A DNA stretch of 64,000 nt from Lactobacillus sp. Sy-1 (lineage in GTDB: Bacteria; Bacillota; Bacilli; Lactobacillales; Lactobacillaceae): contig NZ_JACCIU010000001.1 of assembly GCF_019303535.1 (NCBI RefSeq), positions 930,001-994,000 of the forward strand. The letters run 5' to 3'. The first letter of the stretch is position 1; each line of letters opens with the position of its first letter. The notes beneath the pieces were generated by a model. The model saw only the letters and a list, made by a program, of their open reading frames with translations. It did not search any database and was not told where the DNA came from. Positions 1 through 64,000 of the stretch are shown here, piece after piece. The translations under genes and the position numbers were made by a program.

Positions 1-248
1 TGCAAATTGGTGATCAGTGGTATGGCGGAATGGCTTCGATTGGAAGAAATGTTACTTTTGGTGATGCCCACCCAATTACCGTTGAAATTAACTTATTTAA
101 TTTTAACCAAAATATTTACGGTGAAGATGTCCAAATTGAATGGTTGCATTGGACCCGGGGAGAAGTGAAATTTAACGGCGTAGATGCCTTAATTAAGCAA
201 CTTCAGGCCGATCAAAAAGAGGCTGAAAAATTTTTAAGTGATTTGTGA
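1..248 (+). CDS. ribF: Riboflavin kinase / FAD synthetase, C-terminal end (partial)
   Basis: The open frame enters from the left edge (frame of position 3, reading QIGDQWYGGMASIGRNVTFG) and stops with TGA at 246-248. The segment ASIGRNVTFGDAHPITVE followed by a short acidic C-terminus matches the end of the riboflavin kinase domain of bifunctional RibF, which phosphorylates riboflavin to FMN; the N-terminal adenylylation domain makes FAD. The ATG at position 30 is internal, not the start. The gene order ribF then hrcA is usual for lactobacilli. Only about 80 residues are present, so the FAD synthetase half cannot be checked here. Confidence 0.88.
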   Translation, partial: QIGDQWYGGMASIGRNVTFGDAHPITVEINLFNFNQNIYGEDVQIEWLHWTRGEVKFNGVDALIKQLQADQKEAEKFLSDL

Positions 249-257
249 GTGTCTTTC

Positions 258-286
258 TTGACTTATAATTCTCACTTTGGTACATT
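258..286 (+). promoter_or_regulatory. Promoter of hrcA-grpE-dnaK operon
   Basis: TTGACT at 258-263 and TACATT at 281-286 are separated by 17 bp. The CIRCE operator starts 11 bp after the -10, so it covers the start of the transcript. This is a sigma-A type promoter placed as expected for HrcA autoregulation. Confidence 0.65.
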
Positions 287-297
287 ATATATGTAGC

Positions 298-324
298 TTA
301 GCACTTGATACATACGAGTGCTAA
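298..324 (+). promoter_or_regulatory. CIRCE operator (HrcA binding site)
   Basis: Inverted repeat TTAGCACTT (298-306), 9-bp spacer, GAGTGCTAA (316-324). It matches the CIRCE consensus TTAGCACTC-N9-GAGTGCTAA with one mismatch in the left arm. HrcA, encoded immediately downstream, represses class I heat-shock operons through this site. Confidence 0.95.
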
Positions 325-340
325 AAAGGAGTGATTATTA

Positions 341-1378
341 ATGCTTACAGAACGACAAGAACGAATTTTATCTGGAATCGTTCAGGACTATACCCAGTTT
401 GGAGTCCCAGTTGGCTCTAAGGCATTAGCTAATCAGCTTCCGTTCCATGTTAGTTCAGCTACGATTAGAAATGAAATGGTAGTATTGGAAAAAGCGGGGT
501 TGATTGAAAAGACCCACCTTTCATCCGGACGAATTCCATCGATTAATGGCTATCGGTACTATGTCGACCATTTAACACTTTCAAGGGTTAATACGTCGAG
601 TGACTTAGCGGTTATTCATAAGGCATTGGATACTAATTACCAAGAAATCGATGAGTTAGTTCAGCAATCTGCTAATATTCTTTCTGATTTGACTAACTAC
701 ACTGCTTTGACGCTACAGCCTGAACAGGCAACTAGCAGGCACTTACAGGGATTTAGGTTGGTTGCGCTCGGTGATCAGCGAGTAATGGCGATCCTAGTAA
801 CTGATAACGGTGATGCTGAAACGCAAATGTTTCGAATCCCCGCTGGGGTTACTGGAGAACAACTAGAAGCGGTGGTTAATTTAATTAACGATCGTTTAGT
901 TGGACAGCCATTATCGGTGGTGCTAGCACAACTTAAATCGGTGATTCCAAGCGAAGTCAATCAGTACTTGCATTCACCGGATGTTTTTATCAGTATCTTG
1001 GATGAGGTTTTGATGAAAGCAGCCAGAGACCGGCTGTACGTTGGCGGAGAAATGAACCTGTTAAGTTTCACGGAACAAAGTGACGTTAGCTATTTAAAGC
1101 CACTGTATTCCATGCTAAATCAATCTGGTGAAATTGCAAAATTTATCGATAGCCCTGGTGACGGGGTGTCGGTCAAGATTGGTTCTGAAATGAGTAATGA
1201 ACTATTGAAAAACTATAGTGTTATTACCGGGACTTACGATGTTGGCCAGTATGGCAAGGGTGTTATCGCTGTATTGGGCCCAACTCGGATGCCGTATTCT
1301 AAGGTGATTACCTTAGTAAGTGCATTTAGAGAAGAGCTTGCCAATCGTTTGTTAGGTTACTATAAAGAAAATAAATAA
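341..1378 (+). CDS. hrcA: Heat-inducible transcription repressor HrcA
   Basis: A 345-residue protein of normal HrcA length. It has an N-terminal winged helix (residues about 1-75; the recognition region reads VSSATIRNEM) and a GAF-like dimerisation region. HrcA binds CIRCE and represses the chaperone operon; GroEL normally keeps it active. The ATG is preceded by AAGGAG with good spacing, and the gene's own CIRCE box lies just upstream, so it is autoregulated. It is first in hrcA-grpE-dnaK, with only 19 bp before grpE. Confidence 0.97.
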   Translation: MLTERQERILSGIVQDYTQFGVPVGSKALANQLPFHVSSATIRNEMVVLEKAGLIEKTHLSSGRIPSINGYRYYVDHLTLSRVNTSSDLAVIHKALDTNYQEIDELVQQSANILSDLTNYTALTLQPEQATSRHLQGFRLVALGDQRVMAILVTDNGDAETQMFRIPAGVTGEQLEAVVNLINDRLVGQPLSVVLAQLKSVIPSEVNQYLHSPDVFISILDEVLMKAARDRLYVGGEMNLLSFTEQSDVSYLKPLYSMLNQSGEIAKFIDSPGDGVSVKIGSEMSNELLKNYSVITGTYDVGQYGKGVIAVLGPTRMPYSKVITLVSAFREELANRLLGYYKENK

Positions 1379-1397
1379 ATCTAAAGGAGGGTTTTGT

Positions 1398-1961
1398 TTG
1401 GCATCTAATAAGAAGCATGATGAAGAAAAGCAAAATTCTGCGGAAGCAACTGAAACAGAAAAGGTAACGGCTGCTGAAGAACAAGCCGCTACTGAAGAAA
1501 AGCACGATGATAAGGAAATTATCGACTTAAAACGCCAATTGGATGATATGGAAAATAAGTATCTCCGGGCTGCAGCAGAACTACAAAACGTACAAAACAG
1601 GGCTAAAAAGGAACAAGCAACCATCCTCAAGTATGATGGACAGAAGTTAGCTACTAATATCCTGCCAATTGTTGATAACTTGAACCGGGCTTTAGAAGTT
1701 AAGGTCGACGACAAGGGCGGTCAACAACTAAAGCAAGGGGTTGAAATGGTGGCAAAACACCTTGAAAAGGCTCTTAGCGATAGTAAGGTGGAACGCTTGG
1801 ACGTCGAAGGAAGGGAATTCGATCCGAACTTCTGTCAAGCCGTTCAAACGGTGCCGGCTGATGATGATCATCCAACTGACCACGTTGTCAAGGTATTACA
1901 AAACGGCTACAAATTAGCTGATCGAGTAATTAGACCTGCGATGGTTGTTGTTGCAAAATAA
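1398..1961 (+). CDS. grpE: Nucleotide exchange factor GrpE
   Basis: 187 residues. A charged, Glu/Lys-rich low-complexity N-terminus (about residues 1-35) leads into a long coiled coil (DLKRQLDDMENKYLRAAAEL) and the compact beta domain ending GYKLADRVIRPAMVVVAK, the GrpE signature. It releases ADP from DnaK. Translation starts at a TTG (1398) behind a strong AAAGGAGG; no in-frame ATG fits before the coiled coil. It lies between hrcA and dnaK and is cotranscribed from the CIRCE promoter. Confidence 0.96.
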   Translation: MASNKKHDEEKQNSAEATETEKVTAAEEQAATEEKHDDKEIIDLKRQLDDMENKYLRAAAELQNVQNRAKKEQATILKYDGQKLATNILPIVDNLNRALEVKVDDKGGQQLKQGVEMVAKHLEKALSDSKVERLDVEGREFDPNFCQAVQTVPADDDHPTDHVVKVLQNGYKLADRVIRPAMVVVAK

Positions 1962-2004
1962 AATTAAATTAAATGAATCAAAAATAAAAAGTGAGGTAAA
2001 TTAA

Positions 2005-3873
<1,869 letters not shown>

Positions 3874-3894
3874 TTGTCATTAATTCGTTGTCAT

Positions 3895-3932
3895 AAAAAG
3901 TCAAAGTCGCTGATTAGGCTTTGGCTTTTTAT
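3895..3932 (+). terminator. Intrinsic terminator after dnaK
   Basis: Hairpin AAAAAGTCAAAGTC / GGCTTTGGCTTTTT with one G-U pair, then a T-rich run. It lies between dnaK and dnaJ and would reduce readthrough into dnaJ. Confidence 0.8.
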
Positions 3933-3960
3933 TGTCTAAGGGGTTTTAATCCTTTAAAAT
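3932..3960 (+). promoter_or_regulatory. Candidate separate promoter for dnaJ
   Basis: TTGTCT at 3932-3937 and TAAAAT at 3955-3960 are spaced by exactly 17 bp, directly after the dnaK terminator. No CIRCE copy is visible here, so this promoter would not be under direct HrcA control. Confidence 0.45.
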
Positions 3961-3988
3961 GAAATTAATTTGAAATAGGAGGCAAACA

Positions 3989-5173
3989 ATGGCTGGAGAA
4001 GATTATTACAAGGTGTTGGGCCTTGATCATAATGCCAGTGAAAATGACATTAAACGTGCTTACCGGAAACTTGCGGCTAAGTACCATCCAGATATTAATA
4101 AGGCACCGGATGCTGAGGCCAAATTCAAGCAAATTACCGAAGCGTACGAAGTTTTAAGTGATAAAGATAAAAAGGCTAATTACGATCAATATGGTTCTGC
4201 TGATGGTCCACAGGGATTCGGTGGTGGCGGTGCTGGTGGCGCCGGCGGATTTGGTGGCTTTAGTGGCGGCCAAGGCTTTGGCGGCGGTGGCTTTGAAGAC
4301 ATCTTTAGTCAATTCTTTGGTGGCGGCGGTGGCCAAGCCCATGATCCAAATGCGCCTACTCAAGGTCGTGACCTGCAATACCAAATGGGATTGAGCTTTG
4401 ATGAAGCCGTATTTGGGAAACAAACGACGATTAAGTACAATCGGGAAGCAACTTGTCAAACCTGTGGCGGAAATGGTGCTAAACCAGGAACTAAACCACA
4501 AACTTGTCAACACTGTCACGGAAATGGTTATGTTACTGTTGAACAAAACACGCCCCTTGGTCGGATGAGAAGCCAACAAGAATGTCCAGTTTGTCATGGA
4601 ACTGGGAAGGAAATCAAAGAAAAATGCCCAACTTGTCATGGCGCTGGTCAAACTGAACAAGCCCATGAAATTGCGGTTACGGTTCCGGCTGGAGTTGATG
4701 ATGGTCAACAAATGCGTCTAGCTCAACAGGGGGATGCCGGTAGTAATGGGGGTCCTTACGGGGATTTATACATTCTATTCTCTGTTAAACCAAGTAAGTA
4801 CTTTAAACGCGATGGAAACCGGATTATTTACAACCAACCAATTTCATTTGCCCAAGCTGCACTCGGGTGTGAAATTAAAGTGCGGGCGTTAAATGACGAT
4901 AGTAAGACCGAAGATGGTCAAGTTAGTCTGAAAATTCCCGCTGGAACCCAAACTGGTACTAACTTCCGCTTAAAGGGGAAGGGAATTCCAAACGTAAATG
5001 GTTCTGGCCGTGGCGATGAGGTGGTTAACGTTAACATTATCACCCCTCGGGGATTAAATAAGCGGCAACGTGAAGCGTTAAAGGAATTTGCTGATGCTAG
5101 TGGTGAAGATATTAACATCACTAAGAACCAATCATTCTTTGATAAAATGCGTGATAAATTTGATAAGAAATAA
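3989..5173 (+). CDS. dnaJ: Chaperone DnaJ (Hsp40)
   Basis: 394 residues with full type I architecture. There is a J domain (residues 5-70, HPD within KYHPDINK), a Gly/Phe-rich linker (about 75-125), and four CxxCxGxG zinc repeats ([32 protein letters not shown]). C-terminal beta substrate-binding domains follow. It delivers clients to DnaK and stimulates its ATPase. ATG 3989 follows AGGAGG. It sits behind a terminator and a candidate promoter of its own, and is closed by another terminator. Confidence 0.98.
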
Positions 5174-5176
5174 TTA

Positions 5177-5207
5177 ATAAAAGCCAGCCTATCGCTGGCT
5201 TTTATTG
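5177..5207 (+). terminator. Intrinsic terminator after dnaJ
   Basis: Hairpin AAAAGCCAG / CTGGCTTTT around a 7-nt loop, followed by ATT. It closes the dnaJ unit. Confidence 0.85.
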
Positions 5208-5215
5208 GTTCTAAT

Positions 5216-5244
5216 TTGTTATCCTGCGTTGTGATTGTTATAAT
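5216..5244 (+). promoter_or_regulatory. Promoter of lepA
   Basis: TTGTTA (5216-5221), 17 bp, TATAAT (5239-5244). Its position rules out translation starts upstream of about 5250 and supports ATG 5291 for lepA. Confidence 0.65.
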
Positions 5245-5290
5245 TAAAGGAAATGATTATCGAAACGAAAAGGAAAAGGCAGGACTAAAA

Positions 5291-7135
5291 ATGGATCTTA
5301 ATGAAATGAAGGAACACCAAAAATATATTCGGAACTTTTCCATTGTCGCACATATTGATCACGGAAAATCAACGCTTGCTGATCGAATCTTGGAATTAAC
5401 CGATACGGTTGCCAAGCGGGATATGCGGAATCAACTATTGGACAATATGGAATTGGAACGTGAACGTGGAATTACAATCAAGTTGAATGCGGTTAAGTTG
5501 ACTTACCACGCTAAGGATGGTCATGACTATGAATTTCATCTAATTGACACCCCCGGACACGTCGATTTTTCGTATGAAGTTTCACGGAGTTTAGCGGCGT
5601 GTGAAGGGGCATTGCTAGTCGTGGATGCTACCCAGGGAGTGGAAGCTCAAACGCTAGCGAACGTTTATTTAGCACTAGATGACGACTTAGAAATTATTCC
5701 CGTGATCAATAAGGTGGATTTGCCTTCAGCACAGGTAGATGATGTGAAGGCCGAAATCTCAAATATGATTGGTTTAGATACCGATGATGCGGCCCTGACC
5801 AGTGCTAAAACGGGGCTGGGGGTTCCCGATTTACTAGAAAAAATTGTCCACGAAATCCCCGCCCCCAGTGGTGACATCGATGCGCCATTAAAGGCGTTGG
5901 TTTTTGATTCAGTATACGATGACTATCGTGGAGTGGTATTGAGCGTTAGGTTGGAAGAAGGGGTCGTAAAACCAGGCGACCAAATTCTATTGATGAATAG
6001 TGGGACCAAGTACGATGTTACCGAAGTGGGGGTCAATTCTCCCCATCCGGTTAAGCGTGACTATTTAATGGCGGGGGATGTTGGATACATTACCGCTAGT
6101 ATCAAGGATATTACGCAGACCCGGGTCGGGGATACCGTTACCCTGGCTAGTCGGCCGGCAGAAAAGGCCCTTCCTGGTTATCGTGAAATGAACCCCATGG
6201 TGTATGCCGGGCTATACCCTACTGATAACGCTAAATTTGGGGACCTCCGTGAAGCCCTAGAAAAGTTGAAGTTAAACGATGCTTCCTTGGAATTTGAACC
6301 TGAAAATTCCCAAGCGTTAGGGTTTGGGTTCCGGTGTGGATTCTTAGGACTATTGCATATGGACGTGGTTCAAGAACGACTAGAACGGGAGTTTAACCTG
6401 GATCTAATTACAACGGCGCCCTCCGTTACCTACCATGCCTTTACTAACGATGGAAATGAAGTGGATGTTCATAACCCATTCGAAATGCCAGATGCTTCCG
6501 CCATTAAAAAAATTGAGGAACCATTTGTGAAGGCAACCATTATGGTGCCCAACGACTACGTTGGAGCGGTAATGGAGCTTTGTCAAAAACGCCGGGGACA
6601 ATTCGAAACCATGGATTACCTAGATGATACCCGGGTCAATGTGATTTATCATATGCCACTATCTGAAATCATCTTTGATTTCTTTGACAAACTGAAGTCT
6701 GGGACCCATGGCTATGCCTCTTTGGACTACGAAGTAGATGATTATCAACCAAGTGATTTGGTGAAGATTGACATTCTCTTGAACGGAGACCGGGTTGATG
6801 CACTTAGCTTTATCTCCCACCGTTCATTTGCTGCCAGTCGGGCTCGTGATATTGTTGGCAAGTTAAAGACGATTATCCCCCGGCAAAACTTTGAAATTCC
6901 GATTCAAGCTGCCATTGGGGCTAAGGTAATTGCTAGAACCAACGTAAAGGCATATCGGAAGGACGTTACTGCTAAGCTTTATGGTGGTGATCGGACTAGA
7001 CGGATGAAGTTACTTGAAAAGCAAAAGGCCGGTAAGAAACGGATGAAGGCGGTTGGAAAGGTGGATATTCCACAAGAAGCCTTCATGGCGGTTCTAAAGA
7101 CCGATGAAGATGAAACCGATGGTGGAACCAAGTAG
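5291..7135 (+). CDS. lepA: Elongation factor 4 (LepA), ribosome back-translocase GTPase
   Basis: 614 residues from ATG 5291; the frame is open upstream from 5216, but that segment overlaps the promoter. G1 reads AHIDHGKST (about residue 20), G3 DTPGHVDF and G4 NKVDLP. EF-G-like domains follow, and the LepA-specific C-terminal domain ends in a Lys/Arg-rich stretch ([19 protein letters not shown]). LepA binds ribosomes and remodels stalled or mistranslocated complexes. The length matches the family. It is downstream of dnaJ, as in other lactobacilli, but has its own promoter. Confidence 0.96.
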
Positions 7136-7137
7136 GA

Positions 7138-7180
7138 TTGACATTTGGTTTCAATTTCAGTAACATGTTAATAATATAAT
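7138..7180 (+). promoter_or_regulatory. Promoter region of the uracil permease leader
   Basis: TTGACA at 7138-7143 overlaps the end of lepA and pairs with TAACAT at 7161-7166 (17 bp). A perfect TATAAT at 7175-7180 lacks a good -35. Either could drive the PyrR leader; I cannot choose between them from sequence. Confidence 0.45.
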
Positions 7181-7184
7181 ATCT

Positions 7185-7285
7185 TTAATTAGTCCAGAGA
7201 GGCTAGAAGATGGTTCGAATTAATAATCCGATTTTGGCTGCATTGAAAGCCCCCATTAACTAGTCGCTTAGTGGGGGCTTTTTTT
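7185..7285 (+). promoter_or_regulatory. PyrR-binding attenuator leader of the uracil permease gene
   Basis: AGTCCAGAGAGGCT at 7191-7204 matches the PyrR RNA-binding loop consensus (ARUCNNGNGAGGYU). It precedes a strong intrinsic terminator with arms AAAGCCCCCA (7246-7255) and TGGGGGCTTT (7272-7281) and a run of T. UMP/UTP-bound PyrR stabilises the anti-antiterminator and causes early termination, so the transporter is made when pyrimidines are scarce. This is established for pyr genes in Bacillus and lactobacilli; here it is inferred from the motif. Confidence 0.88.
7210..7263 (+). CDS. Possible 17-residue leader peptide in the PyrR leader
   Basis: ATG 7210 to TAG 7261-7263 encodes MVRINNPILAALKAPIN. 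AGAGAGG (7196-7202), seven bases upstream, would be its ribosome-binding site and is the same sequence PyrR recognises. The ORF ends inside the 5' arm and loop of the terminator, so translation could disturb the hairpin. There is no homology support; this may be chance. Confidence 0.3.
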   Translation: MVRINNPILAALKAPIN

Positions 7286-7301
7286 GAAAGGAATTTTTCA
7301 A

Positions 7302-8570
7302 ATGAATAATAATTACCATGACAATGACGCCATTTTAGATGTTAACGATAAACCCAAGTTACTCCCTTGGATTGGGTTATCTCTACAACATATGTTCTCA
7401 ATGTTTGGCAGTACGGTAATCGTACCACTACTGGTGGGCTTAAGCCCCAGCATTGCCCTGTTTTCATCCGGGGTGGGAACGTTGCTTCATATTTTGATTA
7501 CCAAACGGCAAATCCCAGCCTACATGGGGTCTAGCTTTGCGTTCATTGTGCCGATGGCAGCGTTAATGAAGACCACTGGTTACCCTGGAATTGCCCAAGG
7601 GGTCGTAACCGTAGGAATTGTGTATCTAATTGTGGCAGCAATCATTGCGATGATTGGCAAGGACTGGGTTGACCACTTACTACCACCAATTGTCGTGGGG
7701 CCGATTATCATTGTAATTGGGTTATCGCTTGCGGGAAGCGCTGCTAAGGACGCGATGATGAATAACAACCACTATGATATTAAGTTCTTTATGATTGCCC
7801 TTTTGACCCTCTTTTTAGCCGTATTCTTTAATATATATTTGAAGGGATTCTTGGGCTTGATTCCGATCCTCCTCGCAATTGTGTGTGGGTATGGAGTATC
7901 AATTCTAGCCGGATTGGTTGATGTGAGCGTAATTGCAAAGGCGCCCTGGTTTGAAATGCCACCGTTTGAAATCCCGTTCGTGAACTATTCGTTCCATTTG
8001 AACGTGGGGGCCATCATTGCGATTGCCCCAATTGCGTTCGTAACGATGACGGAACACATTGGACATATTATGGTTTTAGATGAACTGACGCACCGGGACT
8101 ACTTTAAAAATCCCGGCCTCAACCGGACACTCGCTGGTGATGGAGCGGCCTCAATTGCCGCTGGATTGCTAGGGGGACCAGCAGTTACCAGTTATGGTGA
8201 GAACATCGGGGTAATGGCAATTACTAAGGTGCACAGCGTCTACGTTTTAATTGGGGCGGCCATCTTTGCAATCCTCTTTGCGTTCGTTAACAAGTTAAAT
8301 GTTTTGATTATGCAGATGCCTGCACCCGTCATCGGGGGCATTAGTTTCTTATTATTTGGCACAATTGCAGCTAGTGGAATTAAGTTAATGGTTGAAAAAA
8401 AGGTGGACTTAAATAGCAAGCGCAACCTAATGATTTCATCCATTATCTTGGTAATTGGGGTGGGAAACGCCTACCTCCAAATTGGAAATCAATTTCAATT
8501 TACTGGCTTAGCATTAGCCACCGTAATCGGAATTTTTCTAAACCTATTCCTACCAAAAGAAAATAAATAA
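7302..8570 (+). CDS. pyrP: Uracil permease (NCS2 family)
   Basis: 422 residues from ATG 7302, which has AAAGGA nine bases upstream; an in-frame TTG at 7284 lies inside the terminator tail and is unlikely. The protein is hydrophobic throughout with about 12-14 membrane segments. It carries the nucleobase-ascorbate family features LPWIGLSLQHMFSMFGSTV near the N-terminus and SYGENIGVMAITKVHS around residue 290. It imports uracil by proton symport. The PyrR attenuator just upstream supports a pyrimidine rather than a purine substrate. It is monocistronic, closed by a terminator. Confidence 0.92.
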   Translation: MNNNYHDNDAILDVNDKPKLLPWIGLSLQHMFSMFGSTVIVPLLVGLSPSIALFSSGVGTLLHILITKRQIPAYMGSSFAFIVPMAALMKTTGYPGIAQGVVTVGIVYLIVAAIIAMIGKDWVDHLLPPIVVGPIIIVIGLSLAGSAAKDAMMNNNHYDIKFFMIALLTLFLAVFFNIYLKGFLGLIPILLAIVCGYGVSILAGLVDVSVIAKAPWFEMPPFEIPFVNYSFHLNVGAIIAIAPIAFVTMTEHIGHIMVLDELTHRDYFKNPGLNRTLAGDGAASIAAGLLGGPAVTSYGENIGVMAITKVHSVYVLIGAAIFAILFAFVNKLNVLIMQMPAPVIGGISFLLFGTIAASGIKLMVEKKVDLNSKRNLMISSIILVIGVGNAYLQIGNQFQFTGLALATVIGIFLNLFLPKENK

Positions 8571-8579
8571 TCATCAATG

Positions 8580-8602
8580 GGCCCGGATAAATGGGCCTTT
8601 TT
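8580..8602 (+). terminator. Intrinsic terminator after pyrP
   Basis: Short GC-rich hairpin GGCCC / GGGCC with an 8-nt loop, followed by TTTTT. Confidence 0.75.
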
Positions 8603-8614
8603 AATTGACCAGAA

Positions 8615-8643
8615 TTGCGGTTATTTTTATATTCCTTTATAAT
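8615..8643 (+). promoter_or_regulatory. Promoter of the 8686-11964 cell-wall gene pair
   Basis: TTGCGG (8615-8620), 17 bp, TATAAT (8638-8643), about 40 bp ahead of the first gene and after the pyrP terminator. Confidence 0.6.
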
Positions 8644-8685
8644 TAAGGCTAATCAACCAAATTTCATAGCGCCTAGGAGGATTAT

Positions 8686-9660
8686 ATGAAGTTTATAATT
8701 AATATTTTACCGAACCAATTATTAGATGAACCCAATTTAAGTAGTTTTGTGAATAACATAACTAGCCAATACCATTCCAGTGAACTTCAAATTATAATTA
8801 AGCAAACTAGTCAGTTGCAGACGGGCTTATTTGAATATATTGACCGCCATGAGCTGCCAATCACGGTAATTGATTCACTCACGGATGTCACACTAGCTGA
8901 TTCCGGAGATACTTACTGGTTAAATCTACACGTTGACGATGCTCTACTTCCCAATGCGATAATGCAATGGGAAAACACGTTAACCAATCATGCCACGGAC
9001 TTATTAATGCTAAATTATGTTAATAATGACCAACGAATTTCAGATCAACTCGACCCCATTTTTGAAAATTTAGGCGAGGTCAAGGAAACCACGATTCGTC
9101 ATATTTTTGAAGTGGATCCAAGGGAATCATTATTTGACCTACCTTTATCAAAAAAACTTGATTTGTTACTAGGACTCCAAAGTTACTACTTAAATGACCG
9201 GAATTATCGTTACCGGACGTTCTTTAATAACGTTGACCTAACTGGTCGAAACGTTTTATACCGGGTTAATTCTGAGCGCTTACACAGTGATAAGAACTAC
9301 CTAGCAAAGTTGCTCTACGATTTAATTGATAATGATGATTTTGTCCGATTGAACATGCCAACCATGGTCCTTAGCGCTAATTCGACTGCCGAACAGGTAA
9401 AGCAAGGTTTGTTGTTGATTCAAAACGGCGCCTTCATTTTCGATGAAAAAATTAAAAATTACTACTTAAGTGCATTAGCGAACCGTTTAGCAACTATATA
9501 TGAATCAGTTCATGCGGATGATCATAGTGAGCCAGATCGAAATCATTGGCTTAAGCTGTTGAACGATGCTGTTAGTGATTTACCAGCAGAAAATCAAGTC
9601 CAACTAAAGGCTAGGAAAGCTAAACGGGGCGTTTTAAACTCCGTTAAACAAATATTTTAG
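8686..9660 (+). CDS. Degenerate GT-A glycosyltransferase-like protein, cell-wall cluster
   Basis: 324 residues, no recognised name. It opens MKFIINILPNQ, and the segment GDTYWLNLHVDDALLPNAI (about residues 84-102) lines up with GDYVVFVDADDFLLKDAF of the next gene's GT2 domain. A later stretch ERLHSDKNYLAKLLYDLI matches ELYSDIEFMMGVLNF of that neighbour. This reads as a full-length paralogue of the GT2 half in which the DxD metal site has decayed (HVDD for DADD). There is no signal peptide or membrane segment; the C-terminus is basic. It is cotranscribed with the fusion gene 15 bp downstream. The role is unknown; a non-catalytic partner or an altered transferase is possible. The paralogy is my by-eye alignment. 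Confidence 0.7.
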   Translation: MKFIINILPNQLLDEPNLSSFVNNITSQYHSSELQIIIKQTSQLQTGLFEYIDRHELPITVIDSLTDVTLADSGDTYWLNLHVDDALLPNAIMQWENTLTNHATDLLMLNYVNNDQRISDQLDPIFENLGEVKETTIRHIFEVDPRESLFDLPLSKKLDLLLGLQSYYLNDRNYRYRTFFNNVDLTGRNVLYRVNSERLHSDKNYLAKLLYDLIDNDDFVRLNMPTMVLSANSTAEQVKQGLLLIQNGAFIFDEKIKNYYLSALANRLATIYESVHADDHSEPDRNHWLKLLNDAVSDLPAENQVQLKARKAKRGVLNSVKQIF

Positions 9661-9675
9661 GGGGGAAATGAAATT

Positions 9676-11964
9676 ATGAAATTTAGTATCATTACACCTT
9701 GTAAGGCTGAGGATTTAGATCGACTAGTTGAGTTAAAAGCTAATTTAGAATCCCAATCCTTTACTAAATTTGAATGGATTATTGCATGTAACGACTTTGA
9801 TAACCGCTTTCAAGAGGGGAAATTCCCATTACAGATTGTCTCATACGCACCGCAAACAATTGGGGCAGCTAGAAACGCTGCTTTGGACGCTGCAATTGGT
9901 GATTACGTTGTTTTCGTTGATGCGGACGACTTTCTATTAAAGGATGCCTTCAAACGCTTGAACCACATGACCCCTCGGAATGATGATACCATTATTGGTT
10001 TGAACCACTATAAAACCTATGAAACCCAAGAAGCTTTTCTGAAGGACCTTAAGATCAACCATCGTGAAAAAGACGTTCTTCCTGATTGGGGCGGTCGTAA
10101 GAAACGGAAACCAAGAACCAAAAGTTTAAACTTAACTCCCGCTGACTTAAAGCACCTGAATTTAAACAAACGTGCTGCCCACTGGATTACCAATAAATAC
10201 AATATTTATTCAAAGGAAAATCATTACAATCAACTGGGTGCACAGTTAGTAGTGGCTGGGAAGGCAATTAAGCGTCAGTTTCTACTGGATCACCACCTCC
10301 GCTTTAATGCTAATAATGAGTTATATTCTGACATTGAGTTTATGATGGGGGTCTTAAACTTCAGTAAGCGGTTGGTATTAGTTAATAATTACCAATACAT
10401 TTTGGTCTATCATAACGATCCAATTAACGATCCCTCCAATGCGCAGTTAGCTCGTGATGACCGTTGGCAATTAATGGTCAAATCATGGATTGACGGTTAC
10501 CAACAACTTACGAATCCTGAATTTAAGCTGGCGTTTTCAGAATACACGGTTCGAAGATTGAACCGGACTCTGTATAAGGCTGTTTTAGATGAACGAGATT
10601 CAATGGGGGATGTTGATCAAACGCTCCAGTTAGTTAGTGATTACCTTAACTTAATCGATCAACAAGCTTTAAAGAGCGTTAACATATTAAGTCGCCGGAT
10701 CATTAATTCGCTAATTGATCGAAACTACGGACTAGCTAAGAAATTGATCGTATCATTGGTGTTCGGTCGAAACGCCCACCGACTCCTAAAACGCAGGGGA
10801 CGGGGAATCACCAAATTGCTCTACCAAAACGTTTTTACTAAAATGCCAGTTAAATCGAACGTTATTTTTTACGAATCATTTCTGGGTCGGAATTATTCTG
10901 ATAACCCTAAGTACATCTATGAGTATATTCAAAAGCACTATCCTGGAAAGTATGAACACGTTTGGAGTGCATCCGATCCCCAAGTTCGTGAATCATTAGC
11001 AGGTCAAGCTAACACCACCGTCGTGAAGCGGTTCGGATTTAAATACATGTACTATTTAGCAACTTCTAAATACCAGGTATTTAACCTTCGCCAACCCCGC
11101 TGGTTCGTTAAACGCCCCGGGACTAAACTATTATCGACTTGGCATGGAACTCCACTAAAGCGGTTAGTGTTTGACATTGATAACGTTGTGAATGCGACCC
11201 CAATGTACAAACGGAACTTCTACGAACAATCCCGTCAATGGGATTATTTAATTGCGCCGAACCAATTTTCAGCGGATGTATTTAACCATGCATTTATGTA
11301 TCCTAAGGATAAGATGATTGATTCTGGGTACCCACGGAACGATATTTTAAATGCTCCTGATCGCGACCAGCGGGCGGTTGAAATTAAAAAACGGCTGGGG
11401 ATTCCATTAGATAAAAAGGTAATCCTATACGCACCAACCTGGCGGGATGACGAACGGGCTAGTGGAAATGAATATAAGTTCCAATTAAAGTTGAATGTTG
11501 CAAAGCTTCGGGAAAACTTCGGGGACGATTATGTAATGATTTTACGGACCCACTACTTCATTACCGATCGAATTGATACTTCTACTTTCGGCGACTTTGT
11601 TTTTAATGAATCTAACTATCAAGATGTTTCCGAACTATACTTAGTTTCTGATATTTTGATTACCGATTATTCGAGTGTCTTCTTTGATTACTCAATTTTA
11701 AAGCGGCCAATTCTATACTTTGTATATGATTATGATAACTATGCTAAGGTCCTGCATGGCTTTTATTTGGATATGCAAAAGGATTTACCAGGCCCACTGC
11801 TTAAAACGAACGATGAAATTGTCGATGCAATTAAGAATATCGACACGATTAAGGCTAAGTATGCGGAACGCTACCAGGAATTCGACCGTCGCTTTGATGC
11901 ATGGGAAAATGGAAATGCATCCGAAAAAGTTGTGAATGTATTGTTGAACGATTCTGATAAATAA
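9676..11964 (+). CDS. Two-domain teichoic acid enzyme: GT2 glycosyltransferase fused to CDP-glycerol glycerophosphotransferase
   Basis: 762 residues. Residues 1-110 form a GT2 domain (FSIITPCKAED; GAARNAALDAAIGDYVVF; metal-binding VDADD at about 81-85), followed by helical GT2-type elements to about 370. Residues about 390-755 form a TagF/TarF-like glycerophosphotransferase: [10 protein letters not shown] (His near 490), [22 protein letters not shown] (His near 626), [15 protein letters not shown]. Such enzymes transfer glycerol-phosphate from CDP-glycerol to wall teichoic acid primers on the cytoplasmic membrane face. The fused GT2 unit suggests it both glycosylates and extends, or makes a mixed polymer; substrates cannot be read from sequence. 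It follows its degenerate GT2 paralogue in the same operon. Confidence 0.88.
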   Translation: MKFSIITPCKAEDLDRLVELKANLESQSFTKFEWIIACNDFDNRFQEGKFPLQIVSYAPQTIGAARNAALDAAIGDYVVFVDADDFLLKDAFKRLNHMTPRNDDTIIGLNHYKTYETQEAFLKDLKINHREKDVLPDWGGRKKRKPRTKSLNLTPADLKHLNLNKRAAHWITNKYNIYSKENHYNQLGAQLVVAGKAIKRQFLLDHHLRFNANNELYSDIEFMMGVLNFSKRLVLVNNYQYILVYHNDPINDPSNAQLARDDRWQLMVKSWIDGYQQLTNPEFKLAFSEYTVRRLNRTLYKAVLDERDSMGDVDQTLQLVSDYLNLIDQQALKSVNILSRRIINSLIDRNYGLAKKLIVSLVFGRNAHRLLKRRGRGITKLLYQNVFTKMPVKSNVIFYESFLGRNYSDNPKYIYEYIQKHYPGKYEHVWSASDPQVRESLAGQANTTVVKRFGFKYMYYLATSKYQVFNLRQPRWFVKRPGTKLLSTWHGTPLKRLVFDIDNVVNATPMYKRNFYEQSRQWDYLIAPNQFSADVFNHAFMYPKDKMIDSGYPRNDILNAPDRDQRAVEIKKRLGIPLDKKVILYAPTWRDDERASGNEYKFQLKLNVAKLRENFGDDYVMILRTHYFITDRIDTSTFGDFVFNESNYQDVSELYLVSDILITDYSSVFFDYSILKRPILYFVYDYDNYAKVLHGFYLDMQKDLPGPLLKTNDEIVDAIKNIDTIKAKYAERYQEFDRRFDAWENGNASEKVVNVLLNDSDK

Positions 11965-11968
11965 ATAA

Positions 11969-11982
11969 TGGAAACGGTTACT
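11969..11982 (+). promoter_or_regulatory. LacI-family / cre-like operator candidate
   Basis: TGGAAACGGTTACT is an imperfect palindrome around a central CG, as in cre and RbsR-type sites, with two mismatches to the cre consensus. It lies about 27 bp upstream of the -35 of the membrane-protein gene at 12158. The LacI-family gene at 12957-13937 or CcpA could bind it. Confidence 0.35.
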
Positions 11983-12008
11983 TAATTAAAAAAAGTCTCT
12001 CAAAAGGC

Positions 12009-12036
12009 TTGATTTTTTAATTAAATGTTATATAAT
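12009..12036 (+). promoter_or_regulatory. Promoter of the YczE-like gene
   Basis: TTGATT (12009-12014), 16 bp, TATAAT (12031-12036). The resulting leader is about 115 nt. Confidence 0.6.
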
Positions 12037-12076
12037 TTATTTTGTTATGAATTTCACAATGATTGTTGGAATTTAG

Positions 12077-12104
12077 TATTTACTTCAGTTACTGTTAGTA
12101 AATA
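12077..12104 (+). repeat. Inverted repeat in the leader of the YczE-like gene
   Basis: TATTTACT (12077-12084) and AGTAAATA (12097-12104) are perfect 8-bp arms around 12 bp, with a small CAG/CTG inner pair. It lies about 35 nt into the predicted leader. It could be an operator or an RNA hairpin; there is no run of T after it, so it is not a terminator. Confidence 0.45.
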
Positions 12105-12157
12105 TGTAAGTGCTAATTAGATTAAACATTCACAAATTTAGGATAGGTGATTAAATT

Positions 12158-12916
12158 ATGGCTTCTGGACGTTCTACTCGGACGATTTCAATGACTAGCG
12201 CAATTGTGTACTTCGTTATCTCATTGATCATTAATTCAGCAGGAAACGTTTTGACCTTGGTATCAAGTGCTAAGGTTAGTCCATCGTTTTTAGGTTCAGC
12301 TTACTGGACCGCTGCTGAAAGTAATTTAGGAAAGGCCCTCTTGGGTCCTGATAACCCAACTGCTTTATTCTGGGCATTCTTTGGATTAGGTTTGATTATT
12401 ACTTTCTTAAACATGGTATTAGTGGGAAAGTGGAGTTGGAACCGGTTGATTGGAAACATTTGTTTCTTGGGACCTTTCTCACTCTTGATTCAATTATTCT
12501 CAAACATCTTTACTAAGGTGTTCCCAGTTGCTCATGGGTTAGGGATGACGATTTTCTACATCTTCCTTAACTTCTTGGGGGTAGCATTCATCGGACTTGC
12601 AATTTCAATTTACCAACGGGTTAACATCGCATTGCATCCCGCTGATGATTTAATGCAAATCCTTCGTTTCAAGTTCTGTAACGGTAGTGCTACTAAGGCG
12701 ATGTGGTTATCTTACATTCCACCTACCATTATGGCATTGATTGCCGCATTAATTACGCCAGGACCATTAATGATCAAGTTTGCTAACTTTGGTCTCGGAA
12801 CTGTCTTTGCATTCTTATTCCAAGGAAGTATTACTGGAATCTCAGATAAAAAGGTATTTCCATCACTTAAGCACCAAGCAATCGATGTTGGAACTGTCGG
12901 TGAATCAGAAGATTAG
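12158..12916 (+). CDS. Integral membrane protein, YczE/YyaS/YitT-like
   Basis: 252 residues with about six hydrophobic segments (for example IVYFVISLIINSAGNVLTLV, LFWAFFGLGLIITFLNMVLV, TIFYIFLNFLGVAFIGLAIS). The half-motif LVGKWSWNRLIGNICFLG and the six-helix layout recall the YczE/YitT family of uncharacterised membrane proteins common in lactobacilli. No transport residues or ATPase partner are visible, so no substrate is proposed. It has its own promoter, a long leader with an inverted repeat, and a terminator shared with the convergent LacI-family gene. The start is ATG 12158 behind AGGTG. Confidence 0.6.
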   Translation: MASGRSTRTISMTSAIVYFVISLIINSAGNVLTLVSSAKVSPSFLGSAYWTAAESNLGKALLGPDNPTALFWAFFGLGLIITFLNMVLVGKWSWNRLIGNICFLGPFSLLIQLFSNIFTKVFPVAHGLGMTIFYIFLNFLGVAFIGLAISIYQRVNIALHPADDLMQILRFKFCNGSATKAMWLSYIPPTIMALIAALITPGPLMIKFANFGLGTVFAFLFQGSITGISDKKVFPSLKHQAIDVGTVGESED

Positions 12917-12924
12917 TTTAATTC

Positions 12925-12958
12925 AAAAGGAGTTGTCCTAGCCGGGCAACTCCTTTTT
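12925..12958. terminator. Bidirectional terminator between the YczE-like gene and the lacI-family gene
   Basis: AAAAGGAGTTG / CAACTCCTTTT is a perfect 11-bp stem with a GC-rich loop, flanked by T runs for both strands. It overlaps the stop codon of the minus-strand regulator. Confidence 0.88.
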
Positions 12959-13937
12959 ACGTGTAGTTTTTAATGGTGGTTTTTAACTTGATATGTTTGA
13001 CCGGTTGGTGCGGGTGGCTAATTTGATTACTTAGGATTTTAAATGCCTCAATCCCCATTTCCGTAGCTGGTTGCTGGTTAGCGATGATGGGCATCCCAAT
13101 CAATGACAAGTAAGAATTATCATCGAAGGTACCGACTTGTAGATTGGCCACTTGTTGGGTGGTCAATTGCCTTAAAATGGCCTTTAAAATTGTGTTGTCA
13201 GTTGCAAAGATTCCGTCGCAGGCTTGGTTAATCAATAGTTGACTAGCTAGCGGTGCGGCATCCTTACCATCTTGACTGGCATACTTTACGATATCTGAGT
13301 CGAAGGGGATGTTATGGTCAACCAGTGCTTTTTGATAGCCAATTAAACGATTAGACTTCTTTTGAAAGAGGTTGTTAGCAATTACCCCAATCCGTTCGGC
13401 ACCGTTGGCTAACATTTGATTGACAACGTTATAACTTCCGTTAATGTTATCCACTAAGATGCTATTAAAGTGATTGCTTTCCCTAGCATTTACCACCCGA
13501 TCAATAAAAACGACTGGAAGGGATCCAATCAACTGGTGATAATTTTGAATCTTCCCGGTACTTGCGATAATGATTCCCGCCACCATTTGGTTCCGCATCG
13601 CCTTTACCGCTTGGATTTCACGATGGGGTTGCTCGTTGGTGGTGGCAATAATTAGTTGATAGTGTTGATTAGCTGCACAACTTTGGATGGCATCTAAAAT
13701 TCGTGAAAAAAATTGGTTTTCGAATGCAGGGATGATAATTCCAATTAATCGACTTTGGTGGGTGGCAATACTGCGGGCCACTAAGTTGGGATGGTAATGA
13801 TTATCTTTTGCAACTTTTTTAACGAGCGCGCGGGTGGTTTCTGAAATTTTGGAATCATTATTTAAGGCCCGTGAAATAGTGGACTTGGCAAGCCCAGTTA
13901 AGTTTGCAATATCTTGAATTGTGATGCGCTTATCCAT
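12957..13937 (-). CDS. LacI/GalR-family transcriptional regulator
   Basis: 326 residues. The N-terminal helix-turn-helix reads TIQDIANLTGLAKSTISRAL, the hinge region HPNLVARSIAT, and a periplasmic-binding-like sensor domain follows (LIGIIIPAFENQFFSRILD; VFIDRV). It resembles RbsR-type sugar-responsive repressors, but no sugar gene is adjacent, so the effector is unknown. The only close neighbour is the convergent YczE-like membrane gene. A 20-bp palindrome upstream overlaps a possible -10, which suggests autoregulation. Confidence 0.88.
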   Translation of the reverse strand: MDKRITIQDIANLTGLAKSTISRALNNDSKISETTRALVKKVAKDNHYHPNLVARSIATHQSRLIGIIIPAFENQFFSRILDAIQSCAANQHYQLIIATTNEQPHREIQAVKAMRNQMVAGIIIASTGKIQNYHQLIGSLPVVFIDRVVNARESNHFNSILVDNINGSYNVVNQMLANGAERIGVIANNLFQKKSNRLIGYQKALVDHNIPFDSDIVKYASQDGKDAAPLASQLLINQACDGIFATDNTILKAILRQLTTQQVANLQVGTFDDNSYLSLIGMPIIANQQPATEMGIEAFKILSNQISHPHQPVKHIKLKTTIKNYT

Positions 13938-13959
13938 TTGGATTCCCCCTGCTTAATTT

Positions 13960-13979
13960 TGCTATTATATATATTAGCA
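13960..13979 (-). promoter_or_regulatory. Palindrome at the lacI-family promoter
   Basis: TGCTATTATATATATTAGCA is an 18/20 perfect palindrome. Read on the minus strand it contains TATAAT (13964-13969), a plausible -10 for the regulator gene 25-30 bp upstream of its start. It is a candidate autoregulatory operator, though part of the symmetry comes from the TA-rich centre. Confidence 0.4.
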
Positions 13980-14082
13980 TACCTCAATATCTGTTTGCCT
14001 TTTAATTAAAATTTGATTATCATTAATATTAAATATATACGATCATGTAAAATGGCTGATAGTCGATTTTTTAGATTAATGG

Positions 14083-14097
14083 GGAGCGAAACGCTCC
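14083..14097 (+). other. Stable small hairpin ahead of prmA
   Basis: GGAGCG AAA CGCTCC is a perfect 6-bp GC-rich stem with a 3-nt loop about 45 bp ahead of prmA. There is no T run on either side, so it is not an ordinary terminator. It may be a leader RNA element or processing site. Confidence 0.35.
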
Positions 14098-14140
14098 ACT
14101 TCTTAAACTACCTTGAGCATGATGGAAATGAGGAATCTAG

Positions 14141-15022
14141 ATGGAATGGCAAGAATTAACTGTAAAGACTAATAATGAGTCAATCGAAGCCATTAATAAT
14201 ATGTTGATGGAAGCTGGCGCGAGTGGAATTCAGGTTGATGATCACAGTGCAGTAGTTGTAATCAACGCTTATTTTAATGAGCGAGTCAAAATCAACGAAT
14301 TAATTCCGGAGCTACAAGTGCGGATTGATCAGTTAGCTGACTTCGGGCTCGATCCTAGTCCAGCTGAAATTAGTTTAAAGCCGGTTAACGATGACTCATG
14401 GGCATTAACATGGGAAAAATACTACCATCCGACTAGGTTGACCCGCTTTTTGACAGTGGTGCCAGATTGGGAAGAATACCAGCCCACTAGTCAAAACGAG
14501 TTAATTATTAAATTAAATCCCGGTCGCGCATTTGGAACTGGTACCCACCCAACAACGATTTTGACCCTTCAGGGGTTGGAAACCGTGATTCGGGGCGGTG
14601 AATCGATGCTAGACGTCGGAACTGGTTCAGGGGTGTTAAGCATTGCCGCTAAATTAATGGGTGTCGAGCACATCAAAGCGTTCGATTTAGATGAAGTTGC
14701 TGTCAGTTCAGCATTAGAAAACATCAATTTAAACCCAGTTGCTAAGGACGTTGAAGTTAGTGCCAATGACATGTTGAATGGAATTGATGACGTGGTCGAT
14801 ATCATTGCTGCTAACATGCTTAGCGATGTAATTCAGCCGTTAATTCCCCAGGCGTTTAACTGCTTAAAACCGGGTGGTAAAATGGTGATTTCTGGAATTA
14901 TTAACGATAAGTTCGACCTAATTATTGATACTTTAGTTCAAAATGGGTTTACAATTAGTGAAACGCTGGCAATGGATGATTGGCGCGGCATCATTGCCAC
15001 TAGAAGATTAGAAGAGGATTAA
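14141..15022 (+). CDS. prmA: Ribosomal protein L11 methyltransferase
   Basis: 293 residues. The N-terminal ferredoxin-like substrate-recognition domain (MEWQELTVKTNNESIEAINN) is followed by a Rossmann SAM domain with motif I LDVGTGSGVLSIAAK and DIIAANMLSDV, typical of PrmA. It trimethylates ribosomal protein L11. ATG 14141 follows GAGGAA. It is first of the tight group prmA-rsmE-rel-dtd-HAD (gaps of 4-23 bp), a conserved arrangement in lactobacilli. Confidence 0.95.
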   Translation: MEWQELTVKTNNESIEAINNMLMEAGASGIQVDDHSAVVVINAYFNERVKINELIPELQVRIDQLADFGLDPSPAEISLKPVNDDSWALTWEKYYHPTRLTRFLTVVPDWEEYQPTSQNELIIKLNPGRAFGTGTHPTTILTLQGLETVIRGGESMLDVGTGSGVLSIAAKLMGVEHIKAFDLDEVAVSSALENINLNPVAKDVEVSANDMLNGIDDVVDIIAANMLSDVIQPLIPQAFNCLKPGGKMVISGIINDKFDLIIDTLVQNGFTISETLAMDDWRGIIATRRLEED

Positions 15023-15026
15023 TGCC

Positions 15027-15767
15027 ATGCAACACTATTTTTTAAATCAATCAATTCAAATTGGACAAACGATTGGCTTACCAGCCGCTGTTCAAAAACA
15101 TTGGCTACGGGTAATGCGAGCAAGCGTTGGGAACCGGGCAGAGTTTGTTGATAATGCTGAACATGTTTTTATTGGTGAATTAGTGCAGTCGGATGCCCAG
15201 CCACAGATTAAAATTATTGACCAAAAGCAATTGAATGCGGAGTTACCATTTTCAGTTACAATTGCGTGTGGAGTGGCCAAGAATGATAAGGCTGATTGGA
15301 TGGTTCGAAAGGCAACTGAAATGGGGGTTGATCGGGTCATTTTCTTTGCTGGTGATTGGTCAATTGCGAAATGGCAGCCGAACCGGGTTGGTAAAAAGAT
15401 CGACCGATTATCAACGATTGCGCTAAGTGCAGCTGAACAGTCACATCGCAATAAGGTGCCGACAATTGAATACCAAGCTAAATTAGCGTTAATTATTGCT
15501 GGTGATTATCAGCAAAAAATCGTGGCCTATGAAGAATCCGCTAAGGCCGGCGAAGAATCGATGTTACACCAAACGGTAGCCCAGATGCATCCCAACGATT
15601 CAATTCTGGCGGTTTTTGGCCCGGAAGGTGGAATTTCACCACAAGAAATTGAGTTGATGGAAAGTAAGGGCGTTAAAAAAGCGGGATTAGGACCTAGAAT
15701 CCTAAGAACTGAAACGGCACCACTGTACTTATTGGCAGCCATTTCAGCATTTTCTGAATTAAGTTAA
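15027..15767 (+). CDS. rsmE: 16S rRNA (uracil-1498-N3)-methyltransferase RsmE
   Basis: 246 residues. An N-terminal PUA-like domain is followed by a SPOUT trefoil-knot domain carrying FGPEGGISPQEIELM and LGPRILRTETAPLY, the RsmE SAM-binding knot motifs. It methylates U1498 of 16S rRNA in the 30S subunit. The start ATG 15027 lies 4 bp after prmA with AGAGGA upstream. The gene is of standard length. Confidence 0.95.
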   Translation: MQHYFLNQSIQIGQTIGLPAAVQKHWLRVMRASVGNRAEFVDNAEHVFIGELVQSDAQPQIKIIDQKQLNAELPFSVTIACGVAKNDKADWMVRKATEMGVDRVIFFAGDWSIAKWQPNRVGKKIDRLSTIALSAAEQSHRNKVPTIEYQAKLALIIAGDYQQKIVAYEESAKAGEESMLHQTVAQMHPNDSILAVFGPEGGISPQEIELMESKGVKKAGLGPRILRTETAPLYLLAAISAFSELS

Positions 15768-15779
15768 GGGGGGATTTAA

Positions 15780-18008
15780 ATGTCGCAATTTAAAGTTTTG
15801 GAATCAAACGATGTGATTAAGAAGGTTGATACTTACATGCAACCAGAAGACGTTGCACTAGTTAAAAAGGCCCTTAAATTTGCCACCATTGCGCATTCTG
15901 GCCAAAAGCGGCAATCGGGAGAGGAATACATTGTCCATCCGGTTCAAGTTGCCGGAATTCTAGCCGATCTAAAGATGGATGCCGAAACGGTTAGCGCTGG
16001 TTTCTTACACGACGTGGTTGAAGATACTGGGGCTGAACTAAGTGACATTCAGGAACTATTTGGCAGTGACATTGCTTTAATCGTTGATGGAGTTACTAAG
16101 TTAAGTAAGATCAAGTATAAATCACACCGTGAACAGTTGGCGGAAAACCATCGGAAGTTACTGCTCGCAATGTGTAAGGATATTCGGGTGATGATTGTTA
16201 AACTAGCTGATCGCTTGCACAATATGCGAACGTTAAACCATTTAAATCCGGAAAAACAACGGCGGATTGCTGATGAAACAATTGAAATTTACGCCCCCCT
16301 TGCTGACCGGCTCGGGATTGGAACAATTAAATGGGAGCTAGAGGACCTATCCCTCCGCTACATTAATCCGGGCCAGTACTACCAAATTGTTAACTCAATG
16401 AATTCGAAACGTAAGCAACGGGTTGATTATATTAACGAAGCGTTAGCAGAAGTAAAGGACTCACTGAAGGGAATGGACATTCAGGTCGATGAAATTTATG
16501 GGCGGCCAAAGCATCTCTACTCGATTTACAAAAAAATGCACAATAAGCATAAAAAATTTGAGGAAATCTATGACCTCTTTGCGATTCGGGTAATTGTGGA
16601 GTCAGTGAAGGATTGTTATGCTGTTTTAGGGGCCGTGCATACTAAGTGGAAGCCAATGCCAGGCCGGTTCAAGGACTACATTGCAATGCCTAAGGCGAAT
16701 ATGTACCAATCCCTGCATACGACTCTAATTGGACCTGAAGGGAAACTATTGGAAATCCAGATTCGGACGGCCGAAATGCATCGGGTTGCTGAATACGGGG
16801 TTGCTGCTCACTGGGCCTACAAAGAAGGAATTAAGAGTGAGGTTAAGAGCAGCACCGATAATACCAAGTTGAATTGGTTCAAAAAGATCATCGAACTCCA
16901 AGAAGACACTGATGATGCCTCTGACTTCATGCAAAGCGTTAAGGGTGAATTATTCGGTGATCACGTTTATGCATTTACTCCTAACGGGGATGTTTTGGAA
17001 CTACCAAAGGGTGCCGGACCATTAGACATGGCTTATACGATCCATACTGATATTGGGAACCACACCACGGGTGCACGGGTAAACGGTAAAATTGTGCCCC
17101 TAGACTATCGCATCAAAAATAGCGATTTAGTGGAAATTATGACTTCACCAGCTTCGACTGGGCCCAGTCGGGATTGGATTAAACTGGTGTCTACCAGTAA
17201 GGCGCGGCATAAGATCAAGCAGTACTTCCGGAAACGCGATCACGATAAGATGGTTGAATCTGGTCGTGAAATGCTTGCTTCTGGAATTAAGGAAGCCGGC
17301 TTTAACGTTAATGAGGTGCTAGAAGAATCTAACGTGGCGAAGTCTGCAAAACGCCTGGACTACAAGACCACTTCTGATTTGTACGCAGCGGTTGGGTTTG
17401 GTGACCTTCAGGTAAATACGATTGTTCACCGGCTCACTAGCCACATCCGGCAAGCCCAGGAGTTAGAACGGCAAGAAGCTGAACAACGGGGCATCTTAGA
17501 GGAACACCAAACAATCCAAAATGACGATAAAAAACCCAAGAAAAAAACAACCTCCATTGACGGGGTCGTGGTAGAAGGGGTTTCGAACCTATTAGTGCGG
17601 TTAAGCCATTGTTGTGCCCCGATTCCAGGTGATGATATTGTTGGCTACATTACCCAAGGAAATGGAATTTCAGTCCATCGTGTGGATTGTCCAAATGTAA
17701 AAAAGGCCATGCAAACTGGTGAACGGTTAATTAACGTCCATTGGGCCGATGAGTTGAACCAACGGGAGGAATACATCACGAACCTCTCCATTCAGGGATA
17801 CAATCGAAATGGATTATTAAATGATATCATTAAGTCAGTTAACAGCATTTCTAAACATCTAACTTCCGTTCAGGGAAAGATTCATGATGAAAAGAACGTT
17901 ACCGTTTCAATTGGGGTGGGGGTTAAGAACCTCAACCAATTGAACCTAATTATTGATCACATTAAAAACATTTCAGATGTTTACGTGGTTAAGCGACCAT
18001 TCAAGTAG
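15780..18008 (+). CDS. rel: Bifunctional (p)ppGpp synthetase/hydrolase Rel
   Basis: 742 residues, full RSH layout. The HD hydrolase (HSGQKRQSGEEYIVHPVQVA; HDVVEDT) spans about 40-200 and the synthetase (GRPKHLYSIYKKM; YQSLHTTLIGPEG) about 240-350. A TGS domain (VYAFTPNGDVLELPKGAGPL) follows at about 395-455, then a zinc/CC region (LSHCCAPIPGDDIVG) and a C-terminal ACT domain. It makes and degrades the stringent-response alarmone at the ribosome. Both active-site signatures are intact, so it should be bifunctional. SD GGGGGG precedes ATG 15780. Confidence 0.97.
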   Translation: MSQFKVLESNDVIKKVDTYMQPEDVALVKKALKFATIAHSGQKRQSGEEYIVHPVQVAGILADLKMDAETVSAGFLHDVVEDTGAELSDIQELFGSDIALIVDGVTKLSKIKYKSHREQLAENHRKLLLAMCKDIRVMIVKLADRLHNMRTLNHLNPEKQRRIADETIEIYAPLADRLGIGTIKWELEDLSLRYINPGQYYQIVNSMNSKRKQRVDYINEALAEVKDSLKGMDIQVDEIYGRPKHLYSIYKKMHNKHKKFEEIYDLFAIRVIVESVKDCYAVLGAVHTKWKPMPGRFKDYIAMPKANMYQSLHTTLIGPEGKLLEIQIRTAEMHRVAEYGVAAHWAYKEGIKSEVKSSTDNTKLNWFKKIIELQEDTDDASDFMQSVKGELFGDHVYAFTPNGDVLELPKGAGPLDMAYTIHTDIGNHTTGARVNGKIVPLDYRIKNSDLVEIMTSPASTGPSRDWIKLVSTSKARHKIKQYFRKRDHDKMVESGREMLASGIKEAGFNVNEVLEESNVAKSAKRLDYKTTSDLYAAVGFGDLQVNTIVHRLTSHIRQAQELERQEAEQRGILEEHQTIQNDDKKPKKKTTSIDGVVVEGVSNLLVRLSHCCAPIPGDDIVGYITQGNGISVHRVDCPNVKKAMQTGERLINVHWADELNQREEYITNLSIQGYNRNGLLNDIIKSVNSISKHLTSVQGKIHDEKNVTVSIGVGVKNLNQLNLIIDHIKNISDVYVVKRPFK

Positions 18009-18031
18009 CTTTTATTTAGAGGGGGATTTTC

Positions 18032-18478
18032 ATGAGAGTTGTTTTACAACGGGTAACTAAGGGACGGGTTTCAATTGACGGAGCAGTTCACGGTGAAATT
18101 GGGACCGGGTTCGTACTATTAGTAGGGGTTTCTGATTCAGATACAGAAACAGAAGTGGAATACCTTGCTAATAAGATTGCTAAAATTCGGCTGTTTGCAG
18201 ATGAAGCTGGGAAGATGAACTTAAACCTGGCCGCTGTTAACGGGTCAATTTTATCGATTTCTCAATTTACCCTCTATGCCAACACTGCCAAGGGCAACCG
18301 GCCATCATTCTTTGATGCCGGGAAACCAGAACATGCTAACCAGGTTTATCAACAGTTTAACGCTAAGTTAGTTAGCCTAGGTTTTGACGTTCAAACCGGG
18401 GTATTTGGCGCGGATATGCAGGTTGAAATTGATAATGATGGTCCGGTAACCATATTATTTGATACTGATAATAAGTAG
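18032..18478 (+). CDS. dtd: D-aminoacyl-tRNA deacylase
   Basis: 148 residues, the normal Dtd length. It contains MRVVLQRVTKGRVSIDG at the start, SISQFTLYANT and the Gly-cisPro region KGNRPSFFDA. It hydrolyses D-amino acids from mischarged tRNAs. It is directly downstream of rel, a very common pairing in Firmicutes. SD GAGGGGG precedes ATG 18032. Confidence 0.96.
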   Translation: MRVVLQRVTKGRVSIDGAVHGEIGTGFVLLVGVSDSDTETEVEYLANKIAKIRLFADEAGKMNLNLAAVNGSILSISQFTLYANTAKGNRPSFFDAGKPEHANQVYQQFNAKLVSLGFDVQTGVFGADMQVEIDNDGPVTILFDTDNK

Positions 18479-18489
18479 GGGGAATGGAT

Positions 18490-19128
18490 TTGCGAAGCTT
18501 ATTTTGGGATTTTGATGGGACCCTTTTTGATACCTATCCAATGATGGTGGCTGCCTTTGACCAAACCCTTCAACAATTAGGAATCGATGAAATTGAAATG
18601 GATGATAACGCCTACTATGAAGAAATGCGGCGACATTCTGCAGGAAGTGCCATTAATCGGTTTGCGGCTGAGTTCAACCTTTCGCAATCTGCAATTTTGC
18701 CTCCGTTCAAGAAGCGCCAGGATCACCTAGTGGTAAATAGTAAGCCGTTTTCAGGAGCAGTGGAAATTCTAAAGTGGAACGTTGATCATGGCGGCCAAAA
18801 TTTCCTGCTAACTCATCGGGATCAAATTTCACTGGCGATGCTGGAGCGGGTTGGCATCAAAAAATTGTTCACTGATTTCGTCACCAGTGAACAATCATTT
18901 CCGCGGAAACCGAATCCGGATTCTTTGAACTATTTAATTGATAAATACTCAGTTGACCGTAGTCACGCTGCAATGATTGGCGATCGGAAACTAGATATTG
19001 ATGCGGGCCATAATGCTAACATCGACGGATTCTTATTTGATCCAGATGGCATTATTCATTCCACTGGTAATCCAGAGGTTAAGGTAGCTGCATTATCTGA
19101 ACTAATGCCAGCTTTAAAACGGCTTTAG
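18490..19128 (+). CDS. HAD-superfamily hydrolase, phosphoglycolate phosphatase-like
   Basis: About 212 residues. Motif I FWDFDGTLFDTYP provides the nucleophile Asp, motif II is LLTHRD, and motif III/IV is KPNPDSLNYL with MIGDRKLDIDAG. A cap domain lies between motifs I and II, as in the phosphoglycolate phosphatase/beta-phosphoglucomutase group. The substrate is unknown. Start choice: GGGGG (18478-18482) directly abuts ATG 18484, while TTG 18490 is 7 bp away, so TTG is preferred; the ATG would add two residues. Its 3' end overlaps the convergent gene by 15 bp, and its terminator lies inside that gene. Confidence 0.85.
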   Translation: MRSLFWDFDGTLFDTYPMMVAAFDQTLQQLGIDEIEMDDNAYYEEMRRHSAGSAINRFAAEFNLSQSAILPPFKKRQDHLVVNSKPFSGAVEILKWNVDHGGQNFLLTHRDQISLAMLERVGIKKLFTDFVTSEQSFPRKPNPDSLNYLIDKYSVDRSHAAMIGDRKLDIDAGHNANIDGFLFDPDGIIHSTGNPEVKVAALSELMPALKRL

Positions 19129-19956
19129 ACAATTGTCAAATCCGGCTCCGTATGTTTCACCAAATAGGACTAGATGAAATAATAAGTAATATGCTCGATA
19201 CCAAGGAAGGCGTTCTTCAACGCCTTTTTTTAGTGGATACACTGAATTATAACCGGCGTAGAAATCCTGGTTAAAACCACCAAAGACGGTTGTAACCCCA
19301 ATATCGAATTCACGATCACCATAGTAAACATCTGGGTCAATTAAATATGGTTGACCACCGGAAAAAGTGAAATTACCAGACCACAAATCGCCGTGCAGTA
19401 GGCTGGGGATGGTCGGATGCTTTGCGAAGTAAGTGTTAATTTGTTCGATCATTGCATTAAAGTGTTGTTCGCGAAATGAGTTCCAACGGCCCTTTTGCTT
19501 AGCAACGTTAGCAAGTGGCAATAGGCGTTGATTAACGTAAAATGTTTGCCAATCTGATTGCCAGTGATTGTTTTTGGGAACCCGACCTGCCATGAAATCA
19601 TGGTCTAAACCAAATTGATTAGCATGGATTTGATGGACCTTAGCCACCATTTGACCAAGTTCAAACTGGCTGCCACTACTTTGTTCGATCCACTTTAAAA
19701 TTAAAAAGCCATCCCCGTTAATTTCACCAAAATCTACTATGGTTGGAACGTTAGCGGCTTGCCCCAATAATTTAATTCCCTCCACTTCATGTGCAAAGAA
19801 CTCAGCGCCGCGGTTGGGTTGGACCTTCATAAAGAACTTGGTTTGACCATCTGAAATTGCAAATGATTCATTGATATCACCACCACTGACTGGTTGGTAG
19901 GATTGAACATTTTTGATTGGCAGTTGGGCGAGCCAATTCGAAGTAAGTTTAAACAT
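19114..19956 (-). CDS. Fructosamine kinase family protein
   Basis: About 280 residues from the ATG at 19956; an upstream in-frame ATG at 19968 abuts the SD AAAGGATG and is less likely. Kinase-like fold: SGGDINESFAI (glycine-rich loop), FFMKVQPN (Lys), LLHGDLWSGNFTF (catalytic HGDLWxxN) and YLIDPDVYYGDREFD (metal Asp). This is the fructosamine-3-kinase/aminoglycoside-phosphotransferase family, which in bacteria repairs glycated amines or acts on ribulosamines; the substrate here is unproven. The 3' part of the gene carries, on the other strand, a terminator hairpin for the opposing operon. Confidence 0.85.
   Translation of the reverse strand: MFKLTSNWLAQLPIKNVQSYQPVSGGDINESFAISDGQTKFFMKVQPNRGAEFFAHEVEGIKLLGQAANVPTIVDFGEINGDGFLILKWIEQSSGSQFELGQMVAKVHQIHANQFGLDHDFMAGRVPKNNHWQSDWQTFYVNQRLLPLANVAKQKGRWNSFREQHFNAMIEQINTYFAKHPTIPSLLHGDLWSGNFTFSGGQPYLIDPDVYYGDREFDIGVTTVFGGFNQDFYAGYNSVYPLKKGVEERLPWYRAYYLLFHLVLFGETYGAGFDNCLKPF
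19207..19231 (+). terminator. Intrinsic terminator of the prmA-HAD operon inside the convergent kinase gene
   Basis: On the + strand AAGGCGTT (19207-19214), loop CTTC, AACGCCTT (19219-19226), then a T run to 19231. It is about 80 bp past the HAD stop codon and lies within the coding sequence of the minus-strand kinase, where it encodes part of KKGVEERLP. No other terminator separates the two convergent genes. Confidence 0.75.
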
Positions 19957-20024
19957 TTTAAACACCATCCTTTTATAAAACGTATCTTTAATTATAGTCG
20001 ATTTTAAATTCGAGGTGAATTACC

Positions 20025-20053
20025 TTGACTTTTGAACCTAATTCGATTAATCT
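20025..20053 (+). promoter_or_regulatory. Candidate promoter of hisS-aspS
   Basis: TTGACT (20025-20030), 17 bp, TAATCT (20048-20053). The -10 is weak but the position fits the start of the T-box leader. Confidence 0.45.
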
Positions 20054-20059
20054 TAACTT

Positions 20060-20273
20060 GAATTAAAAATTAGACCGGTGAAAAAGAAGAGTACGTTTTG
20101 GTGATGCTTAGAGAGCATTTGATGGGTGGAAAAATGCCATCATTAAAACGGAAGGACACTTTAGAGGTTAATAGCTTAGCTATTCGTTGCATAGACGTTA
20201 CCTATTAGCAATAAAAAAGGTGGTACCGCGCTCTTTGCGCCCTTGTCAATTATTTTGACAGGGGCTTTTTTTA
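20060..20273 (+). promoter_or_regulatory. T-box riboswitch controlling hisS-aspS
   Basis: Stem I features: AGTA (20090-20093), AGAGAGC (20110-20116), and a specifier region with GGACAC at 20154-20159. The T-box sequence AAGGTGGTACCGCG (20217-20230) and terminator GCCCTTGTCAA / TTGACAGGGGC with a T run (20239-20272) follow. Uncharged tRNA binding would favour the antiterminator. The specifier reads GAC (Asp, 20155-20157) and, overlapping by one base, CAC (His, 20157-20159), matching the two synthetases downstream. Confidence 0.93.
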
Positions 20274-20306
20274 TTGGCCTGATTGATTATTGTAGGAGGA
20301 CTCCGT

Positions 20307-21596
20307 ATGAGATACCAAAAACCAAAAGGAACTGCGGACATTTTACCAGGGGAATCACAAAAATGGCAATTCATTGAAGATACTGCTCGGATGCTGTTTG
20401 CTGATTATCGTTACCAGGAAATTAGAACGCCCATGTTTGAAAGCTACGAAGTATTCTCTAGAACTTCCGGGGATACTTCAGATATTGTTACCAAGGAAAT
20501 GTATGATTTTAAGGATAAGGGTGATCGTCACATTACTCTGCGTCCAGAAGGAACTGCCGGGGTAGTTAGGGCGTTCATTGAAAATAAATTATATGGACCC
20601 GAACACCAAAAACCAGTCAAGGTCTTTTACATGGGACCAATGTTTCGTTATGAACGGCCTCAATCAGGTCGGCAACGCCAATTTAATCAAATCGGGGTCG
20701 AAGCATTTGGCAGTGATTCGCCTAGCCTAGATGCCGAAGTAATTGCAATGGCGCTAGACCTCCTAAATCATTTTGGAATCAGTGACTTGAAGGTGGCTCT
20801 AAACACCTTAGGGGATACTGAAAGTCGGGATGCCTATCGGAAAGCCTTAATTGATTACTTAGAACCTCACTTTGATGAACTAAGCGATGATTCTAAACAG
20901 CGACTTCACAAAAACCCGCTTAGGGTTCTTGATAGTAAGGATGCCAATGATCAAAAGCTGGTGGCTGATGCGCCACGGATTTTAGATTACCTAACGCCAA
21001 CTTCCCAAGAACACTTTGATAAGGTCAAGACTTTGTTGGACAGCTTAGGAATCAAGTATGAAGTTGATACTGAAATCGTGCGGGGCCTTGACTACTATAA
21101 CCATACGATTTTTGAAATTATGGCAAATTCCAAGGCACTAGGGAGTGGTTACACTACCATTTGTGCTGGAGGCCGTTACAACGGACTGGTCGAAGAACTT
21201 GGTGGTCCTGAAGTTTCCGGAATCGGATTTGGTTTAGGTTTGGAGAGGCTCTTGCTATTAATGGAATCAGAAGGGGTTCAGTTCCCAGATTTGAATCAAT
21301 TGGATGCTTACGTAGTGGGGATCGGGGATGATACCGATGTAGCTTCCCTTCAAGTTGTTCAAGCGCTCCGTGCGGATGGCTTTTCAGTAGACCGCGACTA
21401 CTTGGACCGTAAGCCCAAGGCACAGTTTAAGTCTGCCGATAAATTGGGAGCTGAATATACGCTAACCATTGGGGATCAAGAATTAGCTGACCATACAATT
21501 CACGTCAAGCAAATGCAAACTGGTAAAGAAGAAACGATTCCAGTTGATGACGTTAAGAACGACTTTGGCAAAGTGATTGATAAGCATTTTAATTAA
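20307..21596 (+). CDS. hisS: Histidyl-tRNA synthetase
   Basis: 429 residues from ATG 20307 (SD TAGGAGGA); the frame is open from TTG 20283 but that lacks an SD. Class II motifs: [16 protein letters not shown] at the N-terminus, motif 2 [14 protein letters not shown] and [14 protein letters not shown], HisA signature [15 protein letters not shown], and motif 3 [12 protein letters not shown]. The C-terminal anticodon-binding domain covers about residues 325-425. It charges tRNA-His in the cytosol. It is paired with aspS, 20 bp downstream, under one T-box. Confidence 0.97.
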
Positions 21597-21616
21597 AATA
21601 GGATGGTGGAAAAGTA

Positions 21617-23413
21617 ATGAAAGACAGAACTACTTATGCTGGACTAGTAAATGAAGACTTATTAGGCCAAAAGGTAATTTTAGATGGATGGGTTCAAAAG
21701 CGACGGGACCTTGGAAAGTTAATTTTTATTGATTTAAGAGACCGTGAAGGAATCGTTCAATTAGTGTTTAGTGAAGATAATAGTAAGGAAGCTTTATCCG
21801 TTGCTGAAGACCTCAGAAGCGAATACGTAATTCAAGTTGAAGGGACCGTAGTAGCGCGTTCTGAAAATGAAATTAACCCTGATATGAAGACTGGAAAAGT
21901 GGAAGTTGAAGTTAGTTCAGTAACACTATTGAATAAGGCTAAGACCCCTCCATTTTACATTCAAGATGACATTAACGTGTCTGAAGAACTAAAGTTGAAG
22001 TATCGTTATTTAGATCTTAGAAGACCAGAAATGTTAAAGGGAATGTTGGTTCGGAACCGGATTTTACAATCCGTTCATAGCTACTTTGATAGCCAAGACT
22101 TCTTAAACATTGAAACCCCAGACCTTACGATTTCAACGCCAGAAGGGGCGCGGGACTACCTTGTCCCTTCCCGAGTTCATAAGGGATCATTTTACGCCCT
22201 TCCACAATCACCACAATTATTTAAGCAATTGTTGATGGGGGCTGGAATGGATAAGTATTACCAAATCGCTCGTTGTTTTCGGGATGAAGATTTACGTGGT
22301 GATCGCCAACCAGAATTTACCCAAATTGATATGGAAACTTCATTCCAATCAGCTGAAGAAATCCAAGCCATTACCGAAGGGTTGATTAAGAAGGTAATGA
22401 AGGATACTTTAGATATCGATGTTAAGACACCATTTAAACGGATTACTTGGCAAGAATCAATGGATCGCTTTGGAACTGACCAACCAGACGTTCGGTTTGG
22501 AATGGAATTAAAGGATCTTTCAGATGTTGTTAAGGATTCTGAATTCAAGGTCTTTACAAACGTGGTTGCAAATGGCGATCAAGTAAAGGCAATCGCCGTT
22601 CCCGGTGGTGCTGACGCATATTCAAGAAAGGATATTGACAAGTACACGGACTACGTAAAACGATTCGGTGCCCAAGGATTAGCATGGCTAAAGGTTACTG
22701 ACGATGGCTTTAGCGGTCCAATTGCTAAGTTCTTTAAGGATGAAACAATCTTTAAGCAAATCCTAGCAGCAACCGGCGCAAAGCCTGGTGATTTACTACT
22801 ATTTGCTGCTGATAGAAGCAAGGTGGTTGCAGATACCTTAGGCTATCTAAGAACTGCAATTGCTGAAGAACAAAACATGATTCCAAAGGACGTCTTTGAC
22901 TACCTCTGGGTTGTTGACTGGCCACTCTTTGAATACGATGAAGGAATCAACCGTTGGGTTCCTGCTCACCACCCATTCACAATGCCAAATGAAGGGGATG
23001 AACACTACCTAAACGAAGGTGAAGATCCTCACAAAGCCCACGCCCAAAGTTACGATATTATCCTAAACGGGCTCGAATTAGGTGGTGGTTCAATCCGGAT
23101 TCACACCCGTGAGCTACAAGAAAAAATGCTAGCTGCCCTGGGCTTTAGTAAGGAACGAGCTCAAGCACGGTTTGGCTACTTCTTAGATGCGCTTGAATAT
23201 GGTTTTCCACCTCATGGTGGGTTAGCAATCGGATTAGACCGGTTTACTAGATTGTTAGCTCAACGGGGTAACATTCGTGACGTAATTGCGTTCCCTAAGA
23301 ACTCTAAGGCTGTTGAGCCATTGACTGGCGCTCCGGCTGAAGTGGCACCAAAGCAACTCCTTGACCTTGGAATTGAAGTTACTGAACACGATGATAACGA
23401 TTCTAGAGAATAA
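21617..23413 (+). CDS. aspS: Aspartyl-tRNA synthetase
   Basis: 598 residues, bacterial-type AspRS. The N-terminal OB anticodon domain ([20 protein letters not shown]) covers about 15-110. The class II core has motif 2 [18 protein letters not shown], a GAD insertion (about 290-420) and motif 3 [15 protein letters not shown]. It aspartylates tRNA-Asp. Whether it also charges tRNA-Asn cannot be decided by eye. It is cotranscribed with hisS and ends at a strong terminator. Confidence 0.97.
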
Positions 23414-23423
23414 TTGAATTAAG

Positions 23424-23459
23424 CTAAAAGGGGAGAATCATTGATTCTTCCCTTTTTAG
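23424..23459 (+). terminator. Intrinsic terminator after aspS
   Basis: AAAAGGGGAGAATC / GATTCTTCCCTTTT with a 3-nt loop and trailing T, about 12 bp after the aspS stop. Confidence 0.88.
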
Positions 23460-23480
23460 TGTTTTAAATTTATTTTTTGG

Positions 23481-23489
23481 TGGTATACT
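23481..23489 (+). promoter_or_regulatory. Extended -10 promoter of the YitT-family gene
   Basis: TGGTATACT: TG plus one base plus TATACT. No clear -35. It lies about 32 bp before the chosen start codon and overlaps the region where longer N-terminal extensions would begin. Confidence 0.45.
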
Positions 23490-23521
23490 TATTGCATGTT
23501 TTTATAAGGAGGGACTACAAG

Positions 23522-24400
23522 ATGGATGATATGCGATTGCTATTTGAACGACACGAGTACTTAGCAAAAGCCTCAATGGCGTTTTTTTATGCAATTACCG
23601 TTTCGGTTGCCATGAACTTTTTTTGGACTCCCGGACACATTTACTCGTCTGGATATACGGGGTTATCCCAATTGATTGATACCATGTCGAGCCGCTACCT
23701 TCCGTTTACGATTCCAACTGCGATCGGACTGTTTTTATTGAACATTCCAACGTTTGTCTTGGCCTGGAAGCAAATTGGTCATCAATTTACCATTTTTACA
23801 GTGGTGGCGGTTTTCCTCGCCAGTTTTATGATTAAGACTTTACACCCGGTTTACTTAACTAATGACCCAATTATTTGTGCCATTTTTGGGGGGATCGTAA
23901 ATGGTTTTGGAACCGGAATTTCACTTAAAAACGGCATTTCAACCGGTGGGTTGGATATTTTAGGGATTGTCATCCGGCGCAAAACTGGTAAAACGATTGG
24001 AAATGTTAACATCACGTTCAACGTGTTTATCGTGGTAGCGGCCGGATTAGCGTATGGGTGGCCGTACGCATTTTACTCTGCGATTGGACTAGTGGTTAAT
24101 GCTAAGATAATTGATTTGACTTATACCAGACAGCAATTGTTGCAGGTAATGATTGTTACAGAACGTCCCAAGAGTGTAACCGATAGTGTTCAAAATCACC
24201 TTCGTCGTGGAATCACAATTGTCCACCATGCTGAAGGGGCCTATAATCACGATACTAAAACGATTCTATTCACCGTGGTTTCAAGATATGAAATGGCAGA
24301 ATTTGAAGAGGCAATGAATGAATCCGATCCGGCTGCATTCACGACCATCTCACCAATCGTTAAAATTATCGGGCGGTTCTGGGAGCCCAAGTTGAAGTAA
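23522..24400 (+). CDS. YitT family membrane protein (DUF161/DUF2179)
   Basis: 292 residues from ATG 23522 behind AAGGAGGG; upstream in-frame codons overlap the promoter. About five or six membrane segments occupy residues 15-190, with the YitT signatures FGTGISLKNGISTGGLDILG and IGLVVNAKIIDLTY. A soluble C-terminal DUF2179 domain follows (LLQVMIVTERPKSV; GITIVHHAEGAY; TILFTVVSRYEMAEFEE). The molecular function of YitT proteins is not known. It lies between aspS and a teichoic acid cluster, each with its own promoter, so a functional link is not implied. Confidence 0.9.
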   Translation: MDDMRLLFERHEYLAKASMAFFYAITVSVAMNFFWTPGHIYSSGYTGLSQLIDTMSSRYLPFTIPTAIGLFLLNIPTFVLAWKQIGHQFTIFTVVAVFLASFMIKTLHPVYLTNDPIICAIFGGIVNGFGTGISLKNGISTGGLDILGIVIRRKTGKTIGNVNITFNVFIVVAAGLAYGWPYAFYSAIGLVVNAKIIDLTYTRQQLLQVMIVTERPKSVTDSVQNHLRRGITIVHHAEGAYNHDTKTILFTVVSRYEMAEFEEAMNESDPAAFTTISPIVKIIGRFWEPKLK

Positions 24401-24459
24401 TTGAACTAGAGTTGAATGCTTAGATTTCTTTAAATTTTAATGTTTGTTAATTTTAATTA

Positions 24460-24468
24460 TGTTATAAT
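24460..24468 (+). promoter_or_regulatory. Extended -10 promoter of the second teichoic acid cluster
   Basis: TGTTATAAT: TG, one base, perfect TATAAT (24463-24468), in an AT-rich stretch. No strong -35. It lies 55 bp ahead of the first gene. Confidence 0.6.
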
Positions 24469-24522
24469 ATCCAATTGTATTATCTAGGACTTTTATTTTG
24501 AGGGAATGATGGTGACTTAGTT

Positions 24523-25677
24523 GTGAAGGTATTGTATTTATGGTTGATTAGGATGATTTCGTTATGTCTTTATTTTAAGCAAAAAAATAATGTCGTCTAC
24601 ATAATGAGTTTTGATAACAACCTTCGCTTGATCAAGCGGATGGCATCAGAACTGCCTAGTGGTCAATCATTAATTGTGCTGTATGAACCTGATACGGAAG
24701 CGGGTGCGACCGATTTAGAGGCGTTTGGGATCACTACCTATCAGTTCGAAGAGGGGTTGTCCTTCGCCTTCAAGTTGTTGCCAATCATCATGTCGTCACG
24801 ACTGGTCTTTTGTGATAACTACTACCCATTCTTAGGGGGCTTAGTCCACTCTAGTGGGCTGAAGATTATCCAATTATGGCATGCGAATGGGGCGATTAAA
24901 AAATTTGGTTGGGCTGATCCAATGACAGCGAAGCGAAGTAAATCAGACCAGCACCGCTTTCAGTCCGTGTATAACCAATTTGATGAATATGTTGTCGCAT
25001 CCAAAACGATGGGCCGGGTATTTGAAAATAGTTACCACGTTCCCTTTGAACGGATGCAAATGCTGGGTTATCCGCGTTCGGATCGGTTCTTTAAAGCGGA
25101 TTGGCAAACCCATGCGCAAAGTCGGGTGTACGTAGTGGCACCTGAGTTAAAAGATAAACGGGTGATTCTGTACGCGCCGACCTACCGGGATGGGCTGGCT
25201 TTTACCCCTCCGGCTGATTTACTAGAGGCGATTACGGTTGATCCAGCTGCGGAAGTAGTGGTCAAGCTCCATCCATTGTTAAAAAATAAGGAAGCTGAAT
25301 TGGCCGCTGAAAATCTTAAGTCTGGTAGTAATCGGATTCACTTTTATAACCAGCTATCCACTTCCGACTTACTATCGGTTACTAATACTTTGATTACAGA
25401 CTACTCATCAGTTGCGTTTGATTACAGCTTGTTACCTAATGCCCACTCGATGCTATTCTTTATGTTTGACTTAGCAGAGTACCAAAAAAATCCGGGAATT
25501 CAGTCCGACTTATTGAACTGGTTACCATCAAAACCAATTTTAACATCGGCTGAATTAGCAGCTGCAATTAAGCAAAATGCTAAAACCGATTTTACTAATT
25601 TTAATCAGCATTGGAATACTTATAATGATGGCCAGGCTACTAAGCGGGTCATTGATAGATATATTGAAAATAGATAA
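24523..25677 (+). CDS. TagB-like CDP-glycerol glycerophosphotransferase
   Basis: 384 residues, one glycerophosphotransferase domain: IQLWHANGAIKKFGW (His near 120), [50 protein letters not shown]. The use of WHANGAIKKF rather than WHGTPLKKL is typical of TagB/TarB primases, which add the first glycerol-phosphate to the ManNAc-GlcNAc-PP-undecaprenol primer. A short hydrophobic N-terminus (YLWLIRMISLCLYF) may bind the membrane. The start is a weak GTG at 24523 with the nearest good SD about 17 bases upstream, serving a 4-codon ORF. It begins the cluster with tarG and a TagF-like gene. Confidence 0.86.
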   Translation: MKVLYLWLIRMISLCLYFKQKNNVVYIMSFDNNLRLIKRMASELPSGQSLIVLYEPDTEAGATDLEAFGITTYQFEEGLSFAFKLLPIIMSSRLVFCDNYYPFLGGLVHSSGLKIIQLWHANGAIKKFGWADPMTAKRSKSDQHRFQSVYNQFDEYVVASKTMGRVFENSYHVPFERMQMLGYPRSDRFFKADWQTHAQSRVYVVAPELKDKRVILYAPTYRDGLAFTPPADLLEAITVDPAAEVVVKLHPLLKNKEAELAAENLKSGSNRIHFYNQLSTSDLLSVTNTLITDYSSVAFDYSLLPNAHSMLFFMFDLAEYQKNPGIQSDLLNWLPSKPILTSAELAAAIKQNAKTDFTNFNQHWNTYNDGQATKRVIDRYIENR

Positions 25678-25692
25678 GGAAGTGTCAACGAC

Positions 25693-26502
25693 TTGAAAGA
25701 AGTTGGAACGTTAATTAAAGAGCAATTAGGCAATCTGGGAATTATGTTTAGAATTTCTAGGTACCAAGATAAATCGGATTATCAAAGCCATTATCTAGGG
25801 CTAGTTTGGGAATACCTCTACCCTCTAATTCAAATCGCCATTTATTGGATGGTGTTTGGGATTGGACTTAAGAAGGGGGCTTCCGAAGGTGTTGATTACC
25901 TTTCTTGGATGGTGATCGGAATTACTCCCTGGTTCTTTATGAACAGTGTTACCTTGGATTCATCGAAGAGTATTTACCAACAGGTTGGAATGGTTTCCAA
26001 GATGAAGTTTCCGGTTAGTATCTTGCCCTCCATTAAGATCATAAGTAACCTCAGTTCATTTTGGACGATGCTGGTATTTTCAATTGTCATCGGATTTTTC
26101 AAGGGTGGAATTACCCCTAATATCTATTGGTTCCAGTGGATTTACTACTTCTTTGCAATGATCATGTGGCTAGTGGCCTTTGGAATCTTTAATTCGACCG
26201 TCTCGATTTTGGTCCGGGATTACCGCATTTTACTACAATCAGTAATGAGAATGCTCTTCTACATGTCTGGAGTGCTATTTAACTTTCAGACCGATGCATT
26301 TCCGCCAGCATTCGCACGGATCTTACAACTAAATCCATTTTTCTACATTGTTAATGGGTTTAGAGAATCGATGTTTTCAGAAGCCTGGTTTTGGCAACAC
26401 CCAACCCTAACGATTATCTTCTGGCTATTCGTTGCATTCTTCTTGTTGGTTGGGGCCCACTTACATTACAAGTTTAGATCCCACTTCGTTGACTTAATTT
26501 AA
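25693..26502 (+). CDS. tarG: Teichoic acid ABC exporter permease TarG/TagG
   Basis: 269 residues with six hydrophobic segments of the ABC-2 type: GLVWEYLYPLIQIAIYWMVF, then four further helices, ending IIFWLFVAFFLLVGAHLHYK. The order and motifs (YLSWMVIGITPWFFMNS; LNPFFYIVNGFRES) match TagG/TarG, the membrane half of the wall teichoic acid flippase. It starts with TTG 25693 behind AAGGAAGTG. The ATPase TarH, usually the next gene, is not present anywhere in this window, so the partner must be encoded elsewhere. Confidence 0.9.
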   Translation: MKEVGTLIKEQLGNLGIMFRISRYQDKSDYQSHYLGLVWEYLYPLIQIAIYWMVFGIGLKKGASEGVDYLSWMVIGITPWFFMNSVTLDSSKSIYQQVGMVSKMKFPVSILPSIKIISNLSSFWTMLVFSIVIGFFKGGITPNIYWFQWIYYFFAMIMWLVAFGIFNSTVSILVRDYRILLQSVMRMLFYMSGVLFNFQTDAFPPAFARILQLNPFFYIVNGFRESMFSEAWFWQHPTLTIIFWLFVAFFLLVGAHLHYKFRSHFVDLI

Positions 26503-26516
26503 TTTGGAGGAATCAA

Positions 26517-27740
26517 ATGCTTAATTCATTCATTAATAAGATGATTAAAATGGTTAAGATTGTGATTCGTTATGGACTCATCGTTATTAACGATGGGTTT
26601 ATTTGTTTACCGGTAAAAAAAGGGGTAGTCATTTTTGATAGCTTTAATGGCCGTGACATTAATGATAATCCAGCTGCGATTTATCGGCAGCTAGTTCGGG
26701 ATGATCCTAAATTTGCCCAAACCACATTTTTTGCGGTCAAGCCGGATAAATATAACGAATTACATGCACAGTACCCAGAAATTAAACTCCTAAAAAGGTT
26801 TATGCCCAGTTGGGTCTGGTACATGGCGCGGGCTGAGTTTTGGGTGTTTAACTCACGGATGCCGGCTTGGTGGCGCAAGAATCGTAGGACTACCTATATT
26901 CAGACCTGGCATGGGACGCCCCTTAAGAAATTAGGGGTCGATATTGATAACGTTGAGATGCCTGGGACTGATACGACTAAGTACCACCGCCGCTTTGTTG
27001 CCGAAACTAGGCGTTGGGACTACTTGATTGCCCCAAACCAGTACTCAAAGGTGATTTTTAAACGGGCCTTTCAATTTCATAACCAGTTCTTGGATATTGG
27101 TTATCCTAGAAATGACGTTTTGTATTCTGATAATAATAAAATAGCGATTCAAAGCTTGAAAAGAGAACTGCTCGGCAATTCCACTGCTCATGTAATTACG
27201 TATGCTCCGACTTGGCGGGATGATCAATACATTACCAGGGGTCAGTACAAATTTGAGTTACCGTTCGATTTAAAACGCTTTTTTGAGGTAGTGGCTGATG
27301 ATACGATCTTAATTATTCGTCCCCACTATTTGATTAAGGACCACATTAACATCACCGGGTTTGAAGACCGAGTTCGGATTTTAGCGGATGAAGACATCAG
27401 CTCGATTTATTTAATTACCGATTTATTAATCACTGATTACTCTTCAGTAATGTTTGACTTTGCAAACTTAAATCGACCGATGCTATTTTATAGTTATGAT
27501 TTGGAGCACTATCGTGATCAACTCCGGGGCTTTTATTTTAACTACCAAACTGAATTACCCGGGCCACTAACTACTAACCAGGATCAATTCTTTGATCAGT
27601 TAGCTCGTTATACAGTTGATGGCACTTTTAAAAATGAATATGATAAAATGAAACTGTTTAGAGAAAAATTTTGCAGCTGGGAATCAGCAGATTCTTCAGA
27701 ACAAGTTGTCAAAATAATAAGGGGCGAAGTTTATGAATGA
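26517..27740 (+). CDS. TagF/TarF-like CDP-glycerol glycerophosphotransferase
   Basis: 407 residues, single glycerophosphotransferase domain with the complete signature: [19 protein letters not shown] (His near 132), [63 protein letters not shown]. It closely resembles the C-terminal half of the 9676-11964 fusion protein but lacks a GT2 domain. It likely extends the poly(glycerol-phosphate) chain at the membrane. It is 14 bp after tarG, behind GGAGGAA, and its stop overlaps the nfo start (ATGAATGA), giving translational coupling. Confidence 0.88.
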
Positions 27741-28647
27741 TCAATTTTTAATCGGTTCACACGTAAGTATGAAGAGTCCAAAGATGTTTTTAGGTTCAGC
27801 TGAAGAAGCATTTAGCTACGGTGAAAATACGTTTATGGTTTATACCGGAGCACCACAAAATACGAAGCGCAAACCAATTGACGAATTAAGGGCGGACGAA
27901 GGAAAACAATTTATGAAGGACCACGGCATTTTATCAACCGTGGTTCACGCACCATACATCATTAATCTAGCTAATGCGGCGAAGGCCCATAACTTTGAAT
28001 TTGCGATTCAGTTCTTAAAACAGGAAATCAAACGTTCAGAAGCCATTGGAGCACAACAAATTGTTTTACACCCGGGATCCCACGTAGGTGCTGGAGCAGC
28101 GACTGGGATTCAAAACATTGTTAAGGGGTTAAACGAAGTGATCGAACCAGATCAAAAAGCCCAGATTGCCTTAGAAACAATGGCTGGCAAGGGAACTGAA
28201 GTTGGGCGGACGTTTGAAGAACTAGCACAAATTATCGATGGAGTGCATTTAAACGAAAAGCTGTCGGTAACTTTTGATACTTGCCATACTAACGACGCTG
28301 GCTACGATGTTAAAAATGACTTTGATGGGGTGTTAGACCACTTTGATAAGGTCATTGGAATCGAACGGCTAAGGGTGGTGCACCTTAATGATTCTAAAAA
28401 TGAAATGGGGAGTCATAAGGATCGTCATGAAATTATTGGGTTAGGAACGATTGGCTTCGATGCACTGGATTACATTGCTCATCATCCCCAATTAACGACT
28501 GTGCCTAAGATTATGGAAACCCCAATGGTAAAATCGGAAGATGGTAAGCATAAATTTTCACCACATGGATATGAAGTGAAGATGTTAACTGAACAAAAGT
28601 TTGATCCTAATTTAATTGATGACATTTTGAACCAAAAACCATTCTAA
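27733..28647 (+). CDS. nfo: Deoxyribonuclease IV (endonuclease IV)
   Basis: 304 residues, TIM-barrel AP endonuclease. Metal-ligand motifs are visible: [38 protein letters not shown] (Glu), [42 protein letters not shown] and MET. It cleaves DNA 5' to abasic sites in base-excision repair. Its ATG lies within the last codons of the teichoic acid gene, so it is read from that operon although functionally unrelated. A terminator follows. Confidence 0.95.
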
Positions 28648-28651
28648 ATTA

Positions 28652-28687
28652 AAAATGCAAACCAGGTTTACTGGTCTGCATTTTTTT
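28652..28687. terminator. Bidirectional terminator between nfo and ppsR
   Basis: AAAATGCA-AACCAG / CTGGTC-TGCATTTT with a 5-nt loop and T runs in both directions. It serves the convergent nfo and the minus-strand regulator. Confidence 0.82.
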
Positions 28688-29504
28688 AATGGCGATTATT
28701 TGTATCTAGGTTTAAACTTTCCATGATAATGGTTGCCGTTTCTTCAATTGATTTATTAAAAACGTTGATTACTAAACAACCTAGTTTTTTGTACAAGTCC
28801 TTAGCATATTGTAGTTCGGCCTTAATGTTTTCTGGATCGGAATATGGTGTATCTGGGCTCAATCCATATGCAATCATTCTAGCTCGACGAATCTTTTTCA
28901 ATGCTTTCGGGGTATTAGTGAGGCCAAAGATTCGGTTCGGATCCACGTCCCAAATTTGATCTGGTAGCTGGGTATTAGGCGCAATTGGAATGTTTGCAAC
29001 TTTGAGGTTCTTATTGGCTAAGTACAATGAGAGGGGGGTCTTAGAAGTTCTAGAAACCCCTAAAATAACTATGTCTGCTTTGGTCAAGTCACTAGGGTTT
29101 TTACCGTCATCATTCGCAACTGCAAATTCCATGGCGGCAATTCGGTCGAAATACTTATCGTTTAAATCATGCACTAGTCCTGGAACTCGGACGGGAGTGT
29201 CCCCAGTTCGTTCACTAACAACTGATAAAGCGTTCTGGAGACAATCTGAGTTGTAGAGGTTATTTTGGGCTGCAAAGGTACGAATCATACTGCTCAATTC
29301 TTCGTTAACCAGGGTGTGAAAAATGATGGCATTATTTTCCAACGCCATTTTTAAAATGCCGGTTAGAATTGATTTAGTTTGGATAAATGGAAACCGTTGG
29401 TAATTGACTTTAACGTCTGGAAACTGGGAGACGGCAATCCTAGCAACTGAAAAGGCCGTTTCACCACTTGAATCTGAGATAATAAATACGTTTATATTTT
29501 TCAT
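28686..29504 (-). CDS. ppsR: Pyruvate, phosphate dikinase regulatory protein (DUF299)
   Basis: 272 residues. The start VFIISDSSGETAFSVARIAV and the P-loop ILGVSRTSKTPLSLYLANK identify the PPDK/PEP synthase regulatory kinase-pyrophosphorylase family, which switches its target by ADP-dependent phosphorylation of a threonine. SD AGGAGG precedes the ATG at 29504. It is divergent from rpsU. Neither ppdK nor ppsA is in this window. The target in this organism is unknown; in Firmicutes such genes often sit near glyS/dnaG, as here. Confidence 0.92.
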   Translation of the reverse strand: MKNINVFIISDSSGETAFSVARIAVSQFPDVKVNYQRFPFIQTKSILTGILKMALENNAIIFHTLVNEELSSMIRTFAAQNNLYNSDCLQNALSVVSERTGDTPVRVPGLVHDLNDKYFDRIAAMEFAVANDDGKNPSDLTKADIVILGVSRTSKTPLSLYLANKNLKVANIPIAPNTQLPDQIWDVDPNRIFGLTNTPKALKKIRRARMIAYGLSPDTPYSDPENIKAELQYAKDLYKKLGCLVINVFNKSIEETATIIMESLNLDTNNRH

Positions 29505-29563
29505 GGGAATCCTCCTATTGATATAAATTTATTCTAGCATATTTGAATTTTTTTTCAGAGTTA

Positions 29564-29592
29564 TTGACTGTAAATTAATTGTTAGGTATAAT
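29564..29592 (+). promoter_or_regulatory. Promoter of rpsU
   Basis: TTGACT (29564-29569), exactly 17 bp, TATAAT (29587-29592): one of the best sigma-A matches in the window, as suits a ribosomal protein gene. Confidence 0.85.
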
Positions 29593-29672
29593 TATTAAGA
29601 ACTATTATATTATGTTTTTATTTCATGATATCAAAGTAGTTGTATTTTGAGCTCGGAGGGAGGGATTTTCAT

Positions 29673-29864
29673 ATGTCAAAAACAGTCGTTCGTAAAAACG
29701 AATCTCTTGATGATGCTCTTCGTCGTTTCAAGCGTACCGTTTCAAAGAGTGGTACATTGCGTGAATACCGTAAACGTGAATTCTACGAAAAACCTAGCGT
29801 AAAACGTAAATTAAAATCCGAAGCAGCAAGAAAACGCAACAGCAAAAAGCGTCGTAGCTTCTAA
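29673..29864 (+). CDS. rpsU: 30S ribosomal protein S21
   Basis: 63 residues from ATG 29673, behind the long SD GGAGGGAGG; the in-frame ATG at 29640 has no [22 protein letters not shown] and the basic tail KRRSF are diagnostic for bS21, a small-subunit protein near the mRNA platform. It has its own strong promoter and a terminator. The CGT/CGC-rich Arg codon use fits a highly expressed gene. Confidence 0.97.
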
Positions 29865-29870
29865 TCTATA

Positions 29871-29902
29871 AAAACGTTCCTGTTGTTTCAGGAGCGTTTT
29901 TT
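29871..29902 (+). terminator. Intrinsic terminator after rpsU
   Basis: AAAACGTTCCTG / CAGGAGCGTTTT, 12 pairs including one G-U, then TT. It directly follows rpsU. Confidence 0.85.
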
Positions 29903-29935
29903 AGTGCTTAAATATATTTGAAAAGGATGACGGAC

Positions 29936-30379
29936 ATGAGTTTAAACGATGAATTAACCACTGATTTAAAGGCTGCAATGAAGGCTCACGATAAGGAAAG
30001 CCTCGGAGTAATTAGATTACTAAAGTCGGCCCTAACCAATGAACGGGTTAAGTTAGGTCATGACTTAACCCCCGATGAAGAAAGTAACGTTGTAATGAAG
30101 GAATATAAACAACGTAAAGAATCCATCGAAGAATTTAAGAAGGGGAACAGAGACGACTTAGTTGCAGAACAAGAATCACAACTAAAGGTTTTGGATAAAT
30201 ACGTTCCAGAACAAATGTCAGAAGCTGAGATTAACCAAGTTGTTAAGGACACCATCGCTGCAGTTGGTGCTACTGGCAAGGGTGATTTTGGTAAGGTCAT
30301 GGGTGCCGTAATGCCAAAGGTAAAGGGGAAGGCAGACGGGACGTTAGTGAATAAGGCGGTTAAGACGCTGCTTCAGTAA
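29936..30379 (+). CDS. yqeY: GatB/YqeY domain protein
   Basis: 147 residues from ATG 29936 (SD AAAAGG about nine bases upstream). The sequence LNDELTTDLKAAMKAHDKES, ESIEEFKKGNRDDLVAEQES and GKGDFGKVMGAVMPKVKGKADG is the YqeY family, homologous to the C-terminal tRNA-binding domain of GatB. Its exact role is not established; a tRNA-related function is assumed. It lies after rpsU and before phoH, the usual Firmicutes order. Confidence 0.92.
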   Translation: MSLNDELTTDLKAAMKAHDKESLGVIRLLKSALTNERVKLGHDLTPDEESNVVMKEYKQRKESIEEFKKGNRDDLVAEQESQLKVLDKYVPEQMSEAEINQVVKDTIAAVGATGKGDFGKVMGAVMPKVKGKADGTLVNKAVKTLLQ

Positions 30380-30392
30380 TATCGATCTTAAT

Positions 30393-30410
30393 TGGGTGTT
30401 AATTCACCCA
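30393..30410 (+). other. Hairpin after yqeY
   Basis: TGGGTG TTAATT CACCCA, a perfect 6-bp stem 14 bp after the yqeY stop. No T run follows, so it is at most a weak terminator or an mRNA 3'-end stabiliser. Confidence 0.35.
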
Positions 30411-30482
30411 GTCATACATAATCAACAGGGGTATCTTCTTTTGTAATTGCGTTTTTTATGCTAATATTTGGGTATCATTTAA

Positions 30483-30488
30483 TATAAT
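30483..30488 (+). promoter_or_regulatory. Possible -10 element ahead of phoH
   Basis: Perfect TATAAT 25 bp before the phoH start codon. No convincing -35 at 16-18 bp, so confidence is limited. Confidence 0.35.
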
Positions 30489-30512
30489 AGTAAAGTAAGG
30501 GAGCATTATAAT

Positions 30513-31487
30513 TTGATTGATGATAATGTTATAACTGATAGTTTCGTTTTAAGTAATTTAGACGATGAACCTGCATTATTAGGATCACAAAATAAATTTG
30601 TCACTTTATTAGAAGAAGGAATGGACGTATCAATTAACGCTTTTGGGACTAAGATTAAGGTCTCAGGCGATTCCGAAAAAGTGAAGAATACACTCGCTAT
30701 TTTTAAAAACATGGTTGATCTCATTCACAGTGGAATTGGGTTGAATGACAGCGACTTTGTTAGTGCCATGAAGATGGCTAATAATGGCACGCTAGAATAT
30801 TTTAAAGACTTATACAACCAAGTATTGATCAAGGACATCAAGGGCAATCCAGTTAGAATTAAGAACTTTGGCCAACGTCAATACGTTCAATCGGTTCAAA
30901 GAAATGATGTTACCTTTGGGATTGGACCCGCTGGGACCGGGAAAACTTACTTAGCCGTGGTAATGGCGGTTGCAGCCCTCAAACGGGGAACCGTTGAAAA
31001 AATTATCTTGACCCGGCCCGCAGTGGAAGCTGGGGAGAGTTTAGGTTTCTTACCCGGTGATTTGAAGGAAAAAATTGATCCATATTTGCGACCAATTTAC
31101 GATGCCCTCTATTCTATTTTAGGGGCTGAGCATACCAATCGAATGCTAGAAAAGGGGATTATTGAAGTTGCACCGCTTGCTTATATGCGGGGACGGACCC
31201 TTGACAATGCCTTTGTTATTTTGGATGAAGCCCAAAATACAACTAGTGCTCAAATGAAAATGTTCTTGACGCGGCTAGGTTTTGAATCAAAGATGATTGT
31301 TAATGGAGATATTTCGCAAATCGATTTACCTAGACACACCACTAGTGGACTGGTTGAAGCCCAAAAAATTCTACAAAACGTTAAAAGCATTCGCTTCGTT
31401 GCGTTTTCAGCTGACGATGTGGTGAGACATCCAGTGGTTGCTAGAATTATTAACGCATATGAAAGTTTCGATGACACCAAAAAATAG
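30513..31487 (+). CDS. phoH: PhoH family ATPase
   Basis: 324 residues, starting at TTG 30513 with AAGGGAG about ten bases upstream. The N-terminal KH-like region (residues about 1-110) is followed by a P-loop ATPase: Walker A FGIGPAGTGKTYLAVV and Walker B AFVILDEAQNTTSAQMKMFL. PhoH-like proteins are linked to RNA metabolism, though the activity is poorly defined. It begins the phoH-ybeY-dgkA-era-recO operon with 12-bp or overlapping junctions, which ties it to ribosome assembly factors. Confidence 0.94.
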   Translation: MIDDNVITDSFVLSNLDDEPALLGSQNKFVTLLEEGMDVSINAFGTKIKVSGDSEKVKNTLAIFKNMVDLIHSGIGLNDSDFVSAMKMANNGTLEYFKDLYNQVLIKDIKGNPVRIKNFGQRQYVQSVQRNDVTFGIGPAGTGKTYLAVVMAVAALKRGTVEKIILTRPAVEAGESLGFLPGDLKEKIDPYLRPIYDALYSILGAEHTNRMLEKGIIEVAPLAYMRGRTLDNAFVILDEAQNTTSAQMKMFLTRLGFESKMIVNGDISQIDLPRHTTSGLVEAQKILQNVKSIRFVAFSADDVVRHPVVARIINAYESFDDTKK

Positions 31488-31499
31488 AGGATAGATTAA

Positions 31500-31973
31500 A
31501 TGGATTTAGAAATTTATGATGATACCAAAGATGGGGCGGACCCAAAGGACGTCCAGTTAATCAAGGATGTTTTAGAATATGCTGGAAAGTACCTAAAACT
31601 ACGTGAAGATACTGAAATGTCAGTGACTTTGGTAAACAACGACCGTATCAAAGAAATTAACCGTGAGTATCGTGGCGTTGACCGAGCGACCGATGTAATT
31701 AGCTTTGCGATTGAAGATGGCGACGATGATATTAAAATGAGTCCCGAAATGGCAGCTGAAATTCCCGAAAATTTAGGTGATATCTTTGTATCGGTAGATA
31801 AAGTTGCTGAACAGGCTGATTTCTTAGAACATTCATACGACCGTGAGCTAGGCTTTTTAGTTGTCCACGGCTTTTTACATTTAAATGGCTATGATCACAT
31901 GCAACCTGAGGATGAGGCGGTAATGTTCCCACTTCAAAGAAAGATTATGGATTCATATGGGCTTAAAAGATAA
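31500..31973 (+). CDS. ybeY: Endoribonuclease YbeY, 16S rRNA maturation
   Basis: 157 residues. The zinc-binding motif HGFLHLNGYDH (HxxxHxxxxxH) is intact, with YRGVDRATDVISFAIE upstream. YbeY acts in 16S rRNA 3'-end processing and 70S quality control. It is in the usual position between phoH and dgkA and overlaps dgkA by 17 bp. Confidence 0.96.
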   Translation: MDLEIYDDTKDGADPKDVQLIKDVLEYAGKYLKLREDTEMSVTLVNNDRIKEINREYRGVDRATDVISFAIEDGDDDIKMSPEMAAEIPENLGDIFVSVDKVAEQADFLEHSYDRELGFLVVHGFLHLNGYDHMQPEDEAVMFPLQRKIMDSYGLKR

Positions 31974-32358
31974 CAAGCAGGTTGGCAAAAACCACCATTT
32001 TTACCAGTCCCTTTTTCACGCACTAAATGGTTTACGGGTTCTATTAGTTTCGGAGCGAAACTTTCGGGCCCACTCGGTTAGTGCGCTGGCAGTCTTACTA
32101 GGGGCGTTTCTTTTGCGGGCTTCACTGAATGACTATTTATGGTTAGTCCTATCAATTTTTATCGTGTTATTCGCAGAAACGATTAATTCAATCGTTGAAC
32201 GGGTGGTGGATATGTTAGTTGGTGATAGATATAGTGAACTGGCAAAGGAAGCTAAGGATATTGCTGCTGGTGGGGTTTTGCTGACCGCTTTTTTAGCTTC
32301 TGTAATTGGTTTAATTGTATTTGTTCCGCTTTTATTAAAATTAATGCCCTGGAGGTAA
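31957..32358 (+). CDS. dgkA: Undecaprenol/diacylglycerol kinase, DgkA type
   Basis: 133 residues with three membrane helices. FRAHSVSALAVLLG and the catalytic FAETINSIVERVVDMLVGDR identify the prokaryotic DgkA fold; Gram-positive members phosphorylate undecaprenol. The ATG overlaps the ybeY end, implying coupling. It supplies lipid carrier phosphate for peptidoglycan and teichoic acid synthesis, linking this operon loosely to the wall genes elsewhere in the window. Confidence 0.94.
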   Translation: MGLKDNKQVGKNHHFYQSLFHALNGLRVLLVSERNFRAHSVSALAVLLGAFLLRASLNDYLWLVLSIFIVLFAETINSIVERVVDMLVGDRYSELAKEAKDIAAGGVLLTAFLASVIGLIVFVPLLLKLMPWR

Positions 32359-32362
32359 GTAA

Positions 32363-33268
32363 ATGGATAATCCTAACTTTAAATCTGGCTTTGTTGCCAT
32401 TGTTGGACGGCCTAACGTTGGAAAATCAACCTTTTTAAACCGGGTGATTGGCCAAAAAATTGCCATTATGAGTGATAAAGCACAAACAACTAGAAATAAG
32501 ATTCAGGGGGTTTATACCACTGATGAATCCCAAATTGTCTTCTTGGATACTCCCGGGGTTCAAAAACCTAAGAGTCAATTAGGGAGCTTTATGGAAGAAT
32601 CTGCCATGTCAGCATTAAAAGACATCGATGCAGTGTTATTTATGGTCAGTGCCATTGAAAAACGGGGGGCCGGGGATAACTTCATCATTAACCGACTAAA
32701 AGAAGTTAAGCAACCGGTTTATCTGGTGATTAATAAGATTGATAAGGTTAATCCGAACGATCTATTACCAATTATGGATACCTATAAACGGGCCCTGGAC
32801 TGGGCCGGGGTATTTCCAATCTCCGCTTTGCAGGGCAATAACGTTGACGAATTACTAACCGACTTAACGTATCATTTACCAACCGGGCCTCAGTACTACC
32901 CAGCCGATCAGGTAACTGACCATCCTGAACGCTTTATCGTTGCTGAGTTAATCCGGGAAAAGATTTTTCAATTAACTAGACAGGAAATTCCATACTCAGT
33001 TGCGATTGACGTGGAGAAAATCAGGGCTAATGATGATGGAAAGGTTACGATTCAAGCATCCATTATTTTGGATCATGATAGTCAAAAGGGAATTGTAATT
33101 GGTAAAAAGGGTGCCATGTTAAAGAAAATTGGGACCCTGGCTCGTAAGGACATCGAAGATCTTCTAGGGAGCAAGGTTTTCTTGGAACTTTGGGTGAAGG
33201 TTCAACCAGGTTGGCGTGACAAGGGTTCCGTTTTGAAAGAACTCGGTTACAAAAAGAAGGATTATTAA
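32363..33268 (+). CDS. era: GTPase Era, 30S assembly
   Basis: 301 residues. G1 [15 protein letters not shown]3 [13 protein letters not shown] and G4 NKIDKV, with a C-terminal KH domain ([20 protein letters not shown]) that binds the 3' end of 16S rRNA. It is of standard length and lies 4 bp after dgkA, behind GGAGG. Together with ybeY upstream it forms a ribosome-maturation module. Confidence 0.97.
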
Positions 33269-33275
33269 TTAGGAT

Positions 33276-34046
33276 GTGGTGAATTTGGCCACTAGGAAAA
33301 ACGTTCCGTTTAACGGAATTTTATTATACCGAAAGAATTACCGTGAAAATGACATGCTCGTTAAGTTCTTTACCAATGAATTTGGGACCAAGATGTTTCT
33401 AATTCGGCGGGGCCGAAAGCAGGGCTTTAAAATGAGCGCTGATATCCTACCGTTCACTTACGGGAAGTATGAGGGGACGATTTCAGATCAGGGCCTTTCA
33501 TACATTCGTGAGCCACTAACTACGCACCACTACACTCAAATTAGTGCCGACATCGTTTTGAATGCCTATGCTACCTACGTGATGAGTTTAATTGATACCG
33601 CGTTGCCGGAGGGCGAGGTTAACCACCATTGGTTTAACCAACTCTATTACGCCCTCGCCCTTATTGATCAGAGGGTGGATCCAGCAATTATTACCAATAT
33701 TGTTGAGATTCAATTGTTGGAGCTATTTGGAGTTCAACCATGGTTAAAGGACTGCGTGGTTTGCCATGAAACCAATCTGCCACTAGATTATTCAGCACCC
33801 TACAATGGGTTATTGTGTCAACGCCATTGGCACTTAGATCCTAGAAGGTTTGGATTAGGGCGACGAGCTGTCTTTTACCTCCAGAAGTTTTCGGTGGTTA
33901 ACCTTAAACAAATTCGCTCAATTAAGGTTGGCAAAGGAACCAAAAACGAGTTAAGGAACCTATTAGATAGTATTTATGAAGATACGGTTGGAATTCATTT
34001 GAAGAGTAAAAAGTTTTTGGATGAAATCAGTCAAATGGGGTTCTAA
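33276..34046 (+). CDS. recO: DNA repair protein RecO
   Basis: About 253-256 residues. The N-terminal OB fold (FNGILLYRKNYRENDMLVKFF) and a zinc-finger region (CVVCHETN and LLCQRHWH) match RecO, which loads RecA and anneals ssDNA in gap repair. The usual four-Cys site appears as C, C, C and H. Start uncertain: GTG 33276, GTG 33279 or TTG 33285 all share AGGATGTGG; TTG would begin MATRKNVPFNG. It is last in the operon; no terminator is visible before the next promoter. Confidence 0.93.
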   Translation: MVNLATRKNVPFNGILLYRKNYRENDMLVKFFTNEFGTKMFLIRRGRKQGFKMSADILPFTYGKYEGTISDQGLSYIREPLTTHHYTQISADIVLNAYATYVMSLIDTALPEGEVNHHWFNQLYYALALIDQRVDPAIITNIVEIQLLELFGVQPWLKDCVVCHETNLPLDYSAPYNGLLCQRHWHLDPRRFGLGRRAVFYLQKFSVVNLKQIRSIKVGKGTKNELRNLLDSIYEDTVGIHLKSKKFLDEISQMGF

Positions 34047-34050
34047 ACAA

Positions 34051-34079
34051 TTGACTTTTTAAGAATCGTAAATTATGAT
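34051..34079 (+). promoter_or_regulatory. Promoter of glyQ-glyS
   Basis: TTGACT (34051-34056), 17 bp, TATGAT (34074-34079), immediately after recO and just before the T-box leader. Confidence 0.75.
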
Positions 34080-34084
34080 TAGGA

Positions 34085-34302
34085 TAAATATATATCGGTG
34101 ATGAAAAAAGAGGGTTATGATTAATCGCTTTACAGTGAGGCTAGGCTTAGTGAGAACTAGTTGGGGGATAATTATAATTTGGCGCTTTTGGAACTGAAAC
34201 CATTGAAAGTAGCTAATCTAAATGGATTAGAAGTAGGGTGGAACCGCGAACAAATCGTCCCTATGTAAATAACGGAATGTTATTTACATAGGCTTTTTTT
34301 AT
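34085..34302 (+). promoter_or_regulatory. Glycine T-box riboswitch controlling glyQS
   Basis: The T-box sequence AGGGTGGAACCGCG (34235-34248) is followed by terminator CCTATGTAAATAAC / GTTATTTACATAGG and a run of T (34259-34300). The specifier is most likely GGC (34181-34183), followed by G, a Gly codon. The variable base in TGGA would pair with the U73 discriminator of bacterial tRNA-Gly. This leader senses uncharged tRNA-Gly. Confidence 0.94.
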
Positions 34303-34329
34303 GCCGTCATTATTTAGGAGGAGTATTCA

Positions 34330-35256
34330 ATGACTAAGAAATTGTCAATGCAAGAAATTATTTTAAAACTTCAGCAATATTGGTCAAACCAAGGTTGTTT
34401 ATTAATGCAAGCTTACGACACCGAAAAGGGTGCTGGGACCATGAGCCCATACACGTTCTTACGGGCAATTGGGCCTGAACCATGGAACGCCGCATATGTA
34501 GAACCATCTAGAAGACCAGCTGATGGTCGGTATGGTGAAAACCCTAACCGACTCTACCAACACCACCAATTTCAAGTGTTGATGAAACCATCTCCTGAAA
34601 ATATTCAAGAACTATACTTAGACAGTTTAAAGGAACTGGGGATTAACCCGGTTGAACATGACATCCGCTTCGTCGAAGATAACTGGGAAAACCCATCCAT
34701 GGGGTGTGCCGGTGTTGGTTGGGAAATCTGGCTCGACGGAATGGAAGTTACTCAATTTACTTACTTCCAAGTCGTGGGGGGCCAAGAAATGGATCCCGTT
34801 GCCGCTGAAATTACCTATGGACTTGAAAGATTATCATCATATATTCAAGATGTTAATAACGTATTTGAATTGGATTGGGGTTACGGAGTAAAGTACGGCG
34901 ATATCTTCAAGGAACCAGAATTTGAACACTCCAAATACAGCTTTGAAGAAAGCGACCAAGACATGCTATTGACTTTATTTAACACCTACGAAAAGGAAGC
35001 CCATAAGCAAATTGCAAATGGATTGGTGCATCCTGCTTACGATTACATTCTTAAGTGTAGCCATACCTTTAACCTCTTGGATGCTCGTGGTGCAGTATCA
35101 GTAACTGAACGGGCGGGTTACCTTTCCCGAATTAGAAAAATGGCGCGGTCAGTTGCCAAGGCCTTCATTGAAGAACGTCGTAAACTAGGCTTTCCATTGA
35201 TCAAGGATGAAAAGAAACGCCAAGAATTACTAAAAGATGACAAGGAGGACAAATAA
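34330..35256 (+). CDS. glyQ: Glycyl-tRNA synthetase alpha subunit
   Basis: 308 residues. [40 protein letters not shown] and [19 protein letters not shown] are signature GlyQ segments. The alpha subunit provides the catalytic core of the alpha2-beta2 enzyme. The start ATG follows GGAGGAG. Its stop precedes glyS by 1 bp, and expression is set by the T-box. Confidence 0.97.
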
Positions 35257-35257
35257 G

Positions 35258-37336
35258 ATGGCACATACTTATTTATTAGAAGTTGGATTAGAAGAAATGC
35301 CTGCTCACGTTGTTACACCTAGCATCAAGCAGTTAGTAAAACGGGCCAGTGCTTTTTTGAAAGAACAACGAATTACGTTTGATCAAATCAAACCATTTTC
35401 TACCCCCAGACGACTAACCTTACAAATTAGTGGTTTAGCAGATAAGCAGACCGATATTGATGAATCAGTAAAGGGGCCTGCCAAGAAAATTGCTCAAGAT
35501 GCTGATGGAAATTGGACCAAGGCTGCAATCGGATTTTCAAAGGGGCAGGGTGCTAATCCAGATGACATCGAGTTCAAGACGGTGAAGGGAACTGAGTATG
35601 TATATATCGAAAAACATATTGCTGGAAAACCAGTGGCAGAAGTACTTCCTGAAATCAAAGATGTTATCACTAGTATGACCTTCCCAACTAGAATGAAGTG
35701 GAACGTTTATCATCTTGAATACATTCGGCCCATTCGTTGGCTAGTTTCCGTTTTAGACAGTGAAGTGGTGCCATTTTCCATCTTAGACGTTGATGCTGGA
35801 CGGACTAGCCGTGGTCACCGTTTCTTAGGCCATGATGTTGAAATCAAAAACGCTACTGATTACGAAGCTGACCTGGAAAAGGAATTTGTAATCGTTGATG
35901 CTGATAAGCGAAAGGATAACATTAAATCCCAAATCGCTAAACTAGCTGCTGATAAGGATTGGGACGTAAAGGTAAGCCCTTCTTTACTAGAAGAAGTTAA
36001 TAACTTAGTGGAATGGCCAACGGTGTTTGCTGGGAACTTCGCCAAGAAGTACCTTTCAATTCCTGCTGAGGTACTAATCACTTCGATGCGTGATAATCAA
36101 CGGTTCTTCTACGTTGTAAACCAATCAGGGGAACTATTGCCCCACTTTGTTGCGGTTAGAAATGGGAACGACTATGATATTCAAAACGTGATTAGTGGAA
36201 ATGAAAAGGTGCTTACCGCTCGTTTGGAAGATGCAATGTTCTTCTACAATGAAGATCAAAAGCACTCAATTGATTTCTTTGTGAACCGTTTGAAGAAGGT
36301 CAGTTTCCATGATAAAATTTCCACCGTTTATGAAAAAATGGAACGGGTCCAAATTATTGTGGAACAAATTGCTAAGCAGGTGGGCTTAACCGCAGAACAA
36401 ACTGCTGATGCTAAGCGGGCGGCTCAAATTTACAAGTTTGACTTAGTTACTGAAATGGTCGGCGAATTTTCTGAATTACAAGGGGTAATGGGTGAAAAGT
36501 ACGCCCTATTGAAGGGTGAAAAACCGGCCGTTGCAACTGCAATTAGAGAACACTATCTACCAGCTTCTTCTAATGGGGCGCTACCAGAAACTGCTGTTGG
36601 GGCAGCATTAGCGCTAGCTGATAAGTTCGATAGCATTATGACGTTCTTTGCCGCAGGCATGGTTCCATCTGGGTCCAATGATCCATACGCATTGAGAAGA
36701 CAGGCAATTGGAATTGTTAGAATTTTAAATGAATACGGTTGGTCACTACCACTTGCTGATACAATGGAAAGTTTCATCATTGATGAACAAAGAGCGGATA
36801 AGGCGCCTGATTTAGATCAAAATGCTCAGATCAATGCGGTAATTGATTTTATTAAGGACCGGGTCGTAAATGTCCTTCAAGACGAATCCGTGCGGCATGA
36901 TATTATCGATGCAACCGTAAACGCTACTAATAACGATGTCTTGTACATGCTAGATAGTGCAAAGGTATTATCAGAAAAAGCCCATGGTGATCATTTTAAG
37001 GCCATCGTTGAAGCGTTAGGACGGGTGGTTAAGATTTCCGTTAAAGCTGACTTTGCAGACGAAGATCTTCAAATCGATCCATTCCTATTCACTAACGATT
37101 CAGAAAAAGCATTGTACGATGTTGTTAATAACATTAAAGATCATTTTGTTAGTGAAAAACCATTAACTGCATATGAACAACTTGCCGGGTTAGCAGCACC
37201 AATTGATGACTACTTCGACCAAACCATGGTTATGGACAAGGATGAAGCAGTTAAAAATAACCACTTAAAGCAAATGGTATTAATCTCCAACCTAATTAAC
37301 TGGTTCAGTGCCATTGATCAACTAATTGTAAAATAA
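35258..37336 (+). CDS. glyS: Glycyl-tRNA synthetase beta subunit
   Basis: 692 residues from ATG 35258, with AAGGAGGA inside the end of glyQ. HTYLLEVGLEEMPAHVV at the start, PTRMKWNVYHLEYIRPIRWLV, and SNDPYALRRQAIGIVRIL in the HD-like region match GlyS. It supplies tRNA recognition for the tetrameric synthetase. Confidence 0.97.
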   Translation: MAHTYLLEVGLEEMPAHVVTPSIKQLVKRASAFLKEQRITFDQIKPFSTPRRLTLQISGLADKQTDIDESVKGPAKKIAQDADGNWTKAAIGFSKGQGANPDDIEFKTVKGTEYVYIEKHIAGKPVAEVLPEIKDVITSMTFPTRMKWNVYHLEYIRPIRWLVSVLDSEVVPFSILDVDAGRTSRGHRFLGHDVEIKNATDYEADLEKEFVIVDADKRKDNIKSQIAKLAADKDWDVKVSPSLLEEVNNLVEWPTVFAGNFAKKYLSIPAEVLITSMRDNQRFFYVVNQSGELLPHFVAVRNGNDYDIQNVISGNEKVLTARLEDAMFFYNEDQKHSIDFFVNRLKKVSFHDKISTVYEKMERVQIIVEQIAKQVGLTAEQTADAKRAAQIYKFDLVTEMVGEFSELQGVMGEKYALLKGEKPAVATAIREHYLPASSNGALPETAVGAALALADKFDSIMTFFAAGMVPSGSNDPYALRRQAIGIVRILNEYGWSLPLADTMESFIIDEQRADKAPDLDQNAQINAVIDFIKDRVVNVLQDESVRHDIIDATVNATNNDVLYMLDSAKVLSEKAHGDHFKAIVEALGRVVKISVKADFADEDLQIDPFLFTNDSEKALYDVVNNIKDHFVSEKPLTAYEQLAGLAAPIDDYFDQTMVMDKDEAVKNNHLKQMVLISNLINWFSAIDQLIVK

Positions 37337-37344
37337 AAATCAAT

Positions 37345-37372
37345 TTGCTTTTGATTTAAAAATGAATATGAT
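37345..37372 (+). promoter_or_regulatory. Candidate promoter of dnaG-rpoD
   Basis: TTGCTT (37345-37350), 16 bp, TATGAT (37367-37372), just after the glyS stop. Confidence 0.5.
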
Positions 37373-37404
37373 ACTATATTAATAAGTGTTTATTGTATCG
37401 GATT

Positions 37405-37441
37405 AAAAGTCGCATCTTATGTATTCAAGGTGCGACTTTTA
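37405..37441 (+). terminator. Hairpin between glyS and dnaG
   Basis: AAAAGTCGCATCTT / AAGGTGCGACTTTT, about 13 pairs with an 8-nt loop. The T run is only four bases. It is downstream of the candidate dnaG promoter, so it could end glyS transcripts and also attenuate dnaG. Confidence 0.55.
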
Positions 37442-37473
37442 AGAATTAGATTGATTTTTAATGGGGTGTTGAA

Positions 37474-39336
37474 ATGGCAAGAATCCCAGAAGCAGTAATT
37501 GAAGACGTTAGAAATAGCGTTAATATTACGGACGTGGTCAGTCAATATGTTCAACTTAAGAAGGCTGGTAAAAATCTATTTGGTCGGTGTCCGTTTCACG
37601 AAGAACGGACACCTTCATTTTCAGTGTCTGAAGATAAACAGATTTTTCATTGCTTTAGTTGTGGTCGGGGGGGAAATGTTTTTAAGTTTCTGACCGAAAT
37701 TAAGAACATTTCATTTCCAGAAGCGGTTATGGAAGTTGCTAGAATGCAAAACATTGAGATTCCAGATCAGTATACTCAGTCACTTAGTAACCAGAGTCAA
37801 CATCAAGACCAGACCCAGAGCCAGTTGATTTCAATTTATGATCAGGTTGCCCGGCTATATCATCATATTTTGGTTAACACTAAGTTAGGGGAACCATCCC
37901 TGAAGTATTTACATTCGCGTGGATTAAGTGATGAAACCATCAATGAATTTCAATTAGGCTTTGCACCACAGGAAAATCTGTTACAGCCGTTTTTAAAGCA
38001 AAAACAGATTGACCAGCAGTTGCTTTTGCAGTCCGGATTGTTTATTGAAAATGATCAAGGGGCGCTTTCTGATCGATTTTTCAACCGGGTGATGTATCCC
38101 ATTCGTAACCAATCAGGAAAGACAATTGCTTTTTCCGGAAGGGTGTTGGATAAGGCGGCTAGTCAAGCTAAGTATTTGAACAGTCCTGAGACCAAGATCT
38201 TTAGTAAGCGGGATGTTTTGTTTAATTTGGATAAAGCTAAGGCTGCCGTTCGAATGACTAAGGACGTGATTCTTTTTGAAGGTTTTATGGATGTAATTTC
38301 CGCCTTTCAAGCTGGGGTTAAAAATGGAATTGCTTCGATGGGAACTAGTTTTACCAACCAACAAATTCACCAAATTGAACGAATGACTGATCAACTCTAC
38401 GTTTGTTATGATGGGGATGAGCCGGGACAAAAAGCAATTAATCGGGCAATCGATGCGTTGTCTCAGTCACGGTTAAAATTGGGCGTGATTCAAATGCCTG
38501 CGGGAGTCGATCCAGACGAATACCGCAAGCAAAACGGTGATGAACAATTCCAAAACTTAGTCCAGTCAGCCCGAGAAAGTCCGGTTACGTTTAAGTTACG
38601 GTTTTTAAAGTTACACCGGAACTTAAAGCGCGATGAAGATCGGGTAGCGTATTTGAACGATGCGTTGGCTGCAATTGCTAAAATTGATACTCCGGTTGGA
38701 CGTGATGTTTACGTGAATCAGTTGGTGGAACAGTTCAATGTTGATAAGCAAGCGTTATTGGATCAACTTAGTGCAATCATAGCCACTCAGAATCGCCAAA
38801 GACGTGACTATCAGCAATACCACGAGCACAAGCAGATTGATGATTCACAGATTGCCTTGATTCAAGATCAGCCAACCACTCGTAAAATTACTAAAATTGA
38901 GAGTGCTGAACAGTTCTTGTTGTATCGAATGCTTCATAGTCATGATGTTTGGTTGCAAGTGACTAGCATTGATGGCTTTTGTTTTGCGACTGATGAATAT
39001 CAAATGCTATACATGCTTGCTGAGGGTTATTTTAATACCCATGATCAATATGAGGTTGCTGATTTTGTTGACACAATTAAGGAGGAGCCACTTAAGCGCA
39101 TCGTAATTGAGCTAGAGGATTTACCAGTTTCTGAGCAAAGTTATGATGGTGAAATTGATGATTATGTTAATATAATTATGAATGAAGCGCCGCTTGAAAA
39201 TCGAATTAAAGCTAAGCAGGATCAATTGGCAGAGGCGACCAGAACTGGGAATTTAAAAGAGCAAATTAAGGTTGGAATGGAATTGATTGAACTTCAACAA
39301 CTTAAGCAAAAACAAGCTGATAAGAATCAATCTTAA
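37474..39336 (+). CDS. dnaG: DNA primase
   Basis: 620 residues. The CHC2 zinc-binding domain has CPFHEERTPSFSVSEDK and HCFSCGRGGNVFKFL (about residues 39-70). The Toprim catalytic core has ILFEGFMDVISAFQAG, ASMGTSFT and YDGDEPGQKA, and a C-terminal helicase-interaction region follows about residue 440. It makes RNA primers at the fork. ATG 37474 follows GGGGTG. It sits directly ahead of rpoD in the macromolecular-synthesis operon. Confidence 0.97.
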   Translation: MARIPEAVIEDVRNSVNITDVVSQYVQLKKAGKNLFGRCPFHEERTPSFSVSEDKQIFHCFSCGRGGNVFKFLTEIKNISFPEAVMEVARMQNIEIPDQYTQSLSNQSQHQDQTQSQLISIYDQVARLYHHILVNTKLGEPSLKYLHSRGLSDETINEFQLGFAPQENLLQPFLKQKQIDQQLLLQSGLFIENDQGALSDRFFNRVMYPIRNQSGKTIAFSGRVLDKAASQAKYLNSPETKIFSKRDVLFNLDKAKAAVRMTKDVILFEGFMDVISAFQAGVKNGIASMGTSFTNQQIHQIERMTDQLYVCYDGDEPGQKAINRAIDALSQSRLKLGVIQMPAGVDPDEYRKQNGDEQFQNLVQSARESPVTFKLRFLKLHRNLKRDEDRVAYLNDALAAIAKIDTPVGRDVYVNQLVEQFNVDKQALLDQLSAIIATQNRQRRDYQQYHEHKQIDDSQIALIQDQPTTRKITKIESAEQFLLYRMLHSHDVWLQVTSIDGFCFATDEYQMLYMLAEGYFNTHDQYEVADFVDTIKEEPLKRIVIELEDLPVSEQSYDGEIDDYVNIIMNEAPLENRIKAKQDQLAEATRTGNLKEQIKVGMELIELQQLKQKQADKNQS

Positions 39337-39351
39337 ATGGGGGGCTTTTAA

Positions 39352-40455
39352 ATGGCTGACAAAAAAACAGAAGAATACAAAGAATCATTAAAATCATTAG
39401 TTAAAAAGTATAAAAAAGTGGGTCACATTACCTACGACGAATTAAATGATACGATTATCGTGCCATTTAAGTTAACTGAATCAGCTTCTAACAAATTACT
39501 AAGTAAAATTGAAGATGTCGGAATCAGTGTCGTTGATAAGAATGGGGATCCAGACCCAAGAGCCTTAAAGGCAGCTAATGACGTTACTAAAAAAGAATTA
39601 AATAACAGTGCATCTGCACCTACCGGGGTTAAAATTAATGATCCGGTTAGAATGTACCTAAAGGAAATTGGTCGGGTTCCGCTTTTAAAGGGCGAACAGG
39701 AAATTGAACTTGCTAAGCGAATTGAAAATGGTGATGAGGAAGCCAAGCAAGAGTTAGCAGAAGCTAACTTACGACTAGTGGTTTCAATTGCTAAGCGCTA
39801 CGTTGGTCGTGGAATGCAGTTTCTAGACTTGATTCAAGAAGGAAACATGGGGCTAATGAAAGCCGTTGAAAAGTTTGATTATCGGAAGGGATTCAAATTC
39901 TCGACCTATGCAACTTGGTGGATTAGACAGGCAATTACGCGTGCGATTGCTGATCAAGCTCGGACGATTCGGATTCCAGTGCACATGGTTGAAACGATTA
40001 ATAAGTTAATTCGGATTCAAAGACAACTCCTTCAAGACCTTGGTAGAGAACCAACGCCAGAAGAAATTGGTGCTGAAATGGACATGCCAACTTCAAAGGT
40101 TCGTGGAATCTTAAAGATTTCTCAAGAACCAGTTTCGCTTGAAACGCCAATTGGGGAAGAGGATGATTCCCATCTTGGTGACTTTATTAAGGACCAAGAT
40201 GCAACTAGTCCAGCTGATCACGCTGCCTATGAACTACTAAAGGAACAGCTAGAAGGGGTCTTAGATACCCTTACTGATCGGGAAGAAAACGTCTTACGAC
40301 TAAGATTTGGGCTTGACGATGGTCGTACTAGAACCCTAGAAGAAGTTGGTAAGGTTTTTGGGGTTACTAGAGAACGGATTAGACAAATTGAAGCAAAGGC
40401 GTTAAGAAAGTTACGCCACCCATCAAGAAGTAAGCAACTAAAAGACTTCCTATAG
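39352..40455 (+). CDS. rpoD: RNA polymerase primary sigma factor RpoD (SigA)
   Basis: 367 residues. Region 1.2 begins [16 protein letters not shown]. Region 2 holds [20 protein letters not shown] and [19 protein letters not shown]. Region 3 spans [20 protein letters not shown], and region 4.2 reads [20 protein letters not shown]. It is the housekeeping sigma factor that recognises the TTGACA/TATAAT promoters seen throughout the window. It lies 15 bp after dnaG and ends at a strong terminator. Confidence 0.98.
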
Positions 40456-40466
40456 TTTAATTACGT

Positions 40467-40498
40467 AAAAGAAGAACGCGTTGTTCTTCTTTTTTTAT
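40467..40498 (+). terminator. Intrinsic terminator after rpoD
   Basis: AAAAGAAGAAC / GTTCTTCTTTT with a 5-nt loop and a run of T. Its 3' half forms the start of the 30-bp direct repeat described below. Confidence 0.9.
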
Positions 40499-40510
40499 TT
40501 TGCTATAATT
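40481..40510 (+). repeat. Direct repeat, left copy (rpoD side)
   Basis: Begins TTGTTCTTCTTTTTT, ends TTTGCTATAATT; 27 of 30 positions match 44110-44139. This copy spans the 3' half of the rpoD terminator and a TATAAT hexamer. Confidence 0.7.
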
Positions 40511-40695
40511 AGTATAAAATTTATGATTTTGTACTATTAGATTTTACACTAATGATTTTGATTAATAATAAATCGCTTTCAATTTTATCCTTGGAAATAT
40601 TGTTTTAATAGATTAAACGTTATACTATGAAATAAATAATAAATTTTATATTAATGTTAAATGATTTTTTGATAATTTAGATAATGGAGATATTA
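40511..40695 (+). other. AT-rich region upstream of the surface protein gene
   Basis: About 185 bp with very high A+T. TATACT at 40621-40626 is a plausible -10, with TTGTTT (40600-40605) as a short-spaced -35; a TATAAT at 40503-40508 lies in the direct repeat. No ORF or strong hairpin seen. Confidence 0.4.
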
Positions 40696-43600
40696 ATGAA
40701 CAATAAAATAAAAATTAACTACCGGATGTATAAATCGAAAAAACGGTGGGTCTTTACAGCAATTACTACTGGAATTGTTGCAATTGGATTTCAGGTTTCG
40801 GGACATCATTCGGCTCATGCTGATAGTCTTGCAACTACTAGCCATGCGACTAGTCAGTCTGGAGAAGATAGTAGTGGAGTTGAATCTGACAATAATAATT
40901 TGTCTGTGAGCTCCTCAGGTAGCAACGTTGACACTGTTAATTCAACTATTTCCGCTTCCCCAAGCGTTATAAGCACATCGAGTGATAGTAAAATTGATGA
41001 TGGATCAGCTACGGGTAGCAGCACAACCAGTAGTACGGCTTCGAATGCTGATGTGACCGATAATTCTAGTTCATCTAGTGCGACTTCAGATAGTAGTGTT
41101 ACCAGCAGTGCTAGTACAACTAGTAGTGCTGCTTCGGATACCAGTGTGACCAATGGTTCCAGTTCATCCAGTGCTGCTTTAGATGCTAGTGCTACCAATG
41201 ATTCTAATTCAGTCAGTACTAATCCCAGTAGCGCTAGCGATTTAGCTCTTGAAAATCGGTTAGCTGATGATTCAGGGTCGCTTTCATTTTCAGATTCAGT
41301 AGTTTCTAATGCGGTTAGTACAGCCCTTAATGGAAGTGTTGCCACCATGGATAACGTTAGTGGGATTACTTCATTGTCAATCAGCGCGGGTGCTAATGGC
41401 TCCATTAGTACGTTAAGTGATTTGGCAAACTTAAGCGGGTTGCAGCAGCTGACCATTAGTGGTTTTGACTTATCTAAGGTAAGTGACCTCACACCGATTT
41501 TTAAACTAACCAATTTAACTTCGTTAGCGTTAACCAATGATAATATCCAAAGTAATCAACTGACATTTTTAAAGGATTCAGGAACACAGTATGTGCCCAA
41601 TCTAACTACTTTGAATTTGAGTGGCAATAATATTTCGGATTTAAGTGTAATTACTAACTGGAATTTAGCAAAGTTAGCTAGTCTTGATTTAAGCTACAAT
41701 AACATTGTGGATGTTAATCCGTTTGAAAATATTACGATGCCCAATTTATGGAACATTAATCTAGATCATAATGAGATTACTGACATTTCAATTCTTAAAA
41801 GGGTTGTTAATTCATGGACAGAGAATTCAAACAATCAGTGGGTAGCAAACACACCGAAGTTCCCGAATATTTCTAATTGGAAAACTGATAATACTGGTAG
41901 TAATGGGGTTAACTATCGAATTTCCATTAATTATAATCAGATTTCTGATTTTTCTGGGATGGCAGGAACGGTTATTACTAATTTATACCATGCTAATAAT
42001 CAAAACTTTACTAAGACGATTACTTTAATCAAGCCAACTGACAACCAGCAAACTACCTACGTCGTTCCTAATAGTTACATTAGTTTGGATGCCCAAACTG
42101 ATGGCGCACCATTTGATGCAACTTATATTGGGGATGCAGATGATAGTCAGACTGATCCTAGTAATCGAAAGAATGCTTACTTTGCTTTTGGTAAATTAAG
42201 TGATGATCAATTAACTAACTATACTAAGCCGAGTGATGGGTTAACTGTTAATTCATATACAGTTGAAAATCCGGAATCTAAAATTGATAAGAGCAATTAT
42301 TACCCTGAACAATACTTGGAAGATGCAGGGTTCTACCCAGCAGTTAAAACGTATGCTTTCACTGCTAGTGCTGATAATCTTCCCAAAACGGTTAGCTATC
42401 AATTTCAACTTTATATCGGGGTTTATAATAATCTTTATAGCTTCATTGGATTTAATAATAGTACGTTTACCTACGATATTAATTGGATTGATGCAAGCAG
42501 CCTTAGTTCATTCCCCAATCCTGTAGAAGCTCAATCTAGCAGTGCTGCTAGTACAGCCGCCAATCAAGCTAGTTCAGCAACCAATGTGGTTAGTTCTAAT
42601 TATGCTAGCGCTCAGGGACAGTCAGATGCAATTGCCAGCTTGGCAGTTCAACACAGTGGGAACTCGACGATGAATTCGCTAGTTAGTGAAGCAACTTTAA
42701 TTGAATCAACGATGACTTCATTGAATCAGGCTGCTTCAGATGCTAATAGTACGGCTGCAAGTGCCTACTTAGCTGCAGTTAGCGCAATCAATAAACTAAG
42801 TTCGGATAATCAAGCGGCAGTTTCTAATCATAATTCATTTAGTAACGCCATTAGTACCGCCGCTAATAGTTACAACGTGAGCGATAATAAGTCATTATCT
42901 TCATATTATGAAACGTTATCCAGTGCAACTAGCTTTTCAGCTGCCGCTGATAGTGCGCATCAAGCAGCATTATCAGATAGTACAGCAGTTGATTATTACA
43001 CTTCAATTGCTCAGAGTGCGGCTAGCTTAGCTATTAGCTATATCCAACCAATGTCAATCGCAGGTGCTCAATTAGATTCAATTGCTTCGGCAGCTAGTTC
43101 GCTAACTTCCAGTGCTGCTGATAGTAATTCGGTTCCAGGATCTAGTTCTGACTCTAATTCAAGTGGCAGTTCTAGTTCAAGCTCGGCATCAAGTACTAGT
43201 TCTTCAAGTGCTAGTAATAGTGTTACGCCATCATCTAGTTCAACGAGCAGCAGTTCTAGCAATGCTAGTTCATCATCAAGTACTAGTTCTTCCAGTGCTA
43301 GCAGCAATGTTACACCAGCATCTAGTTCAACGAGTAGCAGTTCTAGCAATGCTAGTTCATCATCAAGCACTAGTTCTTCAAGTGCTAGCAATAGTGTTAC
43401 GCCTTCGGCTAGTTCAACGAGTAGCAGTTCTAGCAGTGCTAGTTCATCATCAAGTACTAGTTCTTCAAGCGCTAGCAATAGTGTTACGCCTTCGGCTAGT
43501 TCAACGAGTAGTAGTTCTAGCAATGCTAGTTCATCATCAAGCACTAGTTCCTCGAGTGATAGCGTTACTTCTACTGCGGTAGCTAGTTCTTCAAGTGCAG

Positions 43601-43908
43601 GAAGTAGTTCGAATGATGGGAATCATGCTAATGAAGTGTCAATTTTAGCGAATAAGGGGAATAGTGATAATTCGGCTGGTTTGCATGAATCTGTTTTATC
43701 GCATTCTGCGGCAGCAACTTCACTTAAATCCAGTTCAGCAGTTATTAACCATGTTGATAATGGCAAAAACCATCAATTTAAAGCTAGTCATCGATTGCCT
43801 CAAACTAGCGAAAAACAAACGCGTCTTTTTGAATTGGGTGCAATTATGATTGCATTATCTGGAATTATGTTTGGCATTTACAAGCGTAAGAATAGAAAAA
43901 ATAAATAA
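40696..43908 (+). CDS. LRR and serine-rich wall-anchored surface protein (LPQTS sorting signal)
   Basis: 1070 residues from ATG 40696 (SD ATGGAGA; an in-frame ATG at 40684 lies within that SD). Order: KxYKxGKxW-type signal peptide (MYKSKKRWVFTAITTGIVAI, cleavage near AHA-DS), Ser/Thr/Ala-rich stalk (about 40-190), internalin-like leucine-rich repeats (about 222-370, e.g. LTTLNLSGNNISDLSVI) and a beta-rich region (about 400-610). Then come an Ala/Ser helical region (about 620-825), a poly-Ser domain encoded by 87-bp tandem repeats (about 830-960), the sorting motif LPQTSE (from about 1034), a membrane helix and a KRKNRKNK tail. It is exported and sortase-anchored, probably as an adhesin with a glycosylated Ser-rich stalk; the ligand is unknown. 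Composition and AT-rich flanks differ from its neighbours, and it splits rpoD from trmK. Confidence 0.93.
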   Translation: MNNKIKINYRMYKSKKRWVFTAITTGIVAIGFQVSGHHSAHADSLATTSHATSQSGEDSSGVESDNNNLSVSSSGSNVDTVNSTISASPSVISTSSDSKIDDGSATGSSTTSSTASNADVTDNSSSSSATSDSSVTSSASTTSSAASDTSVTNGSSSSSAALDASATNDSNSVSTNPSSASDLALENRLADDSGSLSFSDSVVSNAVSTALNGSVATMDNVSGITSLSISAGANGSISTLSDLANLSGLQQLTISGFDLSKVSDLTPIFKLTNLTSLALTNDNIQSNQLTFLKDSGTQYVPNLTTLNLSGNNISDLSVITNWNLAKLASLDLSYNNIVDVNPFENITMPNLWNINLDHNEITDISILKRVVNSWTENSNNQWVANTPKFPNISNWKTDNTGSNGVNYRISINYNQISDFSGMAGTVITNLYHANNQNFTKTITLIKPTDNQQTTYVVPNSYISLDAQTDGAPFDATYIGDADDSQTDPSNRKNAYFAFGKLSDDQLTNYTKPSDGLTVNSYTVENPESKIDKSNYYPEQYLEDAGFYPAVKTYAFTASADNLPKTVSYQFQLYIGVYNNLYSFIGFNNSTFTYDINWIDASSLSSFPNPVEAQSSSAASTAANQASSATNVVSSNYASAQGQSDAIASLAVQHSGNSTMNSLVSEATLIESTMTSLNQAASDANSTAASAYLAAVSAINKLSSDNQAAVSNHNSFSNAISTAANSYNVSDNKSLSSYYETLSSATSFSAAADSAHQAALSDSTAVDYYTSIAQSAASLAISYIQPMSIAGAQLDSIASAASSLTSSAADSNSVPGSSSDSNSSGSSSSSSASSTSSSSASNSVTPSSSSTSSSSSNASSSSSTSSSSASSNVTPASSSTSSSSSNASSSSSTSSSSASNSVTPSASSTSSSSSSASSSSSTSSSSASNSVTPSASSTSSSSSNASSSSSTSSSSDSVTSTAVASSSSAGSSSNDGNHANEVSILANKGNSDNSAGLHESVLSHSAAATSLKSSSAVINHVDNGKNHQFKASHRLPQTSEKQTRLFELGAIMIALSGIMFGIYKRKNRKNK
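43180..43563 (+). repeat. 87-bp coding tandem repeats (Ser-rich)
   Basis: The marker GTTAC recurs at 43222, 43309, 43396 and 43483, exactly 87 bp apart; the last unit is about 6 bp shorter. Each unit encodes a 29-residue block, e.g. SVTPSASSTSSSSS followed by NASSSSSTSSSSASN. The copies are nearly identical, so copy number is likely to vary by slippage or recombination. Confidence 0.88.
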
Positions 43909-43916
43909 TAGCAATA

Positions 43917-43967
43917 AGGTGCCTGATAGTTATTAGATACAGTCTAATGATTATGAGGTGCTTTTTT
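43917..43967 (+). terminator. Intrinsic terminator after the surface protein gene
   Basis: Long imperfect hairpin: ATAGTTATTAGA pairs with TCTAATGATTAT and CCT with AGG, followed by GTGCTTTTTT. Confidence 0.7.
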
Positions 43968-44109
43968 ATGAACTAAATTATCGCCTTCAAAATAATTATA
44001 AAACGATGGATAAGACTAGTATTAATGGTTATTTAGCGCTTATGGCATGAGTCTAGCAGGTCTTTACGGCAAATCAAATTTAAAAATGATATTAGATTGG
44101 AATTCATTT
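43968..44109 (+). other. Gene-free stretch with possible gene remnant
   Basis: No intact ORF. A short open stretch ends NYKTMDKTSINGYLALMA at a TGA (44048-44050), followed in another frame by GMSLAGLYGKSNLKMIL. It could be the decayed end of a lost gene or chance. Confidence 0.25.
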
Positions 44110-44139
44110 TTGTTCTTCTTTTTTGGGTTTGCTATAATT
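44110..44139 (+). repeat. Direct repeat, right copy (trmK side)
   Basis: Matches 40481-40510 at 27 of 30 positions; the three mismatches are adjacent (GGG here, TAT there). It contains the TATAAT (44134-44139 region reads GCTATAATT) that probably serves trmK. Confidence 0.7.
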
Positions 44140-44175
44140 TAAGGGGTATAAATAAACTTTAGCGGAGGAAACACC

Positions 44176-44883
44176 TTGGACGGAAATAATTTATCACAAC
44201 GGTTAAAGACCGTTGCTAAGTATGTAAAAAACAATCGCCGGGTCGCAGATATTGGCTCTGATCACGGGTACCTACCAATCTACCTAGTAAGCGTTGAAAA
44301 GGCATCGTTTGCGATTGCTGGTGAAGTGGCAATGGGCCCTTTGAGCAATGCAGAACATGAAATTAAACTAGCGGGGCTATCCAATCAAATCATGCCTAGA
44401 TTGGCTGATGGATTGGCGGCTATCAAACCAACCGATGAAATTGATACAATTACAATTGCTGGGATGGGCGGAGCCTTAATTGCTAAAATCTTGGAACAGG
44501 GGAAGGCAAAATTAGCCCATTTTCCGGAGCTCATCTTACAACCCAACGTGGATGAAGAGGATGTCCGGCGTTGGTTAGTGGATAATCATTACCAGATTAT
44601 GCATGAAGAGATCTTAAAGGAAGATCAACATATCTATGAGGTGATTGATGCGGTAAAGGCTGACCAGCCGGTTCACTATTCAGCAGTTGAACTACGGTTT
44701 GGTCCATTTTTGATCAATAACCAAAATGCGGCTTTCGTTGAAAAGTGGAACGATAAAATCACCAGATTGCAGTCAGCGCTTCACCAGATGCAATCAGCAA
44801 AGGTCCCACCAGTAGCACGAATGCAACGATTAAATGCTGAAATTGAACAAATTCAGGGGGTTTTAAAAAATGCGCGGAATTGA
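44176..44883 (+). CDS. trmK: tRNA (adenine-22-N1)-methyltransferase TrmK
   Basis: 235 residues. SAM motif VADIGSDHGYLPIYLVS, then ITIAGMGGALIAKILEQGK and LILQPNVDEEDVRRWL, are typical of TrmK/YqfN, which makes m1A22 in tRNA. A C-terminal coiled coil covers about 190-233. It starts at TTG 44176 with GGAGGAA upstream. It overlaps the next gene by 14 bp. In related genomes it follows rpoD directly; here the surface protein gene intervenes. Confidence 0.93.
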   Translation: MDGNNLSQRLKTVAKYVKNNRRVADIGSDHGYLPIYLVSVEKASFAIAGEVAMGPLSNAEHEIKLAGLSNQIMPRLADGLAAIKPTDEIDTITIAGMGGALIAKILEQGKAKLAHFPELILQPNVDEEDVRRWLVDNHYQIMHEEILKEDQHIYEVIDAVKADQPVHYSAVELRFGPFLINNQNAAFVEKWNDKITRLQSALHQMQSAKVPPVARMQRLNAEIEQIQGVLKNARN

Positions 44884-45670
44884 TTTAGTAGAGCGTTTTG
44901 AAAAGTTTGCACCAAAACAAATTGCAGTCGAACATGACCCAATTGGACTTCAGATTGGGGACTTAAACCGGCCCGTCCATCGGGTAATGACAACCTTGGA
45001 CGTGCGTCCTGAAGTGGTAGTAGAGGCGATTGATAACCACGTTGATTTTATCTTTGCACACCATCCGGTAATGTTTAGACCGGCAAAGAACCTGGATTTG
45101 ACGATTCCACAAAACGAAATGTATGCGCAAATCATTAAGCATGATATTACGGTGTATGCGGCACACACCAATTTAGACGATGCAGATGGTGGAATGAATG
45201 ACTGGTTAGCGGATGCAGTTGGGATTCAAAATCCAGTGGGGCTAGTTGATTTGGGCACCACTGAAAATCCATTTAGCATGGGTCGAATTGGTGACTTAAG
45301 TGCACCGACTACCGTAATGGAGCTGGCTGAAAAGTGTAAGCAAATTTTTGATATTGATGGGTTACGGTTGGTTTCTAATCAACCTGACCAAGTTGTTCAA
45401 CGGGTTGCCATCTTAGGGGGTGACGGTGGGAAGTTCTTTCCTGTTGCCCAGACTAAGGGCGCCCAGGTGTACATCACTGGAGATGTCTACTACCATACCG
45501 GTCACGATATGCTATCGGCTGGATTAAACGTAATTGATCCAGGCCACAATATTGAAAAGATTTGCATTCCTAAACTAGCGAAGTTATTCAACGCTTGGGC
45601 GACCGAAAATGACTGGTCAATTGAAGTGCTAGAATCAAAAGTAAATACCGATCCATATACGTTTATTTAA
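44870..45670 (+). CDS. Nif3-like dinuclear metal centre protein (YqfO family)
   Basis: 266 residues. [15 protein letters not shown] and [19 protein letters not shown] carry metal-binding His/Asp residues, and [15 protein letters not shown] supplies the C-terminal ligands. This is the short Nif3 form without the inserted CutA-like domain of B. subtilis YqfO (about 370 residues). The activity is unsettled in the literature. It is coupled to trmK by overlap, a conserved pair. Confidence 0.92.
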
Positions 45671-45687
45671 TATTAGGAGGAATCATT

Positions 45688-46929
45688 ATGGCATCAAATA
45701 AGTATGCATCACTGGTACCACGATTTTTAAAATACGTTCAATTTAATACCCGGTCTGATGAGAAAGCTACGACTTCACCATCGACCACCAATCAGGTTGA
45801 TTTCTTGAACCAACTAAAGGCCGAATTAACAAAGATTGGATTGAGCAACGTTCGTACTAACGACCAGAGTAGTTATGTCTTTGCAACGTTACCATCGAAT
45901 GTAGAGCACCCGACCACTAAGGTTGGGTTTATTTCACACGTTGATACGGCGGATTTTAATTCTGAAAATATCCGGCCCCAAATTATTGAAGATTACGATG
46001 GAAAGTCGGTTATCAAGTTAGATCCTAAGGGTGAATACACTTTGGACCCGAAGGTGTTTAGTAGCTTAAAGAAGTACGCCGGGCAAACGTTAATTACAAC
46101 CGACGGCTCTACGCTACTAGGGGCTGATGATAAGTCCGGAGTCAGTGAAATTATTACCGCAATGGAATTTTTGATTGCCCATCCTGAAGTTAAGCACGGT
46201 GAAATCGAAGTGGGTTTTGGTCCGGACGAAGAAATTGGAACCGGTGCTGACCACTTTGACGTTGCTGACTTTGGAGCTGATATTGCTTATACCGTCGACG
46301 GTGGTCAATTAGGAGATTTGCAGTACGAAACCTTTAATGCGGCATCTGGCGTGGTCAAAATTTCTGGAACCGACGTCCATCCGGGATCCGCAAAGGGCGT
46401 AATGGTGAACGCACTACAACTCGGAATCGAGTTCAACAATGCTTTACCAGCCCACGACCGGCCCGAATTAACTGACGGTCGGGAAGGCTTCTTCTTCCTC
46501 CAAAAAATGGATGGAACCCCAGACTCAGCAACGTTAGATTACATCATTAGAGATCATGATCATGAAAAATTTGAACAACGTAAGCAGTTGTTTGAACAAA
46601 TCGCTGCTAAAATTAACGAGCGTTTCGATACCCCACGGATAACGGCAGTCGTTAAGGACCAGTACTATAACATGGCCGACGTATTGAAGAAGGATATGAC
46701 GGCAGTGGATATTGCCAAGCAAGCAATGAATAATCAGGGGGTCAAACCATTAATTTTCCCAGTGCGGGGGGGAACTGACGGCTCCAAGATTTCATTCATG
46801 GGGCTGCCGACCCCGAACCTATTTGCGGGTGGCGAAAACATGCACGGTCGATTTGAATATATTTCAGAACAGACAATGGATAAGGCTGTTGACGTGATTA
46901 TTGAAATTGCCCAACTGGTTACTAAATAA
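45688..46929 (+). CDS. pepT: Peptidase T (tripeptidase)
   Basis: 413 residues, M20 metallopeptidase. Zinc ligands: [64 protein letters not shown]; and [13 protein letters not shown] in the lid domain. It removes the N-terminal residue from tripeptides and supports amino-acid supply in peptide-dependent lactobacilli. SD TAGGAGGA precedes ATG 45688. It is closed by a strong hairpin that also holds the clpB -10. Confidence 0.96.
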
Positions 46930-46934
46930 TAGTT

Positions 46935-46951
46935 GGTCAAGGTTGGTCAAA
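46935..46951 (+). promoter_or_regulatory. CtsR operator upstream of clpB
   Basis: GGTCAAGGTTGGTCAAA: two directly repeated GGTCAA heptads, matching the CtsR consensus RGTCAAANANRGTCAAA at all but two positions. It abuts the clpB -35. CtsR represses class III heat-shock genes such as clpB. Confidence 0.9.
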
Positions 46952-46955
46952 ATAT

Positions 46956-46984
46956 TTCAAATTTAAAAATAATTTTGATATGAT
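46956..46984 (+). promoter_or_regulatory. Promoter of clpB
   Basis: TTCAAA (46956-46961), 17 bp, TATGAT (46979-46984). The -10 overlaps the start of the pepT terminator stem. Confidence 0.7.
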
Positions 46985-47021
46985 ACTTATGAACCCGTAA
47001 GGCGGGTTCATAAGTATTTTT
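46983..47021 (+). terminator. Intrinsic terminator of pepT, overlapping the clpB -10
   Basis: ATACTTATGAACCCG (46983-46997), 5-nt loop, CGGGTTCATAAGTAT (47003-47017), then TTTTT: a perfect 15-bp stem. A transcript starting at the clpB promoter (+1 near 46991) would contain only about half of the 5' arm. Confidence 0.9.
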
Positions 47022-47046
47022 ATTTCAGACAGAAACGAGTGATATT

Positions 47047-49641
47047 TTGAATCCAGATAATTTAACTGATGCCGTGTCACAAGCATTGGCACAGGCACAA
47101 AAAATTACCGTTACCAGAAAACAACAACAAATTGGGATTCCCCAATTATTTAAATTTTTAATTCAACCCGGCGAATTAGGCCGGCAAATCTATGCTGACC
47201 TAGGGTTGGATGTTAAAAAACTAGAACAAGAAATTGACACTGAAATTGATCAAATTGCCACTGTCGAAGGCGATGTTCAATATGGCCAGGGGGTCAGCAG
47301 TGAACTATACGACCTCTTGCAAAAAGCAGATCAAGTTAAAACTGAGTTGGGGGATGACTACGTAGCGATTGATACGCTTACGATTGCGTTAATGCAATTA
47401 AATGGCGAAAAGCTATCCGATTACCTCAAACAACAAGGCATTACGGAACAAAATGTTAAAAACGAAGTGGATAAAATTCGTGGGGGTGAAAAAGTGACAT
47501 CGAAGGACCAAGAAGATAATTTCCAAGCATTAAAGAAGTACGGAGTTGACTTGGTTGCCGAAGCCAGAGCTGGAAAGCTAGGCCCAATTATTGGGCGGGA
47601 TGGTGAAATCTTAGACGTAATTAGAATTCTTTCTAGAATGACCAAGAATAACCCAATTTTAATTGGGGACCCAGGGGTCGGAAAAACAGCAATCGTGGAA
47701 GGTTTAGCAAAGCGAATTGCGGTTAATGACGTTCCTGAAAACTTAAAGAATAAGACCGTGTTTGAATTGGACATGAGTTCCCTGATTGCTGGTGCTAAGT
47801 ACCGGGGGCAGTTCGAAGAACGGCTTAAGGCGGTCTTGAAAGAAGTTAAGAAGTCCGAAGGCCAAATCATCATGTTCATTGATGAAATTCATAACATCGT
47901 GGGGGCCGGTAAATCAGAGGGCAGCATGGATGCTGGAAACATCTTAAAGCCAATGTTAGCCCGGGGGGAACTCCACTTGATTGGGGCAACGACCCTAGAT
48001 GAATATCGTCAATACATGGAAAAGGATAAGGCCCTAGAACGGCGTTTCCAACGGGTATTAGTTAAGGAACCTAGCGTGGCGGACACGATTACGATTCTGC
48101 GGGGCATTAAGGAACGCCTTGAAATTCACCATGGGGTTAGAATTCACGATAATGCGTTAGTAGCTGCTGCAAAGTTATCAGACCGCTACATTACCGACCG
48201 GTTCTTGCCTGACAAGGCGATTGACTTGGTGGATGAAGCTTCATCCACGATTGAAGTTGAAATGAACTCCAGTCCAACTGAATTGGACCAATCCAACCGG
48301 CAATTAATGCGTGAAGAAGTTGAACTAGCGGCCCTTAAGAATGAAACCGACGAGGCTTCTAAAAAGCGCCTAGCCGAGTTAAAGCCCCAAATTGAGAACA
48401 CCCGTGAAAAAGTTAATGGCTTAAATGCCCGGTGGCAACGTGAAAAGGACTCCATTAACAAACTAGGGGAAAAGAAGCGTCAGTTAGACCAAGCTAAGAA
48501 TGAACTAAAGCAAGCGGAAAGTAACTACGATTATAACAAGAGTGCCGAATTAAAGAATGGTACGATTCCTAAGCTAGAAGCTGAATTAAAGCAAATGGAA
48601 TCAGAAGACCATTCCAAAGATTGGTTGGTCGAAGAATCAGTTACCAGTAACGAAATTGCGGATGTTTTGAGTCGGCAAACTGGAATTCCAGTGAACAAAT
48701 TAGTGCAGGGAGAACGAGAAAAGTTATTACACCTGGCTGATAACCTTCACAAACGGGTCATTGGTCAAGACGCTGCTGTCGATGCAGTTGCCGATGCGGT
48801 CATTCGTTCTAGAGCGGGATTACAGGATCCTAGTAAGCCGCTAGGTTCATTCTTGTTCCTAGGCCCCACCGGAGTTGGGAAAACCGAATTAGCAAAGGCG
48901 TTAGCGGAAGACCTTTTTGATTCCGAAGATCACATGGTCAGAATTGACATGTCTGAATACATGGAAAAGGAATCCGTTTCTAGATTAGTGGGAGCGGCTC
49001 CCGGGTATGTAGGATATGAAGAAGGGGGTCAACTGACCGAAGCGGTTAGAAGAAACCCCTACACGATCGTTTTATTCGATGAAATTGAAAAGGCCCATCC
49101 AGACGTTTTCAACATCCTCTTACAGGTCTTAGATGATGGTCGGCTTACCGATAGTCAAGGCCGGACGGTTGATTTTAAGAACACAATTTTGATTATGACC
49201 TCTAATTTAGGGTCTGACATCCTATTGAACGGTACCGATGAAAACGGCAAGATCAGTAGTGATGCTAAACAACAGGTTCAACAATTATTGAAGAGTCGCT
49301 TTAGACCAGAATTCTTGAACCGAATTGATGCTGAAATTATGTTCACGCCATTATCACTCGCGGACGTTGAACAAATCGTGGTTAAGATTGTTAACGGACT
49401 ATCCAAACGATTAGCAGAACAATCAATTCAACTCTCGATTACCGAATCTGCTAAGCGATGGATTGCAAAGCAGGGTTACGAACCACAATATGGGGCTCGC
49501 CCATTACAAAGATTTATTACGAATCAGGTTGAAACCCCACTTGCTAAGCAAATTATTGGAAATCAAATTAAACCCCACAGTCGGGTTCAAATTGACTTAG
49601 CTAATGATCAGTTGCGATTTACCACCACTGCAGAACAATAA
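47047..49641 (+). CDS. clpB: ATP-dependent disaggregase ClpB
   Basis: 864 residues. The N domain (about 1-145) is followed by NBD1 with Walker [18 protein letters not shown] and [12 protein letters not shown]. The long M-domain coiled coil (about 400-525) distinguishes ClpB from ClpC and ClpE. NBD2 has Walker [18 protein letters not shown] and the end motif [20 protein letters not shown]. It resolves aggregates with DnaK, whose operon opens this window. It starts at TTG 47047 with only a weak SD (CGAGTGA). It is CtsR-controlled. Confidence 0.96.
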
Positions 49642-49688
49642 TAAAATAAAAGCTGCTGGCCAATTTGACCAGCAGCTTTTATTTTATT
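49640..49688. terminator. Bidirectional terminator between clpB and the DUF2929 gene
   Basis: A perfect 20-bp stem (49640-49659 with 49669-49688) around a 9-nt loop, core GCTGCTGG / CCAGCAGC, AT-rich base giving T runs on both strands. It overlaps the stop codon of the minus-strand gene. Confidence 0.92.
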
Positions 49689-49872
49689 AAATTTGTTTAT
49701 CTGATAGTAAATTAATTCCATTGACTGCAATTAAAGCAACTATAGCGGCAACGACTCCTACGCCAACGTAGTTAACAGTAACGCTTGATAATGCGGAATT
49801 AATGTATCCGAGGACATCCCCAAAAATGAATGCCCAGAAAATAACAGTAAGATTTGCAATTACAGTACGCAT
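49687..49872 (-). CDS. Small membrane protein, DUF2929 (YjzD-like)
   Basis: 61 residues from the ATG at 49872 (SD GAGGTGG); a GTG three codons earlier lies within the SD. Two membrane helices: VIFWAFIFGDVLGYINSAL and VGVGVVAAIVALIAVNGINLL. The size and the FWAFIFGDVLGYI motif match the DUF2929 family often found beside dnaE in lactobacilli. Function unknown. Confidence 0.75.
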   Translation of the reverse strand: MRTVIANLTVIFWAFIFGDVLGYINSALSSVTVNYVGVGVVAAIVALIAVNGINLLSDKQI

Positions 49873-49997
49873 ATTTTCCACCTCGCATTAACTAGAATTT
49901 TATCACAAATCGATAAAAAAACAATTTAAAACTAGTGATAATTGTTGAAATTTTGGTGACTGCCAATTAATATGGTTGAAGAGAAAGGATGTTTGCC

Positions 49998-52900
49998 ATG
50001 GGATTTGCACCACTCCAAATAATTAGTAGTTACAGTTTATTACAGAGTACTATTTCCATCCGGGAACTTGTTCAAACGGCTCAAAAGCGGGGTTATCAGC
50101 AGTTATCGTTGACTGATAATAATGTAATGTACGGAGCGGTCGAATTTTATAATGCCTGTCGAACGGCTGGTGTTAAACCCATCATTGGGATGACCATTTC
50201 GATGGCGGGGGTTTTGAACCCGTTGGTTGACTTTCCGATGGTTTTATTAGCCAAGGATCAAGTTGGTTACCATCACCTAATGCGGATTGCAACTGCTAAG
50301 CAAACCTTAGGGACTGATGAACGGCTAAGCATTGATCAAATTCAGCCGTGGTTAAAAAATTTATTCGTTATTTTGCCCACGAATGGCGAATTGCGGCCGT
50401 TACTACCTGATGACTTAACGACGGCTGCCGAGTACATGAAATTACTATTAAAGTATGTGGACGCAGCTGATTTAAAAATCGCGGTGTCACCTGGCTTTGA
50501 CCAATCAACACTCGCTGCATTTCGGACCCTTAGTGATAATCATGCCCTTACTTTAGTGGGAGTCGATCCAGTTGAATACATTGACTCGGAGGACTACTTT
50601 GCAAATCAGGTGCTGAGTTCAATTGAAGGGAGCAAGCAGCTTAACTTTTCGGAAGCAAAGCGCAACCAGCTGGGGCGGAATTGGTTAAAGCCATTGGAAA
50701 TGGTGGAAAGAGAATATCAGCGAAAGGGTTTGATTGCTTCCATGTTGGCAAGTGGCGATATTGCAGACCAGTGTAACGTTGAAATTAAGAAACATCCGAC
50801 CCAGTTACCTGAATATCAGACGCCAGATGGGCAAACATCAGCGGAATACTTGACCCAACTTTGTTCAGCGGGATTGACGCAGCGCTTGGAGCAAAATCAC
50901 ATCCCTGAAGATGCTGTTGAGCGCTACCAAAATCGGTTGCAGTCCGAACTAAAAGTAATCGTGAACATGGGGTTTGCTGATTACTTTTTGATTGTTTGGG
51001 ATGTGATCAACCACGCCCATTCGGTCGGGATTACAACCGGGCCTGGCCGGGGCTCTGCGGCCGGTTCACTCGTTGCCTACGTTCTGGCAATCACAGACGT
51101 GGACCCGATTGCATACGACCTTTTGTTCGAACGGTTCTTGAATGAGGAACGGGCGCAAATGCCTGATATTGACCTTGATATTCCAGATAACCGGCGGGAT
51201 GAGGTCTTACAATACGTTCATGATAAATATGGCCATGACCGAGTCGCCCAAATTATTACCTTTGATACGTTGGGAGCTAAGCAGGCCCTCCGTGATATTA
51301 ACCGGACCTTTGGGGTCAATAACGAACGGGCGAACCAGTGGAGTAAGGCTATTCCGGATGGGCTCAACGTTTCACTATCAGCTGCCTACGATCAATCGCC
51401 GGGGCTCCGGAACATTGTTAATACGGATTCGTTAAGTAAGTTGATTTATGAGACCGCTTTAAAGTTAGAAGGACTGCCCCGTCATTTTTCAACTCATGCT
51501 GCTGGAATCATCCTAAGTAACCAACCCCTGGTGAATATGACGCCCCTGCAAAATGGGAAGGATCATTTATTAATGACCCAGTATTCGAAAAACTATGCTG
51601 AAGAAGTTGGGCTGTTGAAGATTGATTTCTTGGGATTACGGAACCTTTCGTTGCTGGCGGCCATTATTGATGGGGTTCATAAAACGGTTGATCCAGATTT
51701 TAACATCCATCAAATTAACATTAACGATCCTAAAACCTTGCAAATGTTTCAACGGGGGGACACCAACGGAATTTTCCAGTTCGAGTCTAATGGAATCAAG
51801 GCCGTCTTACGCCGCGTTCATCCAGATGATTTTAATCTGGTGGCCGTCGTTGATGCGCTCTATCGTCCCGGTCCAATGCAAAACATTGATGAATTTATTG
51901 CCCGCAAGAACGGCCAACAAAAGGTCTCATATCCTGATGCAGCCCTAGCACCAATTCTTGCGCCCACTTATGGCATTATTGTCTACCAAGAACAGGTAAT
52001 GCAGGTAGCTTCAGTAATGGGGGGCTTCACACTTGGCCAATCAGACGTTTTACGGCGGGCAATGAGTAAGAAAAAGCAGTCCGTAATGGATTCAATGCGG
52101 GTAAAGTTTATTGCCGGGGCTAAGCAGAAGGGATTTTCACCCCAGGTGGCAACGACGACTTTTGATTATATTGACCGCTTCGCTAGTTATGGGTTTAACA
52201 AGTCCCATGCGGTTGCCTATAGCAAGATGGCGTTTCAATTAGCGTATTTAAAAACCCACTATCCCCGCCAGTTTTTCGTTGCAATTTTTAATGCTGAACT
52301 AGGGAATCGTGAGAAGATGCGGACGTTCCTATTGGAAGCCAAGCGGCGTGGAATTAAGGTGTTAGCCCCAGATGTGAATAAGAGTCTACGCCAATTTACA
52401 CTCCAAGATCAGACCCTGGTCTTTGGGTTAGCTGCAATTCGGGGAGTCCGCAGCGACTTAATTACCGATCTGTTAGCTAATCGCAAGCAATCCGGTCCCT
52501 TTAAGAGCTTGGAAAACCTGTTATTGAGAATTGATGCAAAGTTCAGAAAGGTCGAAGTGATTACCCCCCTTATTTACTCTGGCGCACTGGATTGCTTCGG
52601 ATTTCACCGTTCGGAGCTGATTGCTTCGCTGCCAGAATTTTTAGAGTCAATTAACCTTAGTGGTGGTTCAATTGAGTTGTTAAAATCTTTGCAACCCAAG
52701 ATGAAGTATCAAGATGAGTTTGAATTGAGCACGCTACTTGAAAATGAGCAACAATCGCTCGGGGTGTATCTTTCTAGTTATCCGACCGAACAATTTGATG
52801 ACGTTATTGGTGCTTTTAACGCCCGCAGTGTTGACGAAATGGCAGGATTAATTAATCAGCAAGTCAATATGGTGGTCTACATTAATCGGATTAAGTCCAT

Positions 52901-53372
52901 TCGGACCAAGAAGGGCGACCAAATGGCGTTCGTGGATGGAAGCGATCCAATTGGGGACGTGGATATCGTCGTGTTCCCTAACGTCTACAAACGGATTCAG
53001 CCGCTCTTGCAGACGAAACGGGTATTAATGATTAGTGGAAAGGTTGAACAACGCGGTGCTAATAAAATTCAATTAGTGGCTAACCAGATTCAAGCGGCAG
53101 CCAACCTGCAAAACGGGTTACGGGCCCAACCTAAGTTAGTGGGAATCTGCTTTTTAAAGTTGACGGCGGCTAATAGTGATCAAAATCAGCTCAACCAACT
53201 CAATCAATTGATCCAATCTCACCCAGGGGGTTACCGGGTACTGTTATACTGGGCTGAACGTGATACTAAACAACTTTTGAATCGGCAGAGTGCCATTAGT
53301 GATGCCCCTGCAGTCCGTGCGACCCTTGCAAAATTATTGGGGGCTCAAAACGTGGTCTATCAAAAACGTTAA
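49998..53372 (+). CDS. dnaE: DNA polymerase III alpha subunit DnaE
   Basis: 1124 residues from ATG 49998; the earlier ATG 49989 abuts the SD GAAAGGA. Polymerase active-site motifs: GPGRGSAAGSLVAYVLAITD, PDIDLDIPDNRRDEVLQYV, and the fingers segment MSKKKQSVMDSMRVKF. A C-terminal OB fold follows (VNMVVYINRIKSIRTKKGD). The N-terminal PHP domain has lost metal ligands (ISSYSLLQS and LTDNNVMYG instead of His-rich motifs), so it should lack PHP-linked proofreading. Firmicutes DnaE extends primers before PolC takes over. Confidence 0.96.
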   Translation: MGFAPLQIISSYSLLQSTISIRELVQTAQKRGYQQLSLTDNNVMYGAVEFYNACRTAGVKPIIGMTISMAGVLNPLVDFPMVLLAKDQVGYHHLMRIATAKQTLGTDERLSIDQIQPWLKNLFVILPTNGELRPLLPDDLTTAAEYMKLLLKYVDAADLKIAVSPGFDQSTLAAFRTLSDNHALTLVGVDPVEYIDSEDYFANQVLSSIEGSKQLNFSEAKRNQLGRNWLKPLEMVEREYQRKGLIASMLASGDIADQCNVEIKKHPTQLPEYQTPDGQTSAEYLTQLCSAGLTQRLEQNHIPEDAVERYQNRLQSELKVIVNMGFADYFLIVWDVINHAHSVGITTGPGRGSAAGSLVAYVLAITDVDPIAYDLLFERFLNEERAQMPDIDLDIPDNRRDEVLQYVHDKYGHDRVAQIITFDTLGAKQALRDINRTFGVNNERANQWSKAIPDGLNVSLSAAYDQSPGLRNIVNTDSLSKLIYETALKLEGLPRHFSTHAAGIILSNQPLVNMTPLQNGKDHLLMTQYSKNYAEEVGLLKIDFLGLRNLSLLAAIIDGVHKTVDPDFNIHQININDPKTLQMFQRGDTNGIFQFESNGIKAVLRRVHPDDFNLVAVVDALYRPGPMQNIDEFIARKNGQQKVSYPDAALAPILAPTYGIIVYQEQVMQVASVMGGFTLGQSDVLRRAMSKKKQSVMDSMRVKFIAGAKQKGFSPQVATTTFDYIDRFASYGFNKSHAVAYSKMAFQLAYLKTHYPRQFFVAIFNAELGNREKMRTFLLEAKRRGIKVLAPDVNKSLRQFTLQDQTLVFGLAAIRGVRSDLITDLLANRKQSGPFKSLENLLLRIDAKFRKVEVITPLIYSGALDCFGFHRSELIASLPEFLESINLSGGSIELLKSLQPKMKYQDEFELSTLLENEQQSLGVYLSSYPTEQFDDVIGAFNARSVDEMAGLINQQVNMVVYINRIKSIRTKKGDQMAFVDGSDPIGDVDIVVFPNVYKRIQPLLQTKRVLMISGKVEQRGANKIQLVANQIQAAANLQNGLRAQPKLVGICFLKLTAANSDQNQLNQLNQLIQSHPGGYRVLLYWAERDTKQLLNRQSAISDAPAVRATLAKLLGAQNVVYQKR

Positions 53373-53408
53373 AAATAATCAAAGGCCGATAAAAAACAAT
53401 GTTAAAAG

Positions 53409-53437
53409 CAGACATTAACCATTAAAAGTGATACAAT
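53409..53437 (+). promoter_or_regulatory. Candidate promoter of pyk
   Basis: CAGACA (53409-53414), 17 bp, TACAAT (53432-53437). The -35 is weak. The remaining 53373-53525 region shows no gene and no dnaE terminator. Confidence 0.4.
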
Positions 53438-53525
53438 TACTTTGTAATCCAATATGTGGAAATTAGTTCGCTAGTTTTTAATTAGTTGATTAATTTGCGC
53501 AAAATCAAAGGAGAGAGTTTAACTT

Positions 53526-55283
53526 ATGAAGAAGACTAAAATCGTAAGTACATTAGGTCCTGCTAGTACTGATCTAGATACCATTATTAAGTTAATGAAG
53601 GCTGGAGCTAACGTTTTCCGTTTTAACTTTTCACATGGTGACCATGAAGAACATCTTGGTCGGATGAACACTGTTCACGAAGCTGAAAAGCAAACTGGAA
53701 AGACAATGGGAATTATGCTTGACACTAAGGGTGCCGAAATTCGGACTACCGTTCAACAAGGTGGCAAGTTAGATTTCCATACTGGTGATCAATTTAGAAT
53801 TTCAATGGATGCTTCTATTGAAGGAACTAAGGACAAGATTGCCGTTACTTACCCTGGTTTATTTGACGACGTTCACGAAGGTGGCCACGTCTTATTTGAT
53901 GATGGAATCTTGGATGCTGTTGTTGATGAAAAGGATGCAGCTAATAAAGAATTAGTTGTAACTGCACAAAACAATGCCGTATTAGGTTCACGTAAGACTG
54001 TTGATGCACCTGGTGTATCAATCAACTTACCTGGTATTACTGACAAGGATACTAGTGACATTCGTTTTGGTTGTCAACACGGAATCAACTTCATCGCTGC
54101 TTCCTTCGTGCGTAAGCCAGAAGATGTTCTTGACATCCGTAAGTTACTCGAAGAAGAAAATATGGAAGACGTTCAAATCTTCCCTAAGATTGAATCACAA
54201 GAAGGTATCGACAACTTTGAAGATATCATGAAGGTTTCTGATGGTTTAATGATTGCCCGTGGTGACATGGCCGTTGAAATTCCATTCGAAAACGTTCCTT
54301 TGGTTCAAAAGCACTTAATTGACAGATGTAATGAAATGGGTAAGCCAGTTATCACTGCTACTCAAATGTTAGACTCAATGCAAGAAAACCCACGTCCATC
54401 ACGGGCTGAAGTTTCTGACGTTGCTAACGCTGTTTGGGACGGTACTGACGCTACCATGCTTTCAGGTGAAAGTGCTAATGGTGACTACCCAGTTAAGTCT
54501 GTTCAAGCAATGAGCAAGATTGACGTTAAGGCTGAAAACGTATTTAACCTTTACGGTCGCAAGCGTCCTGACTTCAAGAACGGTGATGTTACTGAAGCAT
54601 TAGGCCACAACGTTGCTCAAATGGTTAAGGACCTTGGAATCAAGACCGTTGTAACCACTACTTCAACTGGTTACACTGCTCGGATGATTTCAAAGTACCA
54701 TCCAGATGCTAACATCCTTGCATTAACTTTCGACGACCGGACTCGTCGTGGTTTAACTGTTAACTGGGGTGTTCACCCAATCGTAGTTGAACAACCATCA
54801 AGTACTGATGCAATGTTTGACTTAGCAGCTAACAAGGCTGTTGAAACTGGTTTAGCTAAGGAAGGCGACTTGATCTTAATCACTGCTGGAGTTCCAGTTG
54901 GTGACCGTGGTACGACTAACTTAATGAAGGTTCAATTAATTGGATCCAAGTTAACTCAAGGTCAAGGTGTCGGTGACAAGACTGTTATTGGAAAGGCTTT
55001 TGTTGCTAACAATGCTGATGAAGCAAACAGCAAGGCTACTGATGGTGGTGTCTTAGTTGCTAAGAACACTAACAAGGATTACATGCCAGCAATTAACAAG
55101 GCTAGCGCAATCGTTGTTGAAAACGGTGGATTAACTTCACACGCCGCAGTTGTTGGAATTTCAATGGGAATTCCTGTAATTGTTGGTGCTGGTAACGCCA
55201 CTGAAAAGATTTCTGACGGTGAATTAATTACTGTTGATGCTCGTCGGGGAATCGTTTACCATGGTGCTTCAAGCTCCATTTAA
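53526..55283 (+). CDS. pyk: Pyruvate kinase with C-terminal PEP-utiliser domain
   Basis: 585 residues. The catalytic barrel has KIVSTLGPASTDLDTI, RFNFSHGDHEEH, MLDTKGAEIR, IFPKIESQEGIDNFEDI and GDMAVEIPFENVPLVQK. The allosteric domain covers about 355-470. An extra C-terminal PEP-utilising domain (about 490-585; GGLTSHAAVVGISMGIPV) is typical of Bacillus/Lactobacillus pyruvate kinases. It makes ATP and pyruvate from PEP. Codon use is strongly biased (GTT, GCT, AAG), as in a highly expressed gene. The usual upstream partner pfkA is missing. SD AAAGGAGAG. Confidence 0.97.
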   Translation: MKKTKIVSTLGPASTDLDTIIKLMKAGANVFRFNFSHGDHEEHLGRMNTVHEAEKQTGKTMGIMLDTKGAEIRTTVQQGGKLDFHTGDQFRISMDASIEGTKDKIAVTYPGLFDDVHEGGHVLFDDGILDAVVDEKDAANKELVVTAQNNAVLGSRKTVDAPGVSINLPGITDKDTSDIRFGCQHGINFIAASFVRKPEDVLDIRKLLEEENMEDVQIFPKIESQEGIDNFEDIMKVSDGLMIARGDMAVEIPFENVPLVQKHLIDRCNEMGKPVITATQMLDSMQENPRPSRAEVSDVANAVWDGTDATMLSGESANGDYPVKSVQAMSKIDVKAENVFNLYGRKRPDFKNGDVTEALGHNVAQMVKDLGIKTVVTTTSTGYTARMISKYHPDANILALTFDDRTRRGLTVNWGVHPIVVEQPSSTDAMFDLAANKAVETGLAKEGDLILITAGVPVGDRGTTNLMKVQLIGSKLTQGQGVGDKTVIGKAFVANNADEANSKATDGGVLVAKNTNKDYMPAINKASAIVVENGGLTSHAAVVGISMGIPVIVGAGNATEKISDGELITVDARRGIVYHGASSSI

Positions 55284-55303
55284 TGATTAAATCATCTTAA
55301 ATT

Positions 55304-55343
55304 AAAAGTCTGTTCTGGTTTTTGCCGGGACGGACTTTTTTAG
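55304..55343 (+). terminator. Intrinsic terminator after pyk
   Basis: AAAAGTCTGTTCTGG / CCGGGACGGACTTTT, 15 pairs including G-U, followed by TT. Confidence 0.85.
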
Positions 55344-55452
55344 TGGCTTCTTTTGACCATTAAGGCCAATAACGATTATAATTAAAGTGAAATGCTGAGT
55401 TAAAAAGTGTATAATTCATTAGATAACGTTAAAAAGTGAAGTGAGGATCATT

Positions 55453-56337
55453 ATGGATCAAATTATTGGTAAGATTGCTGCAGGAAAAGTTACGGACGAA
55501 AATGATCATTTTTATTTTGTTCAAATTGAAGGCGCAACTTTCCAACTAGATAAAAAAGAAATTCAAAAACCACTTAAGTTAGGAAGTAATTTTAAGGGCT
55601 TTACCTACGAAAATGAAGCCCATAAAATGCAAATTACTAGAACCGCTCCAAAGACACAAATTGATCACTATGCCTTTGGTGAAGTGGTTGGTTTTAAACA
55701 CGACTTAGGAATTTTTGTAAATATTGGATTACCTAATAAGGATGTTGCAGTTTCATTAGATGATTTACCAACGATTCGGTCGATTTGGCCTAGCGTTGGG
55801 GACCACTTAATGATTGCCCTCAAGGTGGATAAGAAGGGTCGGATTTGGGGTCAACTAGCCGATGAAGAAATTTTTAACGCAATTGCTAAGCCGGCCAATA
55901 ATAAAATGATGAACAAGAACGTTCAAGCAACCGTTTATCGTGATAAATTAGCGGGAACAAAGGTAATTACTGATGATTACCACCTAGGCTTTGTCCACCC
56001 GAACGAACGGGAAGTGGAACCCAGACTAGGCCAACACGTTTCAGGACGGGTCATTGGGGTGCATCCCGATGGGACATTGAACCTTTCATTAAAACCCAGG
56101 GCCTACGAGGCCATTAGTGGAGATGCTGCCATGATATTTGCCGTTTTGAAGCACGATGAATCAGGACAGTTACCATACACCGATAAGAGCGATCCGAAGG
56201 ACATTAAAAAGTTCTTTGGCATCAGTAAGGGGCAGTTTAAACGCGCCGTGGGAGCCCTCTTAAAACAACGGCTAGTAACTGAAGATGACCAGTTCTTAAA
56301 GCTGACTGAAAAGGGAATTAGTAAGGACGTGGAGTGA
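55453..56337 (+). CDS. S1 RNA-binding domain protein CvfB-like (YitL)
   Basis: 294 residues from ATG 55453 (SD GTGAGG). Tandem S1-type domains (AFGEVVGFKHDLGIFVNIGL; VSGRVIGVHPDGTLNLSLK) precede a C-terminal winged helix (KFFGISKGQFKRAVGALLKQ), the layout of S. aureus CvfB, an RNA-binding virulence regulator. It lies between pyk and xerD, the normal lactobacillus order. The role here is inferred from the family only. Confidence 0.9.
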   Translation: MDQIIGKIAAGKVTDENDHFYFVQIEGATFQLDKKEIQKPLKLGSNFKGFTYENEAHKMQITRTAPKTQIDHYAFGEVVGFKHDLGIFVNIGLPNKDVAVSLDDLPTIRSIWPSVGDHLMIALKVDKKGRIWGQLADEEIFNAIAKPANNKMMNKNVQATVYRDKLAGTKVITDDYHLGFVHPNEREVEPRLGQHVSGRVIGVHPDGTLNLSLKPRAYEAISGDAAMIFAVLKHDESGQLPYTDKSDPKDIKKFFGISKGQFKRAVGALLKQRLVTEDDQFLKLTEKGISKDVE

Positions 56338-56341
56338 TCAA

Positions 56342-57229
56342 ATGGATCAATTAGTAAATGAATACGTTCGTTACATGTTAGTAGAACGCGGGTTAGCTAA
56401 TAATAGCATTACTAGCTATAAACAAGATATTGTTGAATTCGTTGCGTTTTTAAAGCAGTTGGGGATTTCCGATTGGCAACGTGTTGATCAACAAGTGATT
56501 TTGCAATACATGGCTCAACTGAAGGCTGCTGGCAAGGCGAAGAGTTCAATTACCCGGTTTATCTCTGCAATGCGGGAGTTCTACCTGTTTTTAATGCAGT
56601 TTCACTATGTTGATACGAATCCAATGCTAAAAATTGACCTTCCCAAACCGGACCATCATTTACCAGCGGTGCTGACCGAACAAGAAATTAATCAGCTATT
56701 AATGCAACCAGATCCAACCACTAAGATTGGGTTGCGGGATCGGACCATCCTAGAGGTGATGTATGCCACTGGGCTGCGGGTTAGTGAGTTAATTGGTTTA
56801 AAGCTATCCGATTTGCACTTAGACATGCAGTTAATCCAAACGATTGGGAAGGGGGATAAGGAACGGATTATCCCGATTGGCACGGTTGCGATTGAATGGA
56901 TTCAACGTTATTTACAGCTTAGTCGGCCCCGATTGCTGGGCAATCATCGTTCTAACCACCTATTTTTAAATGCCCGTGGTGGTGGGATGAGCCGCCAAAG
57001 TATCTGGCAAAAGATTAAGCATTACGTTGCCCAGACTGATATTCAGAAAAACGTTACCCCGCATACGCTGCGGCATTCATTTGCGACCCATATTTTGGAA
57101 AACGGGGCGGACTTGCGAATTATCCAGGAGCTATTAGGCCATTCGGATATTGCTACGACCCAGTTTTATACCCACATTTCGCACCGCCACCTAAGTGCGG
57201 TCTACGATAAATACCACCCTAGAAAGTAA
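56342..57229 (+). CDS. xerD: Site-specific tyrosine recombinase XerD
   Basis: 295 residues. N-terminal SAM-like core-binding domain (about 1-90). Catalytic residues: Arg in YATGLRVSELIGL, HTLRHSFATHILENG, LGHSDIATTQFYTH (His and the Tyr nucleophile). With its partner it resolves chromosome dimers at dif; no dif site was recognised nearby. The conserved core location and lack of phage genes argue against an integrase. It begins a run continuing through ribT and scpAB. Confidence 0.94.
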   Translation: MDQLVNEYVRYMLVERGLANNSITSYKQDIVEFVAFLKQLGISDWQRVDQQVILQYMAQLKAAGKAKSSITRFISAMREFYLFLMQFHYVDTNPMLKIDLPKPDHHLPAVLTEQEINQLLMQPDPTTKIGLRDRTILEVMYATGLRVSELIGLKLSDLHLDMQLIQTIGKGDKERIIPIGTVAIEWIQRYLQLSRPRLLGNHRSNHLFLNARGGGMSRQSIWQKIKHYVAQTDIQKNVTPHTLRHSFATHILENGADLRIIQELLGHSDIATTQFYTHISHRHLSAVYDKYHPRK

Positions 57230-57252
57230 TTTAGTAAAGAGGATTTATTAAA

Positions 57253-57612
57253 ATGTTATTGAAATACAAAGATGATTATCAAAAAATTGTTTACGATTTA
57301 TTATCATTAACCCCCAATATGAATAAGATGGACCGAATTACCGAAGAAATGGACTGGTATGCTGATTCTGATACGCGTAATTTTTACCTGTGGAAGGATC
57401 AAAACGATAATTGGTCTGGATTATTAGGGGTGGAGGATAAGGAGCAAAACCTCTTGATTAGAAGGTTAGTGTTGGTTCCAGAATTATTTACAATGGATAA
57501 TTGTTTTAAGATGTTAAACGAGTTAGAAAAGATTTATTTAGATAAAAAGATTGTTGGTTCACTAGAAACTGCCAAGGTCTGTGAAGCTTGGGAGCAATCT
57601 AAAGATGAGTGA
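57253..57612 (+). CDS. ribT: RibT-like GNAT-family protein
   Basis: 119 residues. The position between xerD and scpA and the sequence LLKYKDDYQKIVYDLLSLTP, LWKDQNDNWSGLLGVE, IRRLVLVPELF resemble RibT, a small acetyltransferase-fold protein named from the Bacillus rib region. No acceptor is known. The enzymatic rib genes are not adjacent here, although ribU lies 2.2 kb downstream. The SD is TAAAGAGGA. The stop overlaps the scpA start. Confidence 0.7.
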   Translation: MLLKYKDDYQKIVYDLLSLTPNMNKMDRITEEMDWYADSDTRNFYLWKDQNDNWSGLLGVEDKEQNLLIRRLVLVPELFTMDNCFKMLNELEKIYLDKKIVGSLETAKVCEAWEQSKDE

Positions 57613-58342
57613 TCAAGGAGCTTTTGCAGTCCATGTTAATCAATTTGACGGGCCCTTAGAGTTGTTATTGCATCTGATCAAGCAGTCCAAAATGAGCATT
57701 TACGACATTCAAATTGAGGCGATTACGAAACAATACGTTGACTATTTAGATCAAATGAAGGCGCTCAATATCGACTTGGTGGGGGAGTACTTTGTAATGG
57801 CATCTAACTTAATGGCAATTAAGTCGAAGTTATTGTTACCAACCGTTGTCGATCCCGACGACGAAGACGTTGATCCCCGAAACGAATTGGTCAACCAACT
57901 AATCGTATACCAGGTGTATAAGCAACACGCGGGGGATTTAAAACGGCGCTACGTCGACCGTGCGAAACTCCATTCGCGAGCTGAATTGATTCCCAACTAC
58001 GCAAACGGGCTAATTGACACCAGCGCCCCGTTGGACACGGAATTGCTGACCAATGCCTTTCAAAAAATCGTCCGTAACCGCCAGATTGAGTTTGATGATT
58101 CCGTTACGGTTAATGAGTGGCAGTATTCAGTAGCGGAACAAACGGAATGGTTACTGGACCGCCTCGACCATGCTAAGCAACTAGCGCTGAGCGACATTTT
58201 CAATCAGCAGGCTAATTTAGAGGCGTTGATCACGACCTTTCTAGCGCTTTTAGAAATGGTAAAGCAACACCAAGCGATGGTGCAAGAGACCAATTCTAAC
58301 GGGGTGATTTTGAAACGGTTAGGTGATTATGATGAACAGTAA
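57605..58342 (+). CDS. scpA: Segregation and condensation protein ScpA
   Basis: 245 residues from ATG 57605, overlapping the ribT stop. The kleisin signature FAVHVNQFDGPLELLLHLIK and YFVMASNLMAIKSKLLLP are present, with a C-terminal winged helix. It bridges SMC heads with ScpB in the chromosome-condensing complex. GGGAG ten bases upstream is the SD. An upstream extension of eight codons is open but lacks an SD. Confidence 0.94.
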   Translation: MSDQGAFAVHVNQFDGPLELLLHLIKQSKMSIYDIQIEAITKQYVDYLDQMKALNIDLVGEYFVMASNLMAIKSKLLLPTVVDPDDEDVDPRNELVNQLIVYQVYKQHAGDLKRRYVDRAKLHSRAELIPNYANGLIDTSAPLDTELLTNAFQKIVRNRQIEFDDSVTVNEWQYSVAEQTEWLLDRLDHAKQLALSDIFNQQANLEALITTFLALLEMVKQHQAMVQETNSNGVILKRLGDYDEQ

Positions 58343-58862
58343 TTTAGCCCGGGTCGAAGCCCTGATTTACGTTACCGGGGATACCGGGATCTCAGTTGAA
58401 CAAATCAGTACGGTTTTAGATCTGACCACCAAAGAGGTTCAATCGTTGATTCAAGCCCTGATTTTTAAGTACCAAAGCGATGCTGAATCCGCGCTGCAAA
58501 TCATTAGTTATGACCACCGCTATCAACTCACGACTAAACCGGCGTTAAATACGGATTTGAAGAAACTATATGCGAATGATGATCATAATGGGTTGACCCA
58601 GGCCAGTTTGGAAGGATTGACGATCATTGCTTATAACCAACCGGTAACTAGAATCGAAGTTGATGAAATTCGTGGGGTCAATAGTTCAGCTATCATTCAA
58701 AAGTTGGTGAAACAGGGGTTGGTTGAAAGTGCGGGGAAGAAAAACGTCCCAGGCAGTCCGGTTTTATACCAGACTACCGAATTATTTTTAAACCTGTTTG
58801 GCTTAAATAGCCTGACGGATTTACCACCGATGGATTTAGACACGGATAGTAAAGGAGACTAA
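58332..58862 (+). CDS. scpB: Segregation and condensation protein ScpB
   Basis: About 176 residues from ATG 58332 (SD AGGTGA; the adjacent ATG 58329 is also possible). It has two winged-helix domains: ARVEALIYVTGDTGISVEQI and LEGLTIIAYNQPVTRIEVDEIRG, the ScpB hallmark, plus IIQKLVKQGLVESAG. It overlaps scpA by about 10 bp, giving coupled translation of the two SMC partners. Confidence 0.95.
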   Translation: MNSNLARVEALIYVTGDTGISVEQISTVLDLTTKEVQSLIQALIFKYQSDAESALQIISYDHRYQLTTKPALNTDLKKLYANDDHNGLTQASLEGLTIIAYNQPVTRIEVDEIRGVNSSAIIQKLVKQGLVESAGKKNVPGSPVLYQTTELFLNLFGLNSLTDLPPMDLDTDSKGD

Positions 58863-58864
58863 AA

Positions 58865-59593
58865 ATGGCAGAACGATTACAGAAGATAATGGCAAAGGCA
58901 GGGGTGGCATCCCGCCGGAAGTCTGAGGCCATCATTCAAGCGGGGCGGGTCAAAGTGAACGGCAAGGTCGTAACCGAACTGGGAACTAAGGTGAAAAGTA
59001 GCGATGAAGTTAAGGTCGATGAGGTCCCAATCAGTCGGGAACAACCCGTTTACTACTTGCTTTATAAGCCGCGCCAGGTGGTCTCAACGGTTAGTGACGA
59101 TAAAAATCGGAAAACCGTGATGGACTACTTCCCAGAAATCAGTGAACGGATTTATCCGGTGGGACGGCTGGATTATGATACAGCCGGACTATTACTAATG
59201 ACTAACGATGGGGATTTAGATAATCGATTAACCCACCCCAAGTATGAAATTAATAAGGTCTACGTTGCTAAGGTGACCGGGATGCCTACTAACGAGGGAT
59301 TAAAACGTCTTCGTTTAGGAGTGGTGATTGATGGTAAGAAGACTGCTCCTGCTAAGACAAAGGTATTAGAAGCTGCTAATGGTTACCAGGTGAAAAACGC
59401 AGTCATTCAATTGACGATTCACGAAGGCCGGAACCATGAAGTTAAAAAAATGTTCGAAGCAATTGGCAACCCGGTTAAAAAATTAAGTCGGGTTCAATAC
59501 GGCTTTTTGACGTTAGGGAATTTAAAACCTGGGGAGTACAGACCCCTAAAGAAGGTGGAAGTGGATCGCCTTCGTGAAATGACGGAAAAGTAA
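58865..59593 (+). CDS. rluB: rRNA pseudouridine synthase RluB/RsuA family
   Basis: 242 residues. The N-terminal S4 RNA-binding domain (RLQKIMAKAGVASRRKSEAI) is followed by the catalytic GRLDYDTAGLLLMTNDGDL (nucleophilic Asp) and EGRNHEVKKMFEAIG. It modifies 23S (RluB) or 16S rRNA; the scpB-rluB linkage favours RluB. It lies 2 bp after scpB, SD AAAGGAG. Its stop codon lies in a hairpin shared with the next promoter. Confidence 0.93.
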   Translation: MAERLQKIMAKAGVASRRKSEAIIQAGRVKVNGKVVTELGTKVKSSDEVKVDEVPISREQPVYYLLYKPRQVVSTVSDDKNRKTVMDYFPEISERIYPVGRLDYDTAGLLLMTNDGDLDNRLTHPKYEINKVYVAKVTGMPTNEGLKRLRLGVVIDGKKTAPAKTKVLEAANGYQVKNAVIQLTIHEGRNHEVKKMFEAIGNPVKKLSRVQYGFLTLGNLKPGEYRPLKKVEVDRLREMTEK

Positions 59594-59610
59594 TTTATTT
59601 GACTTTTCCG
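59583..59610 (+). other. Hairpin across the rluB stop and the ribU -35
   Basis: CGGAAAAGT (59583-59591) and ACTTTTCCG (59602-59610) form a perfect 9-bp stem, not followed by T. It includes the rluB stop and the TTGACT of the downstream promoter. Confidence 0.45.
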
Positions 59611-59628
59611 AATTAAATTATGTAAAAT
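59599..59628 (+). promoter_or_regulatory. Promoter of the FMN riboswitch-ribU unit
   Basis: TTGACT (59599-59604), 18 bp, TAAAAT (59623-59628) preceded by TG. It is followed within 30 bp by the riboswitch. Confidence 0.65.
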
Positions 59629-59653
59629 AGACATGTAAATAAATTTTTGGTTT

Positions 59654-59766
59654 ATCTTCAGGGCAGGGTTCAATTCCCAACCGGCGGTATAGCCCGCTAC
59701 CTATCTCTTGATAGTTGATTTGGTGAAATTCCAAGGCCGACAGTATAGTCTGGTATGAAGAAGATT
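59654..59766 (+). ncRNA. FMN riboswitch (RFN element)
   Basis: Conserved RFN blocks in order: ATCTTCAGGGCAGGG, AATTCCCAACCGGCGGTA, AGCCCGC, GGTGAAATTCCAAGGCCGAC, AGTATAGTCTGG, closing GAAGAAGAT, which pairs with the start. It binds FMN and, with the downstream terminator, turns off the riboflavin transporter when FMN is plentiful. Confidence 0.96.
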
Positions 59767-59773
59767 GCTTTTT

Positions 59774-59804
59774 AAAGACCGTTTTTGGAAACGGTTCTTT
59801 TGGG
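59774..59804 (+). terminator. Riboswitch expression-platform terminator
   Basis: AAGACCGTTT / AAACGGTTCTT followed by TTT and, six bases later, another T run. It lies between the aptamer and ribU. Confidence 0.75.
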
Positions 59805-59849
59805 ATTTTTTAATCCAGTGAAGATGGCCTAACTAAGGGGCTTTTTTTT

Positions 59850-60422
59850 ATGGAAACAAATAAGAAGAAATTTAGCGTTGTTCAGTTGGTCCAGATGTCA
59901 TTGTTGGCGGCATTATCATACATCTTAATGTTTTTCCCGACGATTCCGATGTTTGCGTTCTTTAAGTTAGACTTTGGTGATATCCCAATTTTAATTGGGA
60001 CATTATTATTTGGCCCTGCTGGTGGAGTTATCATTGCGGTAATTAAATCGCTCTTGTATTGGGTCACTGGTGGAGCTTCGATTGCCAGTTTAATTGGAAT
60101 CATCGCTTCACTATCAGCATCGATCGTGATGTTATTTTCAATTGTTTGGACCCAAAGAGGATTTAAGAACCGCAGCCGGTTAACGGGTAGTATTGCCACG
60201 GTGGCGATTGAAACGATTAGCCTAGTGGTTGTTCTATCAGTGTTGAACTGGTTGGTAATCACGCCACTATATGCAAATTTAATCGGTTTTAAGATTCCGG
60301 ACATGGCGAAGTACATCTTAATTCAAGTGATTCCGTTTAATTTGATTAAGGGGATTGTGATTGGGACGTTGTTCGTGTTGGTTCAGGGTCGCCTATCCAA
60401 ATGGATCAGTTCACATAAATAA
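59850..60422 (+). CDS. ribU: Riboflavin ECF transporter S component RibU
   Basis: 190 residues, about six membrane helices. FFKLDFGDIPILIGTLLFGP near residue 30 is a RibU-type signature, and the FMN riboswitch upstream confirms a flavin substrate. It binds riboflavin and works with a shared ECF energising module (EcfA, EcfA', EcfT) encoded elsewhere. The start is ATG 59850; the SD is AAGGGG before a T run. This suggests the strain relies at least partly on riboflavin uptake. Confidence 0.95.
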   Translation: METNKKKFSVVQLVQMSLLAALSYILMFFPTIPMFAFFKLDFGDIPILIGTLLFGPAGGVIIAVIKSLLYWVTGGASIASLIGIIASLSASIVMLFSIVWTQRGFKNRSRLTGSIATVAIETISLVVVLSVLNWLVITPLYANLIGFKIPDMAKYILIQVIPFNLIKGIVIGTLFVLVQGRLSKWISSHK

Positions 60423-60442
60423 TCTTTGAGAGGAAGCTTTTG

Positions 60443-61486
60443 ATGAATTATGATTTGATAATGTTTTTTCTAAGTGCGAAACAGCCACGGCGCATTCGGG
60501 TGATTGAAAACACCCTCACTCAGCGACGGACGGTTTCGACATTGTTTTGGGGGATGCGTTATGGAATTAATGATTTTATGGGCTTGCTTCCGAAGCTTGA
60601 TTCTAATACCACAACGGGTGAGTTAAAACGCCTAATTAACGCTGGGTTGGTTGTTCAGTCAGATGCTAGTCACTACTTACTAACGGCTGCTGGAGCCGCC
60701 TGGGTACATAAAGCTTTCCATCAATTTGATTATCATGAGGGAGTCAAAATGAATGCACGGTTTAACCTGCGGCAGTTTAGAAGCCGGTTTTTATTGGCGG
60801 TTCAAATTGTCTCTGAATTTAGTTACCAGAATTCACACTATTACCCGATGTTGATCAATGACCGTGAAGATCAGTTCATTAAGCAGTGGTTTCATCATTT
60901 TAAATCCAAGGCCTTGGTCAATGAACTAACATCGCTGTTAAATGCCTTTTTATCGGGGATGTCCGACCAATTAGCATATCAATTTAGCACCATTTTAAAC
61001 GGTCACTCCACTACTGGAATGACCATTTTTCAACAGGCAGCTAAATTTAAGTCGCCGGTGGCACCACGATTAGTTGATGAATGGCAATTATTTAGCTGCT
61101 TGGTGAAATTTATAACTATTCATCAGAATGATTATCCTAGCTTAGTAAGCCTATTGAATGGTACCCAACGCTCGTTGGTTAGCAATAGTGCCCAGCAAAC
61201 CTATCAGATGTTTTTAAATCGGCCCCAAATCGATTGGATTGCCCGAGCTAGGCGAATTAAACTGTCAACCGTAAGGGAGCATCTACTAGAGGTTGCGATT
61301 TTAATTCCGCGAACAAATGCTTACTTTCAAAGGCAGTTTGATCATTCCATCTGGCAGTACCTTGAGTCAACTTACCATGGCAACATTGATGATTGGCAAT
61401 TTAGTACGATTAAGAACCAGTTCAGCAACTTCGATTATTTTTATTTTCGAATGTATCAAATTTTAAGGAGTCATGTTGATGAATGA
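60443..61486 (+). CDS. YpbB-like helix-turn-helix protein partnered with RecQ
   Basis: About 347 residues (start ATG 60440 or 60443, SD GAGAGGAAG). It is mostly helical and hydrophilic; the C-terminal part includes IARARRIKLSTVREHLLEVA, the HTH_40 motif of B. subtilis YpbB, which also precedes recQ there. It overlaps recQ by a few bases. Function unknown; conserved linkage suggests a RecQ accessory DNA-binding factor. Confidence 0.78.
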   Translation: MNYDLIMFFLSAKQPRRIRVIENTLTQRRTVSTLFWGMRYGINDFMGLLPKLDSNTTTGELKRLINAGLVVQSDASHYLLTAAGAAWVHKAFHQFDYHEGVKMNARFNLRQFRSRFLLAVQIVSEFSYQNSHYYPMLINDREDQFIKQWFHHFKSKALVNELTSLLNAFLSGMSDQLAYQFSTILNGHSTTGMTIFQQAAKFKSPVAPRLVDEWQLFSCLVKFITIHQNDYPSLVSLLNGTQRSLVSNSAQQTYQMFLNRPQIDWIARARRIKLSTVREHLLEVAILIPRTNAYFQRQFDHSIWQYLESTYHGNIDDWQFSTIKNQFSNFDYFYFRMYQILRSHVDE

Positions 61487-62930
61487 GCAGAAGCTAGTGG
61501 CAATTTTAAAGCAACACTTCGGGTTTACATCCTTTCGCCCAGGGCAATTAGCGGTGTTGCAGTCATTGATCAATAATCACAATACGCTTGCGGTATTGCC
61601 CACCGGAGCGGGAAAAACGTTAATCTATCAAATGTTTGGTTTGATTCAACGCGCCCCGATTTTAATTGTTTCGCCCCTGCTATCGTTGATGCAAGATCAA
61701 GTGGCGAGGCTACAATACCTTGGGGTAAAACGGGTCGTTGCAATTAATTCAATGCTTGATTGGCAACAAAAGCAAGTGGCTCTGGCCCACCTGGGGAACT
61801 ACCAGTATATCTATATTTCCCCTGAGATGTTGGCTAATTCGGAGGTGTTGAACCAGGTTCGAGCGATTCATCCTGGATTGGTAGTGATTGATGAGGCTCA
61901 TTGTTTATCGCAGTGGGGGCCCGATTTTCGCCCCGAATACTTAAATCTAAAGGGGGTTTTAGACCAGCTAGGTCCTCCTTTAACGTTAATGCTAACCGCA
62001 ACTGCTTCGCGCAAAATTCAGGCGGATATTATTGCTAAATTAGGCCTAACGCAGCCGGTCACACGGGTGGTAGAATCGATTGACCGTCCTAACATTTACC
62101 TAGCGGTAACTACAGTGTCGGATGATAAAGATAAGCAAGCGGCGCTCTTAAGGTTGGTTAATACGATCGTTGCACCGGGAGTAGTGTACTTTTTAAGTCG
62201 CAAGCGGGCGAATCAAATGGCGCTGTGGCTCATGGAAAAAACCGGATTACGGGTTGCGGCCTACCATTCTGGGCTTTCGGATGAAGAACGGTTTAAAATC
62301 CAACACCAGTTCATGAACGACCAACTGGACATCATCTGCGCTACTAGTGCCTTTGGGATGGGAATTGACAAGAATAATATTCGCTTTGTGATTCACTACC
62401 ACCTGCCAGCCGATTTGGAAGCCTACATGCAAGAGATTGGCCGTGCCGGACGGGATGGAAAGCAAAGTATTGCGGTTTTATTGTATCAAGATGGAGACGA
62501 ATCGTTACCAGCTCATCTAACGGTGAATAACATCCCAGATGAATCGATTGTCAATGCATTCTTCCGGAATCCCCAAGAAATGGCTAAATTAGCTGATCAA
62601 GACGATCAAATTCGCATTTTAAGTTTTTATTGGCGGCATGCTTATTCTGCTGACCAGGTTAATCGGATTTTTAGCTTACGGGTTCAGCAACAGCGGAGCA
62701 ATATCGCTACGATGATGAACTATGTGCATGCAAAACAGTGCCGTAGAAAGGTGTTATTGGAGTATTTTGATCAAACTGCGCCGCCACATACCAAGCGGTG
62801 TTGTAACTTGCACACACCGGCCCTGCCAATTGAAGGATTGGGGCTTATGAATACGGTTGTGGAACCAAATTCGGAGCCTAATTTGGACTGGCGAAGAGTT
62901 ATCAAAAAATTATTTAAAAATGATGATTAA
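61479..62930 (+). CDS. recQ: ATP-dependent DNA helicase RecQ (short form)
   Basis: 483 residues from ATG 61479 (AAGGAG eight bases upstream; ATG 61473 is too close). Helicase motifs: FRPGQLAVLQSLI, Walker A LPTGAGKTLIYQM, DEAHCLSQWGPDFRPEY, TATASRKIQ, AAYHSGLSDEER, ATSAFGMGIDKNNIRFVIHY and QEIGRAGRDG. A Cys-rich zinc region (KQCRRKVLLEYF; RCCNLH) follows. No HRDC and little winged-helix domain remain, so it resembles B. subtilis RecS. It unwinds DNA in recombination and repair. Confidence 0.93.
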   Translation: MNEQKLVAILKQHFGFTSFRPGQLAVLQSLINNHNTLAVLPTGAGKTLIYQMFGLIQRAPILIVSPLLSLMQDQVARLQYLGVKRVVAINSMLDWQQKQVALAHLGNYQYIYISPEMLANSEVLNQVRAIHPGLVVIDEAHCLSQWGPDFRPEYLNLKGVLDQLGPPLTLMLTATASRKIQADIIAKLGLTQPVTRVVESIDRPNIYLAVTTVSDDKDKQAALLRLVNTIVAPGVVYFLSRKRANQMALWLMEKTGLRVAAYHSGLSDEERFKIQHQFMNDQLDIICATSAFGMGIDKNNIRFVIHYHLPADLEAYMQEIGRAGRDGKQSIAVLLYQDGDESLPAHLTVNNIPDESIVNAFFRNPQEMAKLADQDDQIRILSFYWRHAYSADQVNRIFSLRVQQQRSNIATMMNYVHAKQCRRKVLLEYFDQTAPPHTKRCCNLHTPALPIEGLGLMNTVVEPNSEPNLDWRRVIKKLFKNDD

Positions 62931-62982
62931 AATGAATAAGTAAATGTTACAATAATAAATGATTATTTTAGAGGAGGTCGCT

Positions 62983-63546
62983 ATGAAGGATAAAAATGAA
63001 AATGATAAAGAACCCTGGAATCAAACATTTGACGATGTTACTGATGACGAGGGGAACTTATCTCGCACTAAGTTGCGAAAACAAAACAAAAGTAATAGCC
63101 TAATCTCAATTATTTTAATTAGCGCAATTATTTTAATTGCAGCAATTGCATTGCTATTTGGAGTAATGAAGAGCACTAGCGGAACTGGAAATGGAGATAG
63201 CTCTAGCGTTGCTAGTACTAAGGTTCAATCGATTAGTACCAGTAAGGAAAAATCAGCTAAAAAGGATAGCACTAGCAAGAAACACAGCAGTGCGGCAAGT
63301 TCCAAAAGCGCCAGTGCTAAGAGCAGTTCAGAATCCAGTAGTATGGCTAAGAAATCATCCGAAAGTAGTAAAAAAGAGAGCAGCTCTGCTAGCAGTGAGA
63401 GTGGCGATTACGTTACCGTCCAAGCTGGTCAAGGACTCTACCGGGTTGCTACTAATGCTGGGATTTCAGAACAACAATTGCTACAGTTGAACGGATTAAC
63501 TAGTGCTTCACAAATTCATCCGGGACAAAAACTACGGGTTAAATAA
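62983..63546 (+). CDS. LysM-domain membrane-anchored protein
   Basis: 187 residues from ATG 62983 (SD GAGGAGG; the in-frame 62959 start is upstream of it). An acidic/basic cytoplasmic N-terminus is followed by one membrane helix (ISIILISAIILIAAIALLFG, about 42-61), a Ser/Lys-rich linker (about 65-140) and a C-terminal LysM domain (YVTVQAGQGLYRVATNAGIS; HPGQKLRVK). This type II topology places LysM outside, on peptidoglycan. Its position after recQ and before cmk matches B. subtilis YpbE. Confidence 0.88.
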   Translation: MKDKNENDKEPWNQTFDDVTDDEGNLSRTKLRKQNKSNSLISIILISAIILIAAIALLFGVMKSTSGTGNGDSSSVASTKVQSISTSKEKSAKKDSTSKKHSSAASSKSASAKSSSESSSMAKKSSESSKKESSSASSESGDYVTVQAGQGLYRVATNAGISEQQLLQLNGLTSASQIHPGQKLRVK

Positions 63547-63569
63547 TATTGATTGGGGAATTGATTTCA

Positions 63570-64000
63570 TTGAGTGAAAAAAAGCTACAGGTTGCAATTG
63601 ACGGGCCGGCTTCCGCTGGAAAGAGTACTGTTGCTAAGTTAATTGCAAAACAATTTGGATACATTTACTGTGATACTGGAGCGATGTATCGTTCGATTAC
63701 CTTAAAGGTAATTCAAGCGGGAATCGCCCTTGATGATGAACCGAAGATCGTGGCCCTATTGAATGATACCGCCATTGATTTTAAGCCGGGCCAGCCCCAT
63801 CAATTGGTGTTTTTAGATCATCAAGACGTTACCAACGAGATTCGTTCAGAACGGGTCACGAACTCCGTTTCAACGGTAGCTGCATTGCCGGGGGTGCGCA
63901 AGAACTTAGTTGATCAACAACGGGCGATTGCTAAAAACGGTGGGGTCGTTATGGATGGTCGGGATATTGGAACGACCGTCTTAGTCGATGCGGACGTGAA
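63570..64000 (+). CDS. cmk: Cytidylate kinase (partial, runs off the right edge)
   Basis: The frame LQVAIDGPASAGKSTVAKLI (P-loop), YCDTGAMYRSITLKV, and VVMDGRDIGTTVLVDADV is CMP kinase. It phosphorylates CMP/dCMP to the diphosphate. The most likely start is TTG 63570 with GGGGAA about nine bases upstream; TTG 63549 and 63561 are alternatives. About 143 of some 225 residues are present, with no stop before the window ends. rpsA usually follows in lactobacilli. Confidence 0.95.
   Translation, partial: MSEKKLQVAIDGPASAGKSTVAKLIAKQFGYIYCDTGAMYRSITLKVIQAGIALDDEPKIVALLNDTAIDFKPGQPHQLVFLDHQDVTNEIRSERVTNSVSTVAALPGVRKNLVDQQRAIAKNGGVVMDGRDIGTTVLVDADV

Follow-up and report, generated by a model that had tools for sequence, protein, structure and literature searches.

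The window, by which we mean the whole 64,000-nt stretch of DNA analysed here, contains two genes on the same strand, 15 nt apart, whose products we refer to as P1 and P2 (Table 1). P2 matches two Pfam domains, GT2 at residues 4-123 (E = 4e-8) and Glyphos_transf at residues 385-757 (E = 1.9e-113). The profile of its family matches the S. epidermidis TagF polymerase (E = 1.6e-137), with separate domain matches for the N-terminal stretch (E = 6.6e-5) and for the rest of the protein (E = 2.2e-131), and two P2 histidines, H490 and H626, are invariant in the 18 family members and align to the WHGTP and MHY motifs of TagF. Judged from these matches, P2 has the two-domain architecture of TagF-type (GT-A/TagF-like) proteins. 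An earlier note on this DNA, made from the sequence, had described P2 as a "fusion homologue" of P1; the two domains, a GT2 part and a second half, are there, but their arrangement is already known from TagF and from capsule polymerases, and the fusion is not an unusual one.

Table 1. Genes and sequence features of the P1-P2 locus, with positions in the window
Feature	Position	Strand	Basis
P1, pseudo-glycosyltransferase, 324 aa; predicted GT-A fold and C-terminal helices, without DxD metal motif	8686..9660	+	ORF, homology, fold, motif counts
P2, two-domain GT-A/TagF-like polymerase, 762 aa	9676..11964	+	Pfam and family profile against TagF
P2 GT-A (GT2) half, paralogue of P1	9676..10755	+	Pfam and profile alignment
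P2 Glyphos_transf (TagF) half with WHGTP and RTHYF histidines	10828..11946	+	Pfam, family alignment, TagF alignment
P1 H82-V83-D84-D85, at the place of P2 D82-x-D84-D85	8929..8940	+	Alignment
P2 D82-A83-D84-D85 metal motif	9919..9930	+	D82, D84 and D85 in 26/26 partners
P2 W138-G139-G140, proposed P1-linked motif	10087..10095	+	WGG counts, paired and unpaired polymerases
P2 S218-D219, presumed catalytic base	10327..10332	+	D219 in 25/26 partners; role by analogy with TarS D178
P1 stop codon (TAG) merging into a G-rich stretch that resembles a Shine-Dalgarno site, ahead of the P2 start (TAGGGGGG...ATG)	9658..9675	+	Sequence

The likeness to S. epidermidis TagF (PDB 3l7i) extends to both halves, each of which is matched by the P2 family profile, and to the metal motif, where DADD is found; we know of no P1-like partner of TagF. 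The same domain order, an N-terminal GT-A domain with DxD followed by a TagF-like domain with histidines, is described for the GT-A/TagF-like capsule polymerases Cps1B, CslB, Cps12B and Ccs2 (PMC5974469). These are Gram-negative capsule enzymes, however, and the excerpted text of that paper mentions no pseudo-glycosyltransferase partner; it also states that little is known about the biosynthesis of type II wall teichoic acid.

The genome of the window, estimated to be 98% complete, encodes three Glyphos_transf proteins, namely P2, a 384-aa protein (24523-25677) and a 407-aa protein (26517-27740), as well as one CDP-glycerol synthase of the TagD family. The genes of the 384-aa and 407-aa proteins flank an ABC-2 transporter gene, and this region (24523-27740) is probably a wall teichoic acid block. 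Because a GT2 match is present in P2 but in neither of the other two Glyphos_transf proteins, P2 is a good candidate for a main-chain polymerase here. Downstream of P2, at 12158-12916, lies a gene for a hydrophobic protein of 252 aa that matches nothing in Pfam; it is also found in the genome of the sister species.

P1 is a diverged relative of the glycosyltransferase half of P2

P1 has no Pfam match, and its lone NCBIfam match (APH_6_Steno, E = 0.094) is at chance level and was rejected as an identity. The Pfam GT2 profile matched none of 22 P1 family members at E values of up to 1, and the weak Pfam matches scattered over the family, none of them common to more than two of the 22 members, were taken as chance. 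Searching solved structures by sequence with P1 returned no credible relative (best E = 0.47), and the pairwise BLASTP comparison of P1 with P2 was not significant (E = 1.7).

Comparison at the level of profiles gave a different picture. A profile of 22 P1 homologues (20 of which were used after the hhalign filter) and a profile of 18 fusions of the P2 family produced one collinear alignment of 288 columns (hhalign; probability 97.1, E = 6.3e-11). Against the GT halves alone the P1 profile aligned over 309 columns with a score of 88.4, as compared with 14.4-15.7 for five column-shuffled P1 profiles and 17.4 for a reversed profile. The P1 profile scored 22.2 against a set of 26 generic GT2 proteins, against which the GT half scored 195.4. 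Among the ORFs of 79 loci, a P1 HMM matched two partner proteins (E = 1.6e-5 and 2.7e-5), and a GT HMM matched one P1 (E = 1.1e-4). By these profile comparisons, P1 is closest, among the things compared, to the neighbouring half-protein, helical extension included, and the alignments establish common ancestry: P1 has diverged as a paralogue of the GT-A half at the N terminus of P2. The alignment along most of the product with the GT2 half of the next gene, which the earlier note had made by eye, is therefore borne out by profile homology, though not by pairwise BLASTP.

The predicted GT-A fold of P1 lacks the metal motif of its partner

An AlphaFold2 model of P1, built from 17 sequences, reached a mean pLDDT of 81.1 and a pTM of 0.74; a single model out of the five scored poorly (57.9). 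Of the 996 Foldseek matches of this model, 68 had E <= 0.001; 5hea came first (E = 2.5e-7), followed by TarP, RmlT and TarS, with query TM-scores of about 0.45-0.52. In VIA-align, 419 of 997 chains scored Z >= 8. Three glycosyltransferases of wall teichoic acid, TarP, TarS and RmlT, ranked with the best matches in structure (Z 13.6-14.0; 250-267 residues; rmsd 4.6-5.7 Å), with TarP at Z 14.0 (254 aligned residues, 4.8 Å) and TarS at Z 14.0 (250 residues, 4.6 Å); 5hea was tied with these three, and a further RmlT entry scored Z 12.8. The fold predicted by the model is GT-A, so that a fold of another kind, which the earlier note had named as refuting its reading, was not what we found. TarP, TarS and RmlT differ from P1 in being active enzymes, whereas P1 is without the metal motif.

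The state of the active site was followed in 26 P1 proteins (the window's and those of 25 loci) and in their 26 partners. At P1 position 82, where every partner has an aspartate, none of the 26 proteins does (Arg in 21, His in two, and Lys, Gln and Cys in one each); aspartate is found at position 84 in two of 26 and at position 85 in 24 of 26. The replacement of VDADD by HVDD that had been read from the window's P1 is correct and falls on residues 82-85 in both proteins. In the partners, R66 (25/26) and N67 (26/26) are likewise conserved, and the GAARN-type segment of P2 is mostly an alignment gap in P1.

The downstream SD motif, by contrast, had been described as kept, and this holds literally for the window's P1, in which S201-D202 aligns with P2 S218-D219, but not for the family: Ser-Asp is found there in the window's P1 only, among the 26, while position 202 is Pro in 22 and Asp in two, and the sister species has Thr-His. 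Position 200, two residues earlier, is Asp in 11 of 26, in a part where the alignment is uncertain. No acidic residue is conserved in P1 at the place of the partner's presumed catalytic base, a role assigned by analogy with TarS, whose DXD motif and proposed base D178 are discussed in the literature. As far as the alignment allows, what became of the catalytic base in P1 is harder to tell than what became of the metal motif. Conservation in the P1 family is strong elsewhere, around LNLRxTDxLLPGALxQW, and ten residues are invariant in 22 sequences. P1 is best called a pseudo-glycosyltransferase.

Could P1 nevertheless have kept glycosyltransferase activity, at an unconventional site that needs no metal, and attach a sugar to the polymer of P2? 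Its fold is intact, several of its nearest structures decorate teichoic acids, D85 is largely kept, and a basic residue occupies position 82 in 24 of 26 proteins. Basic residues stand in for the metal in some transferases. Such a replacement is stated, in the excerpted text of PMC5974469, for GT-B proteins. We nevertheless regard this explanation as quite unlikely, given that P1 has lost the metal motif and conserves no acidic residue at the place of the base, while the partner keeps both, that the GAARN-type segment is largely gapped, and that none of the 22 family members matches GT2.

A separate observation concerns the polymerase of Philodulcilactobacillus (L030:2880-5183), which keeps DVDD and has Ser at the presumed catalytic base (LHSSVKLM); because of this serine, the GT half of that polymerase may itself be impaired.

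P1 lies next to the polymerase in every genome in which it was found

The P1 profile matched 27 of 397 Lactobacillaceae genomes, in six of 40 genera. The profile of the GT half (E <= 1e-20) matched 29 genomes in seven genera, including all 27 with P1; the remaining two are Apilactobacillus genomes (G024 and G277; loci L093 and L095), which have the polymerase without P1. Outside Lactobacillaceae no P1 was found, the matches in samples of the order (6/345 genomes, all six of this family) and of the class (1/299, the window's own) coming from this family, with whose sample both overlap. The P1 of L. brevis had no match among 72,556 plasmid records. A match in genome G376 (single-sequence search, E = 1.6e-4, an ORF of about 1,100 aa in L053) was set aside as unrelated: L053 has no partner gene, and the match was lost with the profile.

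In all 25 fetched contexts P1 was directly upstream of its partner on the same strand, with a gap of 1-45 nt in 24 of the 25; in the exception (L051) the called partner start overlaps P1, and the gap would be about 14 nt if the partner started at MKFS. The window provides the 26th adjacent pair. In the 27th genome (G369) P1 is apparently frameshifted, through a true frameshift or a sequencing error, and stands in the same place before the partner; in the other 26 genomes P1 has an open frame of at least 279 aa. Two partners are themselves broken: in G378 (L032:6297-7502) the partner is without the TagF half and P1 is intact beside the GT half, and in Lactiplantibacillus plajomi (G061; L044:2296-4626, L096:5001-7331) the partner is split between its halves, with P1 open beside the GT half. 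Genomes with P1 and without the partner, which according to the earlier note would refute its reading, were not found among the 27, G378 keeping only the GT half and G061 a split gene. Whether the pair is always adjacent, a question raised in the same note, has a one-sided answer: P1 always stands beside its partner (27/27), but the polymerase occurs alone in the two Apilactobacillus genomes.

Genes further out vary between genera, whereas the adjacency of P1 and its partner is constant. Judged by eye from the ORF starts, the pair follows LepA, or LepA and the permease, in the genus of the window as well as in G034 and Philodulcilactobacillus, and the P1-less polymerase of Apilactobacillus ozensis is preceded in the same way; in Levilactobacillus, Lactiplantibacillus and Lentilactobacillus other ORFs precede the pair.

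A WGG motif is found in most P1-paired polymerases

Two Apilactobacillus genomes keep the polymerase without P1, and P1 is therefore not universally needed. In a tree of 29 polymerases, which included 23 of 26 paired ones (three were dropped as near-copy, truncated or split), the Apilactobacillus proteins fall inside the paired ones, in a set of seven rows with support 95/95; the join within this set has support 83/77, and warnings were raised of long branches and of an unusual letter make-up in Apilactobacillus. Given this position inside the paired polymerases, P1 was probably lost in Apilactobacillus.

The GT half of the Apilactobacillus polymerases is about 25 residues shorter and reads MPNWAF in place of the LPxWGG or MPKWGG of paired polymerases. 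WGG occurs in 25 of the 27 polymerases paired with P1 and in none of six unpaired two-domain ones examined, these being a second copy in G034, both Apilactobacillus proteins and three distant two-domain relatives. The two exceptions among the paired polymerases, G339 and G369, both read LPKGTG; P1 is intact in the former and broken in the latter. The second G034 polymerase (L029:8091-10394) stands in tandem, lacks WGG and has no P1 of its own, and the segment that follows WGG in paired polymerases is present in it as well. This contrast, which comes from few independent lineages, is a hint, not proof, that the WGG-marked part of P2 contacts P1. Modelled together from seven sequences, P1 and the P2 GT half gave a pLDDT of 55 and a pTM of 0.48, with low confidence in the WGG part as well; at this quality the model speaks neither for nor against an interface. 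It is possible that P1 functions in another complex.

P1 is under purifying selection and diverges together with the GT half

For all 12 of the pairs with a P1 dS under 1.6, dN/dS of P1 was 0.047-0.123 (Nei-Gojobori); in the same pairs it was 0.022-0.097 for the GT half and 0.007-0.043 for the TagF half (0.043 coming from the truncated partner). P1 is under purifying selection, in agreement with the earlier proposal that selection maintains a full-length degenerate copy beside an apparently active polymerase of the teichoic acid type.

These values also bear on the idea that P1 is a duplicate in decay, soon to be lost and meanwhile hitch-hiking in the operon. Its absence from Apilactobacillus inside the paired clade and its apparent frameshift (or sequencing error) in G369 would fit such decay, as would its being the fastest-evolving part (median distance 0.64 vs 0.55 and 0.20). 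Yet a gene in decay would sit poorly with low dN/dS in 12 of 12 pairs, with the ten invariant residues and with long open frames in 26 of 27 genomes, and we consider this explanation highly improbable.

Pairwise distances, calculated from 24 of the 26 sequences (the truncated L032 and the split L044 were dropped) and uncorrected for shared ancestry, correlated at 0.975 between P1 and the GT half, 0.940 between P1 and the TagF half and 0.904 between the two halves, and, with the TagF half taken into account, the partial correlation between P1 and the GT half was 0.86. Another explanation to be weighed here is a role for P1 in regulation or in sensing polymer length, in which it would bind the teichoic acid chain through its converted, basic donor pocket and affect P2 only in an indirect way. 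The basic residue (Arg, His or Lys) that 24 of 26 proteins have in place of the first metal aspartate and the strong conservation around LNLRxTDxLLPGALxQW are what such a protein might show, whereas the co-divergence with the GT half, together with the changed GT half where P1 is absent, favours direct contact, albeit without proof; we judge indirect action to be unlikely.

At the junction of the two genes, a TAG stop codon followed at once by GAGG or GGGG was found in nine of 16 named loci and was absent in the other seven. Translation of P1 and P2 is likely coupled, as far as this sequence pattern can indicate.

Proposed role of P1

Taken together, we consider it probable that P1 is a pseudo-glycosyltransferase subunit of a teichoic acid polymerase, one that would form a complex with P2 and work like CHPF beside CHSY3. 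The scaffold or regulatory role suggested in the earlier note would be plausible for it. For this subunit role speak the homology with its controls, the predicted fold, the loss of the metal aspartate, the adjacency, the dN/dS values, the distance correlations, the overlap of stop codon and Shine-Dalgarno-like stretch, and the Apilactobacillus case; on the other side are the low confidence of the joint model, the existence of P1-less Apilactobacillus, the broken partners of G378 and G061, the absence of WGG in G339 and the absence of the stop/Shine-Dalgarno overlap in seven of 16 loci.

According to this model, which goes beyond the demonstrated ancestry, predicted fold, metal-motif loss, adjacency and selection, P1 would be made in step with P2 through translational coupling and would bind the GT half of P2, possibly near WGG, as a pseudo-homodimer partner. 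It would take the place of one protomer in what was once a GT-A dimer, where it would hold the GT half and perhaps the chain as it grows, and would itself use no sugar nucleotide. Its contribution might be to stabilise the polymerase or to keep the growing, anionic chain in position between the two active sites, GT and TagF. A more specific version, possible though doubtful, is that of a heteromeric teichoic acid polymerase in which the former metal and donor site of P1 has become a basic groove that binds the phosphate chain, P1 docks on a P2 segment marked by WGG, and Apilactobacillus escaped this dependence by losing both P1 and WGG.

The nearest parallel to the proposed subunit is the human chondroitin sulfate polymerase CHSY3-CHPF, in which an active subunit with GT-A domains is joined by a homologous partner without DxD (PMC12748766), as P2 would be by P1; P1 would then work beside P2 as CHPF does beside CHSY3. 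A chain of this complex (9q8z_B) ranked 50 among the listed structural matches of P1 (Z 10.6). The human system differs in having GT31 and GT7 domains, both of which are present in the inactive partner, whereas the duplication seen here is limited to the GT-A half, and a polymer of the teichoic acid type is expected. Two glycosyltransferase proteins also act in complex in the protein O-GlcNAc transferase GtfA-GtfB, with GtfB called a co-activator of GtfA (PMC5156392, PMC6291802); GtfA, however, is described as a GT-B enzyme with a protein acceptor. Among the titles and abstract openings of the best-listed open-access entries, we found no description of an inactive glycosyltransferase subunit of a teichoic acid polymerase, and PMC3511166 supplied general background on wall teichoic acid.

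If the proposed role is right, some of the teichoic acid polymerases in lactic acid bacteria consist of two subunits, one of them a pseudoenzyme that has no family in Pfam or NCBIfam. They would offer a bacterial, genetically tractable case of the pairing of active and inactive glycosyltransferases reported for chondroitin synthesis, and would bear on how the chain is handed over between the two active sites of two-domain TagF-like polymerases.

A further gene was observed beside the polymerase itself. In several genera a giant ORF follows directly downstream (L085:7335-11086, L091:7348-11059, L093:5806-9556 and L095:7255-11023, all of which are truncated at the end of the locus); in the whole-genome search the corresponding open frames are 1,682-1,695 aa long and contain two Glyphos_transf matches in one frame, and their product is, by these matches, a possible double-TagF polymerase.
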